This document shows, piece by piece, positions 1-64,000 of a stretch of 64,000 bases of DNA. The notes beneath the pieces are model-generated. The model searched no databases. It saw nothing but the letters and a program-made list of their open reading frames with translations, and had not been told where the DNA came from. The stretch is taken from positions 1 through 64,000 of the forward strand of contig NZ_ACJM01000013.1 of NCBI RefSeq assembly GCF_000174415.1. Reading direction: 5' to 3'. Both the position numbers and the translations under genes were made by a program. This stretch comes from Dethiobacter alkaliphilus AHT 1 (GTDB lineage: Bacteria; Bacillota; Dethiobacteria; Dethiobacterales; Dethiobacteraceae). How positions within the stretch are numbered: position 1 is the first letter of the stretch; each line of letters begins with the position of its first letter.

Positions 1-516
1 GCTGCGTGCCTTCCGGCATCACAGGTACTCTCCAAGGAGAACAGTCCCTATGAGCATTACGAGGAAGACCACATGCACGACTACTACTGTTCTGCAGCCA
101 CGGGAATCCGGGATCCGGCACACAAAGATGACCGGCTTGCGGCCAAAGAAGTCATCCTTGGAGTTGGCGGTGACAATAATGCGGTGGCCTATCCTCTCAG
201 TTTGCTCCGGCAGACCAAAGTCCTCCACGATGATGTAAACGGTGAGGCGTGTGTTGCTTTCTATGCTGAGAAATCCCACACCGCTACCTTCTTTAGCGCC
301 ACGGTGGCTGAGTACACGCTGACCTTTTATGAGCGCAGCGGCATGTTCTACGATTATCAGACCGGCAGCTGTTGGTCACCGCTGACCGGTGGTGTGTTGC
401 ATGGACCGCTTGTGGGTAAACAACTGCAACCGATTTCTGTGGCTACTTCGTTTTGGTTTGCCTGGGCCGACCATTTTCCTGAGACAAAAGTATACTCGTT
501 ACCTGCAATTAATTAA
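1..516 (+). CDS. DUF3179 domain-containing protein, C-terminal part (5' end outside window)
   Basis: The reading frame is already open at base 1 and ends at TAA 514-516, so 171 residues of a longer protein are visible. The C-terminal stretch with QTGSCWSPLTGGVLHGP followed by GKQL and a FAWADHFPETKV-like end matches my memory of DUF3179, in which a 'TGS-W-TG-A--G---G--L' block precedes 'W---HP-T'. The family has no settled biochemical function, and I assign none. An intrinsic terminator follows directly. An internal ATG at 73 could be mistaken for the start, but the sequence upstream of it is coding-like and has no ribosome binding site. Confidence 0.7.
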   Translation, partial: AACLPASQVLSKENSPYEHYEEDHMHDYYCSAATGIRDPAHKDDRLAAKEVILGVGGDNNAVAYPLSLLRQTKVLHDDVNGEACVAFYAEKSHTATFFSATVAEYTLTFYERSGMFYDYQTGSCWSPLTGGVLHGPLVGKQLQPISVATSFWFAWADHFPETKVYSLPAIN

Positions 517-546
517 GAGCCGGGTTTGCCCGGCTCTTACATTTTT
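515..546 (+). terminator. Rho-independent terminator after the DUF3179 gene
   Basis: A 10-bp perfect stem (AAGAGCCGGG / CCCGGCTCTT) with a TTTG loop spans 515-538. A T-rich tail follows at 542-546. It overlaps the stop codon of the upstream gene. Confidence 0.85.
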
Positions 547-626
547 CTGACGCTTTTTTAATTTTGCAGGAAAACTCAGGTAGCGGAAAGAAAGTTCTAG
601 CAAACTCCTAATGCGAAGGGGAGCTT

Positions 627-1891
627 ATGACAAAACATAGATGGTTGAAACTTTTATGTCTGGCAGAAGTGGGTACCATGCTGGTATTGTTGAATTATTC
701 TGCGGTGCTGCCTGTCATTCAGGCGGAGTGGGGCCTTTCCAATACCCAGGCCGGATTGATTTACAGCGCCTACCAGATTGGCTATATTCTTTTGGTAGTG
801 GTTCTTTCCACGCTGACTGATTACATGGACGCCAAAAAATATATGTGTACTCCGCTTTGTGGGCCGGAGTGGCAGGCATTATATTTGCGTTGTTTGCCAA
901 CGGTTTTTATTCTGCTCTTATATTGCGCTGCCTGACCGGCTTTGGCCTGGCAGGCACATATATGCCGGGGCTAAAAATGGTGACGGCCAAATTTTCTGAA
1001 GCAGAGAGAGGCAGGGCGGTGGGGTTGTATGTGGGAGCATTTTCCTTTGGCACCGCCTTGTCCATGTTTTTAACCGGAGCACTGACCGGAGCCTTTCACT
1101 GGCGCGCAGCAATGTTTATCACCTCCTTGGGGCCCTTGTTCGGCGCACTGCTGGCCTGGCGCATATTGGAGCCGGTAATTCCTGCAGCAGACGGGCCGGC
1201 AGGATTTGCCCAGGTGCGCAGCGACGTTCTGGACAACAGGCCTGCTTTGCTTATGATAGTTGGCTATATGGCCCATATGTGGGAGATGTTTGGTATGCGG
1301 GGCTGGATTGTGGCCTTCTTTACCGCCGCACTGATGGCAAGGGAGACAGCTTTGTCTCAAGCCACGAGTTTTGGAGCTGTTTTGTCTTCTTTGATAATTT
1401 TGGCCGGCGCTTTTTCCACTGCCTGGGCCGGAGCCCTTTCCGACCGGTTTGGCCGGGCCAGGACGGTGCAGGTGATAATGCTGGGCAGCGCGGCCTGTTC
1501 GCTGATTTTTGGCTGGCTGCGACCCTGGCCGGTATTGTTGTTATTGTTGTTTAGTCTGGGATACGGGTTTCTGGTAACTGCAGAATCATCGGTCCTCTCC
1601 ACAGCGGTTACAGAATTTGTGCCCTTTCGCTGCCTGGGCAGTGCCATGGCTATTCAATCATTTCTCGGCTGGGCAGCTGCCGGAATTTCGCCGGCGGTGT
1701 TCGGATTGGTGCTGGATATGACAAATTCTGCTCAAACTGTGGAGAGAATGGGGTATATACCTAATTGGGGGCCTGCCTTTGCCGTCTTGGGAGTTGGTGC
1801 CCTGGCCGGGCCGCTGGCCATGAGTTTTGTAAAAAGGGAAATGGCAAAAGGGAAGGGAGCGATACCATGTTCATCTTTGGATACAGACTGA
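627..1891 (+). pseudogene. Major facilitator superfamily transporter, frameshifted
   Basis: Two frames make one MFS permease. The first starts at ATG 627 behind GAAGGGGAG and encodes the first two or three membrane helices up to the loop LTDYMDAKK. The rest continues in the -1 frame from about 839 to the stop at 1891. The junction is a run of six A (834-839), and one more A would restore a protein of about 421 residues, the usual MFS length. A motif-A-like loop (ALSDRFGRAR) lies in the second half, between the predicted eighth and ninth helices. Substrate unknown. This is either a recent inactivating indel, a homopolymer sequencing error, or, less likely, translational slippage. The downstream small membrane gene overlaps its 3' end. 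Confidence 0.75.
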
Positions 1892-2079
1892 TGGTCTGGA
1901 TTGGGTTGTTGGCTGCACTGTTTATCTTTGCAGCAGTGGCAGCAGTTTATCTGGGAAGAAGGCACAAATGGCTCTTAAAAGGTCGCTGGCATCACCGTTT
2001 GGCGCTGGCAGGAGCTTTTTTTGCCGCAATTCATGTGGTTTTGGCAGTTTTACAGGTTTTTTTTGGTATCTTTGTTTAA
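1867..2079 (+). CDS. Small two-helix membrane protein of unknown function
   Basis: This 70-residue protein starts at ATG 1867, preceded by GGGAAGGGAG, and overlaps the last 25 bases of the MFS transporter gene, so the two are probably co-translated. It has two hydrophobic segments (about residues 8-28 and 45-68) separated by a basic loop rich in Arg, His and Lys (GRRHKWLLKGRWHHR). The layout resembles tiny cytochrome-like or accessory membrane proteins, but no family is recognised. The longer in-frame extension back to 1765 lies inside the transporter and has no ribosome binding site. Confidence 0.6.
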   Translation: MFIFGYRLMVWIGLLAALFIFAAVAAVYLGRRHKWLLKGRWHHRLALAGAFFAAIHVVLAVLQVFFGIFV

Positions 2080-2133
2080 AGCTGAGGATAGTGACGGGCT
2101 GCTTGCGGAATTATAAAAGAGAGGTGAATCATA

Positions 2134-2442
2134 ATGTCTAAAGAAAACTCAGTTTTTTCCCGGGTTGAAGAGCGGGAAGTTCAGGGAGAAGTTTTTCAGG
2201 TTACGCACCGGATTCTGCAGATTCCTCAGGAAGTTTATCTGCAGGTGTTAAAAGAGCATGAAGCACCTTTCAGTGAAATGGCGGCACAGGAATTTGTGGA
2301 GCAATACCTGGCTTGGTGCAATGATACCGGGGGTTTGATTGGTATGGTGAGAATCGATACCAGGGATGATACGGTTGTGCTGGATGCGGCAATTCGCTAT
2401 CGCATTAATCCATTGGACAGACCTTCCTGTCAGCGGGAATAA
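2134..2442 (+). CDS. Hypothetical protein (102 aa)
   Basis: The ATG at 2134 follows AGAGAGGTGAATCATA, a good ribosome binding site. The protein is soluble, slightly acidic and has no Cys pair or signal peptide. The middle part (PFSEMAAQEFVEQYLAWCND) looks helical and the end contains a short beta-like run (VVLDAAIRYRIN). I do not recognise a family. It sits 54 bp after the small membrane gene and ends at a strong terminator, so it is the last gene of that transcription unit. Confidence 0.55.
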   Translation: MSKENSVFSRVEEREVQGEVFQVTHRILQIPQEVYLQVLKEHEAPFSEMAAQEFVEQYLAWCNDTGGLIGMVRIDTRDDTVVLDAAIRYRINPLDRPSCQRE

Positions 2443-2448
2443 AACAGT

Positions 2449-2484
2449 AAGCCCGGAGCAACTGATATGCTCCGGGCTTTTATC
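2449..2484 (+). terminator. Rho-independent terminator
   Basis: A 12-bp perfect stem (AAGCCCGGAGCA / TGCTCCGGGCTT) with a 7-nt loop is followed by a short T run. It lies between the + strand gene ending at 2442 and the convergent gene ending at 2488. Confidence 0.85.
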
Positions 2485-2487
2485 TGC

Positions 2488-2943
2488 TCATTTGGCATTG
2501 GTTTGCCATTGCTTTTTGAATGTTTCATAATTACGTTCCAGAGTACCACAGACTTCTTCCAGCATTTCCTTTTGCTCAAGGACGCGACTTTGCCATAGTT
2601 CGGCGGTGAGGTCTGCGTCTTTGGCATTGGTGCGTGCCAGAAACATCTCCGACGTTTCCTCGGGCATTAACTGCCTGGTGGTTTTTTTTAACAAGTAAAG
2701 TACATCACGGGCAAACTGATTAAACATGGCTCTGTCTTCCAGCATGTTTTTAATCAGCTCCACTATACGCTGCTCCATGTGGGTTTCTTCCGGATACAGT
2801 TCTGAGCGGTGGATGCGCCATCCCGACTTGGTTCCTCCCAGTCGTTCACCTTTAATTTTACCGTTGCGCAGCCAGCGGCGTACCGTTTCCGGGTTCACAT
2901 TCTTCATTTCAGCAACTTCGGTTACCGTAAAGTATTCCTGCAC
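2488..2943 (-). CDS. Helix-turn-helix (MerR/excisionase-like) DNA-binding protein
   Basis: This protein has 151 residues if it starts at GTG 2943, which has GGGGGACTGCAT upstream. The N-terminal 45 residues (YFTVTEVAEMKNVNPETVRR, then WLRNGKIKGERLGG) are a typical helix-turn-helix followed by a wing of the kind found in excisionase or MerR-like regulators. The rest is a charged helical region with no enzyme motif, probably for oligomerisation. A longer in-frame start at 3003 exists but lacks a ribosome binding site. The gene is monocistronic and convergent with the upstream operon. The target is unknown. Confidence 0.75.
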   Translation of the reverse strand: MQEYFTVTEVAEMKNVNPETVRRWLRNGKIKGERLGGTKSGWRIHRSELYPEETHMEQRIVELIKNMLEDRAMFNQFARDVLYLLKKTTRQLMPEETSEMFLARTNAKDADLTAELWQSRVLEQKEMLEEVCGTLERNYETFKKQWQTNAK

Positions 2944-3101
2944 ATGCAGTCCCCCTTTGAAAACACAGAGAGATTCTGACAACATTCTTGCTACAGTCAA
3001 CAAACTCCCTAATAGCTAAAGAAATTTGATGCTACATCTTTCTACATGTACCATAATTTTTCCTGCTTTTTTGGAATAAATGTTGAATTATGGTGCAAAA
3101 A

Positions 3102-3133
3102 CCAAAAAAGACCCTGTAGCGGGTCTTTTTTGG
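3102..3133. terminator. Bidirectional terminator after rqcH
   Basis: A 13-bp stem CCAAAAAAGACCC / GGGTCTTTTTTGG surrounds a 6-nt loop. The A and T runs allow termination in both directions. It lies just past the rqcH stop on the minus strand. Confidence 0.8.
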
Positions 3134-3142
3134 TGAAGTTTA

Positions 3143-4858
3143 TCAGGTTTTGGGGGTAACAAACAGCGTTTGGTGGTGGTCATAGATGACCATCCCCGGT
3201 TTTGCTCCTTTGGGTTTGCGCACGTGTTTAACCTGAGTATAATCTACCGGTACATTGGCTGAGGCTGAGGCACGGCTGAAGCGAGCGGCCAGTCGGGCTG
3301 CTTCCACCAGGGTTGTTTCCGGCGGGTCCACGTGTTTTATTACCACATGGGCTCCGGGAATGTCTTTGGTATGCAGCCAGATGTGGCCGCCAGAGGCATC
3401 TTTTAAAGTAAGGCGGTCATTTTGTTTGTTGTTTCTGCCCACGTAAATATCTATCCCATCCACCGAAACAAAATGCAGCGGGCTGGCCTGAGTGTCGGCT
3501 CGTTTCTTTTTCTCCCGCTGTATTTGGATCAGACCTGTCGCTTCCATTTCTTCCCGGATTTCCAGTAGTGCTTCCAGGTCGGCATGTTCAATGGATATCA
3601 GAAGTGACTCCAAATAAGCAAGTTCATTGGTTGTTTCCTCTAACCGGCCTTTAAGTATTTTTTCACCGTCTTTTAGTTTTCTGTACTTTTTGAAATAGCG
3701 CTGGGCGTTGGCCTGAGCTGAGAGGGCCGGATTCAGAGGGATACTCATGGGCTCCTGGTTTTCAGCATAATAGTTTGGTACTTCTGCCACTTTGCTGCCG
3801 CTTGGAATCAGATGGATACTGGCAGTAAGCAACTCGCCAAAGATACGGTAACGGTCAGCGCCTGCCATTTCCAAAAGCTCGGCTTCCTGTAGCCGTTTCT
3901 TTTTTTCTGCCCGGGAGACTGCAGACTTGGCCACCTGCAGCAGGCGGCTTTTTAGTTCCTGCTCCCGCCGGCTGTGGCGGCGCTCCTGAAAGAAAACATC
4001 CAGTCCTTCATTGACGGAAGGATAGCAGGTCAGATAATCGGCCGGAATTCGCTTTAACATAAGGGGAGCAAAAAACGGTTTCTTGCCGGGCGGTCTGGCT
4101 ATGCAGCACTGTGTTTTATTATTTTGCAGGTCTTGGGCCAGATTACGTAATTCCACAGTTAGAGCCCGGGCCATTTCCACCGGGTGGGCTGCTTCGCCGC
4201 CGGCAGCCCGATAGGCAATTTCCCGGGCCGTTTCCATGCCCACTCCCATTACAGAGGAAACCACTGCACGTTCCGGGGGTAGCTCATCCAGATTAATAAG
4301 TTTTTCCGCCAAAGCCTCTTCAGTAAGGGAAAAAAGATCCAGTTTATCCTGTTGAGGCGGTTCGATATAAGGCTCTCCCGGCATAACTGCCCGGTGCCTG
4401 CTCATGGCCTCGGTAACAATTTTTGCTGCTCCCAGAATCTGCGGGCCCCCTTCATGGGGCATGGTAAGAATCAGGTTGGAATGCTTACCCATAATTTCGC
4501 AGATTAATGACTTTTTGGCCTGATTACCAAAATCATCATAGGAACGGAAGGTGAGGACCAGAATACGCTCCAGTCCCACCTGTTCTACACTCAAGAGCCG
4601 CGCACCGCTTAAATGCTTGCGCAGCAGCATGCAAAAAGGCGGGGCCACCGGCGGGTTGTCCGGTTTGTGGGTGGCAAGGTGGACACGGGGAAAAGAGGAA
4701 TCGGCACTACAGGTTAATAAATAACTATTTTCCCTGGTGCGCATATGCAGGGTAATCTCCAGCGCCTGTGGCTGAGATATTTTATCGATACGGGCGCCGT
4801 CCAGTTTCTTGCTTAGTTCACTGCAGACAGCGGCCATGGTAATACCGTCGTAAGACAT
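3143..4858 (-). CDS. rqcH: Ribosome-associated quality control protein RqcH (NFACT/FbpA family)
   Basis: RqcH binds the peptidyl-tRNA-obstructed 50S subunit and adds C-terminal alanine tails to stalled nascent chains. The older name is fibronectin-binding protein A. The 571-residue product has the usual length and order: NFACT-N domain with the early motif YDGITMAAVCSELSKKL, a central helical and coiled-coil region (about 290-430, many Arg, Lys and Glu), and the C-terminal NFACT-R domain with DGIDIYVGRNNKQNDRLT and GGHIWLHTKDIPGAHVVIK. The start is ATG 4858 after GGAGGTG. The in-frame codon at 4876 would overlap that Shine-Dalgarno. It lies divergent to the Ca2+ ATPase gene, as yloA and yloB neighbour each other in B. 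subtilis. Confidence 0.92.
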   Translation of the reverse strand: MSYDGITMAAVCSELSKKLDGARIDKISQPQALEITLHMRTRENSYLLTCSADSSFPRVHLATHKPDNPPVAPPFCMLLRKHLSGARLLSVEQVGLERILVLTFRSYDDFGNQAKKSLICEIMGKHSNLILTMPHEGGPQILGAAKIVTEAMSRHRAVMPGEPYIEPPQQDKLDLFSLTEEALAEKLINLDELPPERAVVSSVMGVGMETAREIAYRAAGGEAAHPVEMARALTVELRNLAQDLQNNKTQCCIARPPGKKPFFAPLMLKRIPADYLTCYPSVNEGLDVFFQERRHSRREQELKSRLLQVAKSAVSRAEKKKRLQEAELLEMAGADRYRIFGELLTASIHLIPSGSKVAEVPNYYAENQEPMSIPLNPALSAQANAQRYFKKYRKLKDGEKILKGRLEETTNELAYLESLLISIEHADLEALLEIREEMEATGLIQIQREKKKRADTQASPLHFVSVDGIDIYVGRNNKQNDRLTLKDASGGHIWLHTKDIPGAHVVIKHVDPPETTLVEAARLAARFSRASASANVPVDYTQVKHVRKPKGAKPGMVIYDHHQTLFVTPKT

Positions 4859-4885
4859 TGCTACACCTCCGTACATTGCTTTTTC

Positions 4886-4915
4886 AGTATATCAGCACTG
4901 TCGGCAGAATGGCAA
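4886..4915 (-). promoter_or_regulatory. Sigma-A-type promoter for rqcH
   Basis: On the minus strand, TTGCCA (4915-4910) and TATACT (4891-4886) are separated by 18 bp, about 30 bp before the rqcH start codon. Confidence 0.6.
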
Positions 4916-5007
4916 CTGTTGCCGCGATTTCTCTTTTGTGAGTCTTTTTTTATGCCTGATGCAATATACATGGCTAAGGGAAAATTGTCCTAGATGAGGT
5001 GATACAA

Positions 5008-7752
5008 ATGAGTCAACTCCCTTGGTCCAGTATGTCTTTTAATGATACCACCCGGCATTTCCAGACCAGGCCCGAAAGCGGCCTTTCATCAAAGGAGGCA
5101 GCCGGCAGGCTGGAGAAAAACGGCCATAATGTGTTGGCGCAGGCCAAAAAAGTCTCACCTGTAATTTTATTTTTGTACCAGTTCCGTGATTTTATGGTGC
5201 TGGTGCTTTTGGCCGCCACACTGCTGTCTGCTGCCCTGGGGGAATATACCGATGCCATTGTGATTATAGGCATTGTCATTGTTAATGCCATCCTGGGATT
5301 TGTTCAGGAATATCGGGCGGAACAATCGCTGGAAGCCCTGCGCGGCATGACGGCGCCCACGGCCCGGACGGTGCGTGACGGCGTGCGGCGGGAGATACCC
5401 GCAGAAGAGTTGGTACCCGGAGACTTGGTGATTCTGGAGGCCGGTGACAGAATTCCTGCGGATATTCGTCTGGGAGAAGTTCGCCAACTGGCGGTGAATG
5501 AAGCACCGCTGACCGGGGAATCGGAGCCGGTGGTTAAGCAGGTTGAAGCGCTGGAGGACTCCGGTGCATCTTTGGGAGACAGGTTTAACATGGCCTTCAT
5601 GGGGACACTGGCTGTCAGCGGCAGGGCCAGCGGTATTGTGGTGGCAACGGGGATGAAGACGGAAATGGGGCGTGTGGCGGACCTGATACAGGGCGCTGAA
5701 GAGATGGCCACACCGCTGCAGAAGCGCTTGGAGCAGATGGGACACTATCTGGTTGGTATTTGTGTGCTTGTCTGTGCACTGGTTGTACTTTTGGGCCTGT
5801 CTCAGGGCCTGCCGCCATACAAAATGTTTATGGCCGGGATTTCCCTGGCGGTGGCGGCTATTCCCGAAGGATTACCCGCTGTGGTAACCATAGCGCTGGC
5901 CATAGGTGTGCAGCGCATGGTGAGAAAAAACGCCATTGTCCGGCGACTGCCTGCGGTGGAGACACTGGGCTGCGCCACCGTTATCTGCTCCGATAAGACG
6001 GGGACATTAACGCAGAACAAGATGAATGTCCGGGAACTGTGGACTGCGGGACAGAGTTATCAGGTTGAGGGCGATGGTTATTCACCTCAGGGAGAGTTTC
6101 TGGCCGGCAAACAAAGTATTAAACCAGAGCAGGATCCGGCGCTGCTTTTGGCCCTCACCGTGGCCGCATTATGTAACAATGCTGAATTGCGCAAAGGCCC
6201 CGTTGAAATAAAGCCCATGTGGCGCAGCCGCAGTAGGGCACAATGGTCCGTTGACGGAGATCCCACCGAAGGGGCGCTACTGGTGGCCGCTGCCCGGGCC
6301 GGATTGTGGAGGCAGGATTTGGAGCGCCAGATTACCAGGCAGGGTGAAATACCTTTTGATGGGACCCGGAAAAGAATGTCGGTTCTGTATTCAGGTGCTA
6401 AAGGGCCGGTACTGTATATGAAAGGGGCTCCGGAAACGGTGCTGGCACGGTGCAGCCAGATTTATCTTGACGGCAAAGTGGTTAAACTGACCCAGTCGTT
6501 GCGCCAGAAGGTAATGGTACAAAATGAAACCATGGCAGGCATGGCCCTGCGAAATTTGGCCATGGCTTATAAGCCTCTTCCCCATACCAGAGCAGAAATT
6601 TCCGAATCCATGGAGGAAGACCTGATTTTTGTGGGCCTTTTTGGGATGATGGATCCTCCCCGGCCGGAAGTGCTTCCCGCCATTAAGAAATGCCATACAG
6701 CGGGAATCAAAACGGTTATGATTACAGGAGATCATAAAACCACCGCCATGGCCATCGCCCGGATGCTGCGCATGCTGCCGGATAAAGGTAACGTTCTGAC
6801 CGGGGCGGAGCTGGATAAGATAAGTGATAACAAGCTGGAACAAATGGTGGAGAGTACTTATGTCTATGCCCGGGTGACTCCGGAGCATAAACTGCGGATT
6901 GTCCGGGCCCTGAAACGTTGCGGCCATATTGTGGGTATGACCGGAGACGGGGTCAATGACGCGCCGGCGGTGAAAGAAGCGGATATCGGTATAGCCATGG
7001 GTAATACCGGCACCGATGTAACCCGGGAAGCGGCGGCATTGGTGTTGGCCGACGATAATTTCACCACCATTGTGGGTGCGGTGGAAGAAGGCCGCAGTAT
7101 TTATGATAATATTCGGAAATTTATCCGTTTTCTCCTGGCCTGTAACACCGGGGAAATACTCACCATGTTGGTGGCCATGTTGATGGGGCTGCCTCTGCCG
7201 CTGCGTGCCATTCAGATTTTATGGATTAACCTGGTGACCGACGGCTTGCCGGCCATGGCCCTTGGTGTGGATCCGGTGGAAAAAGGCGTTATGGAGCGCC
7301 AGCCCCGTTCTCCCCGGGAAGGAATCTTTTCTCAGGGGCTTTGGCAAAAGATTGTGGGGCGCGGCACACTGATTGGACTGACCACGGTGGCGGTATTTGC
7401 CTGGTCCCTGGAGCAGGGCATGGAGCTGGAGGCGGCAAGAACCATGGCTTTTGCCACTCTGATTGTGGCACAGCTAATCTATGTTTTTGATTGCCGCAGT
7501 GAACGTAGCTACTTTTGGCAGGTGGGGTTGTTTTCTAATCCCTGGCTTATTGCCGCAGTCCTGTCATCCTTTGGATTGCTCCTGGTGGTTATGTACCATC
7601 CTATGCTGGCAGAGGTGTTTACCACCGTACCCCTGCAGATGGAGCAGTGGGCCATTATCTTTGGCGCTTCCGTTTTTCCCACCATCTTAAATTATGCTCT
7701 CAGTATCGGCAAAGCATTGATATTTCCGCGGGCGGCCGCCGCGAAAAAATAA
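5008..7752 (+). CDS. Calcium-translocating P-type ATPase (P2A, SERCA-like)
   Basis: An ion-pumping ATPase of the cytoplasmic membrane, 914 residues. Visible parts in order: N-terminal cation-ATPase domain, actuator domain with LTGESEPVVK, the helix-4 ion site PEGLPAVV, phosphorylation motif DKTGTLT with Asp near residue 329, nucleotide-binding domain, the hinge TGDGVNDAP near residue 645, and C-terminal helices with DGLPAMALGVDP. The helix-4 and C-terminal features fit Ca2+ or Ca2+/Mn2+ transport (B. subtilis YloB type). The start is ATG 5008 after GAGGTG. A GTG at 4999 falls inside that ribosome binding site. Substrate specificity is inferred from family resemblance. Confidence 0.93.
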   Translation: MSQLPWSSMSFNDTTRHFQTRPESGLSSKEAAGRLEKNGHNVLAQAKKVSPVILFLYQFRDFMVLVLLAATLLSAALGEYTDAIVIIGIVIVNAILGFVQEYRAEQSLEALRGMTAPTARTVRDGVRREIPAEELVPGDLVILEAGDRIPADIRLGEVRQLAVNEAPLTGESEPVVKQVEALEDSGASLGDRFNMAFMGTLAVSGRASGIVVATGMKTEMGRVADLIQGAEEMATPLQKRLEQMGHYLVGICVLVCALVVLLGLSQGLPPYKMFMAGISLAVAAIPEGLPAVVTIALAIGVQRMVRKNAIVRRLPAVETLGCATVICSDKTGTLTQNKMNVRELWTAGQSYQVEGDGYSPQGEFLAGKQSIKPEQDPALLLALTVAALCNNAELRKGPVEIKPMWRSRSRAQWSVDGDPTEGALLVAAARAGLWRQDLERQITRQGEIPFDGTRKRMSVLYSGAKGPVLYMKGAPETVLARCSQIYLDGKVVKLTQSLRQKVMVQNETMAGMALRNLAMAYKPLPHTRAEISESMEEDLIFVGLFGMMDPPRPEVLPAIKKCHTAGIKTVMITGDHKTTAMAIARMLRMLPDKGNVLTGAELDKISDNKLEQMVESTYVYARVTPEHKLRIVRALKRCGHIVGMTGDGVNDAPAVKEADIGIAMGNTGTDVTREAAALVLADDNFTTIVGAVEEGRSIYDNIRKFIRFLLACNTGEILTMLVAMLMGLPLPLRAIQILWINLVTDGLPAMALGVDPVEKGVMERQPRSPREGIFSQGLWQKIVGRGTLIGLTTVAVFAWSLEQGMELEAARTMAFATLIVAQLIYVFDCRSERSYFWQVGLFSNPWLIAAVLSSFGLLLVVMYHPMLAEVFTTVPLQMEQWAIIFGASVFPTILNYALSIGKALIFPRAAAAKK

Positions 7753-7759
7753 GCTTTAT

Positions 7760-7789
7760 TTGCCAATATATATCTATATCTGGTAAAAT
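7760..7789 (+). promoter_or_regulatory. Sigma-A-type promoter upstream of yicC
   Basis: TTGCCA at 7760-7765 and TAAAAT at 7784-7789 are separated by 18 bp, about 45 bp before the yicC start. Confidence 0.55.
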
Positions 7790-7833
7790 GTAACCTGAAA
7801 ATGATAATAGCAAGCTAAAGAGAGGGATTCTGT

Positions 7834-8715
7834 ATGATACGAAGCATGACCGGCTATGGCCAGGCCGACAGCGCCCCTGATGAAAGCATCAGGTTTAAAG
7901 TGGAAATGCGTTCTGTAAATCATCGTTACCTGGACGTTTCCATCCGCATGCCCCGGGAAATTCAGTCCCTGGAAGACCGTGTGCGCCGCAGTGTGCAAAA
8001 GCGAGTCAGCCGCGGCAGGGTGGATGTGTTTATTAACTGGAAACTGGATTCGGCAGATGCGGTCAGTGTTACGGTGGACCGTGGACTGGTGTTGGCTTAT
8101 CAGCAAGCATTAACGGAAATGTCGGAGGTTTGTTCTCTGGACGAGAAGCCGGGGCTTGATTTATTGTCCCGGTTTCCCGATGTTTTGCGCGTGGAAAAAG
8201 AACAGACCGATGCCGATGAAATCTGGCAGCAGTTGGAACCGGTGCTATTGCGGGCCATCGACGGCCTGCTGTCACAGCGCAGGGAGGAAGGAGAGCGGCT
8301 GGCGGCAGATTTTCGCAAAAGGCTGGATGCGGTGGAAGAGACTTCTAAGCAGGTGGAAAAACGGGCACCTTCTGTGGTGGAGGAATACCGTAACAAACTG
8401 CAGGACAGGCTTAACGAGTATCTGGGTCAGGCTGAAATGGACCCGGCCCGTGTGCTGACAGAAGCTGCAGTATTTGCAGACCGCAGCAATGTCACCGAGG
8501 AACTGGTGCGCCTTGCCAGTCATCTAACCGCTTTTCGTGAAACACTGCAGACAGAAGAGCCGGTGGGGCGTAAACTGGATTTTCTGACCCAGGAGCTGTT
8601 TCGGGAAATTAACACCATTGGCTCCAAAGCAAATGACTATGAAATTGCCAGCTTGGTGGTGAATATGAAAACGGAGTTGGAAAAAATCCGTGAGCAGGTA
8701 CAAAATATCGAATAA
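7834..8715 (+). CDS. yicC: YicC/YloC family endoribonuclease
   Basis: This 293-residue protein begins MIRSMTGYGQA, the hallmark of the YicC N-terminal domain, continues with VEMRSVNHRYLDVSIRMP, and ends with the DUF1732 part that contains KLDFLTQELFREINTIGSKAND. Members of this family are endoribonucleases involved in RNA turnover (YicC in E. coli, YloC in B. subtilis). ATG 7834 follows AGAGAGGG. The position directly before remA and gmk is the conserved Firmicutes order. Confidence 0.93.
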   Translation: MIRSMTGYGQADSAPDESIRFKVEMRSVNHRYLDVSIRMPREIQSLEDRVRRSVQKRVSRGRVDVFINWKLDSADAVSVTVDRGLVLAYQQALTEMSEVCSLDEKPGLDLLSRFPDVLRVEKEQTDADEIWQQLEPVLLRAIDGLLSQRREEGERLAADFRKRLDAVEETSKQVEKRAPSVVEEYRNKLQDRLNEYLGQAEMDPARVLTEAAVFADRSNVTEELVRLASHLTAFRETLQTEEPVGRKLDFLTQELFREINTIGSKANDYEIASLVVNMKTELEKIREQVQNIE

Positions 8716-8743
8716 GCTCAATATCGTTAATTAGATTTGCCTC

Positions 8744-8773
8744 TTGCATTTTTTCCCGCATTTCCGTTATACT
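8744..8773 (+). promoter_or_regulatory. Sigma-A-type promoter for remA-gmk-rpoZ-coaBC
   Basis: TTGCAT at 8744-8749 and TATACT at 8768-8773 are separated by 18 bp. The first gene of the tightly packed cluster starts about 60 bp downstream. Confidence 0.6.
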
Positions 8774-8836
8774 ATTACCATAGTTAACCTAATTGACAGC
8801 AGGATATAGATACCAGATCATAAGGAGGTTCTCTAC

Positions 8837-9106
8837 TTGCAAATCAAGCTGATTAATATTGGGTTTGGCAATATTGTCTCCGCTAACCGTATTATTGCTA
8901 TTGTAAGCCCGGAATCCGCCCCTATCAAACGGGTGATTACCGAGGCGCGAGACCGGGGTATGCTCATTGACGCTACATACGGACGCAGAACCCGTGCTGT
9001 GATTATTGCCGACAGTGGACATGTGGTGCTCTCTGCGGTACAGCCGGAAACAGTTAAACACAGATTACACACTAAAGAAGCCAGCGCTGTAGAAGAAGAA
9101 GAATAA
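8837..9106 (+). CDS. remA: Extracellular matrix/biofilm regulator RemA (DUF370)
   Basis: This 89-residue DNA-binding regulator starts at TTG 8837 behind a perfect AAGGAGG. The sequence carries the highly conserved family core: [20 protein letters not shown], the PIKR segment and [23 protein letters not shown]. In B. subtilis RemA activates matrix and osmoprotection genes by binding as a multimeric ring. The Glu-rich tail (AVEEEE) is specific to this copy. It is the first gene of a unit with gmk 17 bp downstream. Confidence 0.93.
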
Positions 9107-9123
9107 CACCGGAGGGGGACCAA

Positions 9124-9741
9124 TTGACCAGACAGGGATTACTGATTGTCATCTCCGGCCCTTCAGGCGCGGGGAAAGGTACGGTTTGCAGGGCTCTGCT
9201 GGAAAAATGTCCGGAATTGGTCCTATCCGTGTCCAAGACAACACGACAACCCCGTGCCGGTGAAGAGGACGGGGTCAACTATTTTTTTGTCAGCCGTGAG
9301 GATTTTGAAGATTCCATTGCCAACGGGGATTTTCTGGAATATGCATACGTGTACGGCCAGTATTACGGAACACCGCGCAGTACGGTGGAAAATCTGTTAA
9401 ATGACGGCCGCGATGTGATTTTGGAAATTGATACCCAGGGGGCAATGAAAGTAATGGAGGCCTTTTCTGCCGGCATCTTCATATTCCTGATGCCGCCTTC
9501 GGGAGAAGAATTGCGTTCTCGCATTATAAACCGCGGTACAGAGTCGGAAGAAAGTCTTAACCGCCGCCTGTCTGCCGCGGCCAATGAAGTTTCACTGGCA
9601 CCCAAATACGATTACATTGTGGTTAATGATCGGGTGGAAAGTGCCCGGGATAAGATTGCGGCCATTATTCAGGCAGAGAAACTGCAGGTATCACGGAACA
9701 GCGACCTGATTGAGGCCATTGCCGAGGAGGTTAAATCATGA
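9124..9741 (+). CDS. gmk: Guanylate kinase
   Basis: Phosphorylates GMP to GDP with ATP. The 205-residue protein has the P-loop GPSGAGKGT near residues 11-19, the GMP-binding region with [19 protein letters not shown], the Tyr-rich segment [15 protein letters not shown], and the lid with [17 protein letters not shown]. It starts at TTG 9124 behind GGAGGGGG. Its last four bases overlap the rpoZ start (ATGA), which suggests translational coupling. Confidence 0.95.
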
Positions 9742-9944
9742 TTTATCCGTCCATTGATACATTAATTAAAAAAGTAGACAGTAAATATACGTTGGTTATT
9801 GCAGCAGCCAAACGTGCCAGGATGTTAAACGAGGATGCTCCCCGCCTGATTGATACTAAATCCATTAAGGATGTATCCATCGCGCTGGAAGAGATTGCTG
9901 CGGATAAAATCGGCTACGACCGGATTAAGAAACAGGGGGGCTAA
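9738..9944 (+). CDS. rpoZ: DNA-directed RNA polymerase omega subunit
   Basis: This 68-residue protein has the omega signature: an N-terminal [25 protein letters not shown] followed by the K-S-V-AL-EIA pattern ([18 protein letters not shown]). Omega helps fold and assemble beta-prime. The start at 9738 overlaps the gmk stop by four bases, and coaBC starts 1 base after the stop. Gene order gmk-rpoZ-coaBC is conserved in Firmicutes. Confidence 0.93.
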
Positions 9945-9945
9945 T

Positions 9946-11142
9946 ATGCTTTCCGACAAAACTATAATTTTAGGTGTAACCGGCGGGATCGCCGCATATA
10001 AAGCGGCCGAGCTTTGCCGGCTTTTTGTAAAAGCCGGTGCCAATGTTCGCGTGGTAATGACCGACTCTGCCAAGCAATTTGTTACACCGCTTACCTTTCA
10101 GACAGTTAGCGGCAATCGGGTTTACGATGATTTGTTTACCGCTTCCCAACTATATTCCGTAGAACATGTCGGTCTGGCACAAAATGCCGACCTGTTTGTC
10201 ATTGCCCCGGCCACAGCCAACTGTATCGGTAAAGCCGCCGCCGGAATTGCCGACGATTTGCTTACCACCACTGTGCTGGCGGCAACTTGTCCGGTGATTT
10301 TTGCTCCCGCCATGAACACACAGATGTATGAGAATACCATTACCCAACAAAACATTGCCAAACTAATTGAGGCCGGATATCATTTTGCCGAGCCCGAGGC
10401 AGGCGAATTGGCCTGCGGCGACAGCGGACGCGGACGCATGGCCTCACCTGCGGCAATTTTTAATCAGGCCTGCGCACTGCTGGGCCCCAAAAATAAGTAC
10501 CAGGGACTTCATATGGTGGTTACAGCCGGTCCTACCCAGGAACCGCTGGATCCGGTGCGTTATTTCACCAATCATTCCAGCGGCAAAATGGGCTTTGCCA
10601 TTGCCAGGGCAGCGGCAGAGCAGGGAGCCGATGTTACTTTGGTGTCCGGCCCTGTCAACCTGACTCCTCCGCCTGGAGTGGAGTTAATTCGGGTAACCAC
10701 CGCAGAAGAGATGTACCGTGCTGTTATGGATGCGTATCCAAAGGCAGATCTGGTGATAAAAGCAGCGGCGGTGGCCGATTACCGGCCGGCCACAGTCCAT
10801 GGACAAAAGATGAAAAAAGGGGGCGAAATGGCCATCCCCCTGGTCCGCAACCCAGATATTCTGGCCGAGTTGGGCAAGAAAAAAGAAAACCAGATTCTGG
10901 TGGGTTTTGCCGCCGAAACGGAAAATCTGCAGGAAAACGCCACAGGCAAACTGGACCGTAAAAACCTGGATATGATTGTGGCCAATGACCTGACCATGGC
11001 CGGCGCCGGCTTTAAAGCCGACACCAACATTGTCCGCCTGTACTTCCGCGACGGCACAGAAAAAGAACTTCCCCTCATGACCAAAGACGAAGTAGCCCGC
11101 CAAATACTCCACGAAGCAACCCAACTCCTAACCAAACAATAA
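9946..11142 (+). CDS. coaBC: Bifunctional phosphopantothenoylcysteine decarboxylase / phosphopantothenate-cysteine ligase
   Basis: Two steps of coenzyme A synthesis in one 398-residue protein. The N-terminal flavoprotein domain (CoaC) shows GVTGGIAAYKAAEL, the VEHVGLAQNADLFVIAPATA segment with the active-site His, and the PAMNTQMYEN substrate loop. The C-terminal ligase (CoaB) shows GPTQEPLDPVRYFTNHSSG, KAAAVADYRP and KLDRKNLDMIVANDL. The start is ATG 9946 behind CAGGGGGG. An in-frame extension to 9850 overlaps rpoZ and is not needed. Confidence 0.95.
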   Translation: MLSDKTIILGVTGGIAAYKAAELCRLFVKAGANVRVVMTDSAKQFVTPLTFQTVSGNRVYDDLFTASQLYSVEHVGLAQNADLFVIAPATANCIGKAAAGIADDLLTTTVLAATCPVIFAPAMNTQMYENTITQQNIAKLIEAGYHFAEPEAGELACGDSGRGRMASPAAIFNQACALLGPKNKYQGLHMVVTAGPTQEPLDPVRYFTNHSSGKMGFAIARAAAEQGADVTLVSGPVNLTPPPGVELIRVTTAEEMYRAVMDAYPKADLVIKAAAVADYRPATVHGQKMKKGGEMAIPLVRNPDILAELGKKKENQILVGFAAETENLQENATGKLDRKNLDMIVANDLTMAGAGFKADTNIVRLYFRDGTEKELPLMTKDEVARQILHEATQLLTKQ

Positions 11143-11150
11143 CTAAAACA

Positions 11151-11297
11151 AAAGTGGGACAAGGGGACAGGTCAACTGTCCCACTTTCCCACTTTTTTCT
11201 GGACAGAGGGATTTGTCCACAACTAAAGAAAAAGTGGGACAAAGGGATCCCTCTGCGAGGACAGGCAGGTCATTCTGTCTCACTTTCCCACTTTTTG
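11151..11297 (+). repeat. Cluster of GGGACA-type palindromic repeats, left arm
   Basis: Several imperfect palindromes built from TGGGACA/TGTCCCA, GGGGACAGGT and TGGACA/TGTCCA units. The best unit, 11155-11183, is 29 bp and recurs exactly in inverted orientation at 11744-11772. Another unit (about 11237-11296) begins AAAAAGTGGGACA and ends CCCACTTTTT. Hairpins with T tails at about 11191 and 11293 could also terminate coaBC transcription. The style resembles REP/BIME elements. Confidence 0.8.
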
Positions 11298-11399
11298 TAA
11301 TCCAGGCAGTAACAACACTTTTGTTTTTTTTAAAACTGTATTGCACACGCAATTGAAAAGATTAGCTTTTTAATCTGAGTTGAGAGGAGTTGAAATTAG

Positions 11400-11648
11400 T
11401 TGGGACTGTTCAGACTCCTGTTTTCCAAATATAAATGCCACGTATATACTGCTTTCGGAAATGATGATTATTTTAGAGTAGTGGATAAATTAAAGGGACA
11501 TGGGGTTTCATACCAGACCGATGTAAAAAGAGATCTGCGCGCTCATCATGCCAGGGGAAATTTCGGTCATGTGGATACTTCTCAATATGATTTTTATGTA
11601 AGGGAAGAAGACGAGGAAAAGGCCATGCAAGCCATTCACAGAACATAA
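11400..11648 (+). CDS. Hypothetical protein (82 aa) between repeat clusters
   Basis: The likely start is TTG 11400 with GAGAGGAG about 10 bp upstream. The product is basic and His-rich in the middle (RDLRAHHARGNFGHVDTSQYDFYVREEDEEKAMQAI). The outline resembles small two-layer ferredoxin-like proteins such as DUF2007-type 'putative signal transducing' proteins: a hydrophobic strand YTAF, a helix FRVVDKLKGHGV, a final strand YDFYV, then a helix EDEEKAMQAI. I give no function. It interrupts the otherwise conserved coaBC-priA neighbourhood and is flanked on both sides by inverted repeat clusters. Confidence 0.5.
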   Translation: MGLFRLLFSKYKCHVYTAFGNDDYFRVVDKLKGHGVSYQTDVKRDLRAHHARGNFGHVDTSQYDFYVREEDEEKAMQAIHRT

Positions 11649-11667
11649 TGTAAGAATATCAGGTCAA

Positions 11668-11806
11668 TTCTGGGACAAAGAAACCTGTCCCCCTTGTCTC
11701 AAGACATTAACAGCAGGTAAAGTTTTATCAGCTTTATAATATTTGGGACAGTTGACCTGTCCCCTTGTCCCAAAATTGTGGACAGATAAACCTGTCCCTC
11801 TGTCCA
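11668..11806 (-). repeat. Cluster of GGGACA-type palindromic repeats, right arm
   Basis: Three units. At 11671-11701 TGGGACA opens and TGTCTCA closes. At 11744-11772 lies the exact inverted copy of the 29-bp unit at 11155-11183. At 11778-11806 TGGACA opens and TGTCCA closes. Together with the left arm they bracket the gene at 11400-11648. Confidence 0.8.
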
Positions 11807-11809
11807 TAA

Positions 11810-11834
11810 AAAAACACCCGTGGTGGGTGTTTTT
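11810..11834 (-). terminator. Terminator of the spoIIM-like gene
   Basis: A 10-bp stem AAAAACACCC / GGGTGTTTTT with a 5-nt loop. It ends the minus-strand gene at 11863 and is symmetric enough to work on both strands. Confidence 0.8.
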
Positions 11835-11862
11835 GTTTTGGGTTTGGGTTTGGGGTTGGCTT

Positions 11863-12471
11863 TTAGTTGAAGAAGTAGAGGAGGACGGCGGGGGTGATGA
11901 ATACTTCGATTAAGGCGGCTATTGCCAGCAGGATGACAATCATGGGTAAGGCGCCGCCGATTTCCCGGAAGATGTTCTTCACAGATTCCAGGCGTTTTAG
12001 CCCGGGGAGAGGAAAGACCAGGTGGTAACCCAGTTTTAAGCCAAAGGCTGCGCTTAGTAAAAAAGCAGGAAGCTCAAAAATGCCGTGGGGCAAAATACCG
12101 GCTAAAAGAAACGGTACAACCGCCACACCTTCCTGACCCAGCTGGAAAGCCAGGATACCCAGGACCGAACCGTTGGCGATGGCGGAAAAGAGCGGCGGAA
12201 TGCCTAATATCAGACCCAGCAGGATTACCTGCAAAGATGCGGTAAGGTTGTGGAAAAACAAGATTAATGCGCCGTACAGAGGGTGGCCGGTAAAGACTTC
12301 TTCGCCCAGTTCCTCTAAAACGGGAAAGATGGCTTCTTCCAGCATGGCCAGAGCCTGGGGGTCCTGATGCAGGGCAGCGTAAGTTAAGAAAGTGCCGCCA
12401 ATGAAAAAAATTACAGCCAGGATGAGCCAGGAACGATTGTTTTTCAAGGTAGAGATAAATGCATTTATCAT
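11863..12471 (-). CDS. Stage II sporulation protein M-like membrane protein
   Basis: A 202-residue integral membrane protein with about five hydrophobic segments. The central part, FHNLTASLQVILLGLILGIPPLF followed by NGSVLG and GILPHGIFELPAFLLSAAFG, is the SpoIIM signature (an N-x3-G loop and PHGIFELPA). SpoIIM is part of the DMP complex that remodels peptidoglycan during engulfment, but the family also has vegetative members, so a sporulation role is an inference. ATG 12471 follows GGGAGGAC. It is divergent to priA and lies in a spot not usual for spoIIM. Confidence 0.85.
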   Translation of the reverse strand: MINAFISTLKNNRSWLILAVIFFIGGTFLTYAALHQDPQALAMLEEAIFPVLEELGEEVFTGHPLYGALILFFHNLTASLQVILLGLILGIPPLFSAIANGSVLGILAFQLGQEGVAVVPFLLAGILPHGIFELPAFLLSAAFGLKLGYHLVFPLPGLKRLESVKNIFREIGGALPMIVILLAIAALIEVFITPAVLLYFFN

Positions 12472-12493
12472 GTTATTTGTCCTCCCACACAAC

Positions 12494-12523
12494 ATTATAC
12501 GTGATAAATTCTTTATCCGACAA
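12494..12523 (-). promoter_or_regulatory. Sigma-A-type promoter for the spoIIM-like gene
   Basis: On the minus strand, TTGTCG (12523-12518) and a perfect TATAAT (12499-12494) are separated by 18 bp, about 25 bp before the start codon. Confidence 0.65.
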
Positions 12524-12577
12524 GGGGAAAATGATCATGGTGTTGAATATTTCTGGAAACAAGACTTGGAGGCAGCT

Positions 12578-14956
12578 GTGGATACCTTTGCAGAAATAAT
12601 TGTCAGTATACGTCACAACAGGCTGGATCGCCCTTTTACCTACCGCGTACCGTCTACGATGGATGTGCGGGTGGGCAGTCGGGTAGTGGTTCCCTTTGGC
12701 CCCCAGAGGCTGGAAGGGTTTTGTATAGGCCTGAACACCGATTCTTCACTGTCGGAAACCGATGGAATAAAAGAGATAGAGGAAGTGTTAGATGAAGCAC
12801 CGCTTCTTACCGAAGAGCTTGTGGATTTGTCGGCCTGGGGCGCTGCCCGTTGGTTGTGCAACCGGGTAGATTTCCTGCAAGCCATGGTTCCCGGCGGGGT
12901 GCGCTGGACACAGAGGAAATGGGTGGAGTTTACCGGGGAAGTTGAGCCGGAGAGCCCGTCTTTGTGCTACTTGCGTGATAATGGCCCGGTTAAGATGGCT
13001 GCCTGGCTGAAAAGCTTTCCGGAAATGGACCGGCCCGGTGAGTTGCGGCGCCTGCAGCAGGACGGTATAATTAAGCTGAGCCGCCGTGAAACACGGGGAA
13101 TTGGCAAGAAAAAGATTTTAACCGCATACCTTATCAATGAGGCCGACCAGTCAAAGTTAGGTAACAAACAGGCTTTGGCGGTTGGTATTTTGAAAAAAGG
13201 ACCCTGTGCTTTAACGGAGTTGGAGAAGCAGGGAGTCAGCCGCGCCACCGTCCGTTCCCTGGAAAAGCGGGGTATTATTAAAACCGAAGAAACTTCCCTG
13301 CGCCGGGACCCGTTGGCCGGGGAGCAGTTTATTCCCCAGCAGTCTCTTAGTGCCACTGTGGCTCAGGGGGAAGCGCTGCAGCAAATTGGCGATGCTTTGG
13401 CCGGCAACAAGCCCAGGACCGTTCTTTTACACGGAGTAACGGGCAGCGGCAAGACCGAAGTTTATTTGCAGGCCATTGCCGATACCGCTGCAGCCGGCAG
13501 GGGCAGTATTGTGCTGGTGCCGGAAATTGCTCTGACTCCGCAGATGATAGAACGTTTTGCCGCCCGCTTCGGTGAACGGGTAGCTGTTTTACACAGTAAA
13601 CTTTCGGCGGGTGAGAGGTACGATGAATGGTGCCGTATCGCCGCCGGAGAAGCATGGGTGGCAATCGGTGCCCGTTCGGCCATCTTTGCGCCGTTTCGCA
13701 ATCTGGGGCTTATTATTCTTGACGAAGAGCATGAGTCTACCTACAAGCAGGATGAGGCGCCGCGTTATCATGCCCGGGATATAGCACTTTGGCGTGCAGG
13801 GAATCATGATGCCGCCGTTGTGCTGGGAAGTGCCACCCCGGCCTTGGAGTCCTCTTTGCAGGCCAGGCTGGGTAATTACCGGTTGTGTCCACTGCAGGAG
13901 CGTATTGCCAACAGGCCTATGCCGCCGGTGGAGATTGTGGACATGCGGCAGGAATTAAAAGACGGCCATCGCAGTATTTTCAGTCGTCCGCTTCTGGCTG
14001 CGCTGGAAAAGGTATTTGCTGAAGAAAAGCAGGCTATTTTGCTTCTGAACCGACGCGGTTACGCCACTTTTGTGTTGTGTCGTGAGTGCGGTCATGTGAT
14101 GCGCTGCACCGGATGCAACGTGGCGTTAAAGTTTCATATGGCTGAGGAAATGCTGCGCTGTCACTATTGTGAACATCAGGAGCCATATCCGCTGACCTGT
14201 CCAAAGTGCAGCGGACGATATATCAAGCACTTTGGTACCGGCACCCAGAAGGTGGAGGAAGAGCTGCGCAAGCATTTTCCCCATGTCAGGGTGGCCAGGC
14301 TTGATGCGGATACCACTACCCGCAAAGGCGCACATCAGAAGATACTTAATACTTTTAAAAATAAAGAAGCCCATGTCCTAATTGGAACACAGATGGTAGC
14401 CAAAGGGCTGGATTTTCCGGATGTGACGCTGGTTGGTGTTATTACTGCCGATACTGCCATTAATTTACCCGATTTCCGGGCAGGCGAGCGGACTTTTCAG
14501 CTGCTTACCCAGGTGGCGGGACGGGCAGGCCGTGGTTCTGCCGGCGGTAATGTGGTGGTACAGACCTATACCCCGGAACATTACGCAATTTTAGCGGCTA
14601 AAACTCATGATTATGAGGCATTTTATGCAGAGGAGAGCGTAGCCCGCCGGGAATTGGGTTATCCGCCCTTTACCCGCATGGTACGGCTATTGTTATCCGG
14701 AGAAGACGAAGCACGGGTTATTGATGCGGCTTCATTTATGGTTTCACTGTTTGAGGGCGATGCAGATATTTTGGGCCCCTCGCCCTGCCCGATAGAAAAG
14801 GTACGTGGACAGTTTCGCTGGCAGGTGGTTGTGAGGCACTGTGAACTGGAGCCCCTTTTAGCGGCGGTGGAAGATGCCGCCGAAAAGTTTCGCTGCAGCC
14901 CGCCCGCCACAGCAGTGCGACTGTCGGTGGATGTGGATCCGCAAAGCTTATTATAA
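12578..14956 (+). CDS. priA: Primosomal protein N' (replication restart helicase PriA)
   Basis: A DNA helicase that reloads the replisome at stalled forks, 792 residues. The N-terminal 3'-DNA-binding domain starts with FAEIIVSIRHNRLDRPFTYRVP. The helicase core has Walker A GVTGSGKTEVYL near residue 287, DEEH near 382 and the QVAGRAGRG motif VI. Between the two helicase halves lies the zinc-binding insert with CRECGHVMRCTGCN and CHYCEH and CPKCSG. GTG 12578 has TTGGAGG upstream. Longer in-frame starts run into the divergent promoter region. coaBC-priA-def-fmt is the standard order. Confidence 0.94.
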   Translation: MDTFAEIIVSIRHNRLDRPFTYRVPSTMDVRVGSRVVVPFGPQRLEGFCIGLNTDSSLSETDGIKEIEEVLDEAPLLTEELVDLSAWGAARWLCNRVDFLQAMVPGGVRWTQRKWVEFTGEVEPESPSLCYLRDNGPVKMAAWLKSFPEMDRPGELRRLQQDGIIKLSRRETRGIGKKKILTAYLINEADQSKLGNKQALAVGILKKGPCALTELEKQGVSRATVRSLEKRGIIKTEETSLRRDPLAGEQFIPQQSLSATVAQGEALQQIGDALAGNKPRTVLLHGVTGSGKTEVYLQAIADTAAAGRGSIVLVPEIALTPQMIERFAARFGERVAVLHSKLSAGERYDEWCRIAAGEAWVAIGARSAIFAPFRNLGLIILDEEHESTYKQDEAPRYHARDIALWRAGNHDAAVVLGSATPALESSLQARLGNYRLCPLQERIANRPMPPVEIVDMRQELKDGHRSIFSRPLLAALEKVFAEEKQAILLLNRRGYATFVLCRECGHVMRCTGCNVALKFHMAEEMLRCHYCEHQEPYPLTCPKCSGRYIKHFGTGTQKVEEELRKHFPHVRVARLDADTTTRKGAHQKILNTFKNKEAHVLIGTQMVAKGLDFPDVTLVGVITADTAINLPDFRAGERTFQLLTQVAGRAGRGSAGGNVVVQTYTPEHYAILAAKTHDYEAFYAEESVARRELGYPPFTRMVRLLLSGEDEARVIDAASFMVSLFEGDADILGPSPCPIEKVRGQFRWQVVVRHCELEPLLAAVEDAAEKFRCSPPATAVRLSVDVDPQSLL

Positions 14957-14992
14957 ACAGGCAGACTGTAAAATAGAGAGGAAGATCTGTAT

Positions 14993-15457
14993 ATGGCAAT
15001 CAGAATCATTAGAACAACGGGAGATCCGGTTTTACGGGAGAAGGCTAAAGAAGTGCCTGAGATTACACCTCAGGTAAAAAAGCTTTTGGAGGACATGGTG
15101 GAAACCATGTATGATGCAGAAGGCATCGGCCTGGCGGCACCGCAGGTGGGAATCAGCAAGCGTATAATTGTAATTGATGTGCAGGATGAAACCGGGGTTT
15201 TAAAACTTATTAACCCGGAGATTATCAGCGGGGAAGGCAAAGAAACGTCGGTGGAAGGATGCCTTAGTTTTCCCGGCGTGGCCGGGGAAGTGGAAAGGGA
15301 TGAGTCGGTGACCGTCAGGGCACAGGATCCCGACGGCAATACGGTGGAGATATGTGCCTCCGGCTTGTTGGCCCGGGCATTTCAGCACGAAATTGATCAC
15401 CTGGACGGCATACTGTTTGTGGACAAAGTCACCCGATTGCTTGAACAGAAGGAATAG
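14993..15457 (+). CDS. def: Peptide deformylase
   Basis: Removes the formyl group from N-terminal formylmethionine. The 154-residue protein has the three family motifs: GIGLAAPQVG (residues about 43-52), EGCLSFPG (about 86-93, with the metal-binding Cys) and QHEIDHLDG (about 129-137, with both metal-binding His and the catalytic Glu). It follows priA by 36 bp and is 12 bp from fmt, which acts on the same pathway in the opposite direction. Confidence 0.96.
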   Translation: MAIRIIRTTGDPVLREKAKEVPEITPQVKKLLEDMVETMYDAEGIGLAAPQVGISKRIIVIDVQDETGVLKLINPEIISGEGKETSVEGCLSFPGVAGEVERDESVTVRAQDPDGNTVEICASGLLARAFQHEIDHLDGILFVDKVTRLLEQKE

Positions 15458-15469
15458 CAGGAGGATTCA

Positions 15470-16405
15470 ATGAAGAATAAGAAAATTATTTTTCTGGGCA
15501 CACCGGATTTTGCCGTGGCCACGCTGCGTAAGCTTCATGACGCCTTTACCGTGGTGGCGGTGGTAACCCAGCCGGACCGGCCTTCCGGTCGGGGCAAAAA
15601 GATGATGGCACCACCTGTAAAACAAGTGGCTCAGGAATTGGGCCTGCCGGTGGAGCAGCCGCAAAAAATTAAAAATGAGCAGTTTCTGCAGTGGTTGAAA
15701 AGCCTGGAGCCGGATTTTCTGGTGACCGCAGCGTACGGGCGTATTCTGCCGGGAACCGTCCTTGCGGTACCTAAAATTGCTGCACTTAATGTCCATGCGT
15801 CGCTATTGCCCCGCTGGCGCGGAGCGGCGCCCATTCACCGGGCAGTTCTGGCCGGAGATGAAAAAAGCGGTATAACCATTATGCATATGGATGAGGGCAT
15901 GGATACCGGCGATATGATTCTGCAGCAGGCTGTCCCCATTTCCAATGAACTTACCACAGGAGAGCTCCATGATCAGCTGGCCGCTGTGGGTGGTGACCTG
16001 ATTGTGGAGGCCATTGAAAAAATCCTGCAGGGCGATGCTCCCCGGGTGTCCCAGGACCAGAGCAAAGCCACGGCGGCTCCTCCCCTTACCCGGGAGGAGG
16101 AGCAAATTGACTGGTGCCGGGACACAAAAGAAGTGCATAACCGGGTCCGGGGTATGAATCCCTGGCCGGGGACGTACACTTTTATAGACGGGCAGCGCCT
16201 GAAAATCTGGTCCGGCAAACCTGCCGGGGGCAAAGGTAAGCGCTGCGGAGAAGTATTGCGGGCTGATGGTGAAGGTATTTTGGTGGCCACAAAAGACGGT
16301 GCATATCTGATTACCAGGCTGCAGCCGCCGGGAAAAAAGCCCATGACAGCCGGTGATTTTTTACGCGGCAATGAGCTGGCAGTGGGAACATTGCTTGGAA
16401 AATAA
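15470..16405 (+). CDS. fmt: Methionyl-tRNA formyltransferase
   Basis: Formylates Met-tRNAfMet using 10-formyl-tetrahydrofolate. The 311-residue protein has the N-terminal FLGTPDFAV strand, the catalytic loop region with NVHASLLPRWRGAAPIHRA (Asn and His of the SLLP site), GDEKSGITIMHMDEGMDTGD, and the OB-fold C-terminal domain with VRGMNPWPGTYT. ATG 15470 follows AGGAGGATTCA. It is co-transcribed with def. Confidence 0.96.
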   Translation: MKNKKIIFLGTPDFAVATLRKLHDAFTVVAVVTQPDRPSGRGKKMMAPPVKQVAQELGLPVEQPQKIKNEQFLQWLKSLEPDFLVTAAYGRILPGTVLAVPKIAALNVHASLLPRWRGAAPIHRAVLAGDEKSGITIMHMDEGMDTGDMILQQAVPISNELTTGELHDQLAAVGGDLIVEAIEKILQGDAPRVSQDQSKATAAPPLTREEEQIDWCRDTKEVHNRVRGMNPWPGTYTFIDGQRLKIWSGKPAGGKGKRCGEVLRADGEGILVATKDGAYLITRLQPPGKKPMTAGDFLRGNELAVGTLLGK

Positions 16406-16445
16406 AGCTAAGTTGTAGTAGAATAAGAAGGAAGAGGTGATACCG

Positions 16446-17225
16446 GTGATTAAAAAACGAATTTATCTGGGGCTTCTGGCGGCCACAATGCTTTTATTTG
16501 CCGGTGCCCTCGGTTATATCTGGCTTACATTTTTCCAACAGGACGGAGGCTGGCTGCGCTACATCACCATTGTGGCGGTGGTGGCGGTTTTGGCCTGTTT
16601 GATTGTAATCGGACTGGGCTTTGCCGGAATAGTACTGTCTCTGGTGTCGGAGAAGAACATTACTTTTTTAAACAAACCCATGAATTTTACCTTTTCCCTG
16701 CTTTATCCTGTGGTGATGTGGCTGGGTAAGGTGTTTAAAATAACCCAGGACAAAATTCAGCGCTCGTTTGTGGAGGTTAACAATCAGCTGGTTAAAGCAA
16801 AGCAGGGTAAGCTTACCCCGGACCGGCTGCTTATATTACTTCCCCACTGCCTGCAGGAGCGGGAATGCCCAAACCGGATTACCACCAACACCGAAAACTG
16901 TACCCGCTGCGGCCGCTGCCCGGTGGGGGATTTACTGCCGCTTAGCGAGCGTTACGGCGTGCACCTGCGCATTGCCACCGGCGGCACACTGGCCAGGGAA
17001 GCGGTAAAGAAGCTGCGCCCCCGCGCTATTGTGGCGGTGGCCTGTGAGCGTGATTTAACCAGCGGTATTCTGGACTGTATCCCGCTGCCGGTGCTGGGCG
17101 TAACCAACGATCGACCCCATGGACCGTGCTTTAACACTTATGTGGACCCGGATGCGGTGGAAAAAGCTATTTTATTTTTTATTCAAGGAGGAGAAGGCAA
17201 TGTATTTCATGTTTCTGCCAATTGA
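16446..17225 (+). CDS. DUF116 domain-containing membrane protein
   Basis: A 259-residue protein with two N-terminal transmembrane helices (about 7-30 and 40-67) followed by a cytosolic Cys-rich domain. Cysteines sit in CLQERECPNR, CTRCGRCPVGDLL and further downstream (VACERDL, ILDCIPLPVLG, GPCFNTYVDP), a spacing typical of DUF116 and suggestive of metal or Fe-S binding. Function unknown. In many Clostridia it neighbours fmt and rsmB, as here. GTG 16446 has GAAGAGG upstream, and GTG 16437 lies within the ribosome binding site. It overlaps the following peptidase gene by 26 bp. Confidence 0.88.
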   Translation: MIKKRIYLGLLAATMLLFAGALGYIWLTFFQQDGGWLRYITIVAVVAVLACLIVIGLGFAGIVLSLVSEKNITFLNKPMNFTFSLLYPVVMWLGKVFKITQDKIQRSFVEVNNQLVKAKQGKLTPDRLLILLPHCLQERECPNRITTNTENCTRCGRCPVGDLLPLSERYGVHLRIATGGTLAREAVKKLRPRAIVAVACERDLTSGILDCIPLPVLGVTNDRPHGPCFNTYVDPDAVEKAILFFIQGGEGNVFHVSAN

Positions 17226-17910
17226 GGCGTTAATTCCCCTGATTCCGGCGCTGATTTTTGCCATGTGGGCCCAGGGACAGGTTAAGTCGGCATACGCCAA
17301 ATATTCAAAGGTACGCTCCCGTTCCGGTATTACAGGAGCCCAGGCAGCCCGCCGTCTACTGGATTCCGCCGGACTGCAGAATATCCCGGTGGAACAGGGA
17401 CAGGGCCACCTGACGGATCATTATGACCCTAAGTCCGGTGTGATACGGCTGTCTCCAGGTGTTTATCAAAGCTCCTCTTTGGCAGCTTTGGGCATTGCCG
17501 CCCATGAAACGGGCCATGCTATGCAGCACGCCGACGGATATGTGCCCCTTGAGTTTCGCAATAATATCTTCCCGGTAGCAAATTTCGGCTCACGGATGGC
17601 TCTGCCGTTATTTTTCATCGGTTTTATATTTTCAGGCGGCGCCCAGGGTGGTGGCCTCAACTGGTTAATGGACGTGGGGATTCTCTTTTTCGCCTTTGCT
17701 TTTATTTTTCAGTTGGTCACTTTACCGGTGGAATTTAACGCCTCCAGCCGGGCCGTGGAGCTGTTGGAAGGCGGCGGTTTTATTGGCCGCGAGGAAGTGG
17801 GACCCACCCGCAAAGTTTTAAACGCTGCGGCTCTTACCTATATTGCAGCAGCGGCGGTGGCACTTGCCCAGTTAATCCGTCTCCTGATTCTGCGCAACAG
17901 CAGAGATTAA
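17200..17910 (+). CDS. Membrane zinc metallopeptidase (YugP family)
   Basis: A 236-residue integral membrane protease of the zinc metallopeptidase family 2. An HETGH motif (within AAHETGHAMQHADGY) sits near residue 100, after a first membrane helix (about 4-22) and a soluble part with GAQAARRLLDSAGL and LSPGVYQSSS. Three hydrophobic stretches follow, with the third-ligand candidate Glu in VEFNASSRAVELL. ATG 17200 follows AAGGAGGAGAAGGCA. The position between DUF116 and rsmB recurs in Clostridia. The substrate is not known. Confidence 0.88.
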   Translation: MYFMFLPIEALIPLIPALIFAMWAQGQVKSAYAKYSKVRSRSGITGAQAARRLLDSAGLQNIPVEQGQGHLTDHYDPKSGVIRLSPGVYQSSSLAALGIAAHETGHAMQHADGYVPLEFRNNIFPVANFGSRMALPLFFIGFIFSGGAQGGGLNWLMDVGILFFAFAFIFQLVTLPVEFNASSRAVELLEGGGFIGREEVGPTRKVLNAAALTYIAAAAVALAQLIRLLILRNSRD

Positions 17911-17911
17911 T

Positions 17912-19267
17912 ATGACCAGAAAACGTAAAATTGACGCCAGGGAAGCCAGTTTGCTGGCGCTGCAGCGGGTGGAGGCAGATGATGCTTACGTTAATCTGGC
18001 GCTGGACGAGGTATTATCAAGTCATTCTTTGGATCCCCGTGATAAGCGGCTGGCCGCAGAAATCACCTATGGCGTCATCACCTATAAACTGACGCTGGAC
18101 TGGTTAATTGAAAAGGTAAGCGGACGCCCTATAAAGAAGCTGGATAAACCGATTCACCAGATTCTGCGAATTGGTTTTTATCAATTGTTCTATCTGGACC
18201 GGGTTCCCCCTGCCGCGGCGGTTCATGCCACGGTGGAGTTGGTGAAAAAAGGGAAGAAACGGGGCCTGGCTCCTTTTGTTAACGGTGTGATGCGCGGTGC
18301 CCTGCGCAAAAAAGACCATCTGCCCTGGCCCGACAAAAAGAAGGACAGTGCCAATTATCTGTCGGTGAGATATTCTCATCCCCTGTGGTTGGTGCGTCGC
18401 TGGCTTAACCGTTATGGCCCCGAAGAGGCAGAAAAGCTGGTGGCGGCCAATAACCAGGCGGCACCGCTTAGCATTCGTGTTAACACGTTGCGGACCGACC
18501 GGGATACCTTACTAAGTGAATTAACTGCGGCCGGCGTTGAAGCTGTGCCCAGTACTGTTGTGCCCGAAGGTGCACTGTTAACCCGCAGCGGACGGCTCAC
18601 CGAACTGGCCCCGTACAGAGAAGGCCGTTTTCAGGTCCAGGGAGAGAGCGCCATGCTCACCTCCCGAGTTCTGGATCCTCAGGCAGGGGATGCGGTTCTT
18701 GACGGTTGCAGTGCCCCGGGCGGCAAGACCACCCATCTTGCCCAATTGATGAACAACAGTGGTGATATTCTGGCTCTGGATATCCATCCCCACCGGCTGG
18801 AGCTGGTTAAGGCCAACTGCCGGCGAATGGGCGTGGATATTGTGCGCACCCAGTGCCTTGATGCGCGGGAAATTGCCAAAGAAAATCCGGATAGCTTTGA
18901 TTGCATCCTGCTGGATGTTCCCTGTTCCGGCTTCGGTGTCATCCGGCGCAAACCGGACTTAAAATGGCGCCGCAGCGAAGATGATATCCGTAAGTTGGCC
19001 CATGTGCAGTGCGATATGCTAAAAGCTGCTGCTGCCGTTCTTAAACCGGGAGGGACCCTGGTCTACAGCACCTGCACCAACGAACCGGAAGAAACCGATG
19101 AAGTGGTGGAAGAACTGTTGAAGAATCAGGATGATATGGTGCCCGATGACCTGCGGCCGTACCTGCCACAAGACTGGCAGCAGGATGCAGGAAAAACCGG
19201 AATCCATTTGCTGCCCCATATCCATGGGGTGGACGGTTTTTTTATCAGCAGGCTTAAAAAAATATAA
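17912..19267 (+). CDS. rsmB: 16S rRNA (cytosine-967-C5)-methyltransferase RsmB
   Basis: Methylates C967 of 16S rRNA with S-adenosylmethionine. The 451-residue protein has an N-terminal NusB-like RNA-binding domain (REASLLALQRVEADDAYVN, with GVMRGALR near its end) and a C-terminal Rossmann methyltransferase. Visible motifs are DGCSAPGGKTTHLAQL (SAM site), DVPCSGFGVIRRKPD (first conserved Cys) and YSTCTNEPEET (catalytic Cys). The ATG begins one base after the peptidase stop. It corresponds to yloM of B. subtilis. Confidence 0.95.
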   Translation: MTRKRKIDAREASLLALQRVEADDAYVNLALDEVLSSHSLDPRDKRLAAEITYGVITYKLTLDWLIEKVSGRPIKKLDKPIHQILRIGFYQLFYLDRVPPAAAVHATVELVKKGKKRGLAPFVNGVMRGALRKKDHLPWPDKKKDSANYLSVRYSHPLWLVRRWLNRYGPEEAEKLVAANNQAAPLSIRVNTLRTDRDTLLSELTAAGVEAVPSTVVPEGALLTRSGRLTELAPYREGRFQVQGESAMLTSRVLDPQAGDAVLDGCSAPGGKTTHLAQLMNNSGDILALDIHPHRLELVKANCRRMGVDIVRTQCLDAREIAKENPDSFDCILLDVPCSGFGVIRRKPDLKWRRSEDDIRKLAHVQCDMLKAAAAVLKPGGTLVYSTCTNEPEETDEVVEELLKNQDDMVPDDLRPYLPQDWQQDAGKTGIHLLPHIHGVDGFFISRLKKI

Positions 19268-19306
19268 AAGCTTGTTAACTACTGCAGCGGTCCTTTGGGG
19301 GCCGCG

Positions 19307-19335
19307 TTGCTTTTTCAAGGCTATTTTGATATACT
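19307..19335 (+). promoter_or_regulatory. Possible sigma-A promoter for rlmN-prpC-prkC-rsgA-rpe
   Basis: TTGCTT at 19307-19312 and TATACT at 19330-19335 are separated by 17 bp, about 43 bp before rlmN. The -35 box is poor. An imperfect G+C-rich hairpin at about 19283-19310 lies just upstream and may end the previous unit. Confidence 0.45.
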
Positions 19336-19378
19336 TGGTGCAGGATTTTGCAGACTTTTAAGGACGTGTGTCAGATAA

Positions 19379-20422
19379 ATGGACAAAGTGAATCTGCTGG
19401 AACTTTCCACCAGCGAGCTGCAGGAATTCTTCCAAAGTCTGGGCCAACCGGCCTTCCGGGCCAAACAGGTTATGGACTGGCTTTATCAACAGGGAGCTCA
19501 GACATTTAACGAGATGACCAACCTGCCCAAGGGTTTGCGAGAACAACTGGCCCAGAAAGCTGTGCCTGGGTTTTTGAGTGTGGTGACTGAGCAGGTATCT
19601 GAGGACGGCACGGAGAAATATTTATTCGCCCTGCCCGACGGCCAGACGGTGGAGACGGTGGTGCTGCCCTATGATATCGGCTTTAGCGCCTGCATTTCCA
19701 CCCAGGTTGGCTGTAAAATGGGCTGTTTATTTTGTGCTTCCGGCTTACCCGGGTTTGTGCGCAATTTAACGGCGGCTGAAATCATGGCCCAGGTCCTGCA
19801 GGTGAAAAATGCACTGCGCAAACGGGGCAAAGAATTAAAAAGCCTGGTGCTGATGGGCTCCGGCGAGCCCCTTGACAATTTCAGGGAAACCATCGCTTTT
19901 CTGGAGGCGGTGCGTGATCCGCAAAAGCTGGCCATGAGCCTGCGGCATGTGACTTTGTCCACATCAGGACTGGTGCCAAAGATTGAGGAGTTAGCCAAGC
20001 TGGGCTGGCCGCTGAATCTGGCAGTTTCATTGCATGCTTCCAACAACCGTGTACGTGATAAGATTATGCCCGTCAATAAAACGTACCCGCTGGAGCCGTT
20101 GCTGAGCGCCTGTGATACCTATAGCCGGGCCACCGGCCGCCGGGTAACGTATGAATACATCCTGATTGACCGTTTAAACGATAAGACCGAGCATGCCAAA
20201 GAGCTGGCCTCCCTCCTTAAGGGAAGGCTGTGCCATGTGAACCTGATTCCTCTAAACGCTGTGGATGAGTTGGGCTTAAAGCCCAGTCCGCAGAATACGG
20301 TGAAGCAGTTTAGGGATACGCTGCGGCAAAAGGGTGTTAATGTTACCGTCCGCCGTAAATTGGGTGCCGATATAGCTGCTGCCTGCGGGCAGCTGCGCAA
20401 CGAATATCTTGGGGAGTGCTGA
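19379..20422 (+). CDS. rlmN: Dual-specificity rRNA/tRNA adenine-C2 methyltransferase RlmN
   Basis: A radical SAM enzyme that methylates C2 of A2503 in 23S rRNA and A37 in some tRNAs. The 347-residue protein carries the radical SAM cysteines C112, C116 and C119 in GCKMGCLFC, the upstream FRAKQVMDWLYQQG region, MGSGEPLDN, and the C-terminal Cys in AAACGQL that forms the covalent intermediate with the methyl carrier. ATG 19379 has AAGGACG upstream. The next gene starts very close to its stop, so the signalling genes are co-transcribed. Confidence 0.95.
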   Translation: MDKVNLLELSTSELQEFFQSLGQPAFRAKQVMDWLYQQGAQTFNEMTNLPKGLREQLAQKAVPGFLSVVTEQVSEDGTEKYLFALPDGQTVETVVLPYDIGFSACISTQVGCKMGCLFCASGLPGFVRNLTAAEIMAQVLQVKNALRKRGKELKSLVLMGSGEPLDNFRETIAFLEAVRDPQKLAMSLRHVTLSTSGLVPKIEELAKLGWPLNLAVSLHASNNRVRDKIMPVNKTYPLEPLLSACDTYSRATGRRVTYEYILIDRLNDKTEHAKELASLLKGRLCHVNLIPLNAVDELGLKPSPQNTVKQFRDTLRQKGVNVTVRRKLGADIAAACGQLRNEYLGEC

Positions 20423-20442
20423 CAAGGCAAGGGGTGAAAATA

Positions 20443-21183
20443 TTGAAAGCCGCAGGAATCAGTGATCGGGGAATAGTGCGGGATAACAACGAAGATTCTT
20501 ATCTTATTCATCAGGAAGGGCCTTTGAGCCTGTTTGCCGTGGCAGACGGCATGGGTGGCCACGCCGCCGGTGAAGTAGCCAGTTCGCTGGCACTGGATAT
20601 GGTTCGCCGCTATCTTGCCGACAGAGAGGAAGAGGTTGTCCGCGCTGCCAAGCAGGGAAAGACCTTGCAGCCTATACTCACCGAAGTATTGACCCGGGCC
20701 AACCAAGACGTCCTTGAGGCCGGCAACGGAAACTCTCAGTATAACGGTATGGGAACCACTGTAACGTTGGTTCTTTGTGTATCCGGACAGTTTTGGCTGG
20801 GCCACATCGGCGACAGCCGGGCTTATTGTATCAATAAGCAGGAAATTCGCCGGGTAAGTGTTGATCATACCCTGGTATCCCAGCTAATCCGTTCCGGTCA
20901 GATCAGCGAAGAAGACGGAGAGAATCATCCGCAGCGAAATATTCTTACCCAGGCTCTGGGGACCGATGAAAATCCCCAGTTTGATATTAAGCAGGTTGAA
21001 CTTATGCCTGGTGAAATTCTATTACTTTGCAGCGATGGTCTGTACGGTTTGGTTAACGAGAGTGAGTTGTTCTCTGCTGTCCACGCAGCTGAACCACTGG
21101 AAGATATTTTGCGTAAGTTAGTGGCTCTGGCCAATGAACGCGGCGGCACCGACAACATAACCGCCGTTGTGGTTCAAGCATGA
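20443..21183 (+). CDS. prpC: PP2C-type protein serine/threonine phosphatase (PrpC/Stp)
   Basis: Dephosphorylates targets of the adjacent kinase PrkC. The 246-residue protein shows the PP2C metal-binding motifs: RDNNEDSYL, VADGMGGHAAGEVAS, GMGTTVTLVL, GHIGDSRAY, LCSDGLYG and GGTDNITAVVV. I chose TTG 20443 because AAGGGGTG lies about 6 bp upstream and the protein then begins MKAAGISDRG. An in-frame GTG at 20416 inside rlmN is an alternative. It forms a conserved pair with prkC. Confidence 0.93.
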   Translation: MKAAGISDRGIVRDNNEDSYLIHQEGPLSLFAVADGMGGHAAGEVASSLALDMVRRYLADREEEVVRAAKQGKTLQPILTEVLTRANQDVLEAGNGNSQYNGMGTTVTLVLCVSGQFWLGHIGDSRAYCINKQEIRRVSVDHTLVSQLIRSGQISEEDGENHPQRNILTQALGTDENPQFDIKQVELMPGEILLLCSDGLYGLVNESELFSAVHAAEPLEDILRKLVALANERGGTDNITAVVVQA

Positions 21184-21214
21184 AGAGCTGCCTGGAAGGA
21201 CTTGAGGTGAGGAA

Positions 21215-23032
21215 ATGATAGGGAAGATTCTGGGGAACCGCTATCAGGTGGTTGAAAAAATAGGAGACGGTGGCACGGCCTTTGTCTATAAAGGGATGGA
21301 CAATTTGCTAAACCGTCATGTGACAGTAAAGGTTTTACGTCCTGAGTATGTGAGCGACCAGGATTTTGTGCGTCGTTTCCGCAGGGAGGCTCAGGCTGCG
21401 GCCGGTTTGTCTCATCCAAATATTGTGAGTATCTATGATGTTGGCTTTGAAGAAGGTATTCACTATATTGTGATGGAGTATATCGAGGGTCAGTCCTTAA
21501 AAGAGCTGATAAATGATATGGGTGAACTTCCGGTTCGCATGGCTGTGGAGTATGCCGCTCAGATTGGCCATGCGCTGGAGAAAGCCCATAAGCACGGAAT
21601 TGTCCATCGCGATGTAAAGCCCCATAATATTTTAATCAGCGAAGACGGGCGGGTTAAGGTCACCGATTTTGGCATTGCCCAGGCTGTCACCGCATCCACC
21701 ATGACCTATAACGGCGCCATTTTGGGTTCTGTACATTATTTTTCTCCGGAGCAGGCCAGTGGAGGCCAAACCGGAGAAAAGTCAGATATTTATTCTTTGG
21801 GGGTAGTCCTTTATGAAATGCTGACGGGACAAGTCCCCTTCAGCGGTGAATCCCCTGTTTCCATTGCGGTGAAACATCTGCAGGAGCCTTTTCCCCGTCC
21901 ACGGGAAGTAAATCCTGAAATACCGGAAAAGGTGGAGCGGATTATCCGCAAAGCGGTGGAAAAGGATCCGGAGAACCGTTTCCGCAGTGCCAAGGAGATT
22001 TCTGCAGAGCTCTCCAACTGGCTTGCCGGCCGGGAAGAATCCCAGGCCATTATGCCGGTAAACGATAATGAGGTTGACCAAACCAGGCGGGAGTCCCGCC
22101 CCAAAACTAAAAAGAAACTAAAACCCATTCACTGGGTGGCCATTATTGCCGGAGTTTTGTTGCTGGCCGGCCTTATTTTCGGCATTGCTTTTCTGCGCAA
22201 CTACCTGATTGTCCCTGATGTAACGGTCCCGGATGTGGAGGGAGAGCCTTTAACCCGCGCTCAACAAATGCTCAGAGAAGCGGGGCTTAACTACCGCGTA
22301 ACCGAGGAAGGGGAGCCCAGTTTAACCGTCCCCGCCGGGCATGTTCTGCGCCAGGATCCGGAGCCGAACCGGACCGTTAAGCAGGACAGAGAAATTATTC
22401 TCACACTGAGCGCCGGTCCGGATTTGGTGGAAGTGGACAATGTGGTGGGCCGCATGCGGCGGGAAGCTACGTTGCAGTTGGAAGCCAGCGGCTTTGAAGT
22501 GGAAGTGGAAGAGCGTTACAGTGATGAACCGCCGGGCAGAGTTATTTCCCAGGATCCCAGCGGCGGTCATCGGATAACCCGTGGCTCAACTGTCACCATT
22601 GAGGTAAGTATCGGCGGCAGGCCTTTTGAGCTGCGTGATCTGCGCGGACTTACATTGGATGATGCCAGAAACTGGCTGAATCTATATGACCTGGAAATCG
22701 GCCATGTCAGAGAAGAGCACAACGATGATTATGCTGCCGGCGTGGTAATCGGACAGCACCCTGACCCGGGTGAAGAGGTACAGTCGGGAGACCGGGTGGA
22801 TTTAACCGTCAGCAAAGGACCGGATCAGGTTGAGTTGGAGCAGCACGAAATACGGATAAATACCGACGACATTCCCTTAGAAGAAGAAGTGACGGTAATT
22901 ATCCGCGATGCGTACGGTGAACGCACCGAAGAATATATCAATGACGGTGAGCCCATTGAGACATTTGGCTGGGGCAGCGGTGAAGTGGAAGTGCGTTGGC
23001 AGGATAATGTGGAAACACAGTCATTTCCCTAA
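21215..23032 (+). CDS. prkC: Membrane serine/threonine protein kinase with three PASTA repeats (PrkC)
   Basis: A Hanks-type receptor kinase that senses muropeptides or lipid II and controls germination and growth. Of 605 residues, about 10-270 are the kinase domain (VEKIGDGGTAFVYKG, VKVL, HRDVKPHN with Asp near 133, TDFGIA, EKSDIYSLGVVLYEM). One membrane helix lies near 307-327. Three extracellular PASTA repeats (about 334-403, 404-470, 471-540) are followed by a C-terminal beta-rich domain of about 65 residues. The repeat number matches B. subtilis PrkC. ATG 21215 follows AGGTGAGGAA. Confidence 0.95.
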   Translation: MIGKILGNRYQVVEKIGDGGTAFVYKGMDNLLNRHVTVKVLRPEYVSDQDFVRRFRREAQAAAGLSHPNIVSIYDVGFEEGIHYIVMEYIEGQSLKELINDMGELPVRMAVEYAAQIGHALEKAHKHGIVHRDVKPHNILISEDGRVKVTDFGIAQAVTASTMTYNGAILGSVHYFSPEQASGGQTGEKSDIYSLGVVLYEMLTGQVPFSGESPVSIAVKHLQEPFPRPREVNPEIPEKVERIIRKAVEKDPENRFRSAKEISAELSNWLAGREESQAIMPVNDNEVDQTRRESRPKTKKKLKPIHWVAIIAGVLLLAGLIFGIAFLRNYLIVPDVTVPDVEGEPLTRAQQMLREAGLNYRVTEEGEPSLTVPAGHVLRQDPEPNRTVKQDREIILTLSAGPDLVEVDNVVGRMRREATLQLEASGFEVEVEERYSDEPPGRVISQDPSGGHRITRGSTVTIEVSIGGRPFELRDLRGLTLDDARNWLNLYDLEIGHVREEHNDDYAAGVVIGQHPDPGEEVQSGDRVDLTVSKGPDQVELEQHEIRINTDDIPLEEEVTVIIRDAYGERTEEYINDGEPIETFGWGSGEVEVRWQDNVETQSFP

Positions 23033-23057
23033 AAAGCAGGCCAAGAGGTGATGAACA

Positions 23058-23930
23058 CTGCAAGGAATAATCATCAGGGCAGTAGGCGGTTTTTATGATG
23101 TGCAAAGCGATGAGGGTGCCGTTGTACGCTGCCGTGCCCGCGGTCGCTTTAAAAAAGAAGGAACCACCATTCATGCCGGGGATCGTGTCCGCTTCACCTT
23201 CCTTTCCGAGACGGAGGGAGTTTTGGAAGAGGTAAAACCCCGGGAGTCTTTTTTGGTGCGCCCGCCTGTAGCCAACGTGGATCAGGTGATGATTGTCTGT
23301 GCACCTCAGGATCCGCCGCTGTCACTGCAGCTATTGGACCGTTTGCTGGTATTGGCTGAGAGCCAGCGCTTACGGTCTGTAATCTGCATGAATAAAGACG
23401 ACCTTCCCCATGATAAGGAAAGCGCCTTGCGGGATCTCTACGGCGGTGCCGGTTATACTGTTTTGTTTACCAGTGCCCTTTACGGGCAAGGTATAGAAGA
23501 TGCAAAACAACAGCTTTGTAAGCGAATTACCGTTTTAGCCGGACCTTCCGGCGTGGGAAAATCCTCCCTTTTAAACCGGATTCAACCGGGGCTGCAGCTA
23601 AAAACTGCGGAAATATCTGAGAAGTCCAAACGGGGACGGCATACTACCCGTCACGTTGAGCTTTTGACTTTGGACTGCGGCGGGTTGGTGGCCGATTCAC
23701 CGGGCTTTAGTCAACTGGATCTTTCCGGAGTGGCCAGTGAGGAACTTCCTTTCTTTTTCCCTGAATTTCAGGACTTCTCACCGCAGTGTCGTTTCAAAAG
23801 CTGTAAACATTATAATGAACCGGACTGCGCAGTAAAGGACGCGCTGGAAAGAGGAGAGATTGCGTCGTCCCGTTATAATAATTATCTTGTCTTTCTGGAA
23901 GAAGTTATGGCACAGGAGAGGAGCTATTAA
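23058..23930 (+). CDS. rsgA: Small ribosomal subunit biogenesis GTPase RsgA, probable CTG start
   Basis: A circularly permuted GTPase that matures the 30S subunit. Order of parts: N-terminal OB fold, G4 MNKDD, G5 TSALYG, P-loop GPSGVGKSS near residue 162, RHTTRH switch, DSPGFSQL (G3), and the zinc knuckle with C-x-F-x-S-C-x-H (CRFKSCKH) and PDCAVKDAL. The family's first strand ([14 protein letters not shown]) is encoded upstream of the first GTG (23100). The frame is open only back to 23055, and the one sensible initiator is CTG 23058, behind AAGAGGTGA. The 290-residue length then fits the family. Confidence 0.9.
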
Positions 23931-23931
23931 T

Positions 23932-24585
23932 ATGGTTAAGATTGCACCGTCTTTATTATCCGCCGATTTTTCCCGCCTGGCGGATGACGTTAAAAAAGTT
24001 GAAGAAGGCGGGGCTCACTGGCTTCATTTTGATGTGATGGACGGCCATTTTGTCCCCAATCTGACCATGGGCCCCCAGGTGGTGAAATCCCTGCGCAATA
24101 AGACCGACCTTTATTTTGACGTACATTTAATGATTGAGAATCCGGAAAATTATCTGGAAGCGTTTGCCAAAGCCGGCGCCGACTCCATTACCGTTTCGGC
24201 AGAAGCCTGTACCCATCTGCACCGCATTTTGCAGATGACCCGTGGTTTAGGTGTAAAGGCGGGTGTAGCACTTAATCCGGCCACACCGCTGTCGGTGATT
24301 GAATATGTTTTGGATGATGTGGACCTGGTCTTGATTATGAGTGTAAATCCCGGTTTCGGCGGACAGAAATTTATCCCCGCCGCTGTTCCCAAGATCCGTG
24401 CTTTAAGAGAAATGCTGGGAGAGCGCCCCGTGGACATTCAGGTGGACGGCGGCATCAATGCTGAAACCGCGCCTGTGGTACGGGATGCGGGAGCTTCGGT
24501 TTTGGTGGCCGGAACCGCCGTGTTTGGTGAACCTGATGTGATTCAGGCCATAAAAATGCTGCAGACAGAAAAAAAGTTGGTATAA
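23932..24585 (+). CDS. rpe: Ribulose-phosphate 3-epimerase
   Basis: Interconverts ribulose 5-phosphate and xylulose 5-phosphate. The 217-residue TIM barrel has the metal-binding motifs [12 protein letters not shown] and FDVHLMI, the NPATP loop, [12 protein letters not shown], and the phosphate-binding DGGIN and VAGTAVF. ATG 23932 is one base after the rsgA stop, preceded by AGGAGAGGAG. The order prpC-prkC-rsgA-rpe matches B. subtilis. The riboflavin promoter -35 box overlaps its last codons. Confidence 0.96.
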
Positions 24586-24605
24586 ACCGTACTTTATGCT
24601 ATAAT
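24577..24605 (+). promoter_or_regulatory. Sigma-A promoter of the riboflavin operon
   Basis: TTGGTA (24577-24582) and a perfect TATAAT (24600-24605) are separated by 17 bp. The transcript would begin just before the FMN riboswitch. Confidence 0.75.
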
Positions 24606-24617
24606 AAATTTCAGATA

Positions 24618-24742
24618 TTCCTTCAGGGTCAGGTGAGAAGGCAAAGTCCTTCAATTCCGAACCGGCGGTATAGCCCGCGAGCACTAAGCTGATCCGGTGA
24701 AATTCCGGAGCCGACAGTATAGTCTGGATGGGAGAAGGAGTT
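24618..24742 (+). promoter_or_regulatory. FMN riboswitch (RFN element)
   Basis: The conserved RFN blocks appear in order: CTTCAGGGTCAGGTG at the 5' side, TTCCGAACCGGCGGTATAGCC, GCCCGCGAGC, GATCCGGTGAAATTCCGGAGCC, and the 3' block GTCTGGATGGGAGAAGGAG that pairs with the first to form P1. FMN binding is expected to favour the downstream terminator and so reduce ribDEBAH expression. Confidence 0.96.
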
Positions 24743-24759
24743 ATGTTTCCTATGTCATC

Positions 24760-24790
24760 AAAAACCCTGGGGATTCCCGGGGTTTTTATT
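24760..24790 (+). terminator. Riboswitch-controlled terminator
   Basis: AAAACCCTGGG and CCCGGGGTTTT form an 11-bp stem (one U-G pair) with a GATT loop, followed by T-rich sequence. It lies about 20 nt after the FMN aptamer, in the expected expression-platform position. Confidence 0.88.
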
Positions 24791-24798
24791 TTACTACC

Positions 24799-24826
24799 AC
24801 GCGCCTGGGGGAACTGAATAAGCGTG
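24799..24826 (+). repeat. Dispersed short repeat, copy 1
   Basis: A 28-bp segment of the form ACGCG-n-GGGAACTGAATAAGCRTG. The same core occurs at 49608-49634 and, degenerate and tandem, at 58126-58173. It lies in the ribD leader between the terminator and the start codon. Confidence 0.55.
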
Positions 24827-24865
24827 ACTTCTTAAAAAAAATGATGGTGAGGTGTAGAGTAAACA

Positions 24866-25969
24866 ATGGATGCAGACGAACGGTATATGTGGCTGGCACT
24901 TGATCTGGCAGCACAGGGGCAGGGTACTACCAGCCCTAATCCCATGGTGGGAGCAGTTTTGGTCAAGGATGGTGAAACGGTAGGTACAGGTTATCACCAG
25001 AAAGCCGGCGGACCACATGCCGAAATCATTGCCCTGGAAGAAGCAGGAGAAGCTGCCCGGGGAGCCACGCTGTATGTAACACTGGAACCCTGCTCCCATA
25101 CCGGAAAAACACCGCCATGTGTGGACCGGATTATCGCCGCCGGTGTCAGGAAAGTGGTGGTGGCCATGCAGGATCCCAATGAGTTGGTAAACGGCCTGGG
25201 TTTAAAGAAACTTCAGGAAGCAGGAATAAAGGTTAAAAGCGGTGTGCTGGAAGAAAAAGCTCTCCGCCTGAATGAAGTTTTTGTCAAATATATTACCAGC
25301 AGACGACCCTTTGTGACCATGAAAGCTGCCATGACCATGGACGGTAAGATTGCCACCCGTACCAAAGCTTCCCGCTGGATATCCGGGGAACGCTCCCGAG
25401 AATTCGGTCATCGACTCCGGCACCATACTGATGCCATTATGGTGGGTATCGGGACACTTTTGGCGGATAACCCCAGCCTCACCACCCGGTTGCCGGAAGG
25501 AGGCAAAAATCCGCTGCGGATTGTGGTGGACAGTAAGGCCAACACCCCGCTGGACAGTAAGGTAGTGGCGGAAAATCCGGAAAAAACGCTGATTTTCGTT
25601 ACGGATCTGGCAGACCAAGAGCGGATATCTGCACTGCAGGCCAAAGGTGTGGGAGTGGAAGTGCTACCAGCCGACCCGGAGGGAAGGGTGCCTCTGGACC
25701 TGTTAATGGATAACCTGGGCAAACATGAGATTAGTTCGGTACTGGTGGAAGGCGGCAGTGTGCTCAATTATTCGCTTTTAGCCAGCGGGCTTGTTGATAA
25801 AGTTTACTTTTTTATGGCGCCGTTGATTTTCGGTGGCGATACCGCTCCCACACCGGTGGGAGGAACAGGTGTGGCAACTGTGGAAGAAGCATGGCATGTA
25901 AAGGATATTGAAATCAGCCATTATGATACAGATTTATTAATTACCGGATACATTGCATACAAAAAATAA
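24866..25969 (+). CDS. ribD: Bifunctional diaminohydroxyphosphoribosylaminopyrimidine deaminase / 5-amino-6-(5-phosphoribosylamino)uracil reductase
   Basis: Second and third steps of riboflavin synthesis. Of 367 residues, the N-terminal deaminase (about 1-145) carries the zinc site HAEIIALEEAGE and PCSHTGKTPPC. The C-terminal reductase (about 146-367) has TMKAAMTMDGKIAT, WISGERSREFGHRLRH, VGIGTLLADNPSLTTR and a VEGGSVLNYSLL motif for NADPH binding. ATG 24866 lies behind GGTGAGGTG. First gene of the operon under FMN riboswitch control. Confidence 0.96.
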   Translation: MDADERYMWLALDLAAQGQGTTSPNPMVGAVLVKDGETVGTGYHQKAGGPHAEIIALEEAGEAARGATLYVTLEPCSHTGKTPPCVDRIIAAGVRKVVVAMQDPNELVNGLGLKKLQEAGIKVKSGVLEEKALRLNEVFVKYITSRRPFVTMKAAMTMDGKIATRTKASRWISGERSREFGHRLRHHTDAIMVGIGTLLADNPSLTTRLPEGGKNPLRIVVDSKANTPLDSKVVAENPEKTLIFVTDLADQERISALQAKGVGVEVLPADPEGRVPLDLLMDNLGKHEISSVLVEGGSVLNYSLLASGLVDKVYFFMAPLIFGGDTAPTPVGGTGVATVEEAWHVKDIEISHYDTDLLITGYIAYKK

Positions 25970-25987
25970 AAACTAAGGGGGGTAGCC

Positions 25988-26641
25988 ATGTTTACCGGTA
26001 TCGTAGAAGAGCTGGGAACTGTTAAGACGTTGTCGGTCCGGGGTGATGCGGGGAAGTTAAGTGTTAAAGCAAAACAGGTGCTAACCGATGTGCGTCTGGG
26101 TGACAGCATAGCCGTTAACGGCGTTTGTCTCACCGTAACATCGTTTTCCGCTCAGGAATTTGTGGCGGACGTAATGCCTGAAACCCTCCGCAAGACAAAT
26201 CTGTTGCAACTGCAGGGCGGTGACCCTGTAAACCTGGAACGGGCATTGGCTTTGGGAGGCCGGCTGGGCGGACATCTGGTCAGCGGCCATGTTGACGGTG
26301 TGGGCGCCATTGTGGAAAAGCGGCCGGAGGGAAATGCGGTGATTTATCGCATCAGTGCTCCGCCGGAAGTACTGCGTTATATTATCGCCAAGGGCAGTGT
26401 GGCCATTGACGGTATTTCTCTTACCGTGGCCGATGTCTCTTCCGAGGCATTTTCTGTCTCCGTCATCCCGCATACCGCCTCAGTTACCACGCTGGGGTAT
26501 AAAAAAGAAGGGGATGCGGTGAATCTGGAAAACGACATGATTGGAAAATATGTGGAGCGTTTACTGTCTGCACACCGGGAAGACGGGCAGAAAACAGATA
26601 TCTCCATGGAACTACTTAAAGCCAATGGTTTTCTTCAATAA
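25988..26641 (+). CDS. ribE: Riboflavin synthase alpha chain
   Basis: Dismutates two 6,7-dimethyl-8-ribityllumazine molecules to riboflavin. The 217-residue protein starts with the invariant MFTGIVEELG and contains two lumazine-binding repeats: the first has GDSIAVNGVCLTV, the second has GSVAIDGISLTVADV. GGHLVSGHVDGVG precedes the second repeat. ATG 25988 follows AGGGGGGTAGCC. It lies 18 bp after ribD. Confidence 0.96.
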   Translation: MFTGIVEELGTVKTLSVRGDAGKLSVKAKQVLTDVRLGDSIAVNGVCLTVTSFSAQEFVADVMPETLRKTNLLQLQGGDPVNLERALALGGRLGGHLVSGHVDGVGAIVEKRPEGNAVIYRISAPPEVLRYIIAKGSVAIDGISLTVADVSSEAFSVSVIPHTASVTTLGYKKEGDAVNLENDMIGKYVERLLSAHREDGQKTDISMELLKANGFLQ

Positions 26642-26657
26642 CTGAGGAGTGAAAAAG

Positions 26658-27863
26658 ATGAAATTCAATACCATCGAAGAAGCAATTGAAGATTTGAAAC
26701 AGGGAAAGATGCTTATTGTAGTGGATGATGAGGACCGGGAAAATGAAGGTGATCTGTTGATGGCCGCTGAAATGGCCACGCCGGAAGCCATCAATTTCAT
26801 GGCTAAGTTCGGCCGTGGTCTGATTTGTGTTCCCATGCAGGAAGCCAGGATTAATGAGCTGGATTTGCCTCCCATGGTAACAAACAATACTGATCCTCAC
26901 TGTACCGCCTTTACCGTTTCCGTGGATGCCATGGATACCACCACAGGTATTTCGGCAAAGGAAAGGTCACAGACCGTCCAGGCGCTTTTGGATGACAACA
27001 CAAAGCCCCAGGACCTGCGGCGCCCCGGCCATATTTTCCCGCTAAAGGCCATGGACGGCGGTGTACTGCGCCGTGCCGGCCATACCGAAGCTGCGGTGGA
27101 TTTGGCGTCTTTGGCAGGCCTTTATCCTGCCGGTGTAATTTGCGAGATTATGGATGAAGACGGTACCATGGCCCGTGTTCCGCAATTAATGGATTTTGCC
27201 AAAGAGCATGACTTAAAAATTATTACCATTGCCGATTTAATTAAGTACCGGATGCACAAGGACCAGCTGGTGTGGCGCGCTGCTGAGGCGCACCTGCCCT
27301 CAGAATTCGGTGATTTTAAGATTATCGTTTATGCCAACACCGTGGACAACCTGGAGCATCTGGCCATTGTCAAAGGCGATATTAATCCGGAAGCGCCCAC
27401 TTTGGTGCGTGTGCACTCCGAGTGTATGACCGGGGACGTCTTTGCCTCACAGCGCTGCGACTGTGGTTCACAGTTGGCCGCCGCACTGCAGATGATTGAG
27501 GAAGAAGACCGCGGCGTGCTGGTTTATATGCGTCAGGAAGGACGGGGCATCGGTCTTGTTAATAAGATTCGCGCCTATGCCCTGCAGGATCAGGGCAGGG
27601 ATACGGTGGAGGCCAATGAAGACCTGGGCTTTGCCCCTGACTTGCGTGACTATGGCCTTGGTGCACAGATTTTGGTGGATCTGGGCGTGCGCAAAATCCG
27701 TTTGATGACCAATAACCCGCGTAAAATCAGGGGGCTGGAAGGCTACGGGCTAACCATCGAACAACGTGAACCCCTGGAGATTCCCGCCTGCGAACACAGT
27801 CATGATTACCTGTCTACCAAAAAGCAGAAGCTGGGCCATATGTTAACAAAACGGTGCCTGTAG
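26658..27863 (+). CDS. ribBA: Bifunctional 3,4-dihydroxy-2-butanone-4-phosphate synthase / GTP cyclohydrolase II
   Basis: Supplies both branches of riboflavin synthesis. The 401-residue protein has DHBP synthase first (about 1-200: [46 protein letters not shown]) and GTP cyclohydrolase II second (about 205-401: [11 protein letters not shown], zinc-binding Cys in [30 protein letters not shown]). Both active sites look intact. ATG 26658 is behind GAGGAGTG. A GTG at 26649 lies in that site. Confidence 0.96.
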
Positions 27864-27894
27864 GTACAAAAATTTCCCGTTAGGAGTGTTTACA

Positions 27895-28362
27895 ATGTCA
27901 AAACTATATGAAGGTCAATTAGTAGCAAAGGATTTTAAATTTGGGATTGTGGTCGGACGTTTTAACGAGTTTATTTCCAGCAAGCTCTTAGGTGGCTGTC
28001 TTGACGCACTGAAAAGGCATGACGCCCAAGATGCCAATGTTGAGGTTGCCTGGGTGCCCGGAGCGTATGAAGTTCCTCTGGTAGCCCAGAAAATGGCCAA
28101 CACCGGCCGTTATGATGCGGTTATCTGCCTGGGCGCGGTAATCCGTGGTGCCACTCCCCATTTTGAATTTGTCTCCAGTGAAGTGGCCAAAGGTATTGCC
28201 AAGGTTTCCCTGGACAGCGGAGTTCCGGTTATTTTCGGCGTCTTAACCACCGATACGCTGGAGCAGGCCATTGAACGGGCCGGAACAAAAGCCGGCAACA
28301 AAGGCTGGGATGCCGCCATGAGCGCCATTGAGATGGCAGACCTGCTCAAGAAAATCGGTTAA
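27895..28362 (+). CDS. ribH: 6,7-dimethyl-8-ribityllumazine synthase
   Basis: Condenses the two riboflavin precursors. The 155-residue subunit shows the family motifs [34 protein letters not shown] and [12 protein letters not shown] (with the conserved substrate-binding residues), and forms icosahedral or pentameric shells in relatives. ATG 27895 has TTAGGAGTG upstream. An in-frame GTG at 27886 is within that site. Last enzyme gene of the rib operon. Confidence 0.96.
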
Positions 28363-28391
28363 CCCTAGATTAACGGGAAGTGGGTGATGGC

Positions 28392-29021
28392 GTGGACATA
28401 AAGGAAAAAGAACTGGTGGCCCGCTGTCAACGGGGCGATTTGTCCGCGTACGATGAATTGATGAAGTGCTATGAACAAAAAGTATATGCGCTTTGTTTCC
28501 GCATGTCGGGAAACCACACCGATGCGCAGGATTTGGCCCAGGAGGCGTTTCTAAAAGCCTTCCGGGCCTTGCCTTCCTTTAAGGGGCAGTCACAGTTCTC
28601 TACCTGGCTGTATCGCATTGTTACCAACACCTGCCTGGACGAGCGCCGCCGTCAGGCGAGAAGGCCTGGCTTAGTCTCCATGGATAAGCCTTTGGATACA
28701 GATGACGGCCAGATTGCCGTTACTTTGCCGGACAAAGGTCCGGATCCTTTAAGCGAGGCGCTTAACAGCGAATTGCAGGCAGAAATTCAAGAGCTTTTAT
28801 CCAGGCTGCCTGCCGGGCAGCGCATTGTTGTGGTGATGCGGGACCTGGAAGGTTACAGCTATGACGAGATTGCCGCCGTACTTGATGTGAACATCGGGAC
28901 GGTAAAATCCCGCCTCAATCGTGCCCGCGCCCGTCTGCGCGACCTTTACCTGAAAAAAGAGGAACATTTTACACCGGTTGTGCATCTAAAAGGTAAAGGG
29001 GGGTTGAGCCATGACCTGTGA
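28392..29021 (+). CDS. ECF-family RNA polymerase sigma factor
   Basis: A 209-residue sigma-70 family protein of the ECF group. Region 2 is YDELMKCYEQKVYALCFRMS through DAQDLAQEAFLKAFRALPSFKGQSQFSTWLYRIVTN. Region 4 is LLSRLPAGQRIVVVMRDLEG through GTVKSRLNRARARLRDLY. Regions 1.1 and 3 are absent, as in SigW/RpoE-type factors. GTG 28392 is the likely start, with GTG 28380 possible. Its gene overlaps the following anti-sigma gene by 11 bp, so it is probably held inactive at the membrane by that partner. Confidence 0.92.
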   Translation: MDIKEKELVARCQRGDLSAYDELMKCYEQKVYALCFRMSGNHTDAQDLAQEAFLKAFRALPSFKGQSQFSTWLYRIVTNTCLDERRRQARRPGLVSMDKPLDTDDGQIAVTLPDKGPDPLSEALNSELQAEIQELLSRLPAGQRIVVVMRDLEGYSYDEIAAVLDVNIGTVKSRLNRARARLRDLYLKKEEHFTPVVHLKGKGGLSHDL

Positions 29022-29619
29022 TGCCGTACGTGAAAGCATGTGTGAATATCTCGACGGCCTGTTGGACGAAGATGAAAAACAGGCGTTTAAAGCGCATTTG
29101 GACCAATGCGGTGATTGCCGGGAGGAAGCGGAACAACTGCGGACAACAATGGATTGGATGAAGCAGGCAGAAGAGGTTACACCTCCTGCGGGTCTGCGGC
29201 AAAATGTACTGGCTGAGCTCTCCGGAGAGCAAAAGAGACGTTCCCGCCAAAGCTCCGGGGTGTTTCAGTTTGTTGCTGCCGCCGCTGTCTTTATTATGCT
29301 GGTGGCCGCCAACGTACTGCCGCTGCAGCCGGATATGCTGACGGCAGACGAGGCTCCCCTCATTGTTGCTGAAGATGAAGGGCGCTTGGAGTCCTTCGGT
29401 ATGGCTGAAGAGGAAGTTTCCTCACAGGAGTTAGGGATACAGGGTAATAACATGGACGATGATGCCAGGGATGCCGGTGACATGAACAGCCAGCCTTTGT
29501 TGGATGATACAGATACCGCCACAGTTAATTGGCAGCTTATCTTAAATGTTCTACTGGTACCGCTTTTTGTGGGACTGGTTTGGTGGGCGGTAAAGAAAAG
29601 AAGGGAGGCTTTGCCTTGA
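29011..29619 (+). CDS. Membrane-anchored zinc-finger anti-sigma factor
   Basis: A 202-residue partner of the preceding ECF sigma factor. The N-terminal zinc anti-sigma (ZAS) domain has C3, H29, C33 and C36 (HLDQCGDC). A first hydrophobic segment lies at about 88-108 (VAAAAVFIMLVAANVLPL) and a second near the C-terminus (WQLILNVLLVPLFVGLVWW). The acidic stretch between them (EDEGRLESFGMAEEEVSS, then DDDARDAGDM) would face outside. Release probably involves regulated proteolysis, by analogy with RsiW. Its stop overlaps the polA start. Confidence 0.88.
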   Translation: MTCDAVRESMCEYLDGLLDEDEKQAFKAHLDQCGDCREEAEQLRTTMDWMKQAEEVTPPAGLRQNVLAELSGEQKRRSRQSSGVFQFVAAAAVFIMLVAANVLPLQPDMLTADEAPLIVAEDEGRLESFGMAEEEVSSQELGIQGNNMDDDARDAGDMNSQPLLDDTDTATVNWQLILNVLLVPLFVGLVWWAVKKRREALP

Positions 29620-32252
29620 AAGAAAAGGGCACATTCCTGATTATTGACGGCAGCAGCCTGCTGTACCGCGCATTTTTTGCCCTGCCGCTATTACAGACGC
29701 GGCAGGGTTTATATACAAATGCCGTGTATGGTTTTACCTCCATGCTCTTAAAAGTGCTGGATGAGGAGAAGCCGGATTATGCAGTGGTGGCTTTTGACAA
29801 AGCGGCCCCTACTTTCCGGCATAAAGAATACAGCGAGTATAAAGGAAAGCGGGATAAAACACCGGGTGAGTTAAACGAGCAGATTTCACATGTCAGGGAA
29901 GTTCTTGCCGCTTTGCATATCCCCATTGTGGAAACAGAAGGTTATGAAGCCGATGACCTTATCGGTACCATGGCTAAAAACGCCCGGGACATAGATATCC
30001 GGCCGCTTATTGTCAGCGGTGACGCCGATATTTTTCAACTGGTGGATATCCCCGCCGAGGTGATTTATACTAAACGCGGCATTACCCAGGTGGAGCGCTA
30101 CAATGAAGATAAACTGCAGGAGCGCTACGGCTTAACGGCAGAGCAGTATATTGATTTTAAAGGCTTAAAAGGGGATCCCTCCGACAATATTCCCGGAGTC
30201 CCCGGTGTGGGAGAGAAGACGGCCATTAAGCTGCTGAAGCAGTTTGGGACACTGGAGAAGATTTATGAAAATATGGATGAACTAAAGGGCAAACTGCGTG
30301 AGAACCTGACACAATATAAAGAGCAGGCTTTTTTAAGCAAAAGGCTGGCCACCATCGTCAAAGATGTGCCCATGGAAGAGAGCATTAAGGATTTTGCCAG
30401 GCAGGAACCGGACAGCGATGAGCTGCGCCGGCTTTTTGAGCAGCTGGAATTTAAGAGCCTGTTGGAGAAACTTCCCGCAGACGGGGAAAGTGAGGAAACA
30501 AAGCAAAAAGAAACTGCCGAGCCCTCTTATCTGGTGGAAGGTGAAGAAGGTTATGCCGAATTACGCGCTGCCATGGAGAAGGCCACCAAGGTGGCTGTCC
30601 TTGTTCTGCCCGTGGGTGTATCCTGGCAGGAGAAGCCGGAAGGTTTTTCTGTGGCGGTGGCGGACAAAACTTACTATTTACCTATAACCGGCGAAAATGA
30701 GCTGAGTAAAATAATGGAGCTTTTGACCGGTCATCAGGCACTCACTGTGGTTTATGACGCCAAAACCTGGCATAATCTGAGCGCAGTGGCCTCCGATACT
30801 GCTGTCTTTGACGTATCCCTTGCCGCCTACCTGTTGGATCCGCTGGAGAACGGTTATCCACCCCAAAAACTGGCTGCCAGGTACTTGGACAGAATTTTGC
30901 CTGAGGAGCCCAAAAAGAAAAAGGGCGAAGCAGTTTGTAACCGGGATTTTTCCTGTGCTGCAGTGCGCACGCTGTATGATCTTTACCCCTTGCTGGATGA
31001 AAAATTAAAAGAGGCTTCACTGGACCATCTTTATGAAGATTTGGAACTGCCCCTGGCATACACGCTGGCCAGGATGGAAAGGACCGGAGTGGCGGTGGAT
31101 TTACAGGCTTTGGATGCCATGAAGACAGAATTCCGGGAGCGAATCGGCGCCTTGGAGCAGGAAATATACAGCTTGGCCGGTGAAGAGTTTAATCTCAATT
31201 CACCCAAGCAGCTGGGGCAAATCCTTTTTGATAAGCTGGGGTTGCCGGCGCTTAAAAAAACAAAGACCGGTTATTCCACCGATGCCAAAGTGCTGGAAGA
31301 GCTGGCGCCTCATCATGAAGTGGTGGCAAAAATCCTAAAGTACCGGACTCTGATTAAAATTCTGACCACATACCTGGAGGGGCTCTCCAAACTGGTGAAT
31401 GAACAAACCGGCCGTATACATACTCACTTTAATCAGACTGTGACGGCAACGGGCCGGCTAAGCAGTACCGAACCCAATCTGCAAAACATTCCCATCCGCC
31501 TGGAGGAAGGACGTCGGGTGCGCCGGGCATTTGTTCCCGGGAAAAAGGGCAACTTACTTCTATCCGCCGATTATTCACAGATTGAGCTACGCATCCTGGC
31601 TCATGTATCCAAAGACCCGGTTCTTATCGATTCCTTTAGAAAAGAGGAAGATATTCATCGCCGTACAGCAGCGGAAGTGTTTGGAGTCCTGCCCGAAGAT
31701 GTAACCCCTGAGCTGCGTGACCGGGCTAAAGCGGTAAACTTTGGCATTGTTTATGGTATCAGTGATTACGGCCTTTCTCAGCAGCTGAAAATCCCGCGGC
31801 AGGAAGCCAAGGAATATATCAGCCGTTATTTTGAGAGGCTGCCCGGTGTGCGGGATTTCATTCATAACGTGGTGGAGGATGCCAAAAAGAACGGATATGT
31901 GACAACCCTGCTGAACCGCCGACGCTACCTCCCTGATATTAACGCCAAAAATTTTAACCAGCGCAGTTTTGCCGAACGGACCGCCATGAATACTCCTATT
32001 CAGGGCACTGCCGCCGACATCATCAAGCTGGCCATGCTCCGGGTTGAAGAGGCGCTGGCAGGGATGGATGATGTGCAGATGGTTTTGCAGGTTCATGATG
32101 ATTTGGTCTTTGAAGTAAAAGAAGAGTCCTTAATAAATGTGGCCCGGCTGGTTAAAAAACAGATGGAAAGTGCCCTGGAGTTAGCGGTGCCTCTTACCGT
32201 GGATGTAAAAGCCGGCTTAAACTGGGCTGAAATGAATAAAGTCAATTTGTAA
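29616..32252 (+). CDS. polA: DNA polymerase I
   Basis: A repair and Okazaki-fragment polymerase of 878 residues. The 5'-3' exonuclease domain (about 1-290) begins FLIIDGSSLLYRAFFALP and has YEADDLIGT and KGLKGDPSDNIPGVPGVG. The middle 3'-5' exonuclease-like domain (about 300-480) lacks the DxE and other acidic ligands, so proofreading is probably absent, as in Bacillus. Polymerase motifs are ADYSQIELR (A), RAKAVNFGIVYG (B) and QVHDDLVFEV (C). TTG 29616 overlaps the anti-sigma stop (TTGA) and has AGGGAGG upstream. Confidence 0.95.
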   Translation: MKEKGTFLIIDGSSLLYRAFFALPLLQTRQGLYTNAVYGFTSMLLKVLDEEKPDYAVVAFDKAAPTFRHKEYSEYKGKRDKTPGELNEQISHVREVLAALHIPIVETEGYEADDLIGTMAKNARDIDIRPLIVSGDADIFQLVDIPAEVIYTKRGITQVERYNEDKLQERYGLTAEQYIDFKGLKGDPSDNIPGVPGVGEKTAIKLLKQFGTLEKIYENMDELKGKLRENLTQYKEQAFLSKRLATIVKDVPMEESIKDFARQEPDSDELRRLFEQLEFKSLLEKLPADGESEETKQKETAEPSYLVEGEEGYAELRAAMEKATKVAVLVLPVGVSWQEKPEGFSVAVADKTYYLPITGENELSKIMELLTGHQALTVVYDAKTWHNLSAVASDTAVFDVSLAAYLLDPLENGYPPQKLAARYLDRILPEEPKKKKGEAVCNRDFSCAAVRTLYDLYPLLDEKLKEASLDHLYEDLELPLAYTLARMERTGVAVDLQALDAMKTEFRERIGALEQEIYSLAGEEFNLNSPKQLGQILFDKLGLPALKKTKTGYSTDAKVLEELAPHHEVVAKILKYRTLIKILTTYLEGLSKLVNEQTGRIHTHFNQTVTATGRLSSTEPNLQNIPIRLEEGRRVRRAFVPGKKGNLLLSADYSQIELRILAHVSKDPVLIDSFRKEEDIHRRTAAEVFGVLPEDVTPELRDRAKAVNFGIVYGISDYGLSQQLKIPRQEAKEYISRYFERLPGVRDFIHNVVEDAKKNGYVTTLLNRRRYLPDINAKNFNQRSFAERTAMNTPIQGTAADIIKLAMLRVEEALAGMDDVQMVLQVHDDLVFEVKEESLINVARLVKKQMESALELAVPLTVDVKAGLNWAEMNKVNL

Positions 32253-32266
32253 ACAGGAGTGACATT

Positions 32267-33091
32267 ATGCCGGAATTGCCTGAAGTGGAAACGATTCGCT
32301 GCGGCCTGGAACAGGTCCTTCCCGGACGAGTGTTTGCAGCGGTGGAAATAGGTTATGGCGGCTCCATAAAAGATCCGGCAGCCGCAGATGTGATGACCCG
32401 CCTGCCGGGAAAGCGCGTTACCGGCACAGGCCGGCGGGGGAAATACCTGCAGATCTTTCTGGATGATGACAGCGTACTGGTTATACATCTGCGCATGACC
32501 GGTCAACTGGTGTTTAATGAAGGAGCGGCGGTAACAGACAAGCACACCCACGTGGTATTTTCCTTTACCGACGGCAGTACCCTGGCCTTTTCCGATATCC
32601 GCAAATTCGGTACCATCTGGTGGGTGCCCATCAGCAGGCTGGACCACATTAAAGGCCTGGCCACCCTGGGCCCCGAACCATTGTCGGCGGACTTTCATTT
32701 TTCTTATCTGAACCGGGAAGTGGAGAAGAGGACGGTAACTATCAAGGCCCTTCTTTTAAATCAGCAGTTTCTGGCGGGTCTGGGTAATATTTATGCTGAT
32801 GAAATCCTGCACCGCGCCCAAATTCTTCCCCAGCGCAAGGCCAGATCCCTCTCCCGTCAGGAACGCCAGCATCTGTTTTCAGCCATCCGTGAGGTATTGG
32901 CTGAAGCCATAGAATGCCGGGGGACCTCCATGAGTGACTACCGGGATTCGGCGGGCGCTTTGGGCGAGTTTCAAAATCGTCTGCAGGTCTATGGACGCCG
33001 TGATCAGGATTGTCCCCGCTGCCAAAAAAAAATCAGCCGCAGCAAAGTGGCGGGCCGTGGCACTCATTACTGTACAAGCTGTCAACATTAA
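32267..33091 (+). CDS. mutM: Formamidopyrimidine-DNA glycosylase (Fpg/MutM)
   Basis: Excises 8-oxoguanine and opened purines. The 274-residue protein begins MPELPEVETI, where Pro2 becomes the catalytic amine after Met removal and Glu3 is catalytic. GRRGKYL holds the conserved Lys. HLRMTGQL follows. The helix-two-turn-helix has LLLNQQFLAGLGNIYADEIL, and the C-terminal zinc finger uses CPRC and CTSC. It lies 14 bp after polA, the same pair as in B. subtilis. Confidence 0.96.
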   Translation: MPELPEVETIRCGLEQVLPGRVFAAVEIGYGGSIKDPAAADVMTRLPGKRVTGTGRRGKYLQIFLDDDSVLVIHLRMTGQLVFNEGAAVTDKHTHVVFSFTDGSTLAFSDIRKFGTIWWVPISRLDHIKGLATLGPEPLSADFHFSYLNREVEKRTVTIKALLLNQQFLAGLGNIYADEILHRAQILPQRKARSLSRQERQHLFSAIREVLAEAIECRGTSMSDYRDSAGALGEFQNRLQVYGRRDQDCPRCQKKISRSKVAGRGTHYCTSCQH

Positions 33092-33114
33092 CAGAATCTA
33101 AAAGAGATTAATTT

Positions 33115-33141
33115 AAGCGCCGGTCAACCCGGCGCTTTTGC
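33115..33141 (+). terminator. Terminator after mutM
   Basis: AAGCGCCGG and CCGGCGCTT form a 9-bp stem with a 5-nt loop, followed by TTTGC and a further T run. It lies about 24 bp after the mutM stop. Confidence 0.75.
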
Positions 33142-33197
33142 ACTCTTTTTAGCTACTTCCATAATATATAGTACTTGTAGTAAAGGAGGTAGCAAGA

Positions 33198-33827
33198 GTG
33201 CCGTTTGTCTCTGTTATTATGCTGGGAATGGCCGTCTCCTTCGACGGCTTTGGCGTCGGCTTTGCTTACGGGCTGCGCCGGGTACATATCCCCCCCTGGT
33301 CACTGTTAATTATCTGTTTGTCTTCTGCGCTGTCGGTTTTTGTCTCCATGCAGGCCGGAAGCATGATTGCCAAATTATTTAGTCCCCAGATAGCTTCAAT
33401 AATTGGGGGAATAATGCTGATGGCAGTGGGATTTATCATCATCAGGCAGTCCCTGGCGGAGTCCGAGGCAGAAAAGAGCCGGCCTGTCAAAAGCAATGAA
33501 GGCAGAGGATATAATTATTTCTCCGGCGTACTGCGTGAACCAACCCGGGCCGACTTTGATTGCTCCGGTGTAATCACCGGTAAGGAAGCGGTGGTGCTTG
33601 GTGTAGCCCTGGCCATGGATGCCTTTGCCGCCGGTTTCGGAGCAGCCATGATGGGTTTTGCCCCGCTGGCCACATCCGTAGTGGTGGGAGTAACAAAACT
33701 GGTTCTGGTATCCGCCGGCCTGTGTCTGGGGCGGCGCTACTCCCAAAGTGTTTCCGGAGAGCGGGCTGCTGTATTTGCCGGCCTGGCGCTTATGGTACTG
33801 GGAGTTGCCGCTCTGCTTGGACTATAG
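33198..33827 (+). CDS. ytaF: Sporulation membrane protein YtaF (MntP-like family)
   Basis: A 209-residue integral membrane protein with six hydrophobic segments arranged as two inverted halves: GMAVSFDGFGVGFAYG in the first and GVALAMDAFAAGFGAAMMG in the second, each with the conserved Asp of the YtaF/MntP fold. The middle cytosolic loop (ESEAEKSRPVKSNEGRGYN) is polar. YtaF is sporulation-associated in B. subtilis, and the mutM-ytaF order is the same there. GTG 33198 lies behind AAAGGAGGTAGC. Confidence 0.9.
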   Translation: MPFVSVIMLGMAVSFDGFGVGFAYGLRRVHIPPWSLLIICLSSALSVFVSMQAGSMIAKLFSPQIASIIGGIMLMAVGFIIIRQSLAESEAEKSRPVKSNEGRGYNYFSGVLREPTRADFDCSGVITGKEAVVLGVALAMDAFAAGFGAAMMGFAPLATSVVVGVTKLVLVSAGLCLGRRYSQSVSGERAAVFAGLALMVLGVAALLGL

Positions 33828-33857
33828 AAAAAAGCCCCGTTATAACGGGGCTTTTTC
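33828..33857. terminator. Bidirectional terminator between ytaF and the osmoprotectant operon
   Basis: The 28-bp palindrome AAAAAGCCCCG/TTATA/ACGGGGCTTTTT-type stem has A and T runs on both sides, suited to end ytaF on the plus strand and the opu operon on the minus strand. Confidence 0.9.
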
Positions 33858-33860
33858 AGA

Positions 33861-34712
33861 TTACTGAGTCCACTCGCTTACTTTATCCTGGTTTTCATCA
33901 ACCCACTGCCTTGCGGCTTCTGCTGGATTCATGCCGTCTTCAATCAGTACCATTACTTCCGACATATCATCGGGAGTCCAGTTGAAGTTATCTAACACGG
34001 AATAAACTTCAGGCATATCTTCTTCCAGGTTCTGGCGCACAAGGGTGTGGACATATTCGTCACCACCATAGATGTTCAGGGGATCTTCCAGGTACTTCAG
34101 GTCCCAGCGGGCAAACTTCCAGTGGGGAGTCCAGCCGGTAACAACAATGGGCTCATTGTGCTCTACCGCTTCGGCCAGGCTGGCGGCCATGGTGGCACCG
34201 GAACCCTGGAGCAGTTCAATATTATCCAGTCCATATTCTTCTACTACCACTTCGGTTGCCTGCTGCAGTCCTGCACCCGGCTCGATACCAACGATTTGAC
34301 CGTCAAACATGTCTGCATTTTCGTTTAGCTCTTCAATGCTGTCGATATCAACGTATTCAGGAACCACAAGCCCAATACGGGTACCCACCAGGTTAGCTCC
34401 CAAATCCACAACGCTGTCTTCAATCTCGGCAAAATAGTCGCCATGAGTGGTGGGTAACCAGGCGGCCACCATACCATCATAGTCTCCCTCGCCCAGTGAT
34501 GTATACATCACTGCCGGGGAAAGAGACATCAACTCTACATCATAGCCTAAATCTTCCAACACAGTTGCTACCACGTTGGTGCTGGCAATCTCGGAGTCCC
34601 ACTCCACGTAACCCAGGGTCACACTTTGGTCATCAGTTCCGCAGCCGGTAACAGCAAACAACATTGCCGCCACCAAAACTACCCCTAACAATACTTTCCA
34701 AGAACTTCTCAT
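33861..34712 (-). CDS. opuAC: Glycine betaine/proline ABC transporter substrate-binding lipoprotein
   Basis: A 283-residue extracytoplasmic solute receptor. The signal peptide ends in the lipobox AVTGC, with Cys24 as the lipidation site. The mature part is an OpuAC/ProX-type type-II periplasmic fold (VTLGYVEWDSEIASTNVVATVLEDLGYDVEL). Trp residues that could build the aromatic cage for a quaternary amine are visible in YVEWDS, AAWLPTTHGDY, VTGWTPHWKF. It is the third gene of a minus-strand operon with permease and ATPase. The ligand (glycine betaine or a relative) is inferred from the family. Confidence 0.92.
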   Translation of the reverse strand: MRSSWKVLLGVVLVAAMLFAVTGCGTDDQSVTLGYVEWDSEIASTNVVATVLEDLGYDVELMSLSPAVMYTSLGEGDYDGMVAAWLPTTHGDYFAEIEDSVVDLGANLVGTRIGLVVPEYVDIDSIEELNENADMFDGQIVGIEPGAGLQQATEVVVEEYGLDNIELLQGSGATMAASLAEAVEHNEPIVVTGWTPHWKFARWDLKYLEDPLNIYGGDEYVHTLVRQNLEEDMPEVYSVLDNFNWTPDDMSEVMVLIEDGMNPAEAARQWVDENQDKVSEWTQ

Positions 34713-34718
34713 CGTTTG

Positions 34719-35561
34719 TTATCCCTCCTGTATTTTTTTACTTCTATTAATTAATCCATGCGAGATGCGATCCAGAATAATGGCGAGGATAACCACCGCC
34801 AGGCCGCCTTCAAAGCCCAGGCCCACATCCAGTGTCTGAATGCCGCTCCAAACCACCCGGCCAAGTCCACCGGCTCCCACCATGGCAGCGATAACAGCCA
34901 TGGAAAGAGCTAACATAATACACTGGTTGACACCGGCCATAATGGTGGGCAATGCCAACGGCAGCTGTACTTTTATTAGCTTTTGCCTGGGTGTAGCACC
35001 AAAGGAATCTGCAGCTTCAATCAGTTCCGTAGGTACCTGGCGGATGCCAAGATTAGTTAGGCGAATGGTGGGAGGCACAGAAAAGATGAATGTGGCCACA
35101 ATTGCGGGGACCGAGCCTACTCTGAAAAACATCACGGCAGGGATTAAATAAACAAATGCCGGCATTGTCTGCATTAAATCAAGGACTGGAGTTACATAAC
35201 TGTTAATTCTGTTGCTTCGGGCGCAGGCAATGCCCAGAGGTATACCGATCACCAGTGAGATGAAAGTAGCAACCAGCACCAGCACAAATGTTATGAGCAA
35301 GTCAGGCCAGAGCCCGAGATTTTCAATGAGCAGAAAACCAAAAAGAGTTAACAGAGCTGTTTTCCGGTTTGTAAGTTTCCATACCAACAAGGAAAGCAGT
35401 AAAATTAATATTAATGGATGTACAGATCCTAAGAGGTTGATAAGCCCGGAAACAATGGATGATAAAATATCCGACATGCCGCGCAAAACTGGACGGAAGT
35501 TTGTCCGAATCATAGCAATAAGCCATTCTACAGCATCGCCTAACGGAATTTTAGGAAACAT
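34719..35561 (-). CDS. opuAB: Glycine betaine/proline ABC transporter permease
   Basis: A 280-residue membrane component of an OpuA/ProW-type importer with about six to seven helices. The cytosolic coupling loop is [32 protein letters not shown], the EAA-type sequence that contacts the ATPase. The early segment [31 protein letters not shown] is typical of ProW. ATG 35561 lies behind AAAGGAGGTATCAGACC and overlaps the end of the ATPase gene by 11 bp. A six-base gap separates it from the receptor gene. Confidence 0.93.
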
Positions 35562-36750
35562 GGTCTGATACCTCCTTTCCTGCAATGCCGGAAAGCAAAG
35601 CTCCACGAACAATAATACCTTTTAATTGCTCTTTTTCATTTACCACACTGATGGGATAGCTGGCAGTAGCAGAAATCGGGACAATATCAGACAACGGTGT
35701 TTCTAGATTTACCACAGGCAGTTCCGTTATTAAAATAGATTCCAGGTTCTGTTGATTTTCTTTGATGGCGGTTGCGGCGGCATCGGCGGTAATCAGGCCT
35801 TTAAGGGTTTTGTCCTTACTCAAAACAAAAATAGTGGAGATGCCGTAGTCGCGCATTTTCTTCAAGGCAGTATTGGGTCCGTCTTTTGGGGTAACAAAGA
35901 CATCCACCTTTTTCATTACCCCTTCAGCAGTGAGGACCTTGGTACGATCCACACCCTGGACAAACTCCTGCACGTAATCATCGGCAGGTGATTCCAGAAT
36001 TTCCTCCGGCGTTCCTACTTGTACAATGTAGCCGTCTTTCATTACAGCAATTCTGTCTCCCAGTTTGAGAGCTTCATCTAAATCATGGGTGATAAATAAT
36101 ATGGTTTTTTGCATTTGTTCCTGCAGTTCCAGCAATTCGTCCTGCATCTCCCGTTTAATCAGGGGGTCCAGGGCACTAAAAGCTTCATCCATCAAAAGGA
36201 TTTCCGGATCAAGGGCCAGAGCCCGTGCCAGGCCGACGCGCTGCTGCATGCCGCCGCTGAGATGATTGGGGTATTTTTCTTCCCAACCTTTCAGGCCAAC
36301 CGTTTCCAGTGTTTCTAAGGCAATACGGTGGCGTTCTTCCTTTGCCATGTCCTGAATTTCCAATCCGAACTCAACATTTTCAGCAATTGTTTTATGGGGA
36401 AAAAGGGCAAAACGCTGAAAAACCATGCCGAATTTTTTTCTGCGGAATTCACGAAGTTCCGCATCACTTAATTTGGTTAAATCCGTACCGTCAATGAGGA
36501 CTTCGCCGGCAGAAGGGGCTATCAGGCGATTAATACAACGAATAAGAGTTGATTTTCCGCTTCCTGAGAGGCCCACAATAACAAAACACTCACCCTGTTT
36601 GATTTCCAGGTTAATGTTGTTTAAGCCGATGGCCATGCCGGTTTTTCTCATAATTTCATCTTTTGACATTCCTGATTTGGAAAGTTCTATAGCCTTTTTG
36701 GTATTTCGGCCAAAGACTTTATATAAATCCTTGATAACAATTTGGCTCAA
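35551..36750 (-). CDS. opuAA: Glycine betaine/proline ABC transporter ATP-binding protein with tandem CBS domains
   Basis: A 399-residue ATPase of the OpuAA/ProV class. Residues about 1-275 hold the ABC domain with the family-specific YKVFGRN start, Walker [11 protein letters not shown]-loop [11 protein letters not shown], signature [16 protein letters not shown] and Walker [14 protein letters not shown]. The C-terminal 120 residues are two CBS domains ([18 protein letters not shown] and the part from [18 protein letters not shown]), which in relatives sense ionic strength or c-di-AMP. TTG 36750 is behind AAAGGA and gives the usual [14 protein letters not shown] start. The longer frame to 36804 enters the leader terminator. 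Confidence 0.92.
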
Positions 36751-36783
36751 AAGTATCAATCCTTTCCAGTGGATTTCGGAAAT

Positions 36784-36824
36784 AAAAAAAGCCCGGTACT
36801 CCACTCTCTAAAGAGAGTTAGAGT
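36784..36824 (-). terminator. Terminator-like hairpin at the end of the opu leader
   Basis: On the minus strand ACTCT (with a bulged A) ACTCTC - TTTA - GAGAGT GGAGT makes an 11-bp stem. The T7 run comes 7 nt after the stem instead of directly. It may end the structured RNA or act as an attenuator 34 bp before the opuAA start. Confidence 0.5.
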
Positions 36825-37071
36825 GCCTAGACTTCGCCATTGCTGACTCGCCTTATGCCACATCACTGACATAGCATATCCAAGCCCGTGATTCACGAAC
36901 TTTGGCAGACCCCAGTTCTCATGTCGTTTTTCCCGTTTAGGTTTTGGCCCGTAATCTTTGCTTACCTGCAACTGCTTTGTCTGCCTGAGTCATGAAAGCA
37001 TTTGCCGGCTCGCAAAGCGCCTACTGCCTAAAGGTACTTCACCACAAGCTAAAACTATTTAGTATTTCCAA
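36784..37071 (-). ncRNA. Structured leader or noncoding RNA upstream of the opu operon (class not identified)
   Basis: Between the promoter at 37078-37106 and opuAA lies a leader of about 320 nt without a convincing gene. On the minus strand, TGACTC (36992-36987) pairs with GAGTCA (36849-36844), and just inside it GGCAGAC (36985-36979) pairs with GTCTGCC (36910-36904). The stems are nested and nearly stacked. The 3' branch holds two hairpins: CGTG-AAT-CACG (36897-36887) and TATGTC...GGCATA (36873-36854). A further hairpin TTTGC-GAGCCG-GCAAA lies near 37003-37017. No match to the c-di-AMP, T-box or FMN consensus that I remember. A large Clostridial RNA class such as raiA is possible but not verified. 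Confidence 0.6.
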
Positions 37072-37077
37072 TAATAA

Positions 37078-37106
37078 ATTTTATCAAACATCAAACTTTT
37101 TGTCAA
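37078..37106 (-). promoter_or_regulatory. Sigma-A promoter of the structured leader / opu operon
   Basis: On the minus strand a perfect TTGACA (37106-37101) and TAAAAT (37083-37078) are separated by 17 bp. Transcription would start near 37071. This is one of the best sigma-A promoters in the window. Confidence 0.8.
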
Positions 37107-37213
37107 AGAGTGACGTAAGCATGGCTCTCAAAAGAGAATGGAAATGATGATGCATTTATACATATATATTAACTGAGATAAAGGATAAACACCGTAAATT
37201 AGGCCTTTTTTGC

Positions 37214-37231
37214 TTGGCATGATTATTGCAA
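37214..37231 (+). promoter_or_regulatory. Sigma-54 (RpoN) promoter of acetoacetyl-CoA synthetase
   Basis: TTGGCATGATTATTGCA carries the invariant GG at 37216-37217 and GC at 37228-37229 with exactly 10 bp between, close to the consensus TGGCACN5TTGCW. It lies 55 bp before the start codon. A weak inverted repeat TCTC-AAAA-GAGA at 37126-37137, about 90 bp upstream, could be part of an activator site. Confidence 0.8.
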
Positions 37232-37285
37232 AATTACTGTAGGAGAGGCCCGTCCGGGTTAATAAAGAGAAGGAGGAGGATACTT

Positions 37286-39238
37286 ATGAAACAACCGCTA
37301 TGGAAACCCAGTCCTGAGCGCAAAGAACAAACCAACATGACGGACTTTATGAGGTTGGTTAATGACCGGTTTGGCAAAAATTTCAGCGAATATGATGAGC
37401 TGTATGCCTGGTCTGTTGAAAATATTGAAGACTTCTGGGCATTGATGTGGGAGTACGGAGGGATTGTGGCTTCCAAACCGTATGACCGTGTGGTTGATAA
37501 TTTGGATGATATGTTTAACAGTGAATGGTTCCCCGGAGCCCGGTTGAATTTTGCCGAGAACCTGCTGCGTTTTCGAGATGACCGTACTGCCATGGTTTTT
37601 AAAGGGGAAGCTGATGAACAGCGGCGTATATCGTACCGTGAACTTTATGACATGGTTGCGCGGCTTGCCAAATCGCTACGGGAGCATGGGGTAGGCATTG
37701 GAGACCGGGTGGCCGGTTTTATGCCCAATATGATAGAAACTGTGGCGGCAATGCTGGCTGCCAGCAGTATCGGGGCTATCTGGTCATCCTGTTCACCGGA
37801 TTTTGGCTTCCAGGGCGTAATGGACCGCTTCGGGCAAATTCAACCCAAGGTGCTGTTTGCCGCCAACGGTTATTCGTACAACGGCAAAAAATTTGACTCC
37901 CTGGAAAAGGTGAGCGAAATAACCAAGTCCATTCCGGAAGTGGAAAAAGTGGTGATTGTCCCTTATACCGAATCTAATCCGGATTTAGGCGGAATTCGGG
38001 GAGCGGTGATGCTGGATGATTTTCTTGCCAAAGAGCAGGGGCTGGAAATAGAATTTACCCAGCTGCCCTTTGAGCATCCCCTCTATATCATGTATTCATC
38101 GGGGACCACCGGAGTTCCCAAGTGTATTGTGCACGGTGCCGGCGGCACGCTGATTCAGCATTTAAAAGAGCTGATTCTCCATACCGATCTGTCCCGTGAA
38201 GACACCATCTTTTATTTCACCACCTGCGGTTGGATGATGTGGAACTGGTTGGTCTCTTCGCTGGCGGTGGGGGCTACGGTGGTGCTCTTTGACGGCTCGC
38301 CGTTCTATCCCGAGCCTGGCGCCCTGTTTAAGCTGGCCATGGATGAGGAGATTACCGTTTTTGGCACCAGTGCCAAGTACATCTCCGCAGCGGAGCAATT
38401 TGGCGTAAAGCCCAGGGAAAACTATGACCTGGAGCCGTTAAAAGCCATTTTGTCCACCGGCTCACCTCTGTCAGTGGACAGTTTCCATTATGTTTACCGC
38501 GATATTAAGGAAGATCTGTGCCTCTCGTCCATCTCCGGCGGAACAGACATCATTTCCTGCTTTGCCCTGGGTAACCCCAATGGCCCGGTTTACTCCGGTG
38601 AACTGCAGTGCAGGGGTTTGGGTATGAAGGTGGAAGCCTATGATCTGGAAGGAAAGCCGGTGGTGGGGGAAAAGGGTGAGTTGGTTTGCACCGCAGCTTT
38701 TCCCTCCATGCCCATCTATTTCTGGAATGATGAAGACGATAAAAAATACCTGGGCGCCTACTTTGAAACGTATCCCGGCATCTGGCATCACGGCGATTAC
38801 GTGGAAGTAACGGAAAACGGCGGCATGATTTTCTACGGCCGCTCAGATGCCACTTTAAATCCCGGCGGTGTAAGGATTGGTACTGCGGAGATTTACCGTC
38901 AGGTGGAGGCCATGCCCCAGGTGGCCGACAGTCTGGTTGTGGGCCAGGAATGGGATAATGACGTTCGTGTTGTTTTGTTTGTAAAACTGGAGGATGGCAC
39001 CGAACTTAGCGAGGATTTGATTAAAGAAATCAAGACCAATATCCGCAAAAACGCCACCCCGCGCCATGTGCCGGAGCGCATAATCCAGATTACCGATATC
39101 CCCTACACCATTAACGGTAAGAAAGTGGAGATTGCCGTAAAGCGGGTTATCCATGGAGAAGATGTCCCCAACAAGGATGCCCTGGCCAATCCGGAGGCGT
39201 TGGATCTTTATAAAGACATCCCCGAGCTATCGGCTTAA
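37286..39238 (+). CDS. Acetoacetate-CoA ligase (acetoacetyl-CoA synthetase)
   Basis: An ATP-dependent activator of acetoacetate, 650 residues, of the acyl-adenylate (ANL) superfamily. Family-typical features: WFPGARLNFAENLL near residue 76, the AMP-binding P-loop YSSGTTGVPKCIVHG, TTCGWMMWNWLVSSLAVGA, SISGGTDI, and the C-terminal GRSDATLNPGGVRIGTAEIYR hinge and NGKKVEIAVKR with the catalytic Lys. Length and motifs separate it from acetyl-CoA synthetase. ATG 37286 follows AAGGAGGAGG. A sigma-54 promoter precedes it and a terminator follows, so it is monocistronic. A role in using acetoacetate or ketone bodies is inferred. Confidence 0.92.
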   Translation: MKQPLWKPSPERKEQTNMTDFMRLVNDRFGKNFSEYDELYAWSVENIEDFWALMWEYGGIVASKPYDRVVDNLDDMFNSEWFPGARLNFAENLLRFRDDRTAMVFKGEADEQRRISYRELYDMVARLAKSLREHGVGIGDRVAGFMPNMIETVAAMLAASSIGAIWSSCSPDFGFQGVMDRFGQIQPKVLFAANGYSYNGKKFDSLEKVSEITKSIPEVEKVVIVPYTESNPDLGGIRGAVMLDDFLAKEQGLEIEFTQLPFEHPLYIMYSSGTTGVPKCIVHGAGGTLIQHLKELILHTDLSREDTIFYFTTCGWMMWNWLVSSLAVGATVVLFDGSPFYPEPGALFKLAMDEEITVFGTSAKYISAAEQFGVKPRENYDLEPLKAILSTGSPLSVDSFHYVYRDIKEDLCLSSISGGTDIISCFALGNPNGPVYSGELQCRGLGMKVEAYDLEGKPVVGEKGELVCTAAFPSMPIYFWNDEDDKKYLGAYFETYPGIWHHGDYVEVTENGGMIFYGRSDATLNPGGVRIGTAEIYRQVEAMPQVADSLVVGQEWDNDVRVVLFVKLEDGTELSEDLIKEIKTNIRKNATPRHVPERIIQITDIPYTINGKKVEIAVKRVIHGEDVPNKDALANPEALDLYKDIPELSA

Positions 39239-39285
39239 TGCTGATGTAATCACACATCAACGCCAAATGCATAAATGCATCACCC

Positions 39286-39322
39286 CCAGGCAAGGGAACC
39301 GTCTCTTGTCTGGTTTTTTTTT
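39286..39322 (+). terminator. Terminator after acetoacetyl-CoA synthetase
   Basis: CCAGGCAAG and CTTGTCTGG form a 9-bp stem (one G-T pair) around a 10-nt loop, followed by nine T. Confidence 0.85.
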
Positions 39323-39372
39323 GTCATTTTTTTATAATCTGCAGCGTATGGTTTTGAAGAGGGGGTGGTCCA

Positions 39373-40977
39373 ATGCGCCGGACAATTTTATACATAACGG
39401 CGGTACTTTTTTTGTTGATAGCAGCAGGATGTGTCAATAGCACGCCGGAGGCCGAGCCCAGAGATTTACATGTGGCGGCACTGGCAAACCCAATTAACCT
39501 GAACCCTTTGTTTCTCAGAGATGCGGTATCAGCTGAGGCGGCAACGCTGTTGCACGCGCCTCTGGTGACCACAGATCCGGAAACATTGGAACCCAAACCC
39601 CGTTTGTTTGCTTCCTGGGAGAAAAAAGGGGACAACCTGGTCTATGAGTTTACTTTGCATGAAGATGTTTTCTGGTCCGACGGGACTCCTCTTACTGCAA
39701 AGGATGTGGCCTTTACCCTGCGGGCGATTTCCCATCCCGATTATACCGGTTGGATGTTTCCGCTTATGCAGTACATCGCGGGAGCAGAAGAGTATCGCCA
39801 GGAACATGAGGGAGAGTATGCCGACGGGGAAATTGAGGGCATAACCGTTGTGGATGATTTGACCCTAAAGATAGAACTGAAGCAGGCTCATGCCCCGTTT
39901 TTAACGTATCTGACCTTTGCGCCGCTGCCTTCCCATGTGTTGGCAAAGACCAGGGTAAGTGAACTGGAAGAGCATCCTTATTCGCGCACGGCGGAGCCGG
40001 GGGTGGGGCCTTATCTGCTGGAAAAGTGGCGTCAGGATGAATACCTGCATGTGCGGGCAAATCCGGATTATTTTCTGGGAGAGCCGCAAATCAAAAACAT
40101 TTATTACCGGGTGATTACCAATCCGGAGGCACAGCTCATTGAACTGCTGGCAGGAAAACTGGACATGATTCCCACCGCGGTGAAAGTGGAGGATATTCAC
40201 ACCCTGGCCACCGATCAGGAGATTCGCATTCAGCAAAATCCCCGTTTGGTCTATGATTATATCGGCATGAATATCAGTGATGAAGATTCGGTGCTCTCCG
40301 ATAAAAAAGTGCGTACTGCCCTATCTATGCTTTTGGATAAAGAGGGCCTGGTGGAAAATCTGTTGCTGGGCTACGGAGAGCCTCTGCACGGGCCATTATT
40401 GCCTTTGCATTTTGCCTATGACGAAGAGTTTACCGTCTTTGAGGAGAATCTGCCGGCAGCGCGCAATCTCCTGGTGGAGTCGGGCAACGGCTCCCTGGAT
40501 TTAACTCTGATTGTCAATGCGGGGAATGTGGTGCGGGAAAATGCCGCCCTCATATTTAAGGAACAGGCAGCAAAAATTGGCGTGGACGTTACAGTTAAGC
40601 TTTTGGAATGGGAGGCTTTTCTGGCTGCATACCGGGAAGGTGATTATGATTTAGTGGCTCTGGGCCGCGGTGCCGATGCCGATCCGGACCTTACCTTCCA
40701 CTGGCACTCCGAAAGTGCGGGAAACACTCTGGGTTATAAAAATGAAAAGGTGGATCAGCTTCTGGAGGAAGGGGCAGCCGCCGTTGACAAAGAAAGTCGC
40801 AGTGAAATTTACCGTCGTGCTCAGCAGATTATAGTGGAGGATGCACCCATCATCTGGCTGTATTCGCGACAGGCCGTTCATGCCGTCAGCAAGGATTTAA
40901 CCTCTTTTACACCGCATCCGGAAATGCTGTTTTACAATGTGCATGAGTGGCACTGGCCAATGCGGGAGGATGACTGA
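39373..40977 (+). CDS. Peptide/nickel-type ABC transporter substrate-binding lipoprotein (SBP family 5)
   Basis: A 534-residue extracellular receptor of the OppA/DppA/NikA family. The signal peptide ends in LIAAGC with lipidated Cys20. The mature protein has the family's EPKPRLFASWEKKGDNLVYEF and LHEDVFWSDGTPLTAKDVAFTL signature region, then GVGPYLLEKWRQDEYLHVRANPDY-type strands. It starts at ATG 39373 behind GAAGAGGGGG. It is the first of five genes that together make a complete importer. The ligand (peptide, nickel or other) cannot be read from sequence. Confidence 0.93.
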   Translation: MRRTILYITAVLFLLIAAGCVNSTPEAEPRDLHVAALANPINLNPLFLRDAVSAEAATLLHAPLVTTDPETLEPKPRLFASWEKKGDNLVYEFTLHEDVFWSDGTPLTAKDVAFTLRAISHPDYTGWMFPLMQYIAGAEEYRQEHEGEYADGEIEGITVVDDLTLKIELKQAHAPFLTYLTFAPLPSHVLAKTRVSELEEHPYSRTAEPGVGPYLLEKWRQDEYLHVRANPDYFLGEPQIKNIYYRVITNPEAQLIELLAGKLDMIPTAVKVEDIHTLATDQEIRIQQNPRLVYDYIGMNISDEDSVLSDKKVRTALSMLLDKEGLVENLLLGYGEPLHGPLLPLHFAYDEEFTVFEENLPAARNLLVESGNGSLDLTLIVNAGNVVRENAALIFKEQAAKIGVDVTVKLLEWEAFLAAYREGDYDLVALGRGADADPDLTFHWHSESAGNTLGYKNEKVDQLLEEGAAAVDKESRSEIYRRAQQIIVEDAPIIWLYSRQAVHAVSKDLTSFTPHPEMLFYNVHEWHWPMREDD

Positions 40978-41927
40978 TGACCCTTTTGGTGTTACGCAGA
41001 CTGGCCCAGACCGTTATTGTGCTTTTGGGGGTGACGGTGGCAACATTTTTTATTATGCATAGCGCTCCCGGCCATCCCCTACAGGCCAATCCTGAGCTTC
41101 GCCTGGATCCCACGGCGGTGGAACGCTGGTTGGAATTACGGGATTTGGATCAGCCTCTGCCGGCACAATATGTCTCCTGGGTCAGCCGCATGCTGCGGGG
41201 CGATTTTGGCAACTCGCTGATCTATAACAGACCGGTGGTGGAGTTGATAGCAGAAAGACTGCCTGCCACTTTGCTCCTGACGGTAAGTTCGTTCCTTTTG
41301 GCATTGGCGACCGCTGTGGTGTGCGGCATTTATGCCGCCATCCGCCAGGGGTCGCTCTTGGACCGGCTGGTGGGGGCAGTCTCACTTTTGGGAATCTCCA
41401 TGCCGGGTTTTTGGCTGGGGATGCTTTTTATCATGGTGTTTTCTTATCGCCTGGCCTGGCTGCCGGGGGTGGGAATGCGCACTCCCGGAGGTGAAGGGTT
41501 TTTGGATTTGGTTGCTCATATGATTATGCCGGTGACAGTATTGGCTGTGGCCGGCTTTGCGCATTATGTCCGCTATGTACGGGGAGCTGTGCTGGAAATT
41601 TTAGAGCAGGATTTTGTCCGAGCCGCCCGGGCCAGAGGATTAACGCAAAAACAGATTCTTTTCCGTCATATCCTGCCCAACGCCGCTGTGCCCATTGTTA
41701 CCGTGGCCGCCTTATCAATCCCCATGTTGTTTACCGGTGCTTTGGTGGCGGAAAATGTATTCTCCTGGCCCGGTCTGGGCCGCTGGATCATTACATCTAC
41801 CCTGGCCCGCGATTACCCCGTTATTATGACGGTGAACATGTATACCGCCATGCTGGTGGCCTTGGCCAATTTTCTGGCCGATGTGCTGTACATGGTAATT
41901 GATCCCCGGCTAAGACTTAATCATTGA
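40977..41927 (+). CDS. ABC transporter permease (DppB/OppB type)
   Basis: A 316-residue membrane protein with about six helices. The first helix (LAQTVIVLLGVTVATFFIMHS) is followed by an external domain with LRLDPTAVERWLELRDLDQPLPAQYVSW and RGDFGNSL, both typical of DppB/OppB. The coupling loop is FVRAARARGLTQKQILFRHILPNA. The start ATG overlaps the receptor's stop by one base (TGATG). It pairs with the next permease to form the channel. Confidence 0.93.
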   Translation: MTLLVLRRLAQTVIVLLGVTVATFFIMHSAPGHPLQANPELRLDPTAVERWLELRDLDQPLPAQYVSWVSRMLRGDFGNSLIYNRPVVELIAERLPATLLLTVSSFLLALATAVVCGIYAAIRQGSLLDRLVGAVSLLGISMPGFWLGMLFIMVFSYRLAWLPGVGMRTPGGEGFLDLVAHMIMPVTVLAVAGFAHYVRYVRGAVLEILEQDFVRAARARGLTQKQILFRHILPNAAVPIVTVAALSIPMLFTGALVAENVFSWPGLGRWIITSTLARDYPVIMTVNMYTAMLVALANFLADVLYMVIDPRLRLNH

Positions 41928-41944
41928 GGCAGGAGGGTTCTTTT

Positions 41945-42787
41945 ATGCGCCCACACAAAAAAAGTGGAATAGTGGAGTTGGTTATGGGACTGACCATTGT
42001 GGCCCTTCTTTGCCTGTTGGCTGTCTTTGCTCCGGTAATTACCGCCCATGACCCGTATGTTACCGATGCGGACAACTGGCTGCGCTCTCCCGATGAGGTG
42101 CACATTTTTGGTACCGACCGGCTGGGCAGGGATGTATTCAGCCGTGTGCTATATGGGGCCCGCGTTTCTTTGGCGGTGGGGATTTTGGCAACCTTTTTGT
42201 CTGTTACTGTGGGTACCATTCTGGGAGGAGCAGCCGGTTACCTGGGGGGGATTGTGGATCGGTTGATAATGCGTTTTACCGATATCGTGCTGGTTTTTCC
42301 CACACTGCTTCTGATTCTTACCCTGGTAGCCATCTTTGAACCGGCGCTGTGGCTGGTGATTCTGGTAATCGGCGGCACCGGGTGGCCCGGTGTGGCCCGC
42401 CTGGTCAGGGGTGAAATAATGCGACTGCTGGAAGCAGATTTTACCGCTTCAGCCAGGCTTCTGGGAGCAACGCATCTGCGTATTTTATTTGTCCATCTGC
42501 TACCCAATGCCTTTGGCCCCATACTGGTGGCTGCCACTTTGTGTGTGCCGGCCGCCATCATGACCGAGGCCGGACTGGGTTATTTCGGGTTGGGCATCCA
42601 ACCACCTGTTCCCACCTGGGGAAACATGATGCGGGATGCCCAGCTTTATCTGCGCCATGCCTGGTGGTATGCCACTTTTCCAGGATTGTTTATCTTTATC
42701 ACAGTCTTTGCCTTTCAGTTGACGGGGGAAGGGTTGCGTAAACGATATAATCCCCGTGCCGCTAAACGGAGGGATGCCCGTGCTTAA
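41945..42787 (+). CDS. ABC transporter permease (DppC/OppC type)
   Basis: A 280-residue second permease. The N-terminal helix is followed by the family's HIFGTDRLGRDVFSRVLYGARVSL motif, and the coupling loop is FTASARLLGATHLRILFVHLLPN. The C-terminal part contains MTEAGLGYFGLGIQPPVPTWG, also typical of the DppC group. ATG 41945 follows GGCAGGAGGG. It overlaps the downstream ATPase start by eight bases. Confidence 0.93.
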   Translation: MRPHKKSGIVELVMGLTIVALLCLLAVFAPVITAHDPYVTDADNWLRSPDEVHIFGTDRLGRDVFSRVLYGARVSLAVGILATFLSVTVGTILGGAAGYLGGIVDRLIMRFTDIVLVFPTLLLILTLVAIFEPALWLVILVIGGTGWPGVARLVRGEIMRLLEADFTASARLLGATHLRILFVHLLPNAFGPILVAATLCVPAAIMTEAGLGYFGLGIQPPVPTWGNMMRDAQLYLRHAWWYATFPGLFIFITVFAFQLTGEGLRKRYNPRAAKRRDARA

Positions 42788-43736
42788 GGTAGAAGGCCTG
42801 AATATCGGTTTTTCCTCGGGCAATGAAGATGGCCGGGTTGTAAAAAACGTAACTTTTTCCCTGCAGAAGCAGGAAGTGGTGGGCATTGTGGGAGAAAGCG
42901 GCAGTGGAAAAAGCCTGACGGCCATGGCCATAGCAGGCCTGCTGCCCCCGGATGTTCTGGCGGGCGGTGAGATTTTCTTTGGCCGGCGGAGACTTCGGCC
43001 TGGCCGGGAAGAAGACTGGCAGAACGTGCGCGGCAGGGAAATGGGCATTGTTTTTCAGGACCCGGCCTCAAGCCTTAATCCCTTGCTGCCGGTTGGTTCT
43101 CAGGTGGGAGAAGTTCTCCGGATCCACATAGGGCTGACCGAGAGGGAAGCGGAAGCTGAGGTGATTGAGGTTTTCAAGTCTTTGGGGATTGGCCCGGCAA
43201 AGCTGCGGGTGCGGCAATACCCGCACCAGTTAAGCGGCGGGATGAAACAGCGGGTAATGTTAGCTGCCGCAATCTGTTGTAATCCCTCTCTCTTAATTGC
43301 CGATGAACCCACCACCGCTTTGGATGTTACGGTACAGGCCCAGATACTGGGCCTTTTGCGCCGTATAGTCAATCAACAGCAGGCTTCACTGCTGATTATT
43401 TCCCATGATTTGGGCGTTATAGCCCAACTGGCAGACCGGGTATTGGTGATGTGCGCCGGTGAAATTGTGGAGGAAGCTGCAGTGGGGGAGTTGTTCGACC
43501 ATCCCCTTCATCCCTACACACAGACACTGTTGGCCTCGGTTCCCAGGCTGGATAGACCCCTTTATACTCAACGGAAGCCTGTGATGGAGGGGTTGTGGGG
43601 CCAGGGATGTTCTTATGCCTCCCGGTGTGGGAGGCGGCAGCACAAGTGCCTGCAGGAATGGCCGGGACGAAAAAAAATATCTCCTACCCGGGCGGTTTGC
43701 TGTCATTTTGCAGCAGAAGGAGACGCTAATGAGTGA
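42780..43736 (+). CDS. Peptide/nickel ABC transporter ATP-binding protein (DppD/OppD type)
   Basis: A 318-residue ATPase: Walker A GESGSGKSL, Q-loop VFQDPASSLNPLL, signature LSGGMKQRVMLAAA, Walker B LLIADEPTTALD. The C-terminal OppD-type tail has Cys residues (YASRCGRRQHKC and AVCCHFA) typical of the domain added in dipeptide/oligopeptide ATPases. GTG 42780 follows CGGAGGG with 6-bp spacing and gives MLKVEGLNIGF. ATG 42774 abuts the ribosome binding site. It overlaps its neighbours on both sides. Confidence 0.93.
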   Translation: MLKVEGLNIGFSSGNEDGRVVKNVTFSLQKQEVVGIVGESGSGKSLTAMAIAGLLPPDVLAGGEIFFGRRRLRPGREEDWQNVRGREMGIVFQDPASSLNPLLPVGSQVGEVLRIHIGLTEREAEAEVIEVFKSLGIGPAKLRVRQYPHQLSGGMKQRVMLAAAICCNPSLLIADEPTTALDVTVQAQILGLLRRIVNQQQASLLIISHDLGVIAQLADRVLVMCAGEIVEEAAVGELFDHPLHPYTQTLLASVPRLDRPLYTQRKPVMEGLWGQGCSYASRCGRRQHKCLQEWPGRKKISPTRAVCCHFAAEGDANE

Positions 43737-44652
43737 ATATATAATTGAAGGAAAGAACCTGTTTGCCGGTTACCCTGCAGGCCATAAGTGGGTCAAGGCG
43801 GTGGAAGGGGTCTCCCTGAATGTGCAAAGCGGTGAGGCGGTGGCCCTGGTGGGTGAATCCGGGTCAGGCAAGACCACTCTAGGTAAAGTCCTGGCCGGGC
43901 TTCTCCCGCACCGGCAGGGCCGGTTATATATTGGCCAAAAACCGGCCACCGGGCGTCCTGTGGGTGAAATACAAATGGTTTTCCAGGACAGTTCAGCGGC
44001 GCTAAACCCCCGTCTGACGGTGGGGAAGCTGGTGGAGGAAGGCCTGGTTATACACGGAGAGAGAAACAAAAAAGAAAGACTGCAAGCCGTCATGGATGCG
44101 TTAACTGCGGTTGGTTTGACTGCCGAATATGTTAACAGGTTTCCCCATCAGATGAGCGGCGGAGAGCGACAGCGGGTTGCTTTGGCACGGGCGTTGATTA
44201 TGCAACCTAAAATGGTGGTGCTGGATGAGCCGGTGTCGGCTTTGGATGTGACCACGGGAGCGCAATTATTGCAGATGATTGGTGACCTGCAGAAAAAATA
44301 CGGCCTGGCTTATGTGATGATTTCCCATAATCTGGCGGTTGTTCGTCATGTCTGCTCGCGGGTAATGGTAATGTATATGGGAAAAATTGTGGAGAAGGGG
44401 CCGGTAGCTGATGTTTTTGCCAAACCCGGGCACTACTATACGGAAATGCTTTTAGAGGCACATCCACTGCCCGATCCCCGGCTGCGCAAAGATTTTACCG
44501 GCTACGGTGACCCGCCTGATTCTGTTAAACCTCCTTCGGGATGCCGCTTTCATCCGCGCTGCAGGGCTGCGGTGGCAAAGTGCAAACGTATTCCGCCGGG
44601 GTTTGCGGAGATCTCTCCCGGACATCTGGCAGCCTGTCATCTGGCCGGATAA
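43729..44652 (+). CDS. Peptide/nickel ABC transporter ATP-binding protein (DppF/OppF type)
   Basis: A 307-residue partner ATPase. Walker A GESGSGKTTLGK, Q-loop MVFQDSSAALNPRLTV, signature MSGGERQRVALARALI, Walker B MVVLDEPVSALDV, and a C-terminal tail with SGCRFHPRCRAAVAKC. ATG 43729 overlaps the previous stop by eight bases and has AGAAGGAG upstream. Last gene of the importer operon. Confidence 0.93.
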   Translation: MSEYIIEGKNLFAGYPAGHKWVKAVEGVSLNVQSGEAVALVGESGSGKTTLGKVLAGLLPHRQGRLYIGQKPATGRPVGEIQMVFQDSSAALNPRLTVGKLVEEGLVIHGERNKKERLQAVMDALTAVGLTAEYVNRFPHQMSGGERQRVALARALIMQPKMVVLDEPVSALDVTTGAQLLQMIGDLQKKYGLAYVMISHNLAVVRHVCSRVMVMYMGKIVEKGPVADVFAKPGHYYTEMLLEAHPLPDPRLRKDFTGYGDPPDSVKPPSGCRFHPRCRAAVAKCKRIPPGFAEISPGHLAACHLAG

Positions 44653-44663
44653 AAAAACTAGCA

Positions 44664-44693
44664 TTTACAGGTAACAATGGTTTTTGTTATAAT
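44664..44693 (+). promoter_or_regulatory. Sigma-A promoter of the isocitrate dehydrogenase gene
   Basis: TTTACA (44664-44669) and a perfect TATAAT (44688-44693) with 18 bp between, about 47 bp upstream of the start codon. It shows that this gene is transcribed separately from the ABC operon. Confidence 0.7.
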
Positions 44694-44740
44694 ATAAGTT
44701 ATATTTGGACAAGCATATATGAAACAAGGAGGATAAACCA

Positions 44741-45739
44741 ATGCACAAAATTACTTTACTCCCCGGAGACGGGATTGGTCCCGATATTACGGCGGCCACC
44801 AAAAAAATTCTTGCCGCCACCGGTGTGGCCATTGAATGGGAAGAACACCTGGCCGGTGAAAGTGCTATCCCGGAGTTTGGTACTCCGCTGCCGGAAACTG
44901 TCCTGGAATCTATCCGGCGTAATAAAATCGCTCTTAAGGGCCCGCTCACCACTCCGGTGGGTTCTGGTTTTCGCAGTATTAACGTAGCGCTGCGCAAAGA
45001 GCTGGACCTGTTTGCCAACCTGCGCCCGGCCCGTACATATCCGGGGATTCGCTCCCGCTATGAAGATATTGATCTGGTAGTGGTCCGGGAAAACACCGAG
45101 GATTTGTATGCCGGCGTCGAACACATGGTGGGTGAAGATGCGGCGGAAAGTATTAAGATTATTACCCGCAAAGGTTGCGAGCGTATTTGCCATTTTGCCT
45201 TTGAGTATGCCCAGAAAAACAACCGCCGTAAAGTTACGGCGGTCCATAAAGCAAATATCATGAAATGTACCGATGGGCTGTTTTTGTCCGTTTTCAACGA
45301 AGTTGCCAAAGACTATCCCGACATTGAGCCTGAAGACCGCATCGTAGACAATATGTGCATGCAGCTTGTGCAAAAGCCTGAGCTCTACGACGTCATGGTA
45401 ATGCCCAACCTCTACGGCGACATTGTTTCCGATTTGTGTGCCGGGCTGGTAGGCGGGCTGGGACTGGCCCCCGGTGCCAACATCGGCAAAGATTATGCCC
45501 TGTTTGAACCGGTACACGGCAGTGCGCCTAAGTATGCGGGACAGGATAAAGTAAATCCCACCGCCCTCATTTTATCTGCGGTTCTAATGCTTCGCTATAT
45601 CAACGAAGAGGAAGCTGCAGACCGGGTGGAAAAAGCTCTGGCCGCCGTTATTAAGGAAGGGAAAACCGTCACCTATGACCTGGGCGGCAGTGCCAAAGGT
45701 ATGGAGATGGCTGAGGCCGTTGTGGCAAAAATGGGTTAG
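44741..45739 (+). CDS. icd: NAD-type isocitrate dehydrogenase (isocitrate/isopropylmalate dehydrogenase family)
   Basis: Oxidative decarboxylation of isocitrate to 2-oxoglutarate. The 332-residue protein has [14 protein letters not shown] at its N-terminus, the substrate helix region [18 protein letters not shown] (Ser and Asn pattern of isocitrate enzymes rather than the isopropylmalate type), [27 protein letters not shown] and [27 protein letters not shown] is the NAD loop. Short homomeric NAD-type enzymes like this occur in Clostridia. A homoisocitrate or tartrate substrate cannot be excluded. Monocistronic: own promoter and a convergent gene one base away. Confidence 0.85.
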
Positions 45740-45740
45740 G

Positions 45741-46055
45741 CTATTGGCCTGACATTTGTTTTTCAGCCATTTCTATCATCCGTTTCACCATATTGCCGCC
45801 GATGCGTCCGCCCATGCGTCCGCCCACGGCTCCACATTTGCCGGAGGATACATCCTGCCAGCCCTGATTCTTGATGTAGGAGTCGATGCCCAGTTCGCCG
45901 GCAATCTCATGTTTATACTTTTCCAAGGCAGATTCCAGCGTCATTCCCGGGCTTCCGTCCAGGATGCCCAGCTCGCCGGCAATCTCCATTTTGAACTTTT
46001 CAAGCGCCTGTTCCGCACCTGGAACCAGGCGCTTTCTGTTTTTCTTCCTTGGCAT
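45741..46055 (-). CDS. Alpha/beta-type small acid-soluble spore protein with duplicated N-terminal motif
   Basis: A 104-residue spore DNA-protecting protein. A family core, ALEKFKMEIAGELGI (residues 17-31), is repeated as ALEKYKHEIAGELGI (43-57). Each copy contains the EIAGELG germination-protease cleavage motif. The C-terminal half has the usual Gly-rich DNA-binding part (GGRMGGRIGGNMVKRMIEMAE). ATG 46055 lies behind AAGGAGGTG. Normal family members of about 60-75 residues have one such motif, so this is a longer variant. Expression is expected in the forespore under sigma G. Confidence 0.88.
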   Translation of the reverse strand: MPRKKNRKRLVPGAEQALEKFKMEIAGELGILDGSPGMTLESALEKYKHEIAGELGIDSYIKNQGWQDVSSGKCGAVGGRMGGRIGGNMVKRMIEMAEKQMSGQ

Positions 46056-46195
46056 TTTTTTTACACCTCCTTTAAATCTAGTTTTTACCGTAGAACAACG
46101 TATATCCAAGACAAAATTGGCTAGAGCTGAGAAATGCTTGCAACATAATTTATAACTGTGCTTGGCAAACTAATAAAAAATGTGGAGTGATTAAA

Positions 46196-46522
46196 GTGGT
46201 AGCCAAATCAATATACGCGTTTTTTAATGACGATGAAGATGCCAGGCAAGCCATGCACGAGTTGCGTAACCGGGGGTATATTTCCTCCATCCAAAAAGCG
46301 GATCAGGGCTCACCCAATCCTGATATGAGTGTCTCTTCATTAATGGTTGGTTTTTTACCTAACATGACCCGTGCCCTGTTTCAGTCCCGCTACACAGACA
46401 GGGAAGGAGTATATCTGTTTGTGGGCCTAAATGAACACCAGGGCGAGGTGGAAGTTTATGATGTAATTGAGCAATTTGACGGCGAACTCCTGGAGCAAAA
46501 TGAACCCCCTAAAAATCCATGA
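46196..46522 (+). CDS. Small stress-type protein, paralogue A (YflT/GsiB-like fold suspected)
   Basis: A 108-residue soluble protein from GTG 46196 (GTGGAGTGA upstream). It begins with strand AKSIYAFF, then helix DDEDARQAMHELRNRGY and strand ISSIQKAD, followed by the block DMSVSSLMVGFLPNMTRALF and an acidic C-terminus. The opening resembles the ferredoxin-like 'AVGVY-x-A-x-L--GY' domain of general stress proteins of the YflT type, but the similarity is faint. The gene at 46695 is a clear paralogue sharing the SVSSLMVGFLP block. Function unknown. Confidence 0.6.
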   Translation: MVAKSIYAFFNDDEDARQAMHELRNRGYISSIQKADQGSPNPDMSVSSLMVGFLPNMTRALFQSRYTDREGVYLFVGLNEHQGEVEVYDVIEQFDGELLEQNEPPKNP

Positions 46523-46555
46523 TGAGACTCCGGGGACGGTTCTCAAAGTCTCAAA
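46523..46555 (+). repeat. GGGGACGGTTCTC-type palindromic repeat
   Basis: TGAGACT (46523-46529) and AGTCTCA (46547-46553) bracket GGGGACGGTTCTC. The layout resembles the TGGGACA/GGGGACAGGT repeats at 11.1-11.8 kb with different outer bases. Inverted match ACGGTTCTCA / TGAGAACCGT links it to the terminator at 46583. Confidence 0.6.
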
Positions 46556-46582
46556 ACAAACTAGATATTGTGGTGCAATGAG

Positions 46583-46615
46583 AAAATGAGAACCGTTTCA
46601 GGTTCTCATTTTTTG
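46583..46615 (+). terminator. Terminator between the paralogous small genes
   Basis: A 12-bp perfect stem AAAATGAGAACC / GGTTCTCATTTT with a 6-nt loop and T tail. Confidence 0.88.
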
Positions 46616-46694
46616 ATTTTTAAGATGGGCTTAATATTATTTGCCGGCGAATATGTTAGACTTAAAAAAACTGCAGAAGGGAGAGGAGAAAATA

Positions 46695-46994
46695 GTGGAC
46701 AAAGCTGTATTTGCATTTTTTGACAAGGAAGATAAGGCAGATAAGGCAATGCACCAACTACGGGATAAAGGTTACGTTGCTTCGGTGCAAAAGGTAGATA
46801 ATGACCTGCCGGACCGGGATCTGAGTGTATCCTCATTGATGGTGGGTTTTCTGCCGGACTTGTCCAGCGCTCTGTTTGAAACCAGGCCCGGCCCCGGCGC
46901 CTATTTGCTTGTTGGTGTGGACAAGCAGCATGATCAGTCCCAGGCACAGAAGATTATTGAAGAGTTTGAGGGTGAAGTGCTGAAACAAAAATAA
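46695..46994 (+). CDS. Small stress-type protein, paralogue B
   Basis: A 99-residue protein from GTG 46695, preceded by GGGAGAGGAG. Its layout matches the previous gene: AVFAFFDKEDKADKAMHQLRDKGYVASVQKV, then LSVSSLMVGFLPDLSSALFE, an aliphatic strand AYLLVGVD and an acidic tail. The two look like a tandem duplication that has diverged, separated by a repeat and a terminator, so they are not co-transcribed from one unit. Function unknown. A role in stress response is only a guess from the fold-like similarity. Confidence 0.6.
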   Translation: MDKAVFAFFDKEDKADKAMHQLRDKGYVASVQKVDNDLPDRDLSVSSLMVGFLPDLSSALFETRPGPGAYLLVGVDKQHDQSQAQKIIEEFEGEVLKQK

Positions 46995-47017
46995 AAAGGC
47001 TCAACAGAGCCTTTTTT
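46993..47017. terminator. Bidirectional terminator between convergent genes
   Basis: AAAAAGGCTC and GAGCCTTTTT with an AACA loop. It serves the plus-strand small gene and the minus-strand deacetylase gene. Confidence 0.85.
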
Positions 47018-47030
47018 TACTTCCCAGGGA

Positions 47031-48086
47031 TCAGTCTGGTTGATAAGTGCGTATGGCACGGTCACCCAGGCTTTTCTCGTTGATATTTTCTTCTAAATGG
47101 CGGGGTACGGTGACTTTGTCCGGGTTGCCGTCGCTGATGTAGCGGGCCTGAGTGTTGTTCTCAAAGTATTCAAGCCAGCGGGGCAGCTCGGTACCGTCGG
47201 CCCGCACCCGGGGCAGACGCAGGGGATTAAACTTTTCCGAGAACGGGGAAGGTGCGGGGTTGGCACCAACCAGCAAAATGGCGTCGTTTTTATATGTGAT
47301 ATCCTCCCAGGTCCCTTCGGTCAGCAGGCTGTCATCTTCCGGCAGTGCGCCGTAGGGCAGGGCCAGTGTGTTTACTTCATAGCCGGGCAGATAGCTTTGG
47401 GTGGCGCGGACATGACGGGCCAGCGCTTCGGTCACTTCCTGCGGGGAAATATTGCGCAGGTTTTCATGCCCATAAGTGTGGTTGCCTATTTCAAACCCCC
47501 ATTCCACCAGCATCTCAAGTTTAGTTTGAATATGAGCCTGCTGTCGAAACGGCACCGGATAATAAATGTAAAAGGTACCCGCCGGGTTAAAATCATCATA
47601 TTTCTCAGCCATTTCCAGAATTATGGCCACGGCACTGTCTGGATCCAGGGTGGGTTGGTCTCCGTCTTCCAGGAACCTGAACTGCCCCGCCGTGCCGTCG
47701 TCAAAGGTTAGTATAAACGGGGTGGTTCCCGCAGGGATGTCGATATGGCCGGCCAGATAGTCATTTAAGTTTACGGGGCGGTATCCTTTGTCATACAGGG
47801 TTTTTAGGTCCTGACGAAAGTTTTCTGTGGTGCGGCGCCAGGTTGATTCGGTGCCGCCGATTTCATGGTACATTAAGACCATTACCTGGCCTGCCTCATT
47901 GGGGCGGACGGCCTGAAAATCCAGTTCTTCCTGCGGCTCTTCCGGCTCTTCCGGTTTAGCATCTTGCTGATAATTCTCCTGGGGATCGTCTGGCAATTCT
48001 TGGTTTTCCCCCTGCTCCGGCAGGCCGGTAGTTTGCTGGCAGCCCACAAGAAATATCAGGCCAAGAATCAGGATAAGTTTCTTCAA
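47031..48086 (-). CDS. Polysaccharide deacetylase family lipoprotein
   Basis: A 351-residue exported NodB-type deacetylase. The signal peptide ends in FLVGC with lipidated Cys16. An acidic Pro-Glu-rich linker (about 20-60) leads to the catalytic domain. The NodB motifs are visible: TFDDG (about residue 126), the H-x3-H site HTYGH, and YGALPE-like and RADG regions downstream. VLMYHEIGG near residue 70 is typical of YheN/PgaB-like members. The substrate (peptidoglycan or a surface polysaccharide) cannot be deduced. TTG 48086 follows GTGAGGTG. Confidence 0.88.
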   Translation of the reverse strand: MKKLILILGLIFLVGCQQTTGLPEQGENQELPDDPQENYQQDAKPEEPEEPQEELDFQAVRPNEAGQVMVLMYHEIGGTESTWRRTTENFRQDLKTLYDKGYRPVNLNDYLAGHIDIPAGTTPFILTFDDGTAGQFRFLEDGDQPTLDPDSAVAIILEMAEKYDDFNPAGTFYIYYPVPFRQQAHIQTKLEMLVEWGFEIGNHTYGHENLRNISPQEVTEALARHVRATQSYLPGYEVNTLALPYGALPEDDSLLTEGTWEDITYKNDAILLVGANPAPSPFSEKFNPLRLPRVRADGTELPRWLEYFENNTQARYISDGNPDKVTVPRHLEENINEKSLGDRAIRTYQPD

Positions 48087-48172
48087 TGTTTTTCACCTCA
48101 CTTTAACAGTACCGCATAAGTCATGCAGAGGTCAATCTGAAATTGATGTGTGGGAATATATAGCAGTATATT

Positions 48173-48201
48173 TTGAAGATTTAATATCGTTGTGTTATAC
48201 T
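48173..48201 (+). promoter_or_regulatory. Sigma-A promoter of the aminomutase gene
   Basis: TTGAAG (48173-48178) and TATACT (48196-48201) with 17 bp between, about 55 bp before the start codon. Confidence 0.6.
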
Positions 48202-48255
48202 GAAAAAGATAGTCTTTTACATAAGTATCCTTGATTAAAATGGAGGAGTGAGAAT

Positions 48256-49506
48256 ATGTCTGATAAAGATTGTCTGCAAGATGAACAAAAACGGGCCATG
48301 GCCAATGAGCGGGCTGCGGAGCTTAAAGGACGCATTGATGCCTATTTGGAAGCCAGACCTCAAATCTCTGATGGTATGACGCAGTGGGAGGAAATCCAAA
48401 AGCGTCAGAAAAAGATAAAAGCACACCTCAACGCCAGCGACGATGACTGGAATGACTGGCACTGGCAGGTCAGAAGCCGTATTAACAAGGTGGAGGATCT
48501 GATTGAACTGTTGGAGTTAAATGAAGAGGAAGCGGCGGAGGTAAGAAAAGTCGGTGAAAAAAACCGTTGGGCCACCACCCCGTATTACCTCAGCCTGATG
48601 AACCCCGATGATCCCAACTGTCCGGTGCGCCGCCAGGCTATTCCTGCCACCGAAGAATTATTAAATCCGGTGGGCAAAGACGACCCCATGGGTGAACAGT
48701 ATACTTCGCCGGCTCCTGCCATTACCCGGCGCTATCCGGACCGACTGATTATTAACGTAACCAACCAGTGCGGCATGTACTGCCGTCATTGTCAGCGCCG
48801 CCGCAATATTGGTGAAGTGGACCGCATGACGGCGCGGGAAGATTTGCAGGCTGCTCTGGATTATGTGCGCAATCATCCTGAAATCCGGGATGTGCTGCTT
48901 ACCGGCGGAGACGCTTTAATGCTTAATGAAGAGATTATTGACTGGCTTTTGACCGAATTGGATAATATTCCCCACGTGGAAATCAAGAGACTGGGTTCCC
49001 GTACACTGGTGACCATGCCCATGCGGGTCACCGATGAATTGTGTGCTGTCTTGGAAAAACATTCACCGGTGTATATTAATACCCATTTTAATAATCCTGC
49101 CGAAGTGACTCCTGCGGTGGCAGAAGCCACACGCAAACTGACCAGGGCCGGTGTTTCCCTGGGCAATCAGGCAGTACTTCTGGCCGGTGTCAATGATGAC
49201 CCCCATGTTATGAAAAAGCTGAATCATATGCTGCTGCAGGTAATGATTCGCCCCTACTACATTTTCCATGCCAAAGCCGTTACCGGAACCGCTCATTTCC
49301 GCACCCGGGTTGAAGTGGGTATTGAAATTATGGAACATTTGCGCGGACAGACTTCCGGCATGGCCATTCCCACCTTTATTGTTAATGCTCCGGAAGGTTA
49401 CGGTAAAACACCGATGCTGCCGGAATACCTTATTTCTTCCGGCCGTGACAAAATCTTTATCCGTACCTGGGAAAACCGTGTATTTGAGTATGACAACAGA
49501 GAATAA
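48256..49506 (+). CDS. eam: Glutamate 2,3-aminomutase (radical SAM, PLP-dependent)
   Basis: Converts L-glutamate to beta-glutamate, a compatible solute. The 416-residue protein is of the KamA family: radical SAM cysteines C172, C176, C179 (CGMYCRHC), LTGGDAL, PLP-binding Lys384 in GYGKTP. In lysine 2,3-aminomutase two Asp (293 and 330, spaced 37) bind the substrate amine. Here the equivalent positions are Lys340 and Asn377, also spaced 37, as in glutamate 2,3-aminomutase. ATG 48256 follows TGGAGGAGTG. It has its own promoter and terminator. Confidence 0.88.
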   Translation: MSDKDCLQDEQKRAMANERAAELKGRIDAYLEARPQISDGMTQWEEIQKRQKKIKAHLNASDDDWNDWHWQVRSRINKVEDLIELLELNEEEAAEVRKVGEKNRWATTPYYLSLMNPDDPNCPVRRQAIPATEELLNPVGKDDPMGEQYTSPAPAITRRYPDRLIINVTNQCGMYCRHCQRRRNIGEVDRMTAREDLQAALDYVRNHPEIRDVLLTGGDALMLNEEIIDWLLTELDNIPHVEIKRLGSRTLVTMPMRVTDELCAVLEKHSPVYINTHFNNPAEVTPAVAEATRKLTRAGVSLGNQAVLLAGVNDDPHVMKKLNHMLLQVMIRPYYIFHAKAVTGTAHFRTRVEVGIEIMEHLRGQTSGMAIPTFIVNAPEGYGKTPMLPEYLISSGRDKIFIRTWENRVFEYDNRE

Positions 49507-49511
49507 GATTA

Positions 49512-49542
49512 AAAACTGCCGGAGCTAATCCGGTAGTTTTTT
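49512..49542 (+). terminator. Terminator after the aminomutase gene
   Basis: ACTGCCGGA / TCCGGTAGT (one G-T pair) with a 5-nt loop, flanked by A and T runs. Confidence 0.85.
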
Positions 49543-49553
49543 GTACTACCGGA

Positions 49554-49592
49554 AATTATAACGCTTCGCAGTTTGCGAAGCTGCTTAGGTAA
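49554..49592 (+). repeat. 39-bp palindromic repeat, copy 1
   Basis: An inverted repeat GCTTCGC-AGTTT-GCGAAGC within AATTATAAC...TGCTTAGGTAA. A near-identical copy lies at 59768-59807. Confidence 0.75.
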
Positions 49593-49607
49593 CCCGTTTT
49601 AATATAC

Positions 49608-49634
49608 ACGCGTAGAGGGAACTGAATAAGCATG
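49608..49634 (+). repeat. Dispersed short repeat, copy 2
   Basis: ACGCG-n-GAGGGAACTGAATA-AGCATG, the same unit as at 24799-24826, 86 bp before the dprA start. Confidence 0.55.
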
Positions 49635-49719
49635 CTATTTTTTGTTGTCGCAATATCTGCATAAGAAGGAATCATCCGCCATTCGTAGAATGATATGGAA
49701 AGTGCCGGAGGTGAGGGTT

Positions 49720-50793
49720 ATGCGGGATTTACCTTTCTGGGTTGCGCTGAGCAAGGTGTCGACACTGGGGGCAAGACGAATTCTGCGGCTCATCGCATAT
49801 TTTGGTACTGCTGAGAAAGCTTTTTTGGCATCAATGGATGATTTACTGGCTGCGGGCTTGCCGGTGAAGGCGGCTCGGGCTCTTTGTGATGAACGTGAAG
49901 GGCTGGATCCGCACCGGGTGGCAGAAGAGGTGCATGGGTCCGGGTTTGGCGTTTTGACATTGGCCTGTGCCGGATACCCGCTGCTGTTGGCGGAGATTTA
50001 TGATCCGCCTGCCGTTTTATATTACCGGGGAGACATTGACGTGTTGTCCACCCCCTGTGTGGCCATGGTGGGTTCCAGAAAAGCCACTGAGTACGGAAAG
50101 AATGCTGCGCTGAAGCTGGCGGGGCAGCTTGCCGCCGCCGGGATTACGGTGGTCAGCGGTATGGCCCGCGGTATAGATACCTGGGCACACGCCGGTGCCC
50201 TGGGTGCAGGCGGCCCCACCATTGCAGTTCTGGGATGCGGCCCCGATGTCTGCTATCCACCGGAAAACCTTAAGCTAAGGGAGAAAATAGTCTCCGGTGG
50301 TATAATACTTAGCGAATTTCCGCCGGGAACTCAGCCTAAACCGGGCCATTTTCCTTTGCGAAACCGTATTATCAGCGGCCTGTCCCGGGCCACGGTGGTG
50401 GTGGAGGCCGCGGAAAAAAGCGGTGCGTTAATTACTGCCGATTGTGCCCTGGAGCACGGCCGGGAGGTTTTTGCGGTGCCCGGCAACGTAAACAGCCCTT
50501 ATAGCCGGGGGTGCCACCGTTTGCTAAAAGAAGGAGCAGCCATGGCCGAAAAGGCTGCCGATATACTGGCGGCACTTGGTATGTCAGAGCAGGAAACTGC
50601 CGCAACAAAAGCGGTGCAACTGTCTGATACCCAGGCCTCCGTATTGGAGACGCTGCAGTATGAACCGGCGCATTTTGATGAAATAGCAGACCGGTGCGGC
50701 CTGCCTGCACCGCAGTTAGCCGCCACATTGGTTGAGCTGGAACTGGCCGGTCTTTTGCGGAAATTGCCGGGAAACTTTTTTTTGCGTGTATAG
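49720..50793 (+). CDS. dprA: DNA-processing protein DprA (Smf)
   Basis: Binds incoming single-stranded DNA and loads RecA during transformation. The 357-residue protein has an N-terminal SAM/HhH-like domain (SKVSTLGARRILRLIAYFG), the central Rossmann-like DprA fold with VGSRKATEYGK, SGMARGIDTWAHAGAL, VLGCGPDVCYPPEN, RNRIISGLSRATVVVEA and GREVFAVPGN, and a C-terminal winged-helix (DIII) domain. ATG 49720 is behind CCGGAGGTGAGGG. It stands upstream of topA, the usual order. Confidence 0.95.
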   Translation: MRDLPFWVALSKVSTLGARRILRLIAYFGTAEKAFLASMDDLLAAGLPVKAARALCDEREGLDPHRVAEEVHGSGFGVLTLACAGYPLLLAEIYDPPAVLYYRGDIDVLSTPCVAMVGSRKATEYGKNAALKLAGQLAAAGITVVSGMARGIDTWAHAGALGAGGPTIAVLGCGPDVCYPPENLKLREKIVSGGIILSEFPPGTQPKPGHFPLRNRIISGLSRATVVVEAAEKSGALITADCALEHGREVFAVPGNVNSPYSRGCHRLLKEGAAMAEKAADILAALGMSEQETAATKAVQLSDTQASVLETLQYEPAHFDEIADRCGLPAPQLAATLVELELAGLLRKLPGNFFLRV

Positions 50794-50864
50794 TCTGCCA
50801 ACTTTTGGTGTAAGTAGTATTAGTAATAATCTATTGTTGTACAGAGATAAACTGGGGGTGCCGT

Positions 50865-53009
50865 ATGTCAGATTACCTGGTGGTGGTGGAGTCACCGACC
50901 AAAGCTAAAACCATTAAAAAATACTTGGGTAAGAGGTATAAAGTGGTGGCTTCCATGGGCCATGTCATTGATTTGCCCAAGAGTCAGTTTGCCATTGACA
51001 TTGAAAATGACTTCACACCTAAATATATTACTATTCGTGGCAAGGGAGATGTGCTTAAAGAATTAAAAAGTGCTGCCAAGTCGGCAAAAAAGGTTTTTCT
51101 CGCCGCTGACCCCGACCGCGAAGGGGAGGCCATTTGTTGGCATCTGTCCCATGCTCTAAAGATTGAGGAAGATGCGCCCTGTCGTGTGGAGTTTAATGAG
51201 ATTACGGAAAAAGCAGTTAAAGAGGCGTTTAAAAAACCGCGCCTCGTTGACAAATACCGGGTGGATGCCCAGCAGGCGCGCCGGGTCTTGGACCGTTTGG
51301 TGGGGTATAAAATTTCCCCGCTGTTGTGGAAAAAGGTTAAAAAAGGCCTTTCCGCCGGCCGTGTGCAGTCGGTGGCGCTCCGCCTGATTGTGGAGAGGGA
51401 AGATGAGATAGAGCGCTTTGTGCCGGAAGAGTACTGGTCCTTGGAGGCCGATCTGCAGAATAAGGATAAGTCTCCCTTTAAGGCTCGTTATACCGGCAAA
51501 GAGGGAAAGAAGCATGTCCCTTCCACTAAGGAAGAAGTGGATGAATTGCTCTCCGGCTTAAAAGACCGGGCTTTTACCGTGGAAGATGTGCGTAAAAAAG
51601 AACGGCGTCGCCGTCCTTCACCCCCTTTTACCACCAGCAGCCTGCAGCAGGAAGCTTCCAGAAAACTGGGCTTTACCACCCGCAAGACCATGATGTTGGC
51701 TCAGCAGCTTTATGAAGGCCTTAAGCTGGGCAAAGAAGTGGTGGGTCTTATTACCTATATCCGGACCGATGCCACCCGGGTAGCCCCGTCTGCCCAGGAT
51801 GAAGCGCGTCAGTATATTACCGAGAAGTATGGCAAGCCATATTTGCCGTCCAAGCCCCCGGTATATACTTCAAAAAAAGGTGCTCAGGAAGCCCATGAAG
51901 CAATTCGCCCCACCGCTGTGGAGCATAGCCCGGAAAAGATCAAGGAATCCCTGTCCCGGGACCAGTTGCGCCTTTATCGCCTTATCTGGGATCGGTTTGT
52001 GGCCAGCCAGATGAGCCCCGCCGTATATGATACGGTGGCGGTGGACATTGCTGCCGGCCCCTATAATTTTCGAGCCAACGGTTCACAAATAAAATTCGAC
52101 GGTTTTATGAAACTATATATTGAAGGCAAAGATGAAGAAGAAAAAGAAGAAGGTGGCCTTTTGCCGGAATTGGCCAAGGGAGAAGAGCTAACCCTGTTAG
52201 AGCTTGAGCCCGAGCAGCACTTTACCCAGCCGCCTCCCCGTTTCAGCGAGGCCATGTTGGTTAAAACGCTGGAGGAAAAGGGTATTGGCCGTCCCAGCAC
52301 GTATGCGCCTATTATCGGCACGCTGCAAACCCGTGGATATGTGACCCGGGAAAAGAAAGTTTTTTATGCCACCGAATTGGGTCGCGTGGTTTTGGAGCAG
52401 TTGCTGGAGTTTTTCCCCGACATCCTGGATGCACAATTTACAGCTCAGATGGAAGAAAAACTGGATATTATTGCCGAGGGTAAACTGGACTGGGTTGATG
52501 TGATTCGGGATTTCTACCAAGACTTTGCTAAAAGCCTGAAAGTTGCGGAAGAACATATGGAAACGGTGGTTATCACCCCGGAAGAAAGCGATGAAGAATG
52601 CCCGAAATGCGGCCGTACCCTGGTTTATAAAATGGGACGGTACGGTAAGTTTCTGGCCTGCCCAGGTTTTCCCGATTGCCGTTTTGCCAAACCCATTATT
52701 AAAGAGTTGGATGTTCCCTGTCCAACCTGCAACAAACCGCTGGTGGAGCGTAAAACCAAACGGGGGCGCATCTTCTATGGTTGCAGCGGCTATCCTGAAT
52801 GTGAGTTTACCACCTGGGATGTGCCGCAAAAAGATAAGTGTCCCCGCTGTGGCTACCTCACGGTGCTTAAAGGAAAAACACTGCAGTGCGCCGATAAGGA
52901 ATGTGGCGAAATCTTAAGCGGCCCCCCGCCTAAAGAAAAGAAACAAGGCAAAAAAGGTACAGCCAAAACGACTAAAAAAGAAAAAGTCAGGAGTGGAAAA
53001 CGTGGCTGA
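50865..53009 (+). CDS. topA: DNA topoisomerase I
   Basis: Relaxes negative supercoils (type IA). Of 714 residues, the Toprim domain carries the early [15 protein letters not shown] and the metal site [14 protein letters not shown]. The catalytic Tyr is Tyr298 in TYIRTDATR. Three C-terminal zinc ribbons follow: [43 protein letters not shown] and [17 protein letters not shown] with CADKEC. A Lys-rich tail ends the protein. ATG 50865 follows GGGGGTG. It overlaps the trmFO start. Confidence 0.96.
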
Positions 53010-54318
53010 GATCACCATTATAGGGGGCGGTCTGGCCGGCGCGGAAGCCGCCTGGCAGGTAGCCAAAACCGGCCTCAGTGTCCGCCTTTATGAAATGCGT
53101 CCGCACAAAATGACTCCGGCCCACCACGGGCCGCATCTGGCGGAGTTGGTCTGCAGTAATTCCCTGCGGGCTGCGTCCCTGGAAAACGCCGTGGGCCTTT
53201 TAAAAGAAGAAATGCGCAAGTTTGACTCGCTGATTATCGCCCAGGCGGACAAGCATGCCGTGCCGGCAGGAGGCGCCCTGGCAGTTGACCGGGAAGGTTT
53301 TGCCCGGGGAGTAACGGAGGCCATAGATAATTTACCCAATGTAGTTCGAGTGGAAGAGGAGGTGCGGGAAATCCCCGCCACCACAGCAGGCCCGGTGATT
53401 TTAGCCACCGGGCCCCTCACAGCTGAGGATTTGGCAGATGAGATTGGCCGCCTCACCGGTGAAGATTCCCTGTATTTTTATGACGCCGCCGCACCCATTG
53501 TCACCGCCGAGTCTATAGACATGAAGAAAGTTTTCTGCGCTTCCCGTTACGGAAAAGGTACAGCCGATTATCTCAACTGCCCCATGAATGAGGAAGAATA
53601 CCAACAGTTCTATACCGCTCTGACCACAGCTGAGGTATATGAGGGCCACTGTGATACCGATGAAAAAAAATATTTTGAAGGGTGCATGCCGGTGGAGGTT
53701 ATGGCTTCCCGCGGGTATGAAACTCTTAAGTTTGGCCCTTTAAAACCGGTGGGGCTAACCGATCCCAATACGGGACAGCAAGCCTTTGCGGTGGTGCAGC
53801 TGCGCCAGGATAATGCGGCAGCCACCCTGTACAATATGGTGGGGTTTCAGACCAGACTGCGTTGGCCCGAACAAAAACGGGTTTTTCGTATGATTCCCGG
53901 TCTGGAAAACGCAGAGTTTGCCCGCTACGGAGTAATGCACCGCAACACTTATATTAACTCACCAAAAACTCTGCAGCCCACCCTGCAGTTCAAGGAAAAT
54001 GATAAACTGTTTTTTGCCGGACAGGTTACCGGAGTGGAAGGGTATGTGGAATCGGCGGCCATGGGCCTGGTGGCAGGCATTAATGCCGCCAGGGTGGCAG
54101 ATGGCCAAGACCCGTTGGTCTGGCCAAACGAGACTGCTCATGGTGCCCTGACCCGTTATATCACCACCGCGGATCCCGGGAACTTTCAACCCATGAATGT
54201 AAATTTTGGCATTTTCCCGCCCTTGGCTACCCGTGTGCCCAAAAAAGAGCGAAAAAAGGCCATGGCGGAACGGGCATTGGCAAAAGTCGAACAATGGCGT
54301 CTTAATTGGCAAAATTAA
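53002..54318 (+). CDS. trmFO: Methylenetetrahydrofolate-tRNA-(uracil-5-)-methyltransferase TrmFO
   Basis: Makes 5-methyluridine 54 in the tRNA T loop with FAD and methylene-tetrahydrofolate. The 438-residue protein has the FAD-binding [41 protein letters not shown], the folate/Cys regions ([11 protein letters not shown]) and [21 protein letters not shown] near the C-terminal FAD site. GTG 53002 has CAGGAG upstream with 8-bp spacing. GTG 52993 overlaps that site. The start overlaps topA by eight bases. Confidence 0.95.
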
Positions 54319-54374
54319 CTTGCAAAAAGGATATTTGATGTGTTAAGATTTTGAAAAAGGAGAAGAATTAAAGA

Positions 54375-55274
54375 ATGGTGGACTTTCTGGGCAGTTTCCT
54401 TACTTTTCTGCAGGTGGAAAAAAATGCCTCACCCCATACGATTCGAAATTATGCCGAAGACTTAGGCCAGTTTTTTCAGTTTCTTGAGAAGGAAGGTGCA
54501 AGCTTTCCCCAAGATCTGGATTATTTGGCAATCCGGCATTTTCTGGCGCTTATGCAAGCGCATGGGTATGAGCGTAGAACCATTGCCCGTAAGTTAGCAG
54601 CCATTCGTTCCTTTTTACGCCATCTTAACCGGGAAGGTTATCTGGCAGATACTTCATGGACCACCATATCCACACCACGAATAGGTAAAAAACTTCCAAA
54701 GTTTCTTTATGTTGATGAAGTGTTTCGTCTTTTGGCAGCGCCGGACTCACAGACGCCGGCGGGACTACGGGATGTTGCTATTTTGGAGTTTTTGTATTCT
54801 TCCGGTGTTCGGGTCAGTGAGCTTGTGGCGTTGGAACTTCAGTCACTGGATTTGAACCGGGGGCAGGCCATTGTAATGGGCAAAGGTGGCTGTGAACGGT
54901 TGGTCCACCTGGGACGGTTTGCCCGCAGGTCCCTGTTGGCTTATCTGGAGCAGGGCCGTCCTGAAATTCTGCGTAAAAACGCTGATGGTGACCGGGAAGG
55001 CGCACTGTGGCTCAATAAGTACGGTACCCGCCTTTCAGACAGAGGAGTGAGGCGCATTGTGGAGAAATATGTGCGCCAGGTAAGCCTGGCCAAGGGCATC
55101 AGCCCGCACAGTATCCGTCATAGTTTTGCCACCCACCTGCTCAATGCCGGTGCCGACCTGCGCGTTGTTCAGGAACTATTGGGCCATGTGAATATCTCCA
55201 CAACGCAAATTTACACACATATTACCCGGGACCAGCTCAAAGAAGTGTATAACGGGGCTCATCCCCGCGCATAA
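54375..55274 (+). CDS. xerC: Tyrosine recombinase XerC
   Basis: Resolves chromosome dimers at dif. The 299-residue protein has an N-terminal SAM-like DNA-binding domain (FLTFLQVEKNASPHTIRNYA) and a catalytic domain with Arg146 in SSGVRVSEL, Lys in MGKGGCERLV, HSIRHSFATHLL, LLGHVNISTTQ, and nucleophile Tyr280 in IYTH. The 56-bp gap after trmFO is A+T-rich and may hold a weak promoter. The trmFO-xerC-hslVU-codY order is that of the B. subtilis cod operon. Confidence 0.95.
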   Translation: MVDFLGSFLTFLQVEKNASPHTIRNYAEDLGQFFQFLEKEGASFPQDLDYLAIRHFLALMQAHGYERRTIARKLAAIRSFLRHLNREGYLADTSWTTISTPRIGKKLPKFLYVDEVFRLLAAPDSQTPAGLRDVAILEFLYSSGVRVSELVALELQSLDLNRGQAIVMGKGGCERLVHLGRFARRSLLAYLEQGRPEILRKNADGDREGALWLNKYGTRLSDRGVRRIVEKYVRQVSLAKGISPHSIRHSFATHLLNAGADLRVVQELLGHVNISTTQIYTHITRDQLKEVYNGAHPRA

Positions 55275-55286
55275 GGAGAAAATGAT

Positions 55287-55817
55287 ATGTTTCACGGAAC
55301 AACTATTGTGGCCGTACTAAAAAACGGCCGTTGTGCATTGGCCGGAGACGGCCAGGTTACTTTTGGCGGGAATACCGTTATGAAGCATCAGGCCATTAAA
55401 GTCCGACCTATCTATCAGGGTAAAGTGCTGGCCGGTTTTGCCGGTTCGGTGGCCGATGCTGTTACACTGTTTGAGAAATACGAAGAGCAATTGGAAAAAT
55501 ACCAGGGAAACTTGCGCAGAGCAGCGGTGGAATTGGCAAAGGAATGGCGCATGGACCGGGTGCTGCGCAGGCTGGAAGCGCTGCTTTTGGTGGCAGACAC
55601 GGAAAGCCTGTTGGTTATTTCCGGCAACGGAGAACTGATTGAGCCCGACGACGGCGTCACCGCCATCGGTTCCGGAGGTCCCTATGCATTGGCTGCTGCC
55701 CGTGCACTGCACCGGCATACCGATCTGGATGCGGGAGAGGTTGCCCGGCAGGCACTGTTGATTGCCGGCGAAATATGTGTTTACACCAATGACAGCATTG
55801 TTTTGGAGACACTATAA
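55287..55817 (+). CDS. hslV: ATP-dependent protease subunit HslV (ClpQ)
   Basis: Peptidase half of the HslUV protease, 176 residues. The N-terminal [14 protein letters not shown] predicts removal of four residues to expose a catalytic Thr, unlike the Ser-type B. subtilis ClpQ. The characteristic [14 protein letters not shown] and [18 protein letters not shown] follow. It lies 12 bp after xerC and 17 bp before hslU, so all are one transcript. Confidence 0.95.
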
Positions 55818-55834
55818 ACGGCTGGGAGGGTCAT

Positions 55835-57241
55835 ATGAACAGAGAGGAATGGACACCCAGGCAGATAGTGGGTGAACTGGACAAGTATATTGTGGGTCAG
55901 AGGGATGCCAAAAAATGTGTAGCGGTGGCTCTGCGCAACCGCTATCGCCGCAAAAGGCTCCCCGACGAGATCCGTGATGAAGTGTTCCCTAAGAATATTA
56001 TTATGATTGGCCCCACCGGCGTAGGCAAAACAGAAATAGCCCGGCGGTTAGCCAAACTGGTGAATGCCCCGTTTGTGAAAATCGAGGCAACAAAATTTAC
56101 CGAAGTGGGTTATGTGGGCCGTGATGTGGAAACCATGGTCCGCGATTTGGTGGAAACGGCTATCCGCATTGTGCAAACGGAAAAAATGGAAGGGGTCAAG
56201 GAAAAGGCCCGGGTGATGGCTGAAGAAAGCCTGCTTGACCTTCTGGCTCCTGCGCCAAAACGGCAGCAGCAGACCAACAACCCCCTTAGCATGTTGTTTC
56301 CCGCCACCGACGAAGAGGATAGCAAAGATGAGGAAGACGATTATAACAACCGCCGGCAGGAACATCAGGAAAATAAGCAGCGGCTGCGGGAAAAACTGGC
56401 CGCCGGCTTGCTGGAAGATGAAACGGTGGAATTGGAAGTAGATGAAAGGCCCCCGATGGTGGAGGTCTTCTCCGGCTCCGGTATGGAGGATATGGGCATT
56501 AACTTCCAGGATCTGATGGGGCAGTTTTTTCCCAAAAAGAAAAAGATGCGTAAAATGCCGGTGAGTCAGGCGCGCAAAATCCTGCAGCAGGAGGAAGCGC
56601 AGAAACTTATCGATATGGATGAGGTTGTGGGGGAAGCGGTAACCCGGGCAGAACAGTCCGGAATTATCTTCCTTGATGAAATAGATAAGATTGCCGGCAA
56701 AGATTACGGCTCAGGTCCAGATGTTTCCCGGGAGGGAGTGCAGCGTGACATCCTGCCCATTGTGGAAGGGTCAACCATTATGACTAAGTACGGGGCGGTA
56801 AAAACCGATTTCATTCTTTTTATTGCCGCCGGAGCCTTCCATGTGGCCAAACCGTCGGACTTGATTCCTGAACTGCAGGGCCGCTTTCCAATCAGGGTGG
56901 AGTTGGATAATCTCAGCGAGGCAGATTTCCAGCAGATTCTCACCGAACCTGCCAACGCCCTGATTAAGCAGTATACCGCGCTGTTGGAGACAGAAGGAAT
57001 ACAGGTGGAATTTGCTCCGGAAGCCATAGCTGAAATTGCCAAAATGGCTCGAAAATTAAACGATGAAATGGAAAACATCGGTGCCCGACGGCTGCATACC
57101 ATTTTGGAAAAAGTATTGGAAGAACTATCATTCAGTGCCCCTGAACTGGGTACGCAGGTCATACCGATCACCTCGCGTTATGTTCAGGATAAATTAAAAG
57201 ATATTGTTCAAAATAAAGATTTAAGCCGTTATATTTTGTAA
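55835..57241 (+). CDS. hslU: ATP-dependent protease ATPase subunit HslU (ClpY)
   Basis: AAA+ unfoldase for HslV, 468 residues. N-terminal [16 protein letters not shown], Walker [12 protein letters not shown] near residue 60, an acidic intermediate (I) domain ([15 protein letters not shown] and following), Walker [12 protein letters not shown], sensor region [11 protein letters not shown], and the C-terminal [22 protein letters not shown] that docks on HslV. ATG 55835 follows GGGAGGGTC. Confidence 0.95.
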
Positions 57242-57281
57242 TTTACTCAGTTGACCAGTTAGAAAAGAGAGGATGATCGTC

Positions 57282-58079
57282 ATGACCATGACAAACTTAC
57301 TTGAGAAATCCCGCAGAATTAATAAGATTCTGCAAAAAACCGCCGGGCAGCACGTTGATTTTAAAGAAGTGGCGGATGTGTTGAAAAATGTGATTCATGC
57401 CAATATCTATATTGCTGACCGTGGCGGCAAGATTTTAGGTTATTCCCTGGTGGATGAATTTGAATGTGAACTAATGGTAACGGAGGTTCTAAAGGACGGC
57501 GTTTTCCCCGACGACTACAATCAGCAGCTCTTAGGCGTGGATGAATCGCGGGTAAACCTTCGCCAAAAAGTAAACGATTGTGTTTTTATTGATGATACCG
57601 AATGCCTGTTTACCAACAAAATTACCACCATCGTACCCATTATCGGTGGAGGTAAAAGGCTGGGCACCCTGCTCTTAGCTCGTTTTGCCAAGGAGTTTGA
57701 CCCGGAAGATTTGATTTTGGCTGAGTACGGCGCCACCGTTGTAGGTATGGAAATTCTGCGTTCCAAGGCGGAGAAAATTGAAGAAGAGGCCCGCAACAAA
57801 GCTGTGGTCCAGCTGGCCATCGGCACCCTTTCCTATTCAGAGATGGAGGCCGTGGAGCATATCTTTGAAGAACTAAACGGTGATGAAGGTCTTCTGGTGG
57901 CCAGTAAAATTGCCGATCAACTGGGCATTACCCGTTCCGTCATTGTTAACGCCCTGCGGAAGTTTGAAAGCGCCGGGGTAATTGAATCCCGTTCCTTGGG
58001 TATGAAGGGGACTTACATTAAGGTTAAGAACCCATACCTGTTGGATCAGCTTGCTAAGCGCAAAGGCGTAAGAATGTAA
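57282..58079 (+). CDS. codY: GTP-sensing transcriptional pleiotropic repressor CodY
   Basis: Represses catabolic and transport genes when branched-chain amino acids and GTP are plentiful. The 265-residue protein has an N-terminal GAF domain ([13 protein letters not shown], then [18 protein letters not shown]) and a C-terminal winged helix with [21 protein letters not shown] and [20 protein letters not shown], the highly conserved recognition region. ATG 57282 has GAGAGGATG upstream. ATG 57273 is inside it. The end of the xerC-hslVU-codY transcript is marked by a hairpin. Confidence 0.95.
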
Positions 58080-58087
58080 AACAACCG

Positions 58088-58112
58088 GGCGGCAGGAAAA
58101 CCTGCCGCCTTT
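58088..58112 (+). terminator. Terminator after codY
   Basis: A 9-bp G+C-rich stem GGCGGCAGG / CCTGCCGCC with an AAAA loop and a short TTT tail. Confidence 0.65.
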
Positions 58113-58125
58113 GTGGCCCTGAATA

Positions 58126-58173
58126 GAGGAAACTGAACAGAGGAAACTGAATAGAGGAAGTTGAATAAGTGTG
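58126..58173 (+). repeat. Tandem copies of a dispersed 14-bp motif
   Basis: Three tandem 14-bp units: GAGGAAACTGAACA (58126-58139), GAGGAAACTGAATA (58140-58153) and GAGGAAGTTGAATA (58154-58167), then AGTGTG. The same motif occurs singly at 24799-24826 and 49608-49634. Confidence 0.65.
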
Positions 58174-58265
58174 CTTTTCTTATCATAAAATGGCGGCGAA
58201 TGGGTTATACTATATTGTTGCAGGTATGGCACCAGTGCCCAGACTAAGCCTGCCTGAGGTGACAT

Positions 58266-58799
58266 GTGAGAAAAACTGCAAAACCTTTTATGGATCGTAA
58301 GTCATTCATTTTGGGATTTGTAAGTTCGGCAATTATTTTTATTGTTATACTGGCTGGGCTTACTGCCATGGCTTCGGCTCGTGGGGTAACCGTCCGTCTT
58401 GACAGTGAAGATCTGGCAGCAATGGTGCGTGACCGTATTGTGGCTCAGGCCAAAGCAGAGATGCCTGCCATAATCAACAGTGCCAAGGCTGAGATTCCTG
58501 CTATTGTGGAACAGGAGATGGAAAACGAGTTTAAATCCGACAGGATGGAAATCGCCGGTTTTGTTTTCCAGATGCCCGAGGAACTGATGCAACAACTTAG
58601 AAGCAACATGCGCAGAAATGTTGAGCGAGCCACCGGCAAAATTCTCGACGGTATAGAGACCGAGGAGTTGGCGCACAAATTTGGTGAAGATGCTTACGCC
58701 ATGGTGCTGTCCACCATGGAGGAAGAAATCAGCGGTCAGAGTTTTCAGGTGATGCTTTTTGATCTGATACCAATGAGAGTGAGAATTCTCATAGAATAA
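58266..58799 (+). CDS. Membrane-anchored protein of unknown function between codY and rpsB
   Basis: A 177-residue protein from GTG 58266, behind TGAGGTGAC. One N-terminal transmembrane helix (about 14-35) acts as signal anchor, leaving an extracytoplasmic helical domain. The segment VAQAKAEMPAIINSAKAEIPAIVEQEM contains an approximate 11-residue repeat (AKAEMPAIINS / AKAEIPAIVEQ). A helix with many Arg follows (LRSNMRRNVERATGKIL). No family is recognised. No terminator is obvious before rpsB's promoter. Confidence 0.6.
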   Translation: MRKTAKPFMDRKSFILGFVSSAIIFIVILAGLTAMASARGVTVRLDSEDLAAMVRDRIVAQAKAEMPAIINSAKAEIPAIVEQEMENEFKSDRMEIAGFVFQMPEELMQQLRSNMRRNVERATGKILDGIETEELAHKFGEDAYAMVLSTMEEEISGQSFQVMLFDLIPMRVRILIE

Positions 58800-58816
58800 A
58801 AAATCGTGTAATTACA

Positions 58817-58845
58817 TTGCCAAAACTGACAATCTGTGCTATACT
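58817..58845 (+). promoter_or_regulatory. Sigma-A promoter of rpsB
   Basis: TTGCCA (58817-58822) and TATACT (58840-58845) with 17 bp between. It leaves a leader of about 105 nt before rpsB, which is G-rich and may carry autoregulatory structure. Confidence 0.75.
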
Positions 58846-58958
58846 ACAAAATGGTGTCAAAATAACACACGTTCCCTGATTTTTGCGGGTGTGCCGGGAC
58901 AAGCGGTGCCGTAAAATGATGACGGGGGCGGAGGTAAAAACAGAGAGGAGGTGCAGGA

Positions 58959-59714
58959 ATGCCGGTAGTATCTATGAAACAGTTGCTGGAAGCCGGTGTC
59001 CATTTCGGACATCAGACCCGCCGCTGGAATCCCAAAATGAAAACTTATATCTTCACTGAAAGAAACGGGATTTACATCATTGACCTGCAAAAGACCGTTC
59101 GCATGATTGACGATTGCTATAACTTCGTTAAGAATCTGGCCGCCGATGGTGGAAAGATTATGTTTGTCGGTACCAAAAAGCAGGCTCAGGAGTCCATCCA
59201 GACAGAGGCGGAGCGTTGTGGCATGTTCTATGTGAACCAGCGCTGGCTTGGTGGTATGCTCACCAACTTCAAAACCATTCGTAACCGGGTTAATCGTCTG
59301 ATTGAACTGGAGAAGATGGAAGAAGACGGCGTGTTTGAAGTCCTGCCCAAAAAGGAAGTGATTAAGCTTCGTCATGAATATGACAAGCTGAACAAGTTCC
59401 TTTCCGGGGTACGGAACATGAAGAGTCTTCCCGATGCCCTGTTTATTGTGGATCCCCGCAAGGAAAAAATCGCGGTGGCTGAAGCACGCAAGCTGGGAAT
59501 CCCCATTGTGGCCATTGTTGATACCAACTGTGACCCCGATGAAATCGATTATATTATCCCAGGTAACGATGACGCGATCCGTGCAGTCAAGTTGATTTCC
59601 GGACGCATGGCAGACGCGGTTCTGGAAGGCCTGGAAGGCCGTCAAGACCATGTGGTTGTAGAAGATGAAGCCAACCAACAACAGGCCGATGTCGCACCTG
59701 TCGTGGAATCGTAG
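58959..59714 (+). CDS. rpsB: 30S ribosomal protein S2
   Basis: A 251-residue component of the 30S subunit. Begins [27 protein letters not shown], the S2 signature, and continues with [33 protein letters not shown] and [11 protein letters not shown]. The acidic tail ([17 protein letters not shown]) is normal for Firmicutes. ATG 58959 is behind AGAGAGGAGGTG. A terminator and repeat lie between it and tsf. Confidence 0.97.
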
Positions 59715-59727
59715 ATCCAAAAGATGC

Positions 59728-59756
59728 GGCCGGGCGGCAATGCCCGGCCTTTTTTA
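59728..59756 (+). terminator. Terminator between rpsB and tsf
   Basis: GGCCGGGC / GCCCGGCC with a 6-nt loop and seven T. It separates genes normally cotranscribed, so it may be partial or regulated. Confidence 0.85.
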
Positions 59757-59767
59757 AACTGCTAGAG

Positions 59768-59807
59768 AATTATAACGCTTCGCAGTTAGCGAAGCTGCTA
59801 AGGCAAG
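59768..59807 (+). repeat. 39-bp palindromic repeat, copy 2
   Basis: GCTTCGC-AGTTA-GCGAAGC, with the same AATTATAAC flank as the copy at 49554-49592. It lies about 40 bp before tsf. Confidence 0.75.
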
Positions 59808-59849
59808 CAGTGCTGAAACTTACAAACAAGACGTATTGGAGGGTAAGCG

Positions 59850-60500
59850 ATGATTCCCGCATCTGTTGTAAAAGAACTCCGTGATAAAACCGGGGCAGGA
59901 ATGATGGATTGCAAGAAGGCCTTGAATGAAACCAATGGTGATGTGGAAAAAGCCGTTGAGTACTTACGTGAAAAGGGCCTTGCAGCCGCTGCCAAAAAAG
60001 CCGGCCGCATTGCTGCTGAAGGTATTGTGCATGCCTATATACATATGGGCGGTAAAATAGGCGTTTTGGTAGAAGTAAACTGTGAAACAGATTTTGTGGC
60101 TCGCACCGATGACTTCCAGGACTTTGTCCGGGACGTTGCAATGCAGATTGCGGCCACAAACCCCCAATACCTTTCCCGGGAAGAAGTCCCGGAAGAGATG
60201 TTGGAAAAAGAAAGAGAGATTTTGCGTGCCCAGGCTTTAAATGAAGGCAAGCCTGAAAAAGTGGTGGAAAAAATCATTGCCGGCCGCATTGAAAAGTACT
60301 ATGCCGAAAACTGCTTGCTTGAGCAGGCGTTTATTCGTGACACCGATAAGTCCATTACCGATCTTTTGAAGGATAAAATTGCAAAAATCGGTGAAAACAT
60401 AAGCATCCGCCGTTTCACACGCTATGAAATGGGCGAAGGGCTGGAAAAGAAAGGCTGTAATCTGGCCGAAGAAGTGGCACAGATGACTAAGCCGGAATAA
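59850..60500 (+). CDS. tsf: Translation elongation factor Ts
   Basis: Nucleotide exchange factor for EF-Tu. The 216-residue form is the short type found in Clostridia and Thermus. N-terminal UBA-like domain ([20 protein letters not shown]), core motif [12 protein letters not shown], and the C-terminal [18 protein letters not shown]. It lacks the large second subdomain of E. coli Tsf. ATG 59850 is behind TTGGAGGGTAAGC. Confidence 0.96.
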
Positions 60501-60520
60501 CTTTGTTATGTGACAACTAT

Positions 60521-60550
60521 AAAAAAGAGCACTTCGGTGTTCTTTTTTTA
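60521..60550 (+). terminator. Terminator after tsf
   Basis: AAAAAAGAGCAC / GTGTTCTTTTTT stem (12 bp with one G-T) and a TTCG tetraloop, followed by T. Confidence 0.88.
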
Positions 60551-60573
60551 CAGGAAATTGGCAGCAGATGTAG

Positions 60574-61323
<750 letters not shown>

Positions 61324-61337
61324 AGGGGGAATAAACA

Positions 61338-61895
61338 ATGGTACAGTCAGTTTACAGCGACGCCCAGGAAAGAATGGAGAAAGCAGTGTCAGCTTTGAAA
61401 AGGGATCTGGCCACACTGCGCGCCGGTCGTGCCACACCTTCCTTGCTTGACAAAATTGTGGTGGATTATTATGGTTCCAGCATGCCCATCAACCAGTTGG
61501 CCAACGTTTCCACACCGGAACCGCGGCTTTTGGTAATTCAGCCCTGGGATAAAAATGCGGTGGCTGAAGTCGAGCGTGCCATTTTGAAGTCCGATTTGGG
61601 GCTCACCCCTGTTAGTGACGGCAGTATAATCAGGTTGGCAATTCCGCAGCTTACCGAGGAGAGGCGCAAAGAACTGGTCAAAGTAAGCAAGAAAAAGGCT
61701 GAAGATGGCCGGGTGTCCATCCGCAACATCCGCCGTGATGCCAACGAAGATCTGAAGCGCCTGGAAAAGGACAACGAAATTACTGAAGATGAGCTACATA
61801 AGGCACAAGACGATATACAAAAGCTCACAGATAAATTTATTGCCGAAGCAGACAGTGTTCTCGATGCTAAAGAAAAAGAGATTATGGAGGTCTAG
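61338..61895 (+). CDS. frr: Ribosome recycling factor
   Basis: Splits post-termination ribosomes with EF-G. The 185-residue protein has the L-shaped family's sequence marks: [61 protein letters not shown], and the charged C-terminal helix [11 protein letters not shown] 61338 follows AAGGGGGAAT, 14 bp after pyrH. Confidence 0.97.
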
Positions 61896-61896
61896 T

Positions 61897-62115
61897 ATGG
61901 ACCGGAGGAGAGACATCCCTGATGTCCTCACAAAACATATTGCCGATGCTGTTGATGTGGCAGAACAAAACGGGCTTACGGTGCAGATCAGCACAACGGC
62001 ACCGCCGAAACACCGGGATCCCGGTCCTTTGCGGGTTATCCGGCAGCGTTTTGATAAAGAACGTGATGTTCTGGAGTTGACGGTGGCGGCAGAGGATTGG
62101 GGAAAGGAGGTGTAG
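61897..62115 (+). CDS. Hypothetical protein (72 aa) between frr and ferredoxin
   Basis: ATG 61897 lies one base after the frr stop behind TGGAGGTCTAG. The protein begins MDRRRDIPDVLTKHIADAVDVAEQNGLTV and ends with a beta-like part (LRVIRQRFDKERDVLELTVAAEDW). The middle has a Pro-rich turn (TTAPPKHRDPGP). I do not recognise a family. Tight packing on both sides argues for a real gene that is translated together with frr and the ferredoxin. Confidence 0.65.
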   Translation: MDRRRDIPDVLTKHIADAVDVAEQNGLTVQISTTAPPKHRDPGPLRVIRQRFDKERDVLELTVAAEDWGKEV

Positions 62116-62120
62116 AAGAT

Positions 62121-62285
62121 ATGACTTATAAGATTACGGACGAATGTGTTGCCTGTGGTGCATGCCTGGACTCTTGTCCAAGCGATGCCATTGTTGAGGG
62201 GGACGTCTACACAATCAATGACGACTGTGCAGAGTGCGGTCTGTGTGTTGATGAGTGCCCAAGCGATGCAATTATCGAGGAATAA
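62121..62285 (+). CDS. 2[4Fe-4S] ferredoxin
   Basis: A 54-residue bacterial-type ferredoxin. Two C-x2-C-x2-C-x3-C-P motifs, CVACGACLDSCP and CAECGLCVDECP, bind two 4Fe-4S clusters. The two halves repeat SDAIVEGDVYTI / SDAIIEE. It is a low-potential electron carrier for anaerobic metabolism. ATG 62121 lies behind AAAGGAGGTG, five bases after the small upstream gene. A terminator follows. Confidence 0.95.
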   Translation: MTYKITDECVACGACLDSCPSDAIVEGDVYTINDDCAECGLCVDECPSDAIIEE

Positions 62286-62302
62286 AGAAGTTTAATACTC
62301 GT

Positions 62303-62331
62303 GGCCCCCTCAGTCAGAGGGGGCCGTTTTT
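62303..62331 (+). terminator. Terminator after ferredoxin
   Basis: GGCCCCCTC / GAGGGGGCC with a 5-nt loop and GTTTTT tail. It precedes uppS. Confidence 0.85.
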
Positions 62332-62354
62332 CAGATAGATCTGAGGTGAGCCAT

Positions 62355-63119
62355 TTGGTCTGGTTTTTACGCCGGTTTTTTAAAAATAAAGAAAGCAGCA
62401 ATGAGCCTGTGGACGGTGCTATCCCTCAGCATGTAGCCATTATTATGGACGGTAACGGCCGCTGGGCATCCCATCGCGGCCTGCCGCGAACGGCTGGACA
62501 TCACGCAGGTATGGTGGCACTGCGCCGCACCATCAGGTCCGCCGATGAACTGGGCATTAAAGTACTCACCGTATATGCCTTTTCTACAGAAAACTGGAGC
62601 CGGCCCAAGCGGGAAGTAGACTTTTTGATGCGTCTGCCAAAGGAGTTTCTGCGCACTGATCTGCCGGAGCTTATAGAGAAGAATGTTAAAGTGGTGATGG
62701 TTGGTTCCGCCGATGGCCTTCCCCGGCATACCAGGGAAGCGGTGGATGAAGCCATGGCCGCCACGGCACAAAATACAGGCATGATCCTAAACTTTGCCCT
62801 AAACTACGGCAGTCGGGCCGAGATTATTCATGCCGTGCGCGACATTGCCGAAAAGTCCGCCTCGGGCCTCATATCCCCCGGGGATATTGATGAAGAAACG
62901 GTGGATAATCATTTATATACGGCAGATTTGCCCGATCCGGATTTGTTAATCCGTCCCAGCGGGGAAATCCGCCTAAGTAATTTCCTGCTCTGGCAGCTTG
63001 CGTATGCCGAGCTGTGGTTTACCGATGTGTACTGGCCGGATTTTGACCGCGGACATTTATTGGAAGCCATAGAAGCGTATCAAAATCGCGATCGCCGTTT
63101 CGGCGGCATTAAACTGTAG
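62355..63119 (+). CDS. uppS: Undecaprenyl diphosphate synthase
   Basis: Makes the lipid carrier for cell wall precursors. The 254-residue protein has the motifs IIMDGNGRWASHRGLPRTAGH, VLTVYAFSTENWSRP, NFALNYGSRAEI, and DLLIRPSGEIRLSNFLLWQLAYAE with the conserved Arg. TTG 62355 is the likely start, behind GAGGTGA, giving MVWFLRRFFKNKE. The N-terminal 20 residues are variable. The uppS-cdsA-dxr order is standard. Confidence 0.95.
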   Translation: MVWFLRRFFKNKESSNEPVDGAIPQHVAIIMDGNGRWASHRGLPRTAGHHAGMVALRRTIRSADELGIKVLTVYAFSTENWSRPKREVDFLMRLPKEFLRTDLPELIEKNVKVVMVGSADGLPRHTREAVDEAMAATAQNTGMILNFALNYGSRAEIIHAVRDIAEKSASGLISPGDIDEETVDNHLYTADLPDPDLLIRPSGEIRLSNFLLWQLAYAELWFTDVYWPDFDRGHLLEAIEAYQNRDRRFGGIKL

Positions 63120-63129
63120 GAGGGGTCGC

Positions 63130-63894
63130 ATGTTCAGGCAGCGGTTGGCCAGTGCTCTGGTGGGAATTCCTGTTGTTATTGCCGTGTCATATTTAGGTGG
63201 TCTGCTATATGTGGCGCTGATTACCTTAGTTGGGCTTTTGGCTCTGCGGGAGTATTACACCTTAACGGCAATAGATGACAAGGGCTCTATGATTCTGGGT
63301 TTTGGCGGTCACGTTTTGCTCACCGCATTACTTTGGTTGCAGGGATTCACAGCATTTAGCGCCGGCTTTTTTGCTATTTTTGTATTTATAAATATTTTTT
63401 GGGTGCTTACATATCCCCGCGATTTCAGGATTTTATCCTTTCTGCTCTGGGGCTTTGTCTATGTTACCGGCTTAATGGGCTTTTTTGTGCTGCTGAGGGA
63501 GCTTAACACCGGTTTTTCCGCGGTTTTGACCGTGTTTGTGGCGGTATGGGCCTCCGACACCGGCGCTTATCTGGTGGGAATGAGTGTGGGTCGCCATAAA
63601 CTGATTCCCGCTGTCAGCCCCAAAAAGTCGGTGGAAGGAGCTCTGGGAGGAATGCTGGCCACCGGCCTGATCCTGGCCCTTTTAGCCCCGCAACTGGGCT
63701 TGGTGCGCTTGCCTGCCCTTATTTTGGGTCTTACCCTTTCGGTGGCGGGCCAGCTGGGTGATTTGGCTGAATCAGCCCTGAAGCGCTGGGCAAATATCAA
63801 GGATTCAGGATCGTTTCTTCCCGGACACGGCGGCGTATTGGACCGCATAGACAGTCTGCTTTTTGCCGCTCCTCTGGCATACCTGTTTTTTTAA
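63130..63894 (+). CDS. cdsA: Phosphatidate cytidylyltransferase
   Basis: Makes CDP-diacylglycerol, the precursor of phospholipids. The 254-residue membrane protein has about seven helices and the C-terminal family signature KRWANIKDSGSFLPGHGGVLDRIDSLL (here in pieces KRWANIKDSG, LPGHGG, DRIDS). ATG 63130 is behind GTAGGAGG. It is ten bases after uppS and part of the same transcript. Confidence 0.95.
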   Translation: MFRQRLASALVGIPVVIAVSYLGGLLYVALITLVGLLALREYYTLTAIDDKGSMILGFGGHVLLTALLWLQGFTAFSAGFFAIFVFINIFWVLTYPRDFRILSFLLWGFVYVTGLMGFFVLLRELNTGFSAVLTVFVAVWASDTGAYLVGMSVGRHKLIPAVSPKKSVEGALGGMLATGLILALLAPQLGLVRLPALILGLTLSVAGQLGDLAESALKRWANIKDSGSFLPGHGGVLDRIDSLLFAAPLAYLFF

Positions 63895-63918
63895 TTCTCA
63901 CCTGAGGGAGTCGTTTAG

Positions 63919-64000
63919 ATGAAGAATATTACACTATTAGGTTCAACCGGGTCCATTGGTACTCAGGCTCTGCAGGTTATCGGCGCTTATCCGGAGCGCT
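63919..64000 (+). CDS. dxr: 1-deoxy-D-xylulose 5-phosphate reductoisomerase, N-terminus (runs off window)
   Basis: The first 27 codons are visible: MKNITLLGSTGSIGTQAL then QVIGAYPER. GSTGSIG is the NADPH-binding motif of Dxr/IspC, the second enzyme of the MEP isoprenoid pathway. ATG 63919 has TGAGGGAG upstream, 24 bp after cdsA. It follows uppS and cdsA as in most bacteria. Confidence 0.92.
   Translation, partial: MKNITLLGSTGSIGTQALQVIGAYPER

Follow-up and report, generated by a model that had tools for sequence, protein, structure and literature searches.

The window, by which we mean the whole 64,000-nt stretch of Dethiobacter alkaliphilus DNA analysed here, carries on its minus strand a glycine betaine transporter operon and, in front of it, a long leader with the following features:

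37078..37106, minus strand: sigma-A promoter, TTGACA-17-TAAAAT with a TG before the -10 box (11 of 12 consensus matches)
36784..37072, minus strand: leader RNA, from a start at ~37072 (placed from the promoter) to the end of the U-run
36784..36832, minus strand: intrinsic terminator with its U-run at 36790-36784 (-19.6 kcal/mol)
35551..36750, minus strand: opuAA/ProV, ATPase of a glycine betaine ABC transporter (TIGR01186, 471.6 bits, cut-off 326.6)
33861..35612, minus strand: remainder of the operon, a permease (34719-35612) and a substrate-binding protein (33861-34712), both identified by reading the translations

The promoter, a leader of about 320 nt without a convincing gene and a terminator-like hairpin before opuAA had all been proposed in the initial annotation of this region, and all three are borne out, the leader being free of a convincing gene up to the opuAA start codon (TTG at 36750, with GGAAAGG upstream). 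An alternative GTG start at 36804, present in the list of open reading frames, falls inside the terminator. The transcript would either stop at the U-run or read through into opuAA. The leader folds better than its own shuffled versions (z -3.68). Across the promoter region lies a divergent gene (37226-39238, plus strand), which from its translation reads as acetoacetyl-CoA synthetase-like, while another stretch of the window (24615-24743, plus strand) contains an ordinary FMN riboswitch (RF00050, 100.7 bits) upstream of what look like ribD and ribE.

The cmscan search proposed in the initial annotation was run against Rfam 15, and no class matched the leader, even at E-values up to 10; a snoRNA match reported upstream of the leader at this permissive threshold is meaningless. 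No Rfam match was obtained for the RNA at other loci, where matches at E-values up to 1 are due to chance (e.g. miRNA models on perfect terminator hairpins). No description of the RNA was found in open-licence papers, preprints excluded, and an earlier description elsewhere is possible.

The leader belongs to a family of structured RNAs of ~250 nt (window member: minus strand, 37046-36791), found at ~105 loci in Bacillota, Fusobacteriota and one spirochaete metagenome-assembled genome (MAG). DNA searches within the class of the window showed that opuAA is preceded by related leaders in further genera and families. A covariance model (R1) built from an alignment of thirteen leaders matched 12 of 98 genomes of this class and 30 of 398 genomes drawn evenly from the phylum. 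An exact DNA pattern covering only 29-49 nt of the 3' end identified 43 stretches in 84,980 species genomes, some of them on the same contigs as loci already found. R1 confirmed the complete structure in 41 of the 43, and rejected the pattern matches from a member of Bacteroidales (L076) and from Sulfurovum (L078). The carriers include a Dethiobacter alkaliphilus MAG from the class of the window, Clostridium ganghwense, Fusibacter paucivorans, Fusibacter ferrireducens, Thermincola, MAGs of Tepidibacillus and Thermoanaerobacter, Fusobacterium mortiferum, one Spirochaetia MAG, and Propionigenium maris with three copies. In the class that includes Clostridium sp. ZS2-4, the refined model R2 matched 14 of 391 genomes; it also matched 17 of 98 Fusobacteriota (up to four copies per genome), and among 198 Spirochaetota it found the starting MAG only. 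The RNA was found neither by the exact-pattern scan of viral contigs nor by blastn searches of plasmids and phages. The genome of the window contains exactly two copies according to the R2 search; the second one (L016 / L121, G000:C8:32475-32713, minus strand) precedes a gene for the substrate-binding protein of a polar amino-acid ABC transporter.

The covarying domain encompasses ~215 nt between the promoter and the gene. Its 5' part forms one long irregular arm (P1 - AGUA/GAA - P2 - AGUA/GAAA - P3 - P4), and its 3' part consists of three hairpins (P5, P6 and P7):

36817..37046, minus strand: conserved domain P1-P7 plus the 5' arm of the terminator (model R3, 141.3 bits, E-value 1.2e-31)
36925..37043, minus strand: 5' domain closed by P1 (37043-37041 with 36927-36925), a covarying helix with 93.7% of cells paired; 2 of 3 pairs form in the window
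37035..37038, minus strand: AGUA opposite GAA (36932-36930), the first internal loop, in near-invariant columns
36933..37034, minus strand: P2 (37034-37027 with 36941-36933), two-sided changes in 8 of 8 pairs
37022..37025, minus strand: second AGUA opposite a conserved GAAA, the second internal loop
36946..37021, minus strand: P3 (37021-37018 with 36949-36946), with tree-based covariation
36956..37017, minus strand: P4a (37017-37012 with 36961-36956), 6 of 6 pairs in the window
36964..37009, minus strand: P4b hairpin (37009-36996 with 36977-36964), 89.8% paired, 12 of 13 pairs in the window
36910..36920, minus strand: linker GAGAACUGGGG, strongly conserved
36879..36906, minus strand: P5 hairpin, 87% of cells paired, 6 of 10 pairs in the window
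36854..36878, minus strand: P6 hairpin, 96% of cells paired, 10 of 10 pairs in the window
36829..36853, minus strand: P7 hairpin with a GA/GAA internal loop and the conserved GAGUC, 96% of cells paired, 7 of 7 pairs in the window

The two AGUA internal loops look like bulged-G or loop-E-like motifs. The structure listed here was assembled by hand and replaced a first-pass RNAalifold fold, which had missed P3 and P4a; P4a covaries by inspection and is poorly aligned by MAFFT. A pseudoknot between GAGU and ACUC was considered and set aside, being too invariant for a covariation test and broken in some members. In two loci (L036 and L038) the linker GAGAACUGGGG reads GGAAAGUGG-like and GAGUC/GGC reads UAGUC/GAC; they possibly represent a variant of ligand specificity.

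Two long-range stems on which the initial annotation had based its structural argument are exactly complementary, as claimed (UGACUC/GAGUCA and GGCAGAC/GUCUGCC), but have no structural meaning. Distant complementarities of this length occur in the leader at chance level (6 bp: 4 observed vs 6.8 expected from shuffles; 7 bp: 1 vs 1.6), and of 42 aligned homologues the window alone has both stems intact, the proportion of paired cells being ~51%. Their 5' segments fall within a variable part of the conserved P4 arm, its apical loop (36995-36978, in P4b). We have therefore dropped them from the structure.

The existence of a conserved folded domain is strongly supported by covariation, which the initial annotation had proposed to look for among relatives and which is present in all three alignments analysed. 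In A1 (13 leaders, aligned by sequence only), two-sided compensatory changes occur in 31 of 66 predicted pairs. In A3, a sequence-only MAFFT alignment of 42 members on which P1-P7 were placed by hand (P3 and P4a from covariation and inspection), 87.4% of 2530 cells are paired, 52 of 61 pairs show two-sided changes and the covariation score is 0.662, compared with 66%, 41.5 and 0.260 in shuffled controls and at most 43.4% paired and a score of at most 0.158 when the structure is slid along the alignment. Since the structure was partly derived from these same sequences, we repeated the count without the class of the window (A4, 29 members), which gave a covariation score of 0.622 vs 0.267 in shuffles, and built the model R3 from members outside this class alone. 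R3 identified blindly both the window domain, with the score listed above, and its paralogue in the same genome (133.9 bits). Under a null model in which substitutions are replayed on the tree (re-implemented by us after R-scape, with a conservative tail), pairs with E < 0.05 were found in P2, P3, P4 and P5, among them the P3 pair 37020-36947 (E 0.006). Also in P3, alignment columns 28-131 are paired in 41 of 41 rows.

The elements flanking the domain are conserved as well. A promoter-like site with at least 9 of 12 consensus matches lies upstream of P1 in 100 of 105 copies, and a terminator, beginning at the P7 3' strand or within it, follows directly 3' of the domain in nearly all 105 loci; our script called it in 100 of them, trimming the hairpin at an internal T-run in a handful of the called copies, where the full sequences do show the hairpin. 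The 5' arm of the terminator, ACUCUA, is near-invariant (95-97 of 97 members per position), while its partner changes from A to G in ~20%, which suggests that this arm could have a second partner or role. In the window the 5' foot of the terminator (GUCU, 36832-36829) doubles as the 3' strand of P7. An overlap of 3 nt or more between the terminator and this strand is seen in 26 of 97 members, including the window by its fold. P7 and the full terminator would be mutually exclusive in these members; as the overlap is confined to 26 of 97, such competition cannot be the general switch. A search for an antiterminator by duplex energy, with the terminator 5' arm against the whole domain, returned no region that beats permuted arms. 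A pairing of UUUAGGGUG with CACUCUAA, involving the P6/P7 strand, is good in some clades and lost in Fusobacteriota, and we do not claim it.

The genes that follow the RNA form a strikingly coherent set concerned with compatible solutes and transport. The first downstream genes of the 105 loci, which include a few near-identical ones, encode 31 polar amino-acid ABC binding proteins, 25 ProV-type ATPases, 21 BCCT transporters, 16 KamA proteins (lysine 2,3-aminomutase), 6 APC permeases, 2 acetyltransferases and 2 threonine-synthase-like proteins, with hpt (a weak match) and a D-Ala-D-Ala ligase gene found once each. Representatives pass the NCBIfam cut-offs for AblA, AblB, EhuB (ectoine binding, L035), BCCT and ProV. 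AblA and AblB together synthesize N-acetyl-beta-lysine, and the one acetyltransferase tested is AblB. The solved relatives nearest to the binding protein of the amino-acid ABC system are amino-acid binding proteins. Because gene context was not used in the search, its coherence is independent evidence that the matches are real. In one genome (L131 and L146, G605:C145:23832-26031) two copies lie on opposite strands ~1.7 kb apart, one before kamA and the other before a gene for an amino-acid ABC binding protein; this transporter may supply lysine for the synthesis of beta-lysine. Two other copies (L085 and L142) precede a gene for a threonine-synthase-like PLP-domain protein, which in L085 has an additional C-terminal GNAT domain and is possibly another osmolyte enzyme. 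Off the osmolyte theme are the D-Ala-D-Ala ligase (L163) and the hypoxanthine phosphoribosyltransferase preceded by a weak, shortened RNA (L056).

We interpret the leader as a member of a new class of cis-regulatory RNAs, most probably a riboswitch that controls termination ahead of compatible-solute genes, and estimate the probability of this reading at roughly two in three. That the element is a conserved cis-acting attenuator is highly probable in our view, and a small-ligand riboswitch is likely. The initial annotation had envisaged either an osmolyte- or nucleotide-sensing riboswitch or an RNA reading into opu, without being able to place it in a class; the conserved covarying leader, the terminator, the osmolyte genes and the absence of an Rfam family agree with this, whereas the argument from the two stems was wrong. 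According to the proposed mechanism, the domain would bind a small signal of the osmotic state and this binding would decide whether the terminator forms. The ligand probably promotes read-through, and opuA would be transcribed when the cell needs osmoprotectant.

As to the nature of the signal, genes for betaines, ectoine and acetyl-beta-lysine stand under one RNA, so a single organic osmolyte is a less fitting candidate than a general signal, for example an ion, and we put the chance that the ligand is of this general or ionic kind at about even. At one locus (L025:1243-1749) the new RNA, with its terminator and opuA, comes immediately after a c-di-AMP riboswitch (78.1 bits) and a hairpin resembling a terminator. 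Two RNA elements in series normally sense two things. From this single tandem, together with the chemical diversity of the solutes, an ion or a general osmotic signal appears more likely as the ligand than c-di-AMP or a single osmolyte. The tandem is possibly a natural two-input gate, by analogy with the tandem of Na+ and c-di-AMP riboswitches before the lysine 2,3-aminomutase gene kamA in Dehalobacter, which acts as such a gate (PMC9337991). We tentatively propose, at slightly less than even odds, an undescribed class of large riboswitches by which an ion or a new osmotic signal would switch on the whole compatible-solute programme (betaine, ectoine and N-acetyl-beta-lysine) in Bacillota and Fusobacteriota, sometimes in a two-input gate with a c-di-AMP riboswitch.

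The main gene groups all import or make compatible solutes, which is also what would be predicted for feedback control by a riboswitch that turns expression off, the terminator forming when one organic osmolyte (e.g. glycine betaine or N-acetyl-beta-lysine) has accumulated. We consider this rather unlikely: the solutes (betaines, ectoine-type compounds and beta-lysine derivatives) are chemically unlike each other, and one selective aptamer would not suffice unless a shared precursor is sensed. Loop-E-like motifs often bind proteins, and the presence of two of them in an RNA of this large size would suit a protein reader, i.e. an RNA-binding antiterminator or repressor, in place of a small ligand. 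No regulator gene accompanies the RNA at the loci read, and the internal loops and the linker (GAGAACUGGGG, GAGUC/GGCGAA) are strictly conserved in three phyla, as is typical of aptamers, which makes such a reader improbable. An amino-acid riboswitch, for lysine for instance (AblA acts on lysine, and the amino-acid ABC system perhaps does so too), would account for the 31 amino-acid ABC binding proteins, 16 KamA proteins and 6 APC permeases, and for the genome in which one copy precedes kamA and another the gene for the binding protein (L131 and L146). Nonetheless, the set also holds 25 glycine betaine ABC genes and 21 BCCT genes, which are not amino-acid genes, and the Rfam lysine riboswitch has no match at the leader, so we regard this possibility as doubtful. 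A strong terminator before the gene would yield a discrete transcript of ~290 nt, as expected of a stand-alone small RNA with incidental read-through, but the RNA is almost always followed directly by an osmolyte or transport gene, consistently so in three phyla, and the stand-alone function also considered in the initial annotation is very unlikely to be the main one. Hardly credible, finally, is a known class in divergent form (c-di-AMP, Na+-I, T-box or lysine), as although its terminator logic would be similar and its gene neighbourhood is shared (kamA of Dehalobacter stands behind Na+-I and c-di-AMP riboswitches; PMC9337991), neither the leader nor the RNA elsewhere matches Rfam, a genuine c-di-AMP riboswitch adjoins one copy as a separate element, and Na+-I occurs in just 1 of 64 carrier genomes.

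The riboswitch that we propose as the most probable reading is new in that the RNA is found in neither Rfam 15 nor the open-licence papers searched, and it combines two loop-E-like motifs in series with, in one case, a tandem with a c-di-AMP riboswitch. It is only partly known by what means bacteria register osmotic stress when they adjust gene expression. An RNA fold conserved across phyla before genes for osmoprotectant uptake and synthesis offers a direct handle on this sensing: to identify its ligand would be to name an osmotic signal inside the cell. Alignment, consensus structure and carrier list suffice as a basis for binding work.

Among the known systems, the c-di-AMP riboswitch (ydaO/yuaA, RF00379) resembles the new family in being a large leader with an intrinsic terminator before osmotic genes, which can include opu-type operons. 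It differs in its helices, its model matches neither the leader nor the RNA elsewhere at the gathering score, and it stands as a separate element in the tandem; c-di-AMP riboswitches occur in 28 of 63 carrier genomes, and the genome of the window has none. The Na+-I riboswitch (DUF1646 motif, RF03071) likewise regulates osmolyte synthesis (e.g. lysine 2,3-aminomutase) and can form tandems with c-di-AMP riboswitches (PMC9337991). Its model does not match the leader and has 55 positions, as opposed to ~215 in the new family, which in addition has no antiporter or ATPase gene in first downstream position at any of the 105 loci. The lysine, purine and T-box leaders share with the new family the succession of promoter, conserved folded domain, terminator and gene, but the new family has its own fold, matched by none of these models: T-box (RF00230) does not match at the RNA, although it does find T-boxes elsewhere in L077 and L023, and the lysine riboswitch (RF00168), found elsewhere in L089, does not match at the leader. 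The proX motif (SRC-29-1, RNA Biol. 2021) is an orphan riboswitch candidate located in front of a gene for glycine betaine/proline betaine transport, with 17 representatives, mainly from Spiribacter, and translational control by a masked ribosome site (PMC8632094). This description sets it apart from the new family, whose members come from Bacillota and Fusobacteriota and have a terminator at their end.
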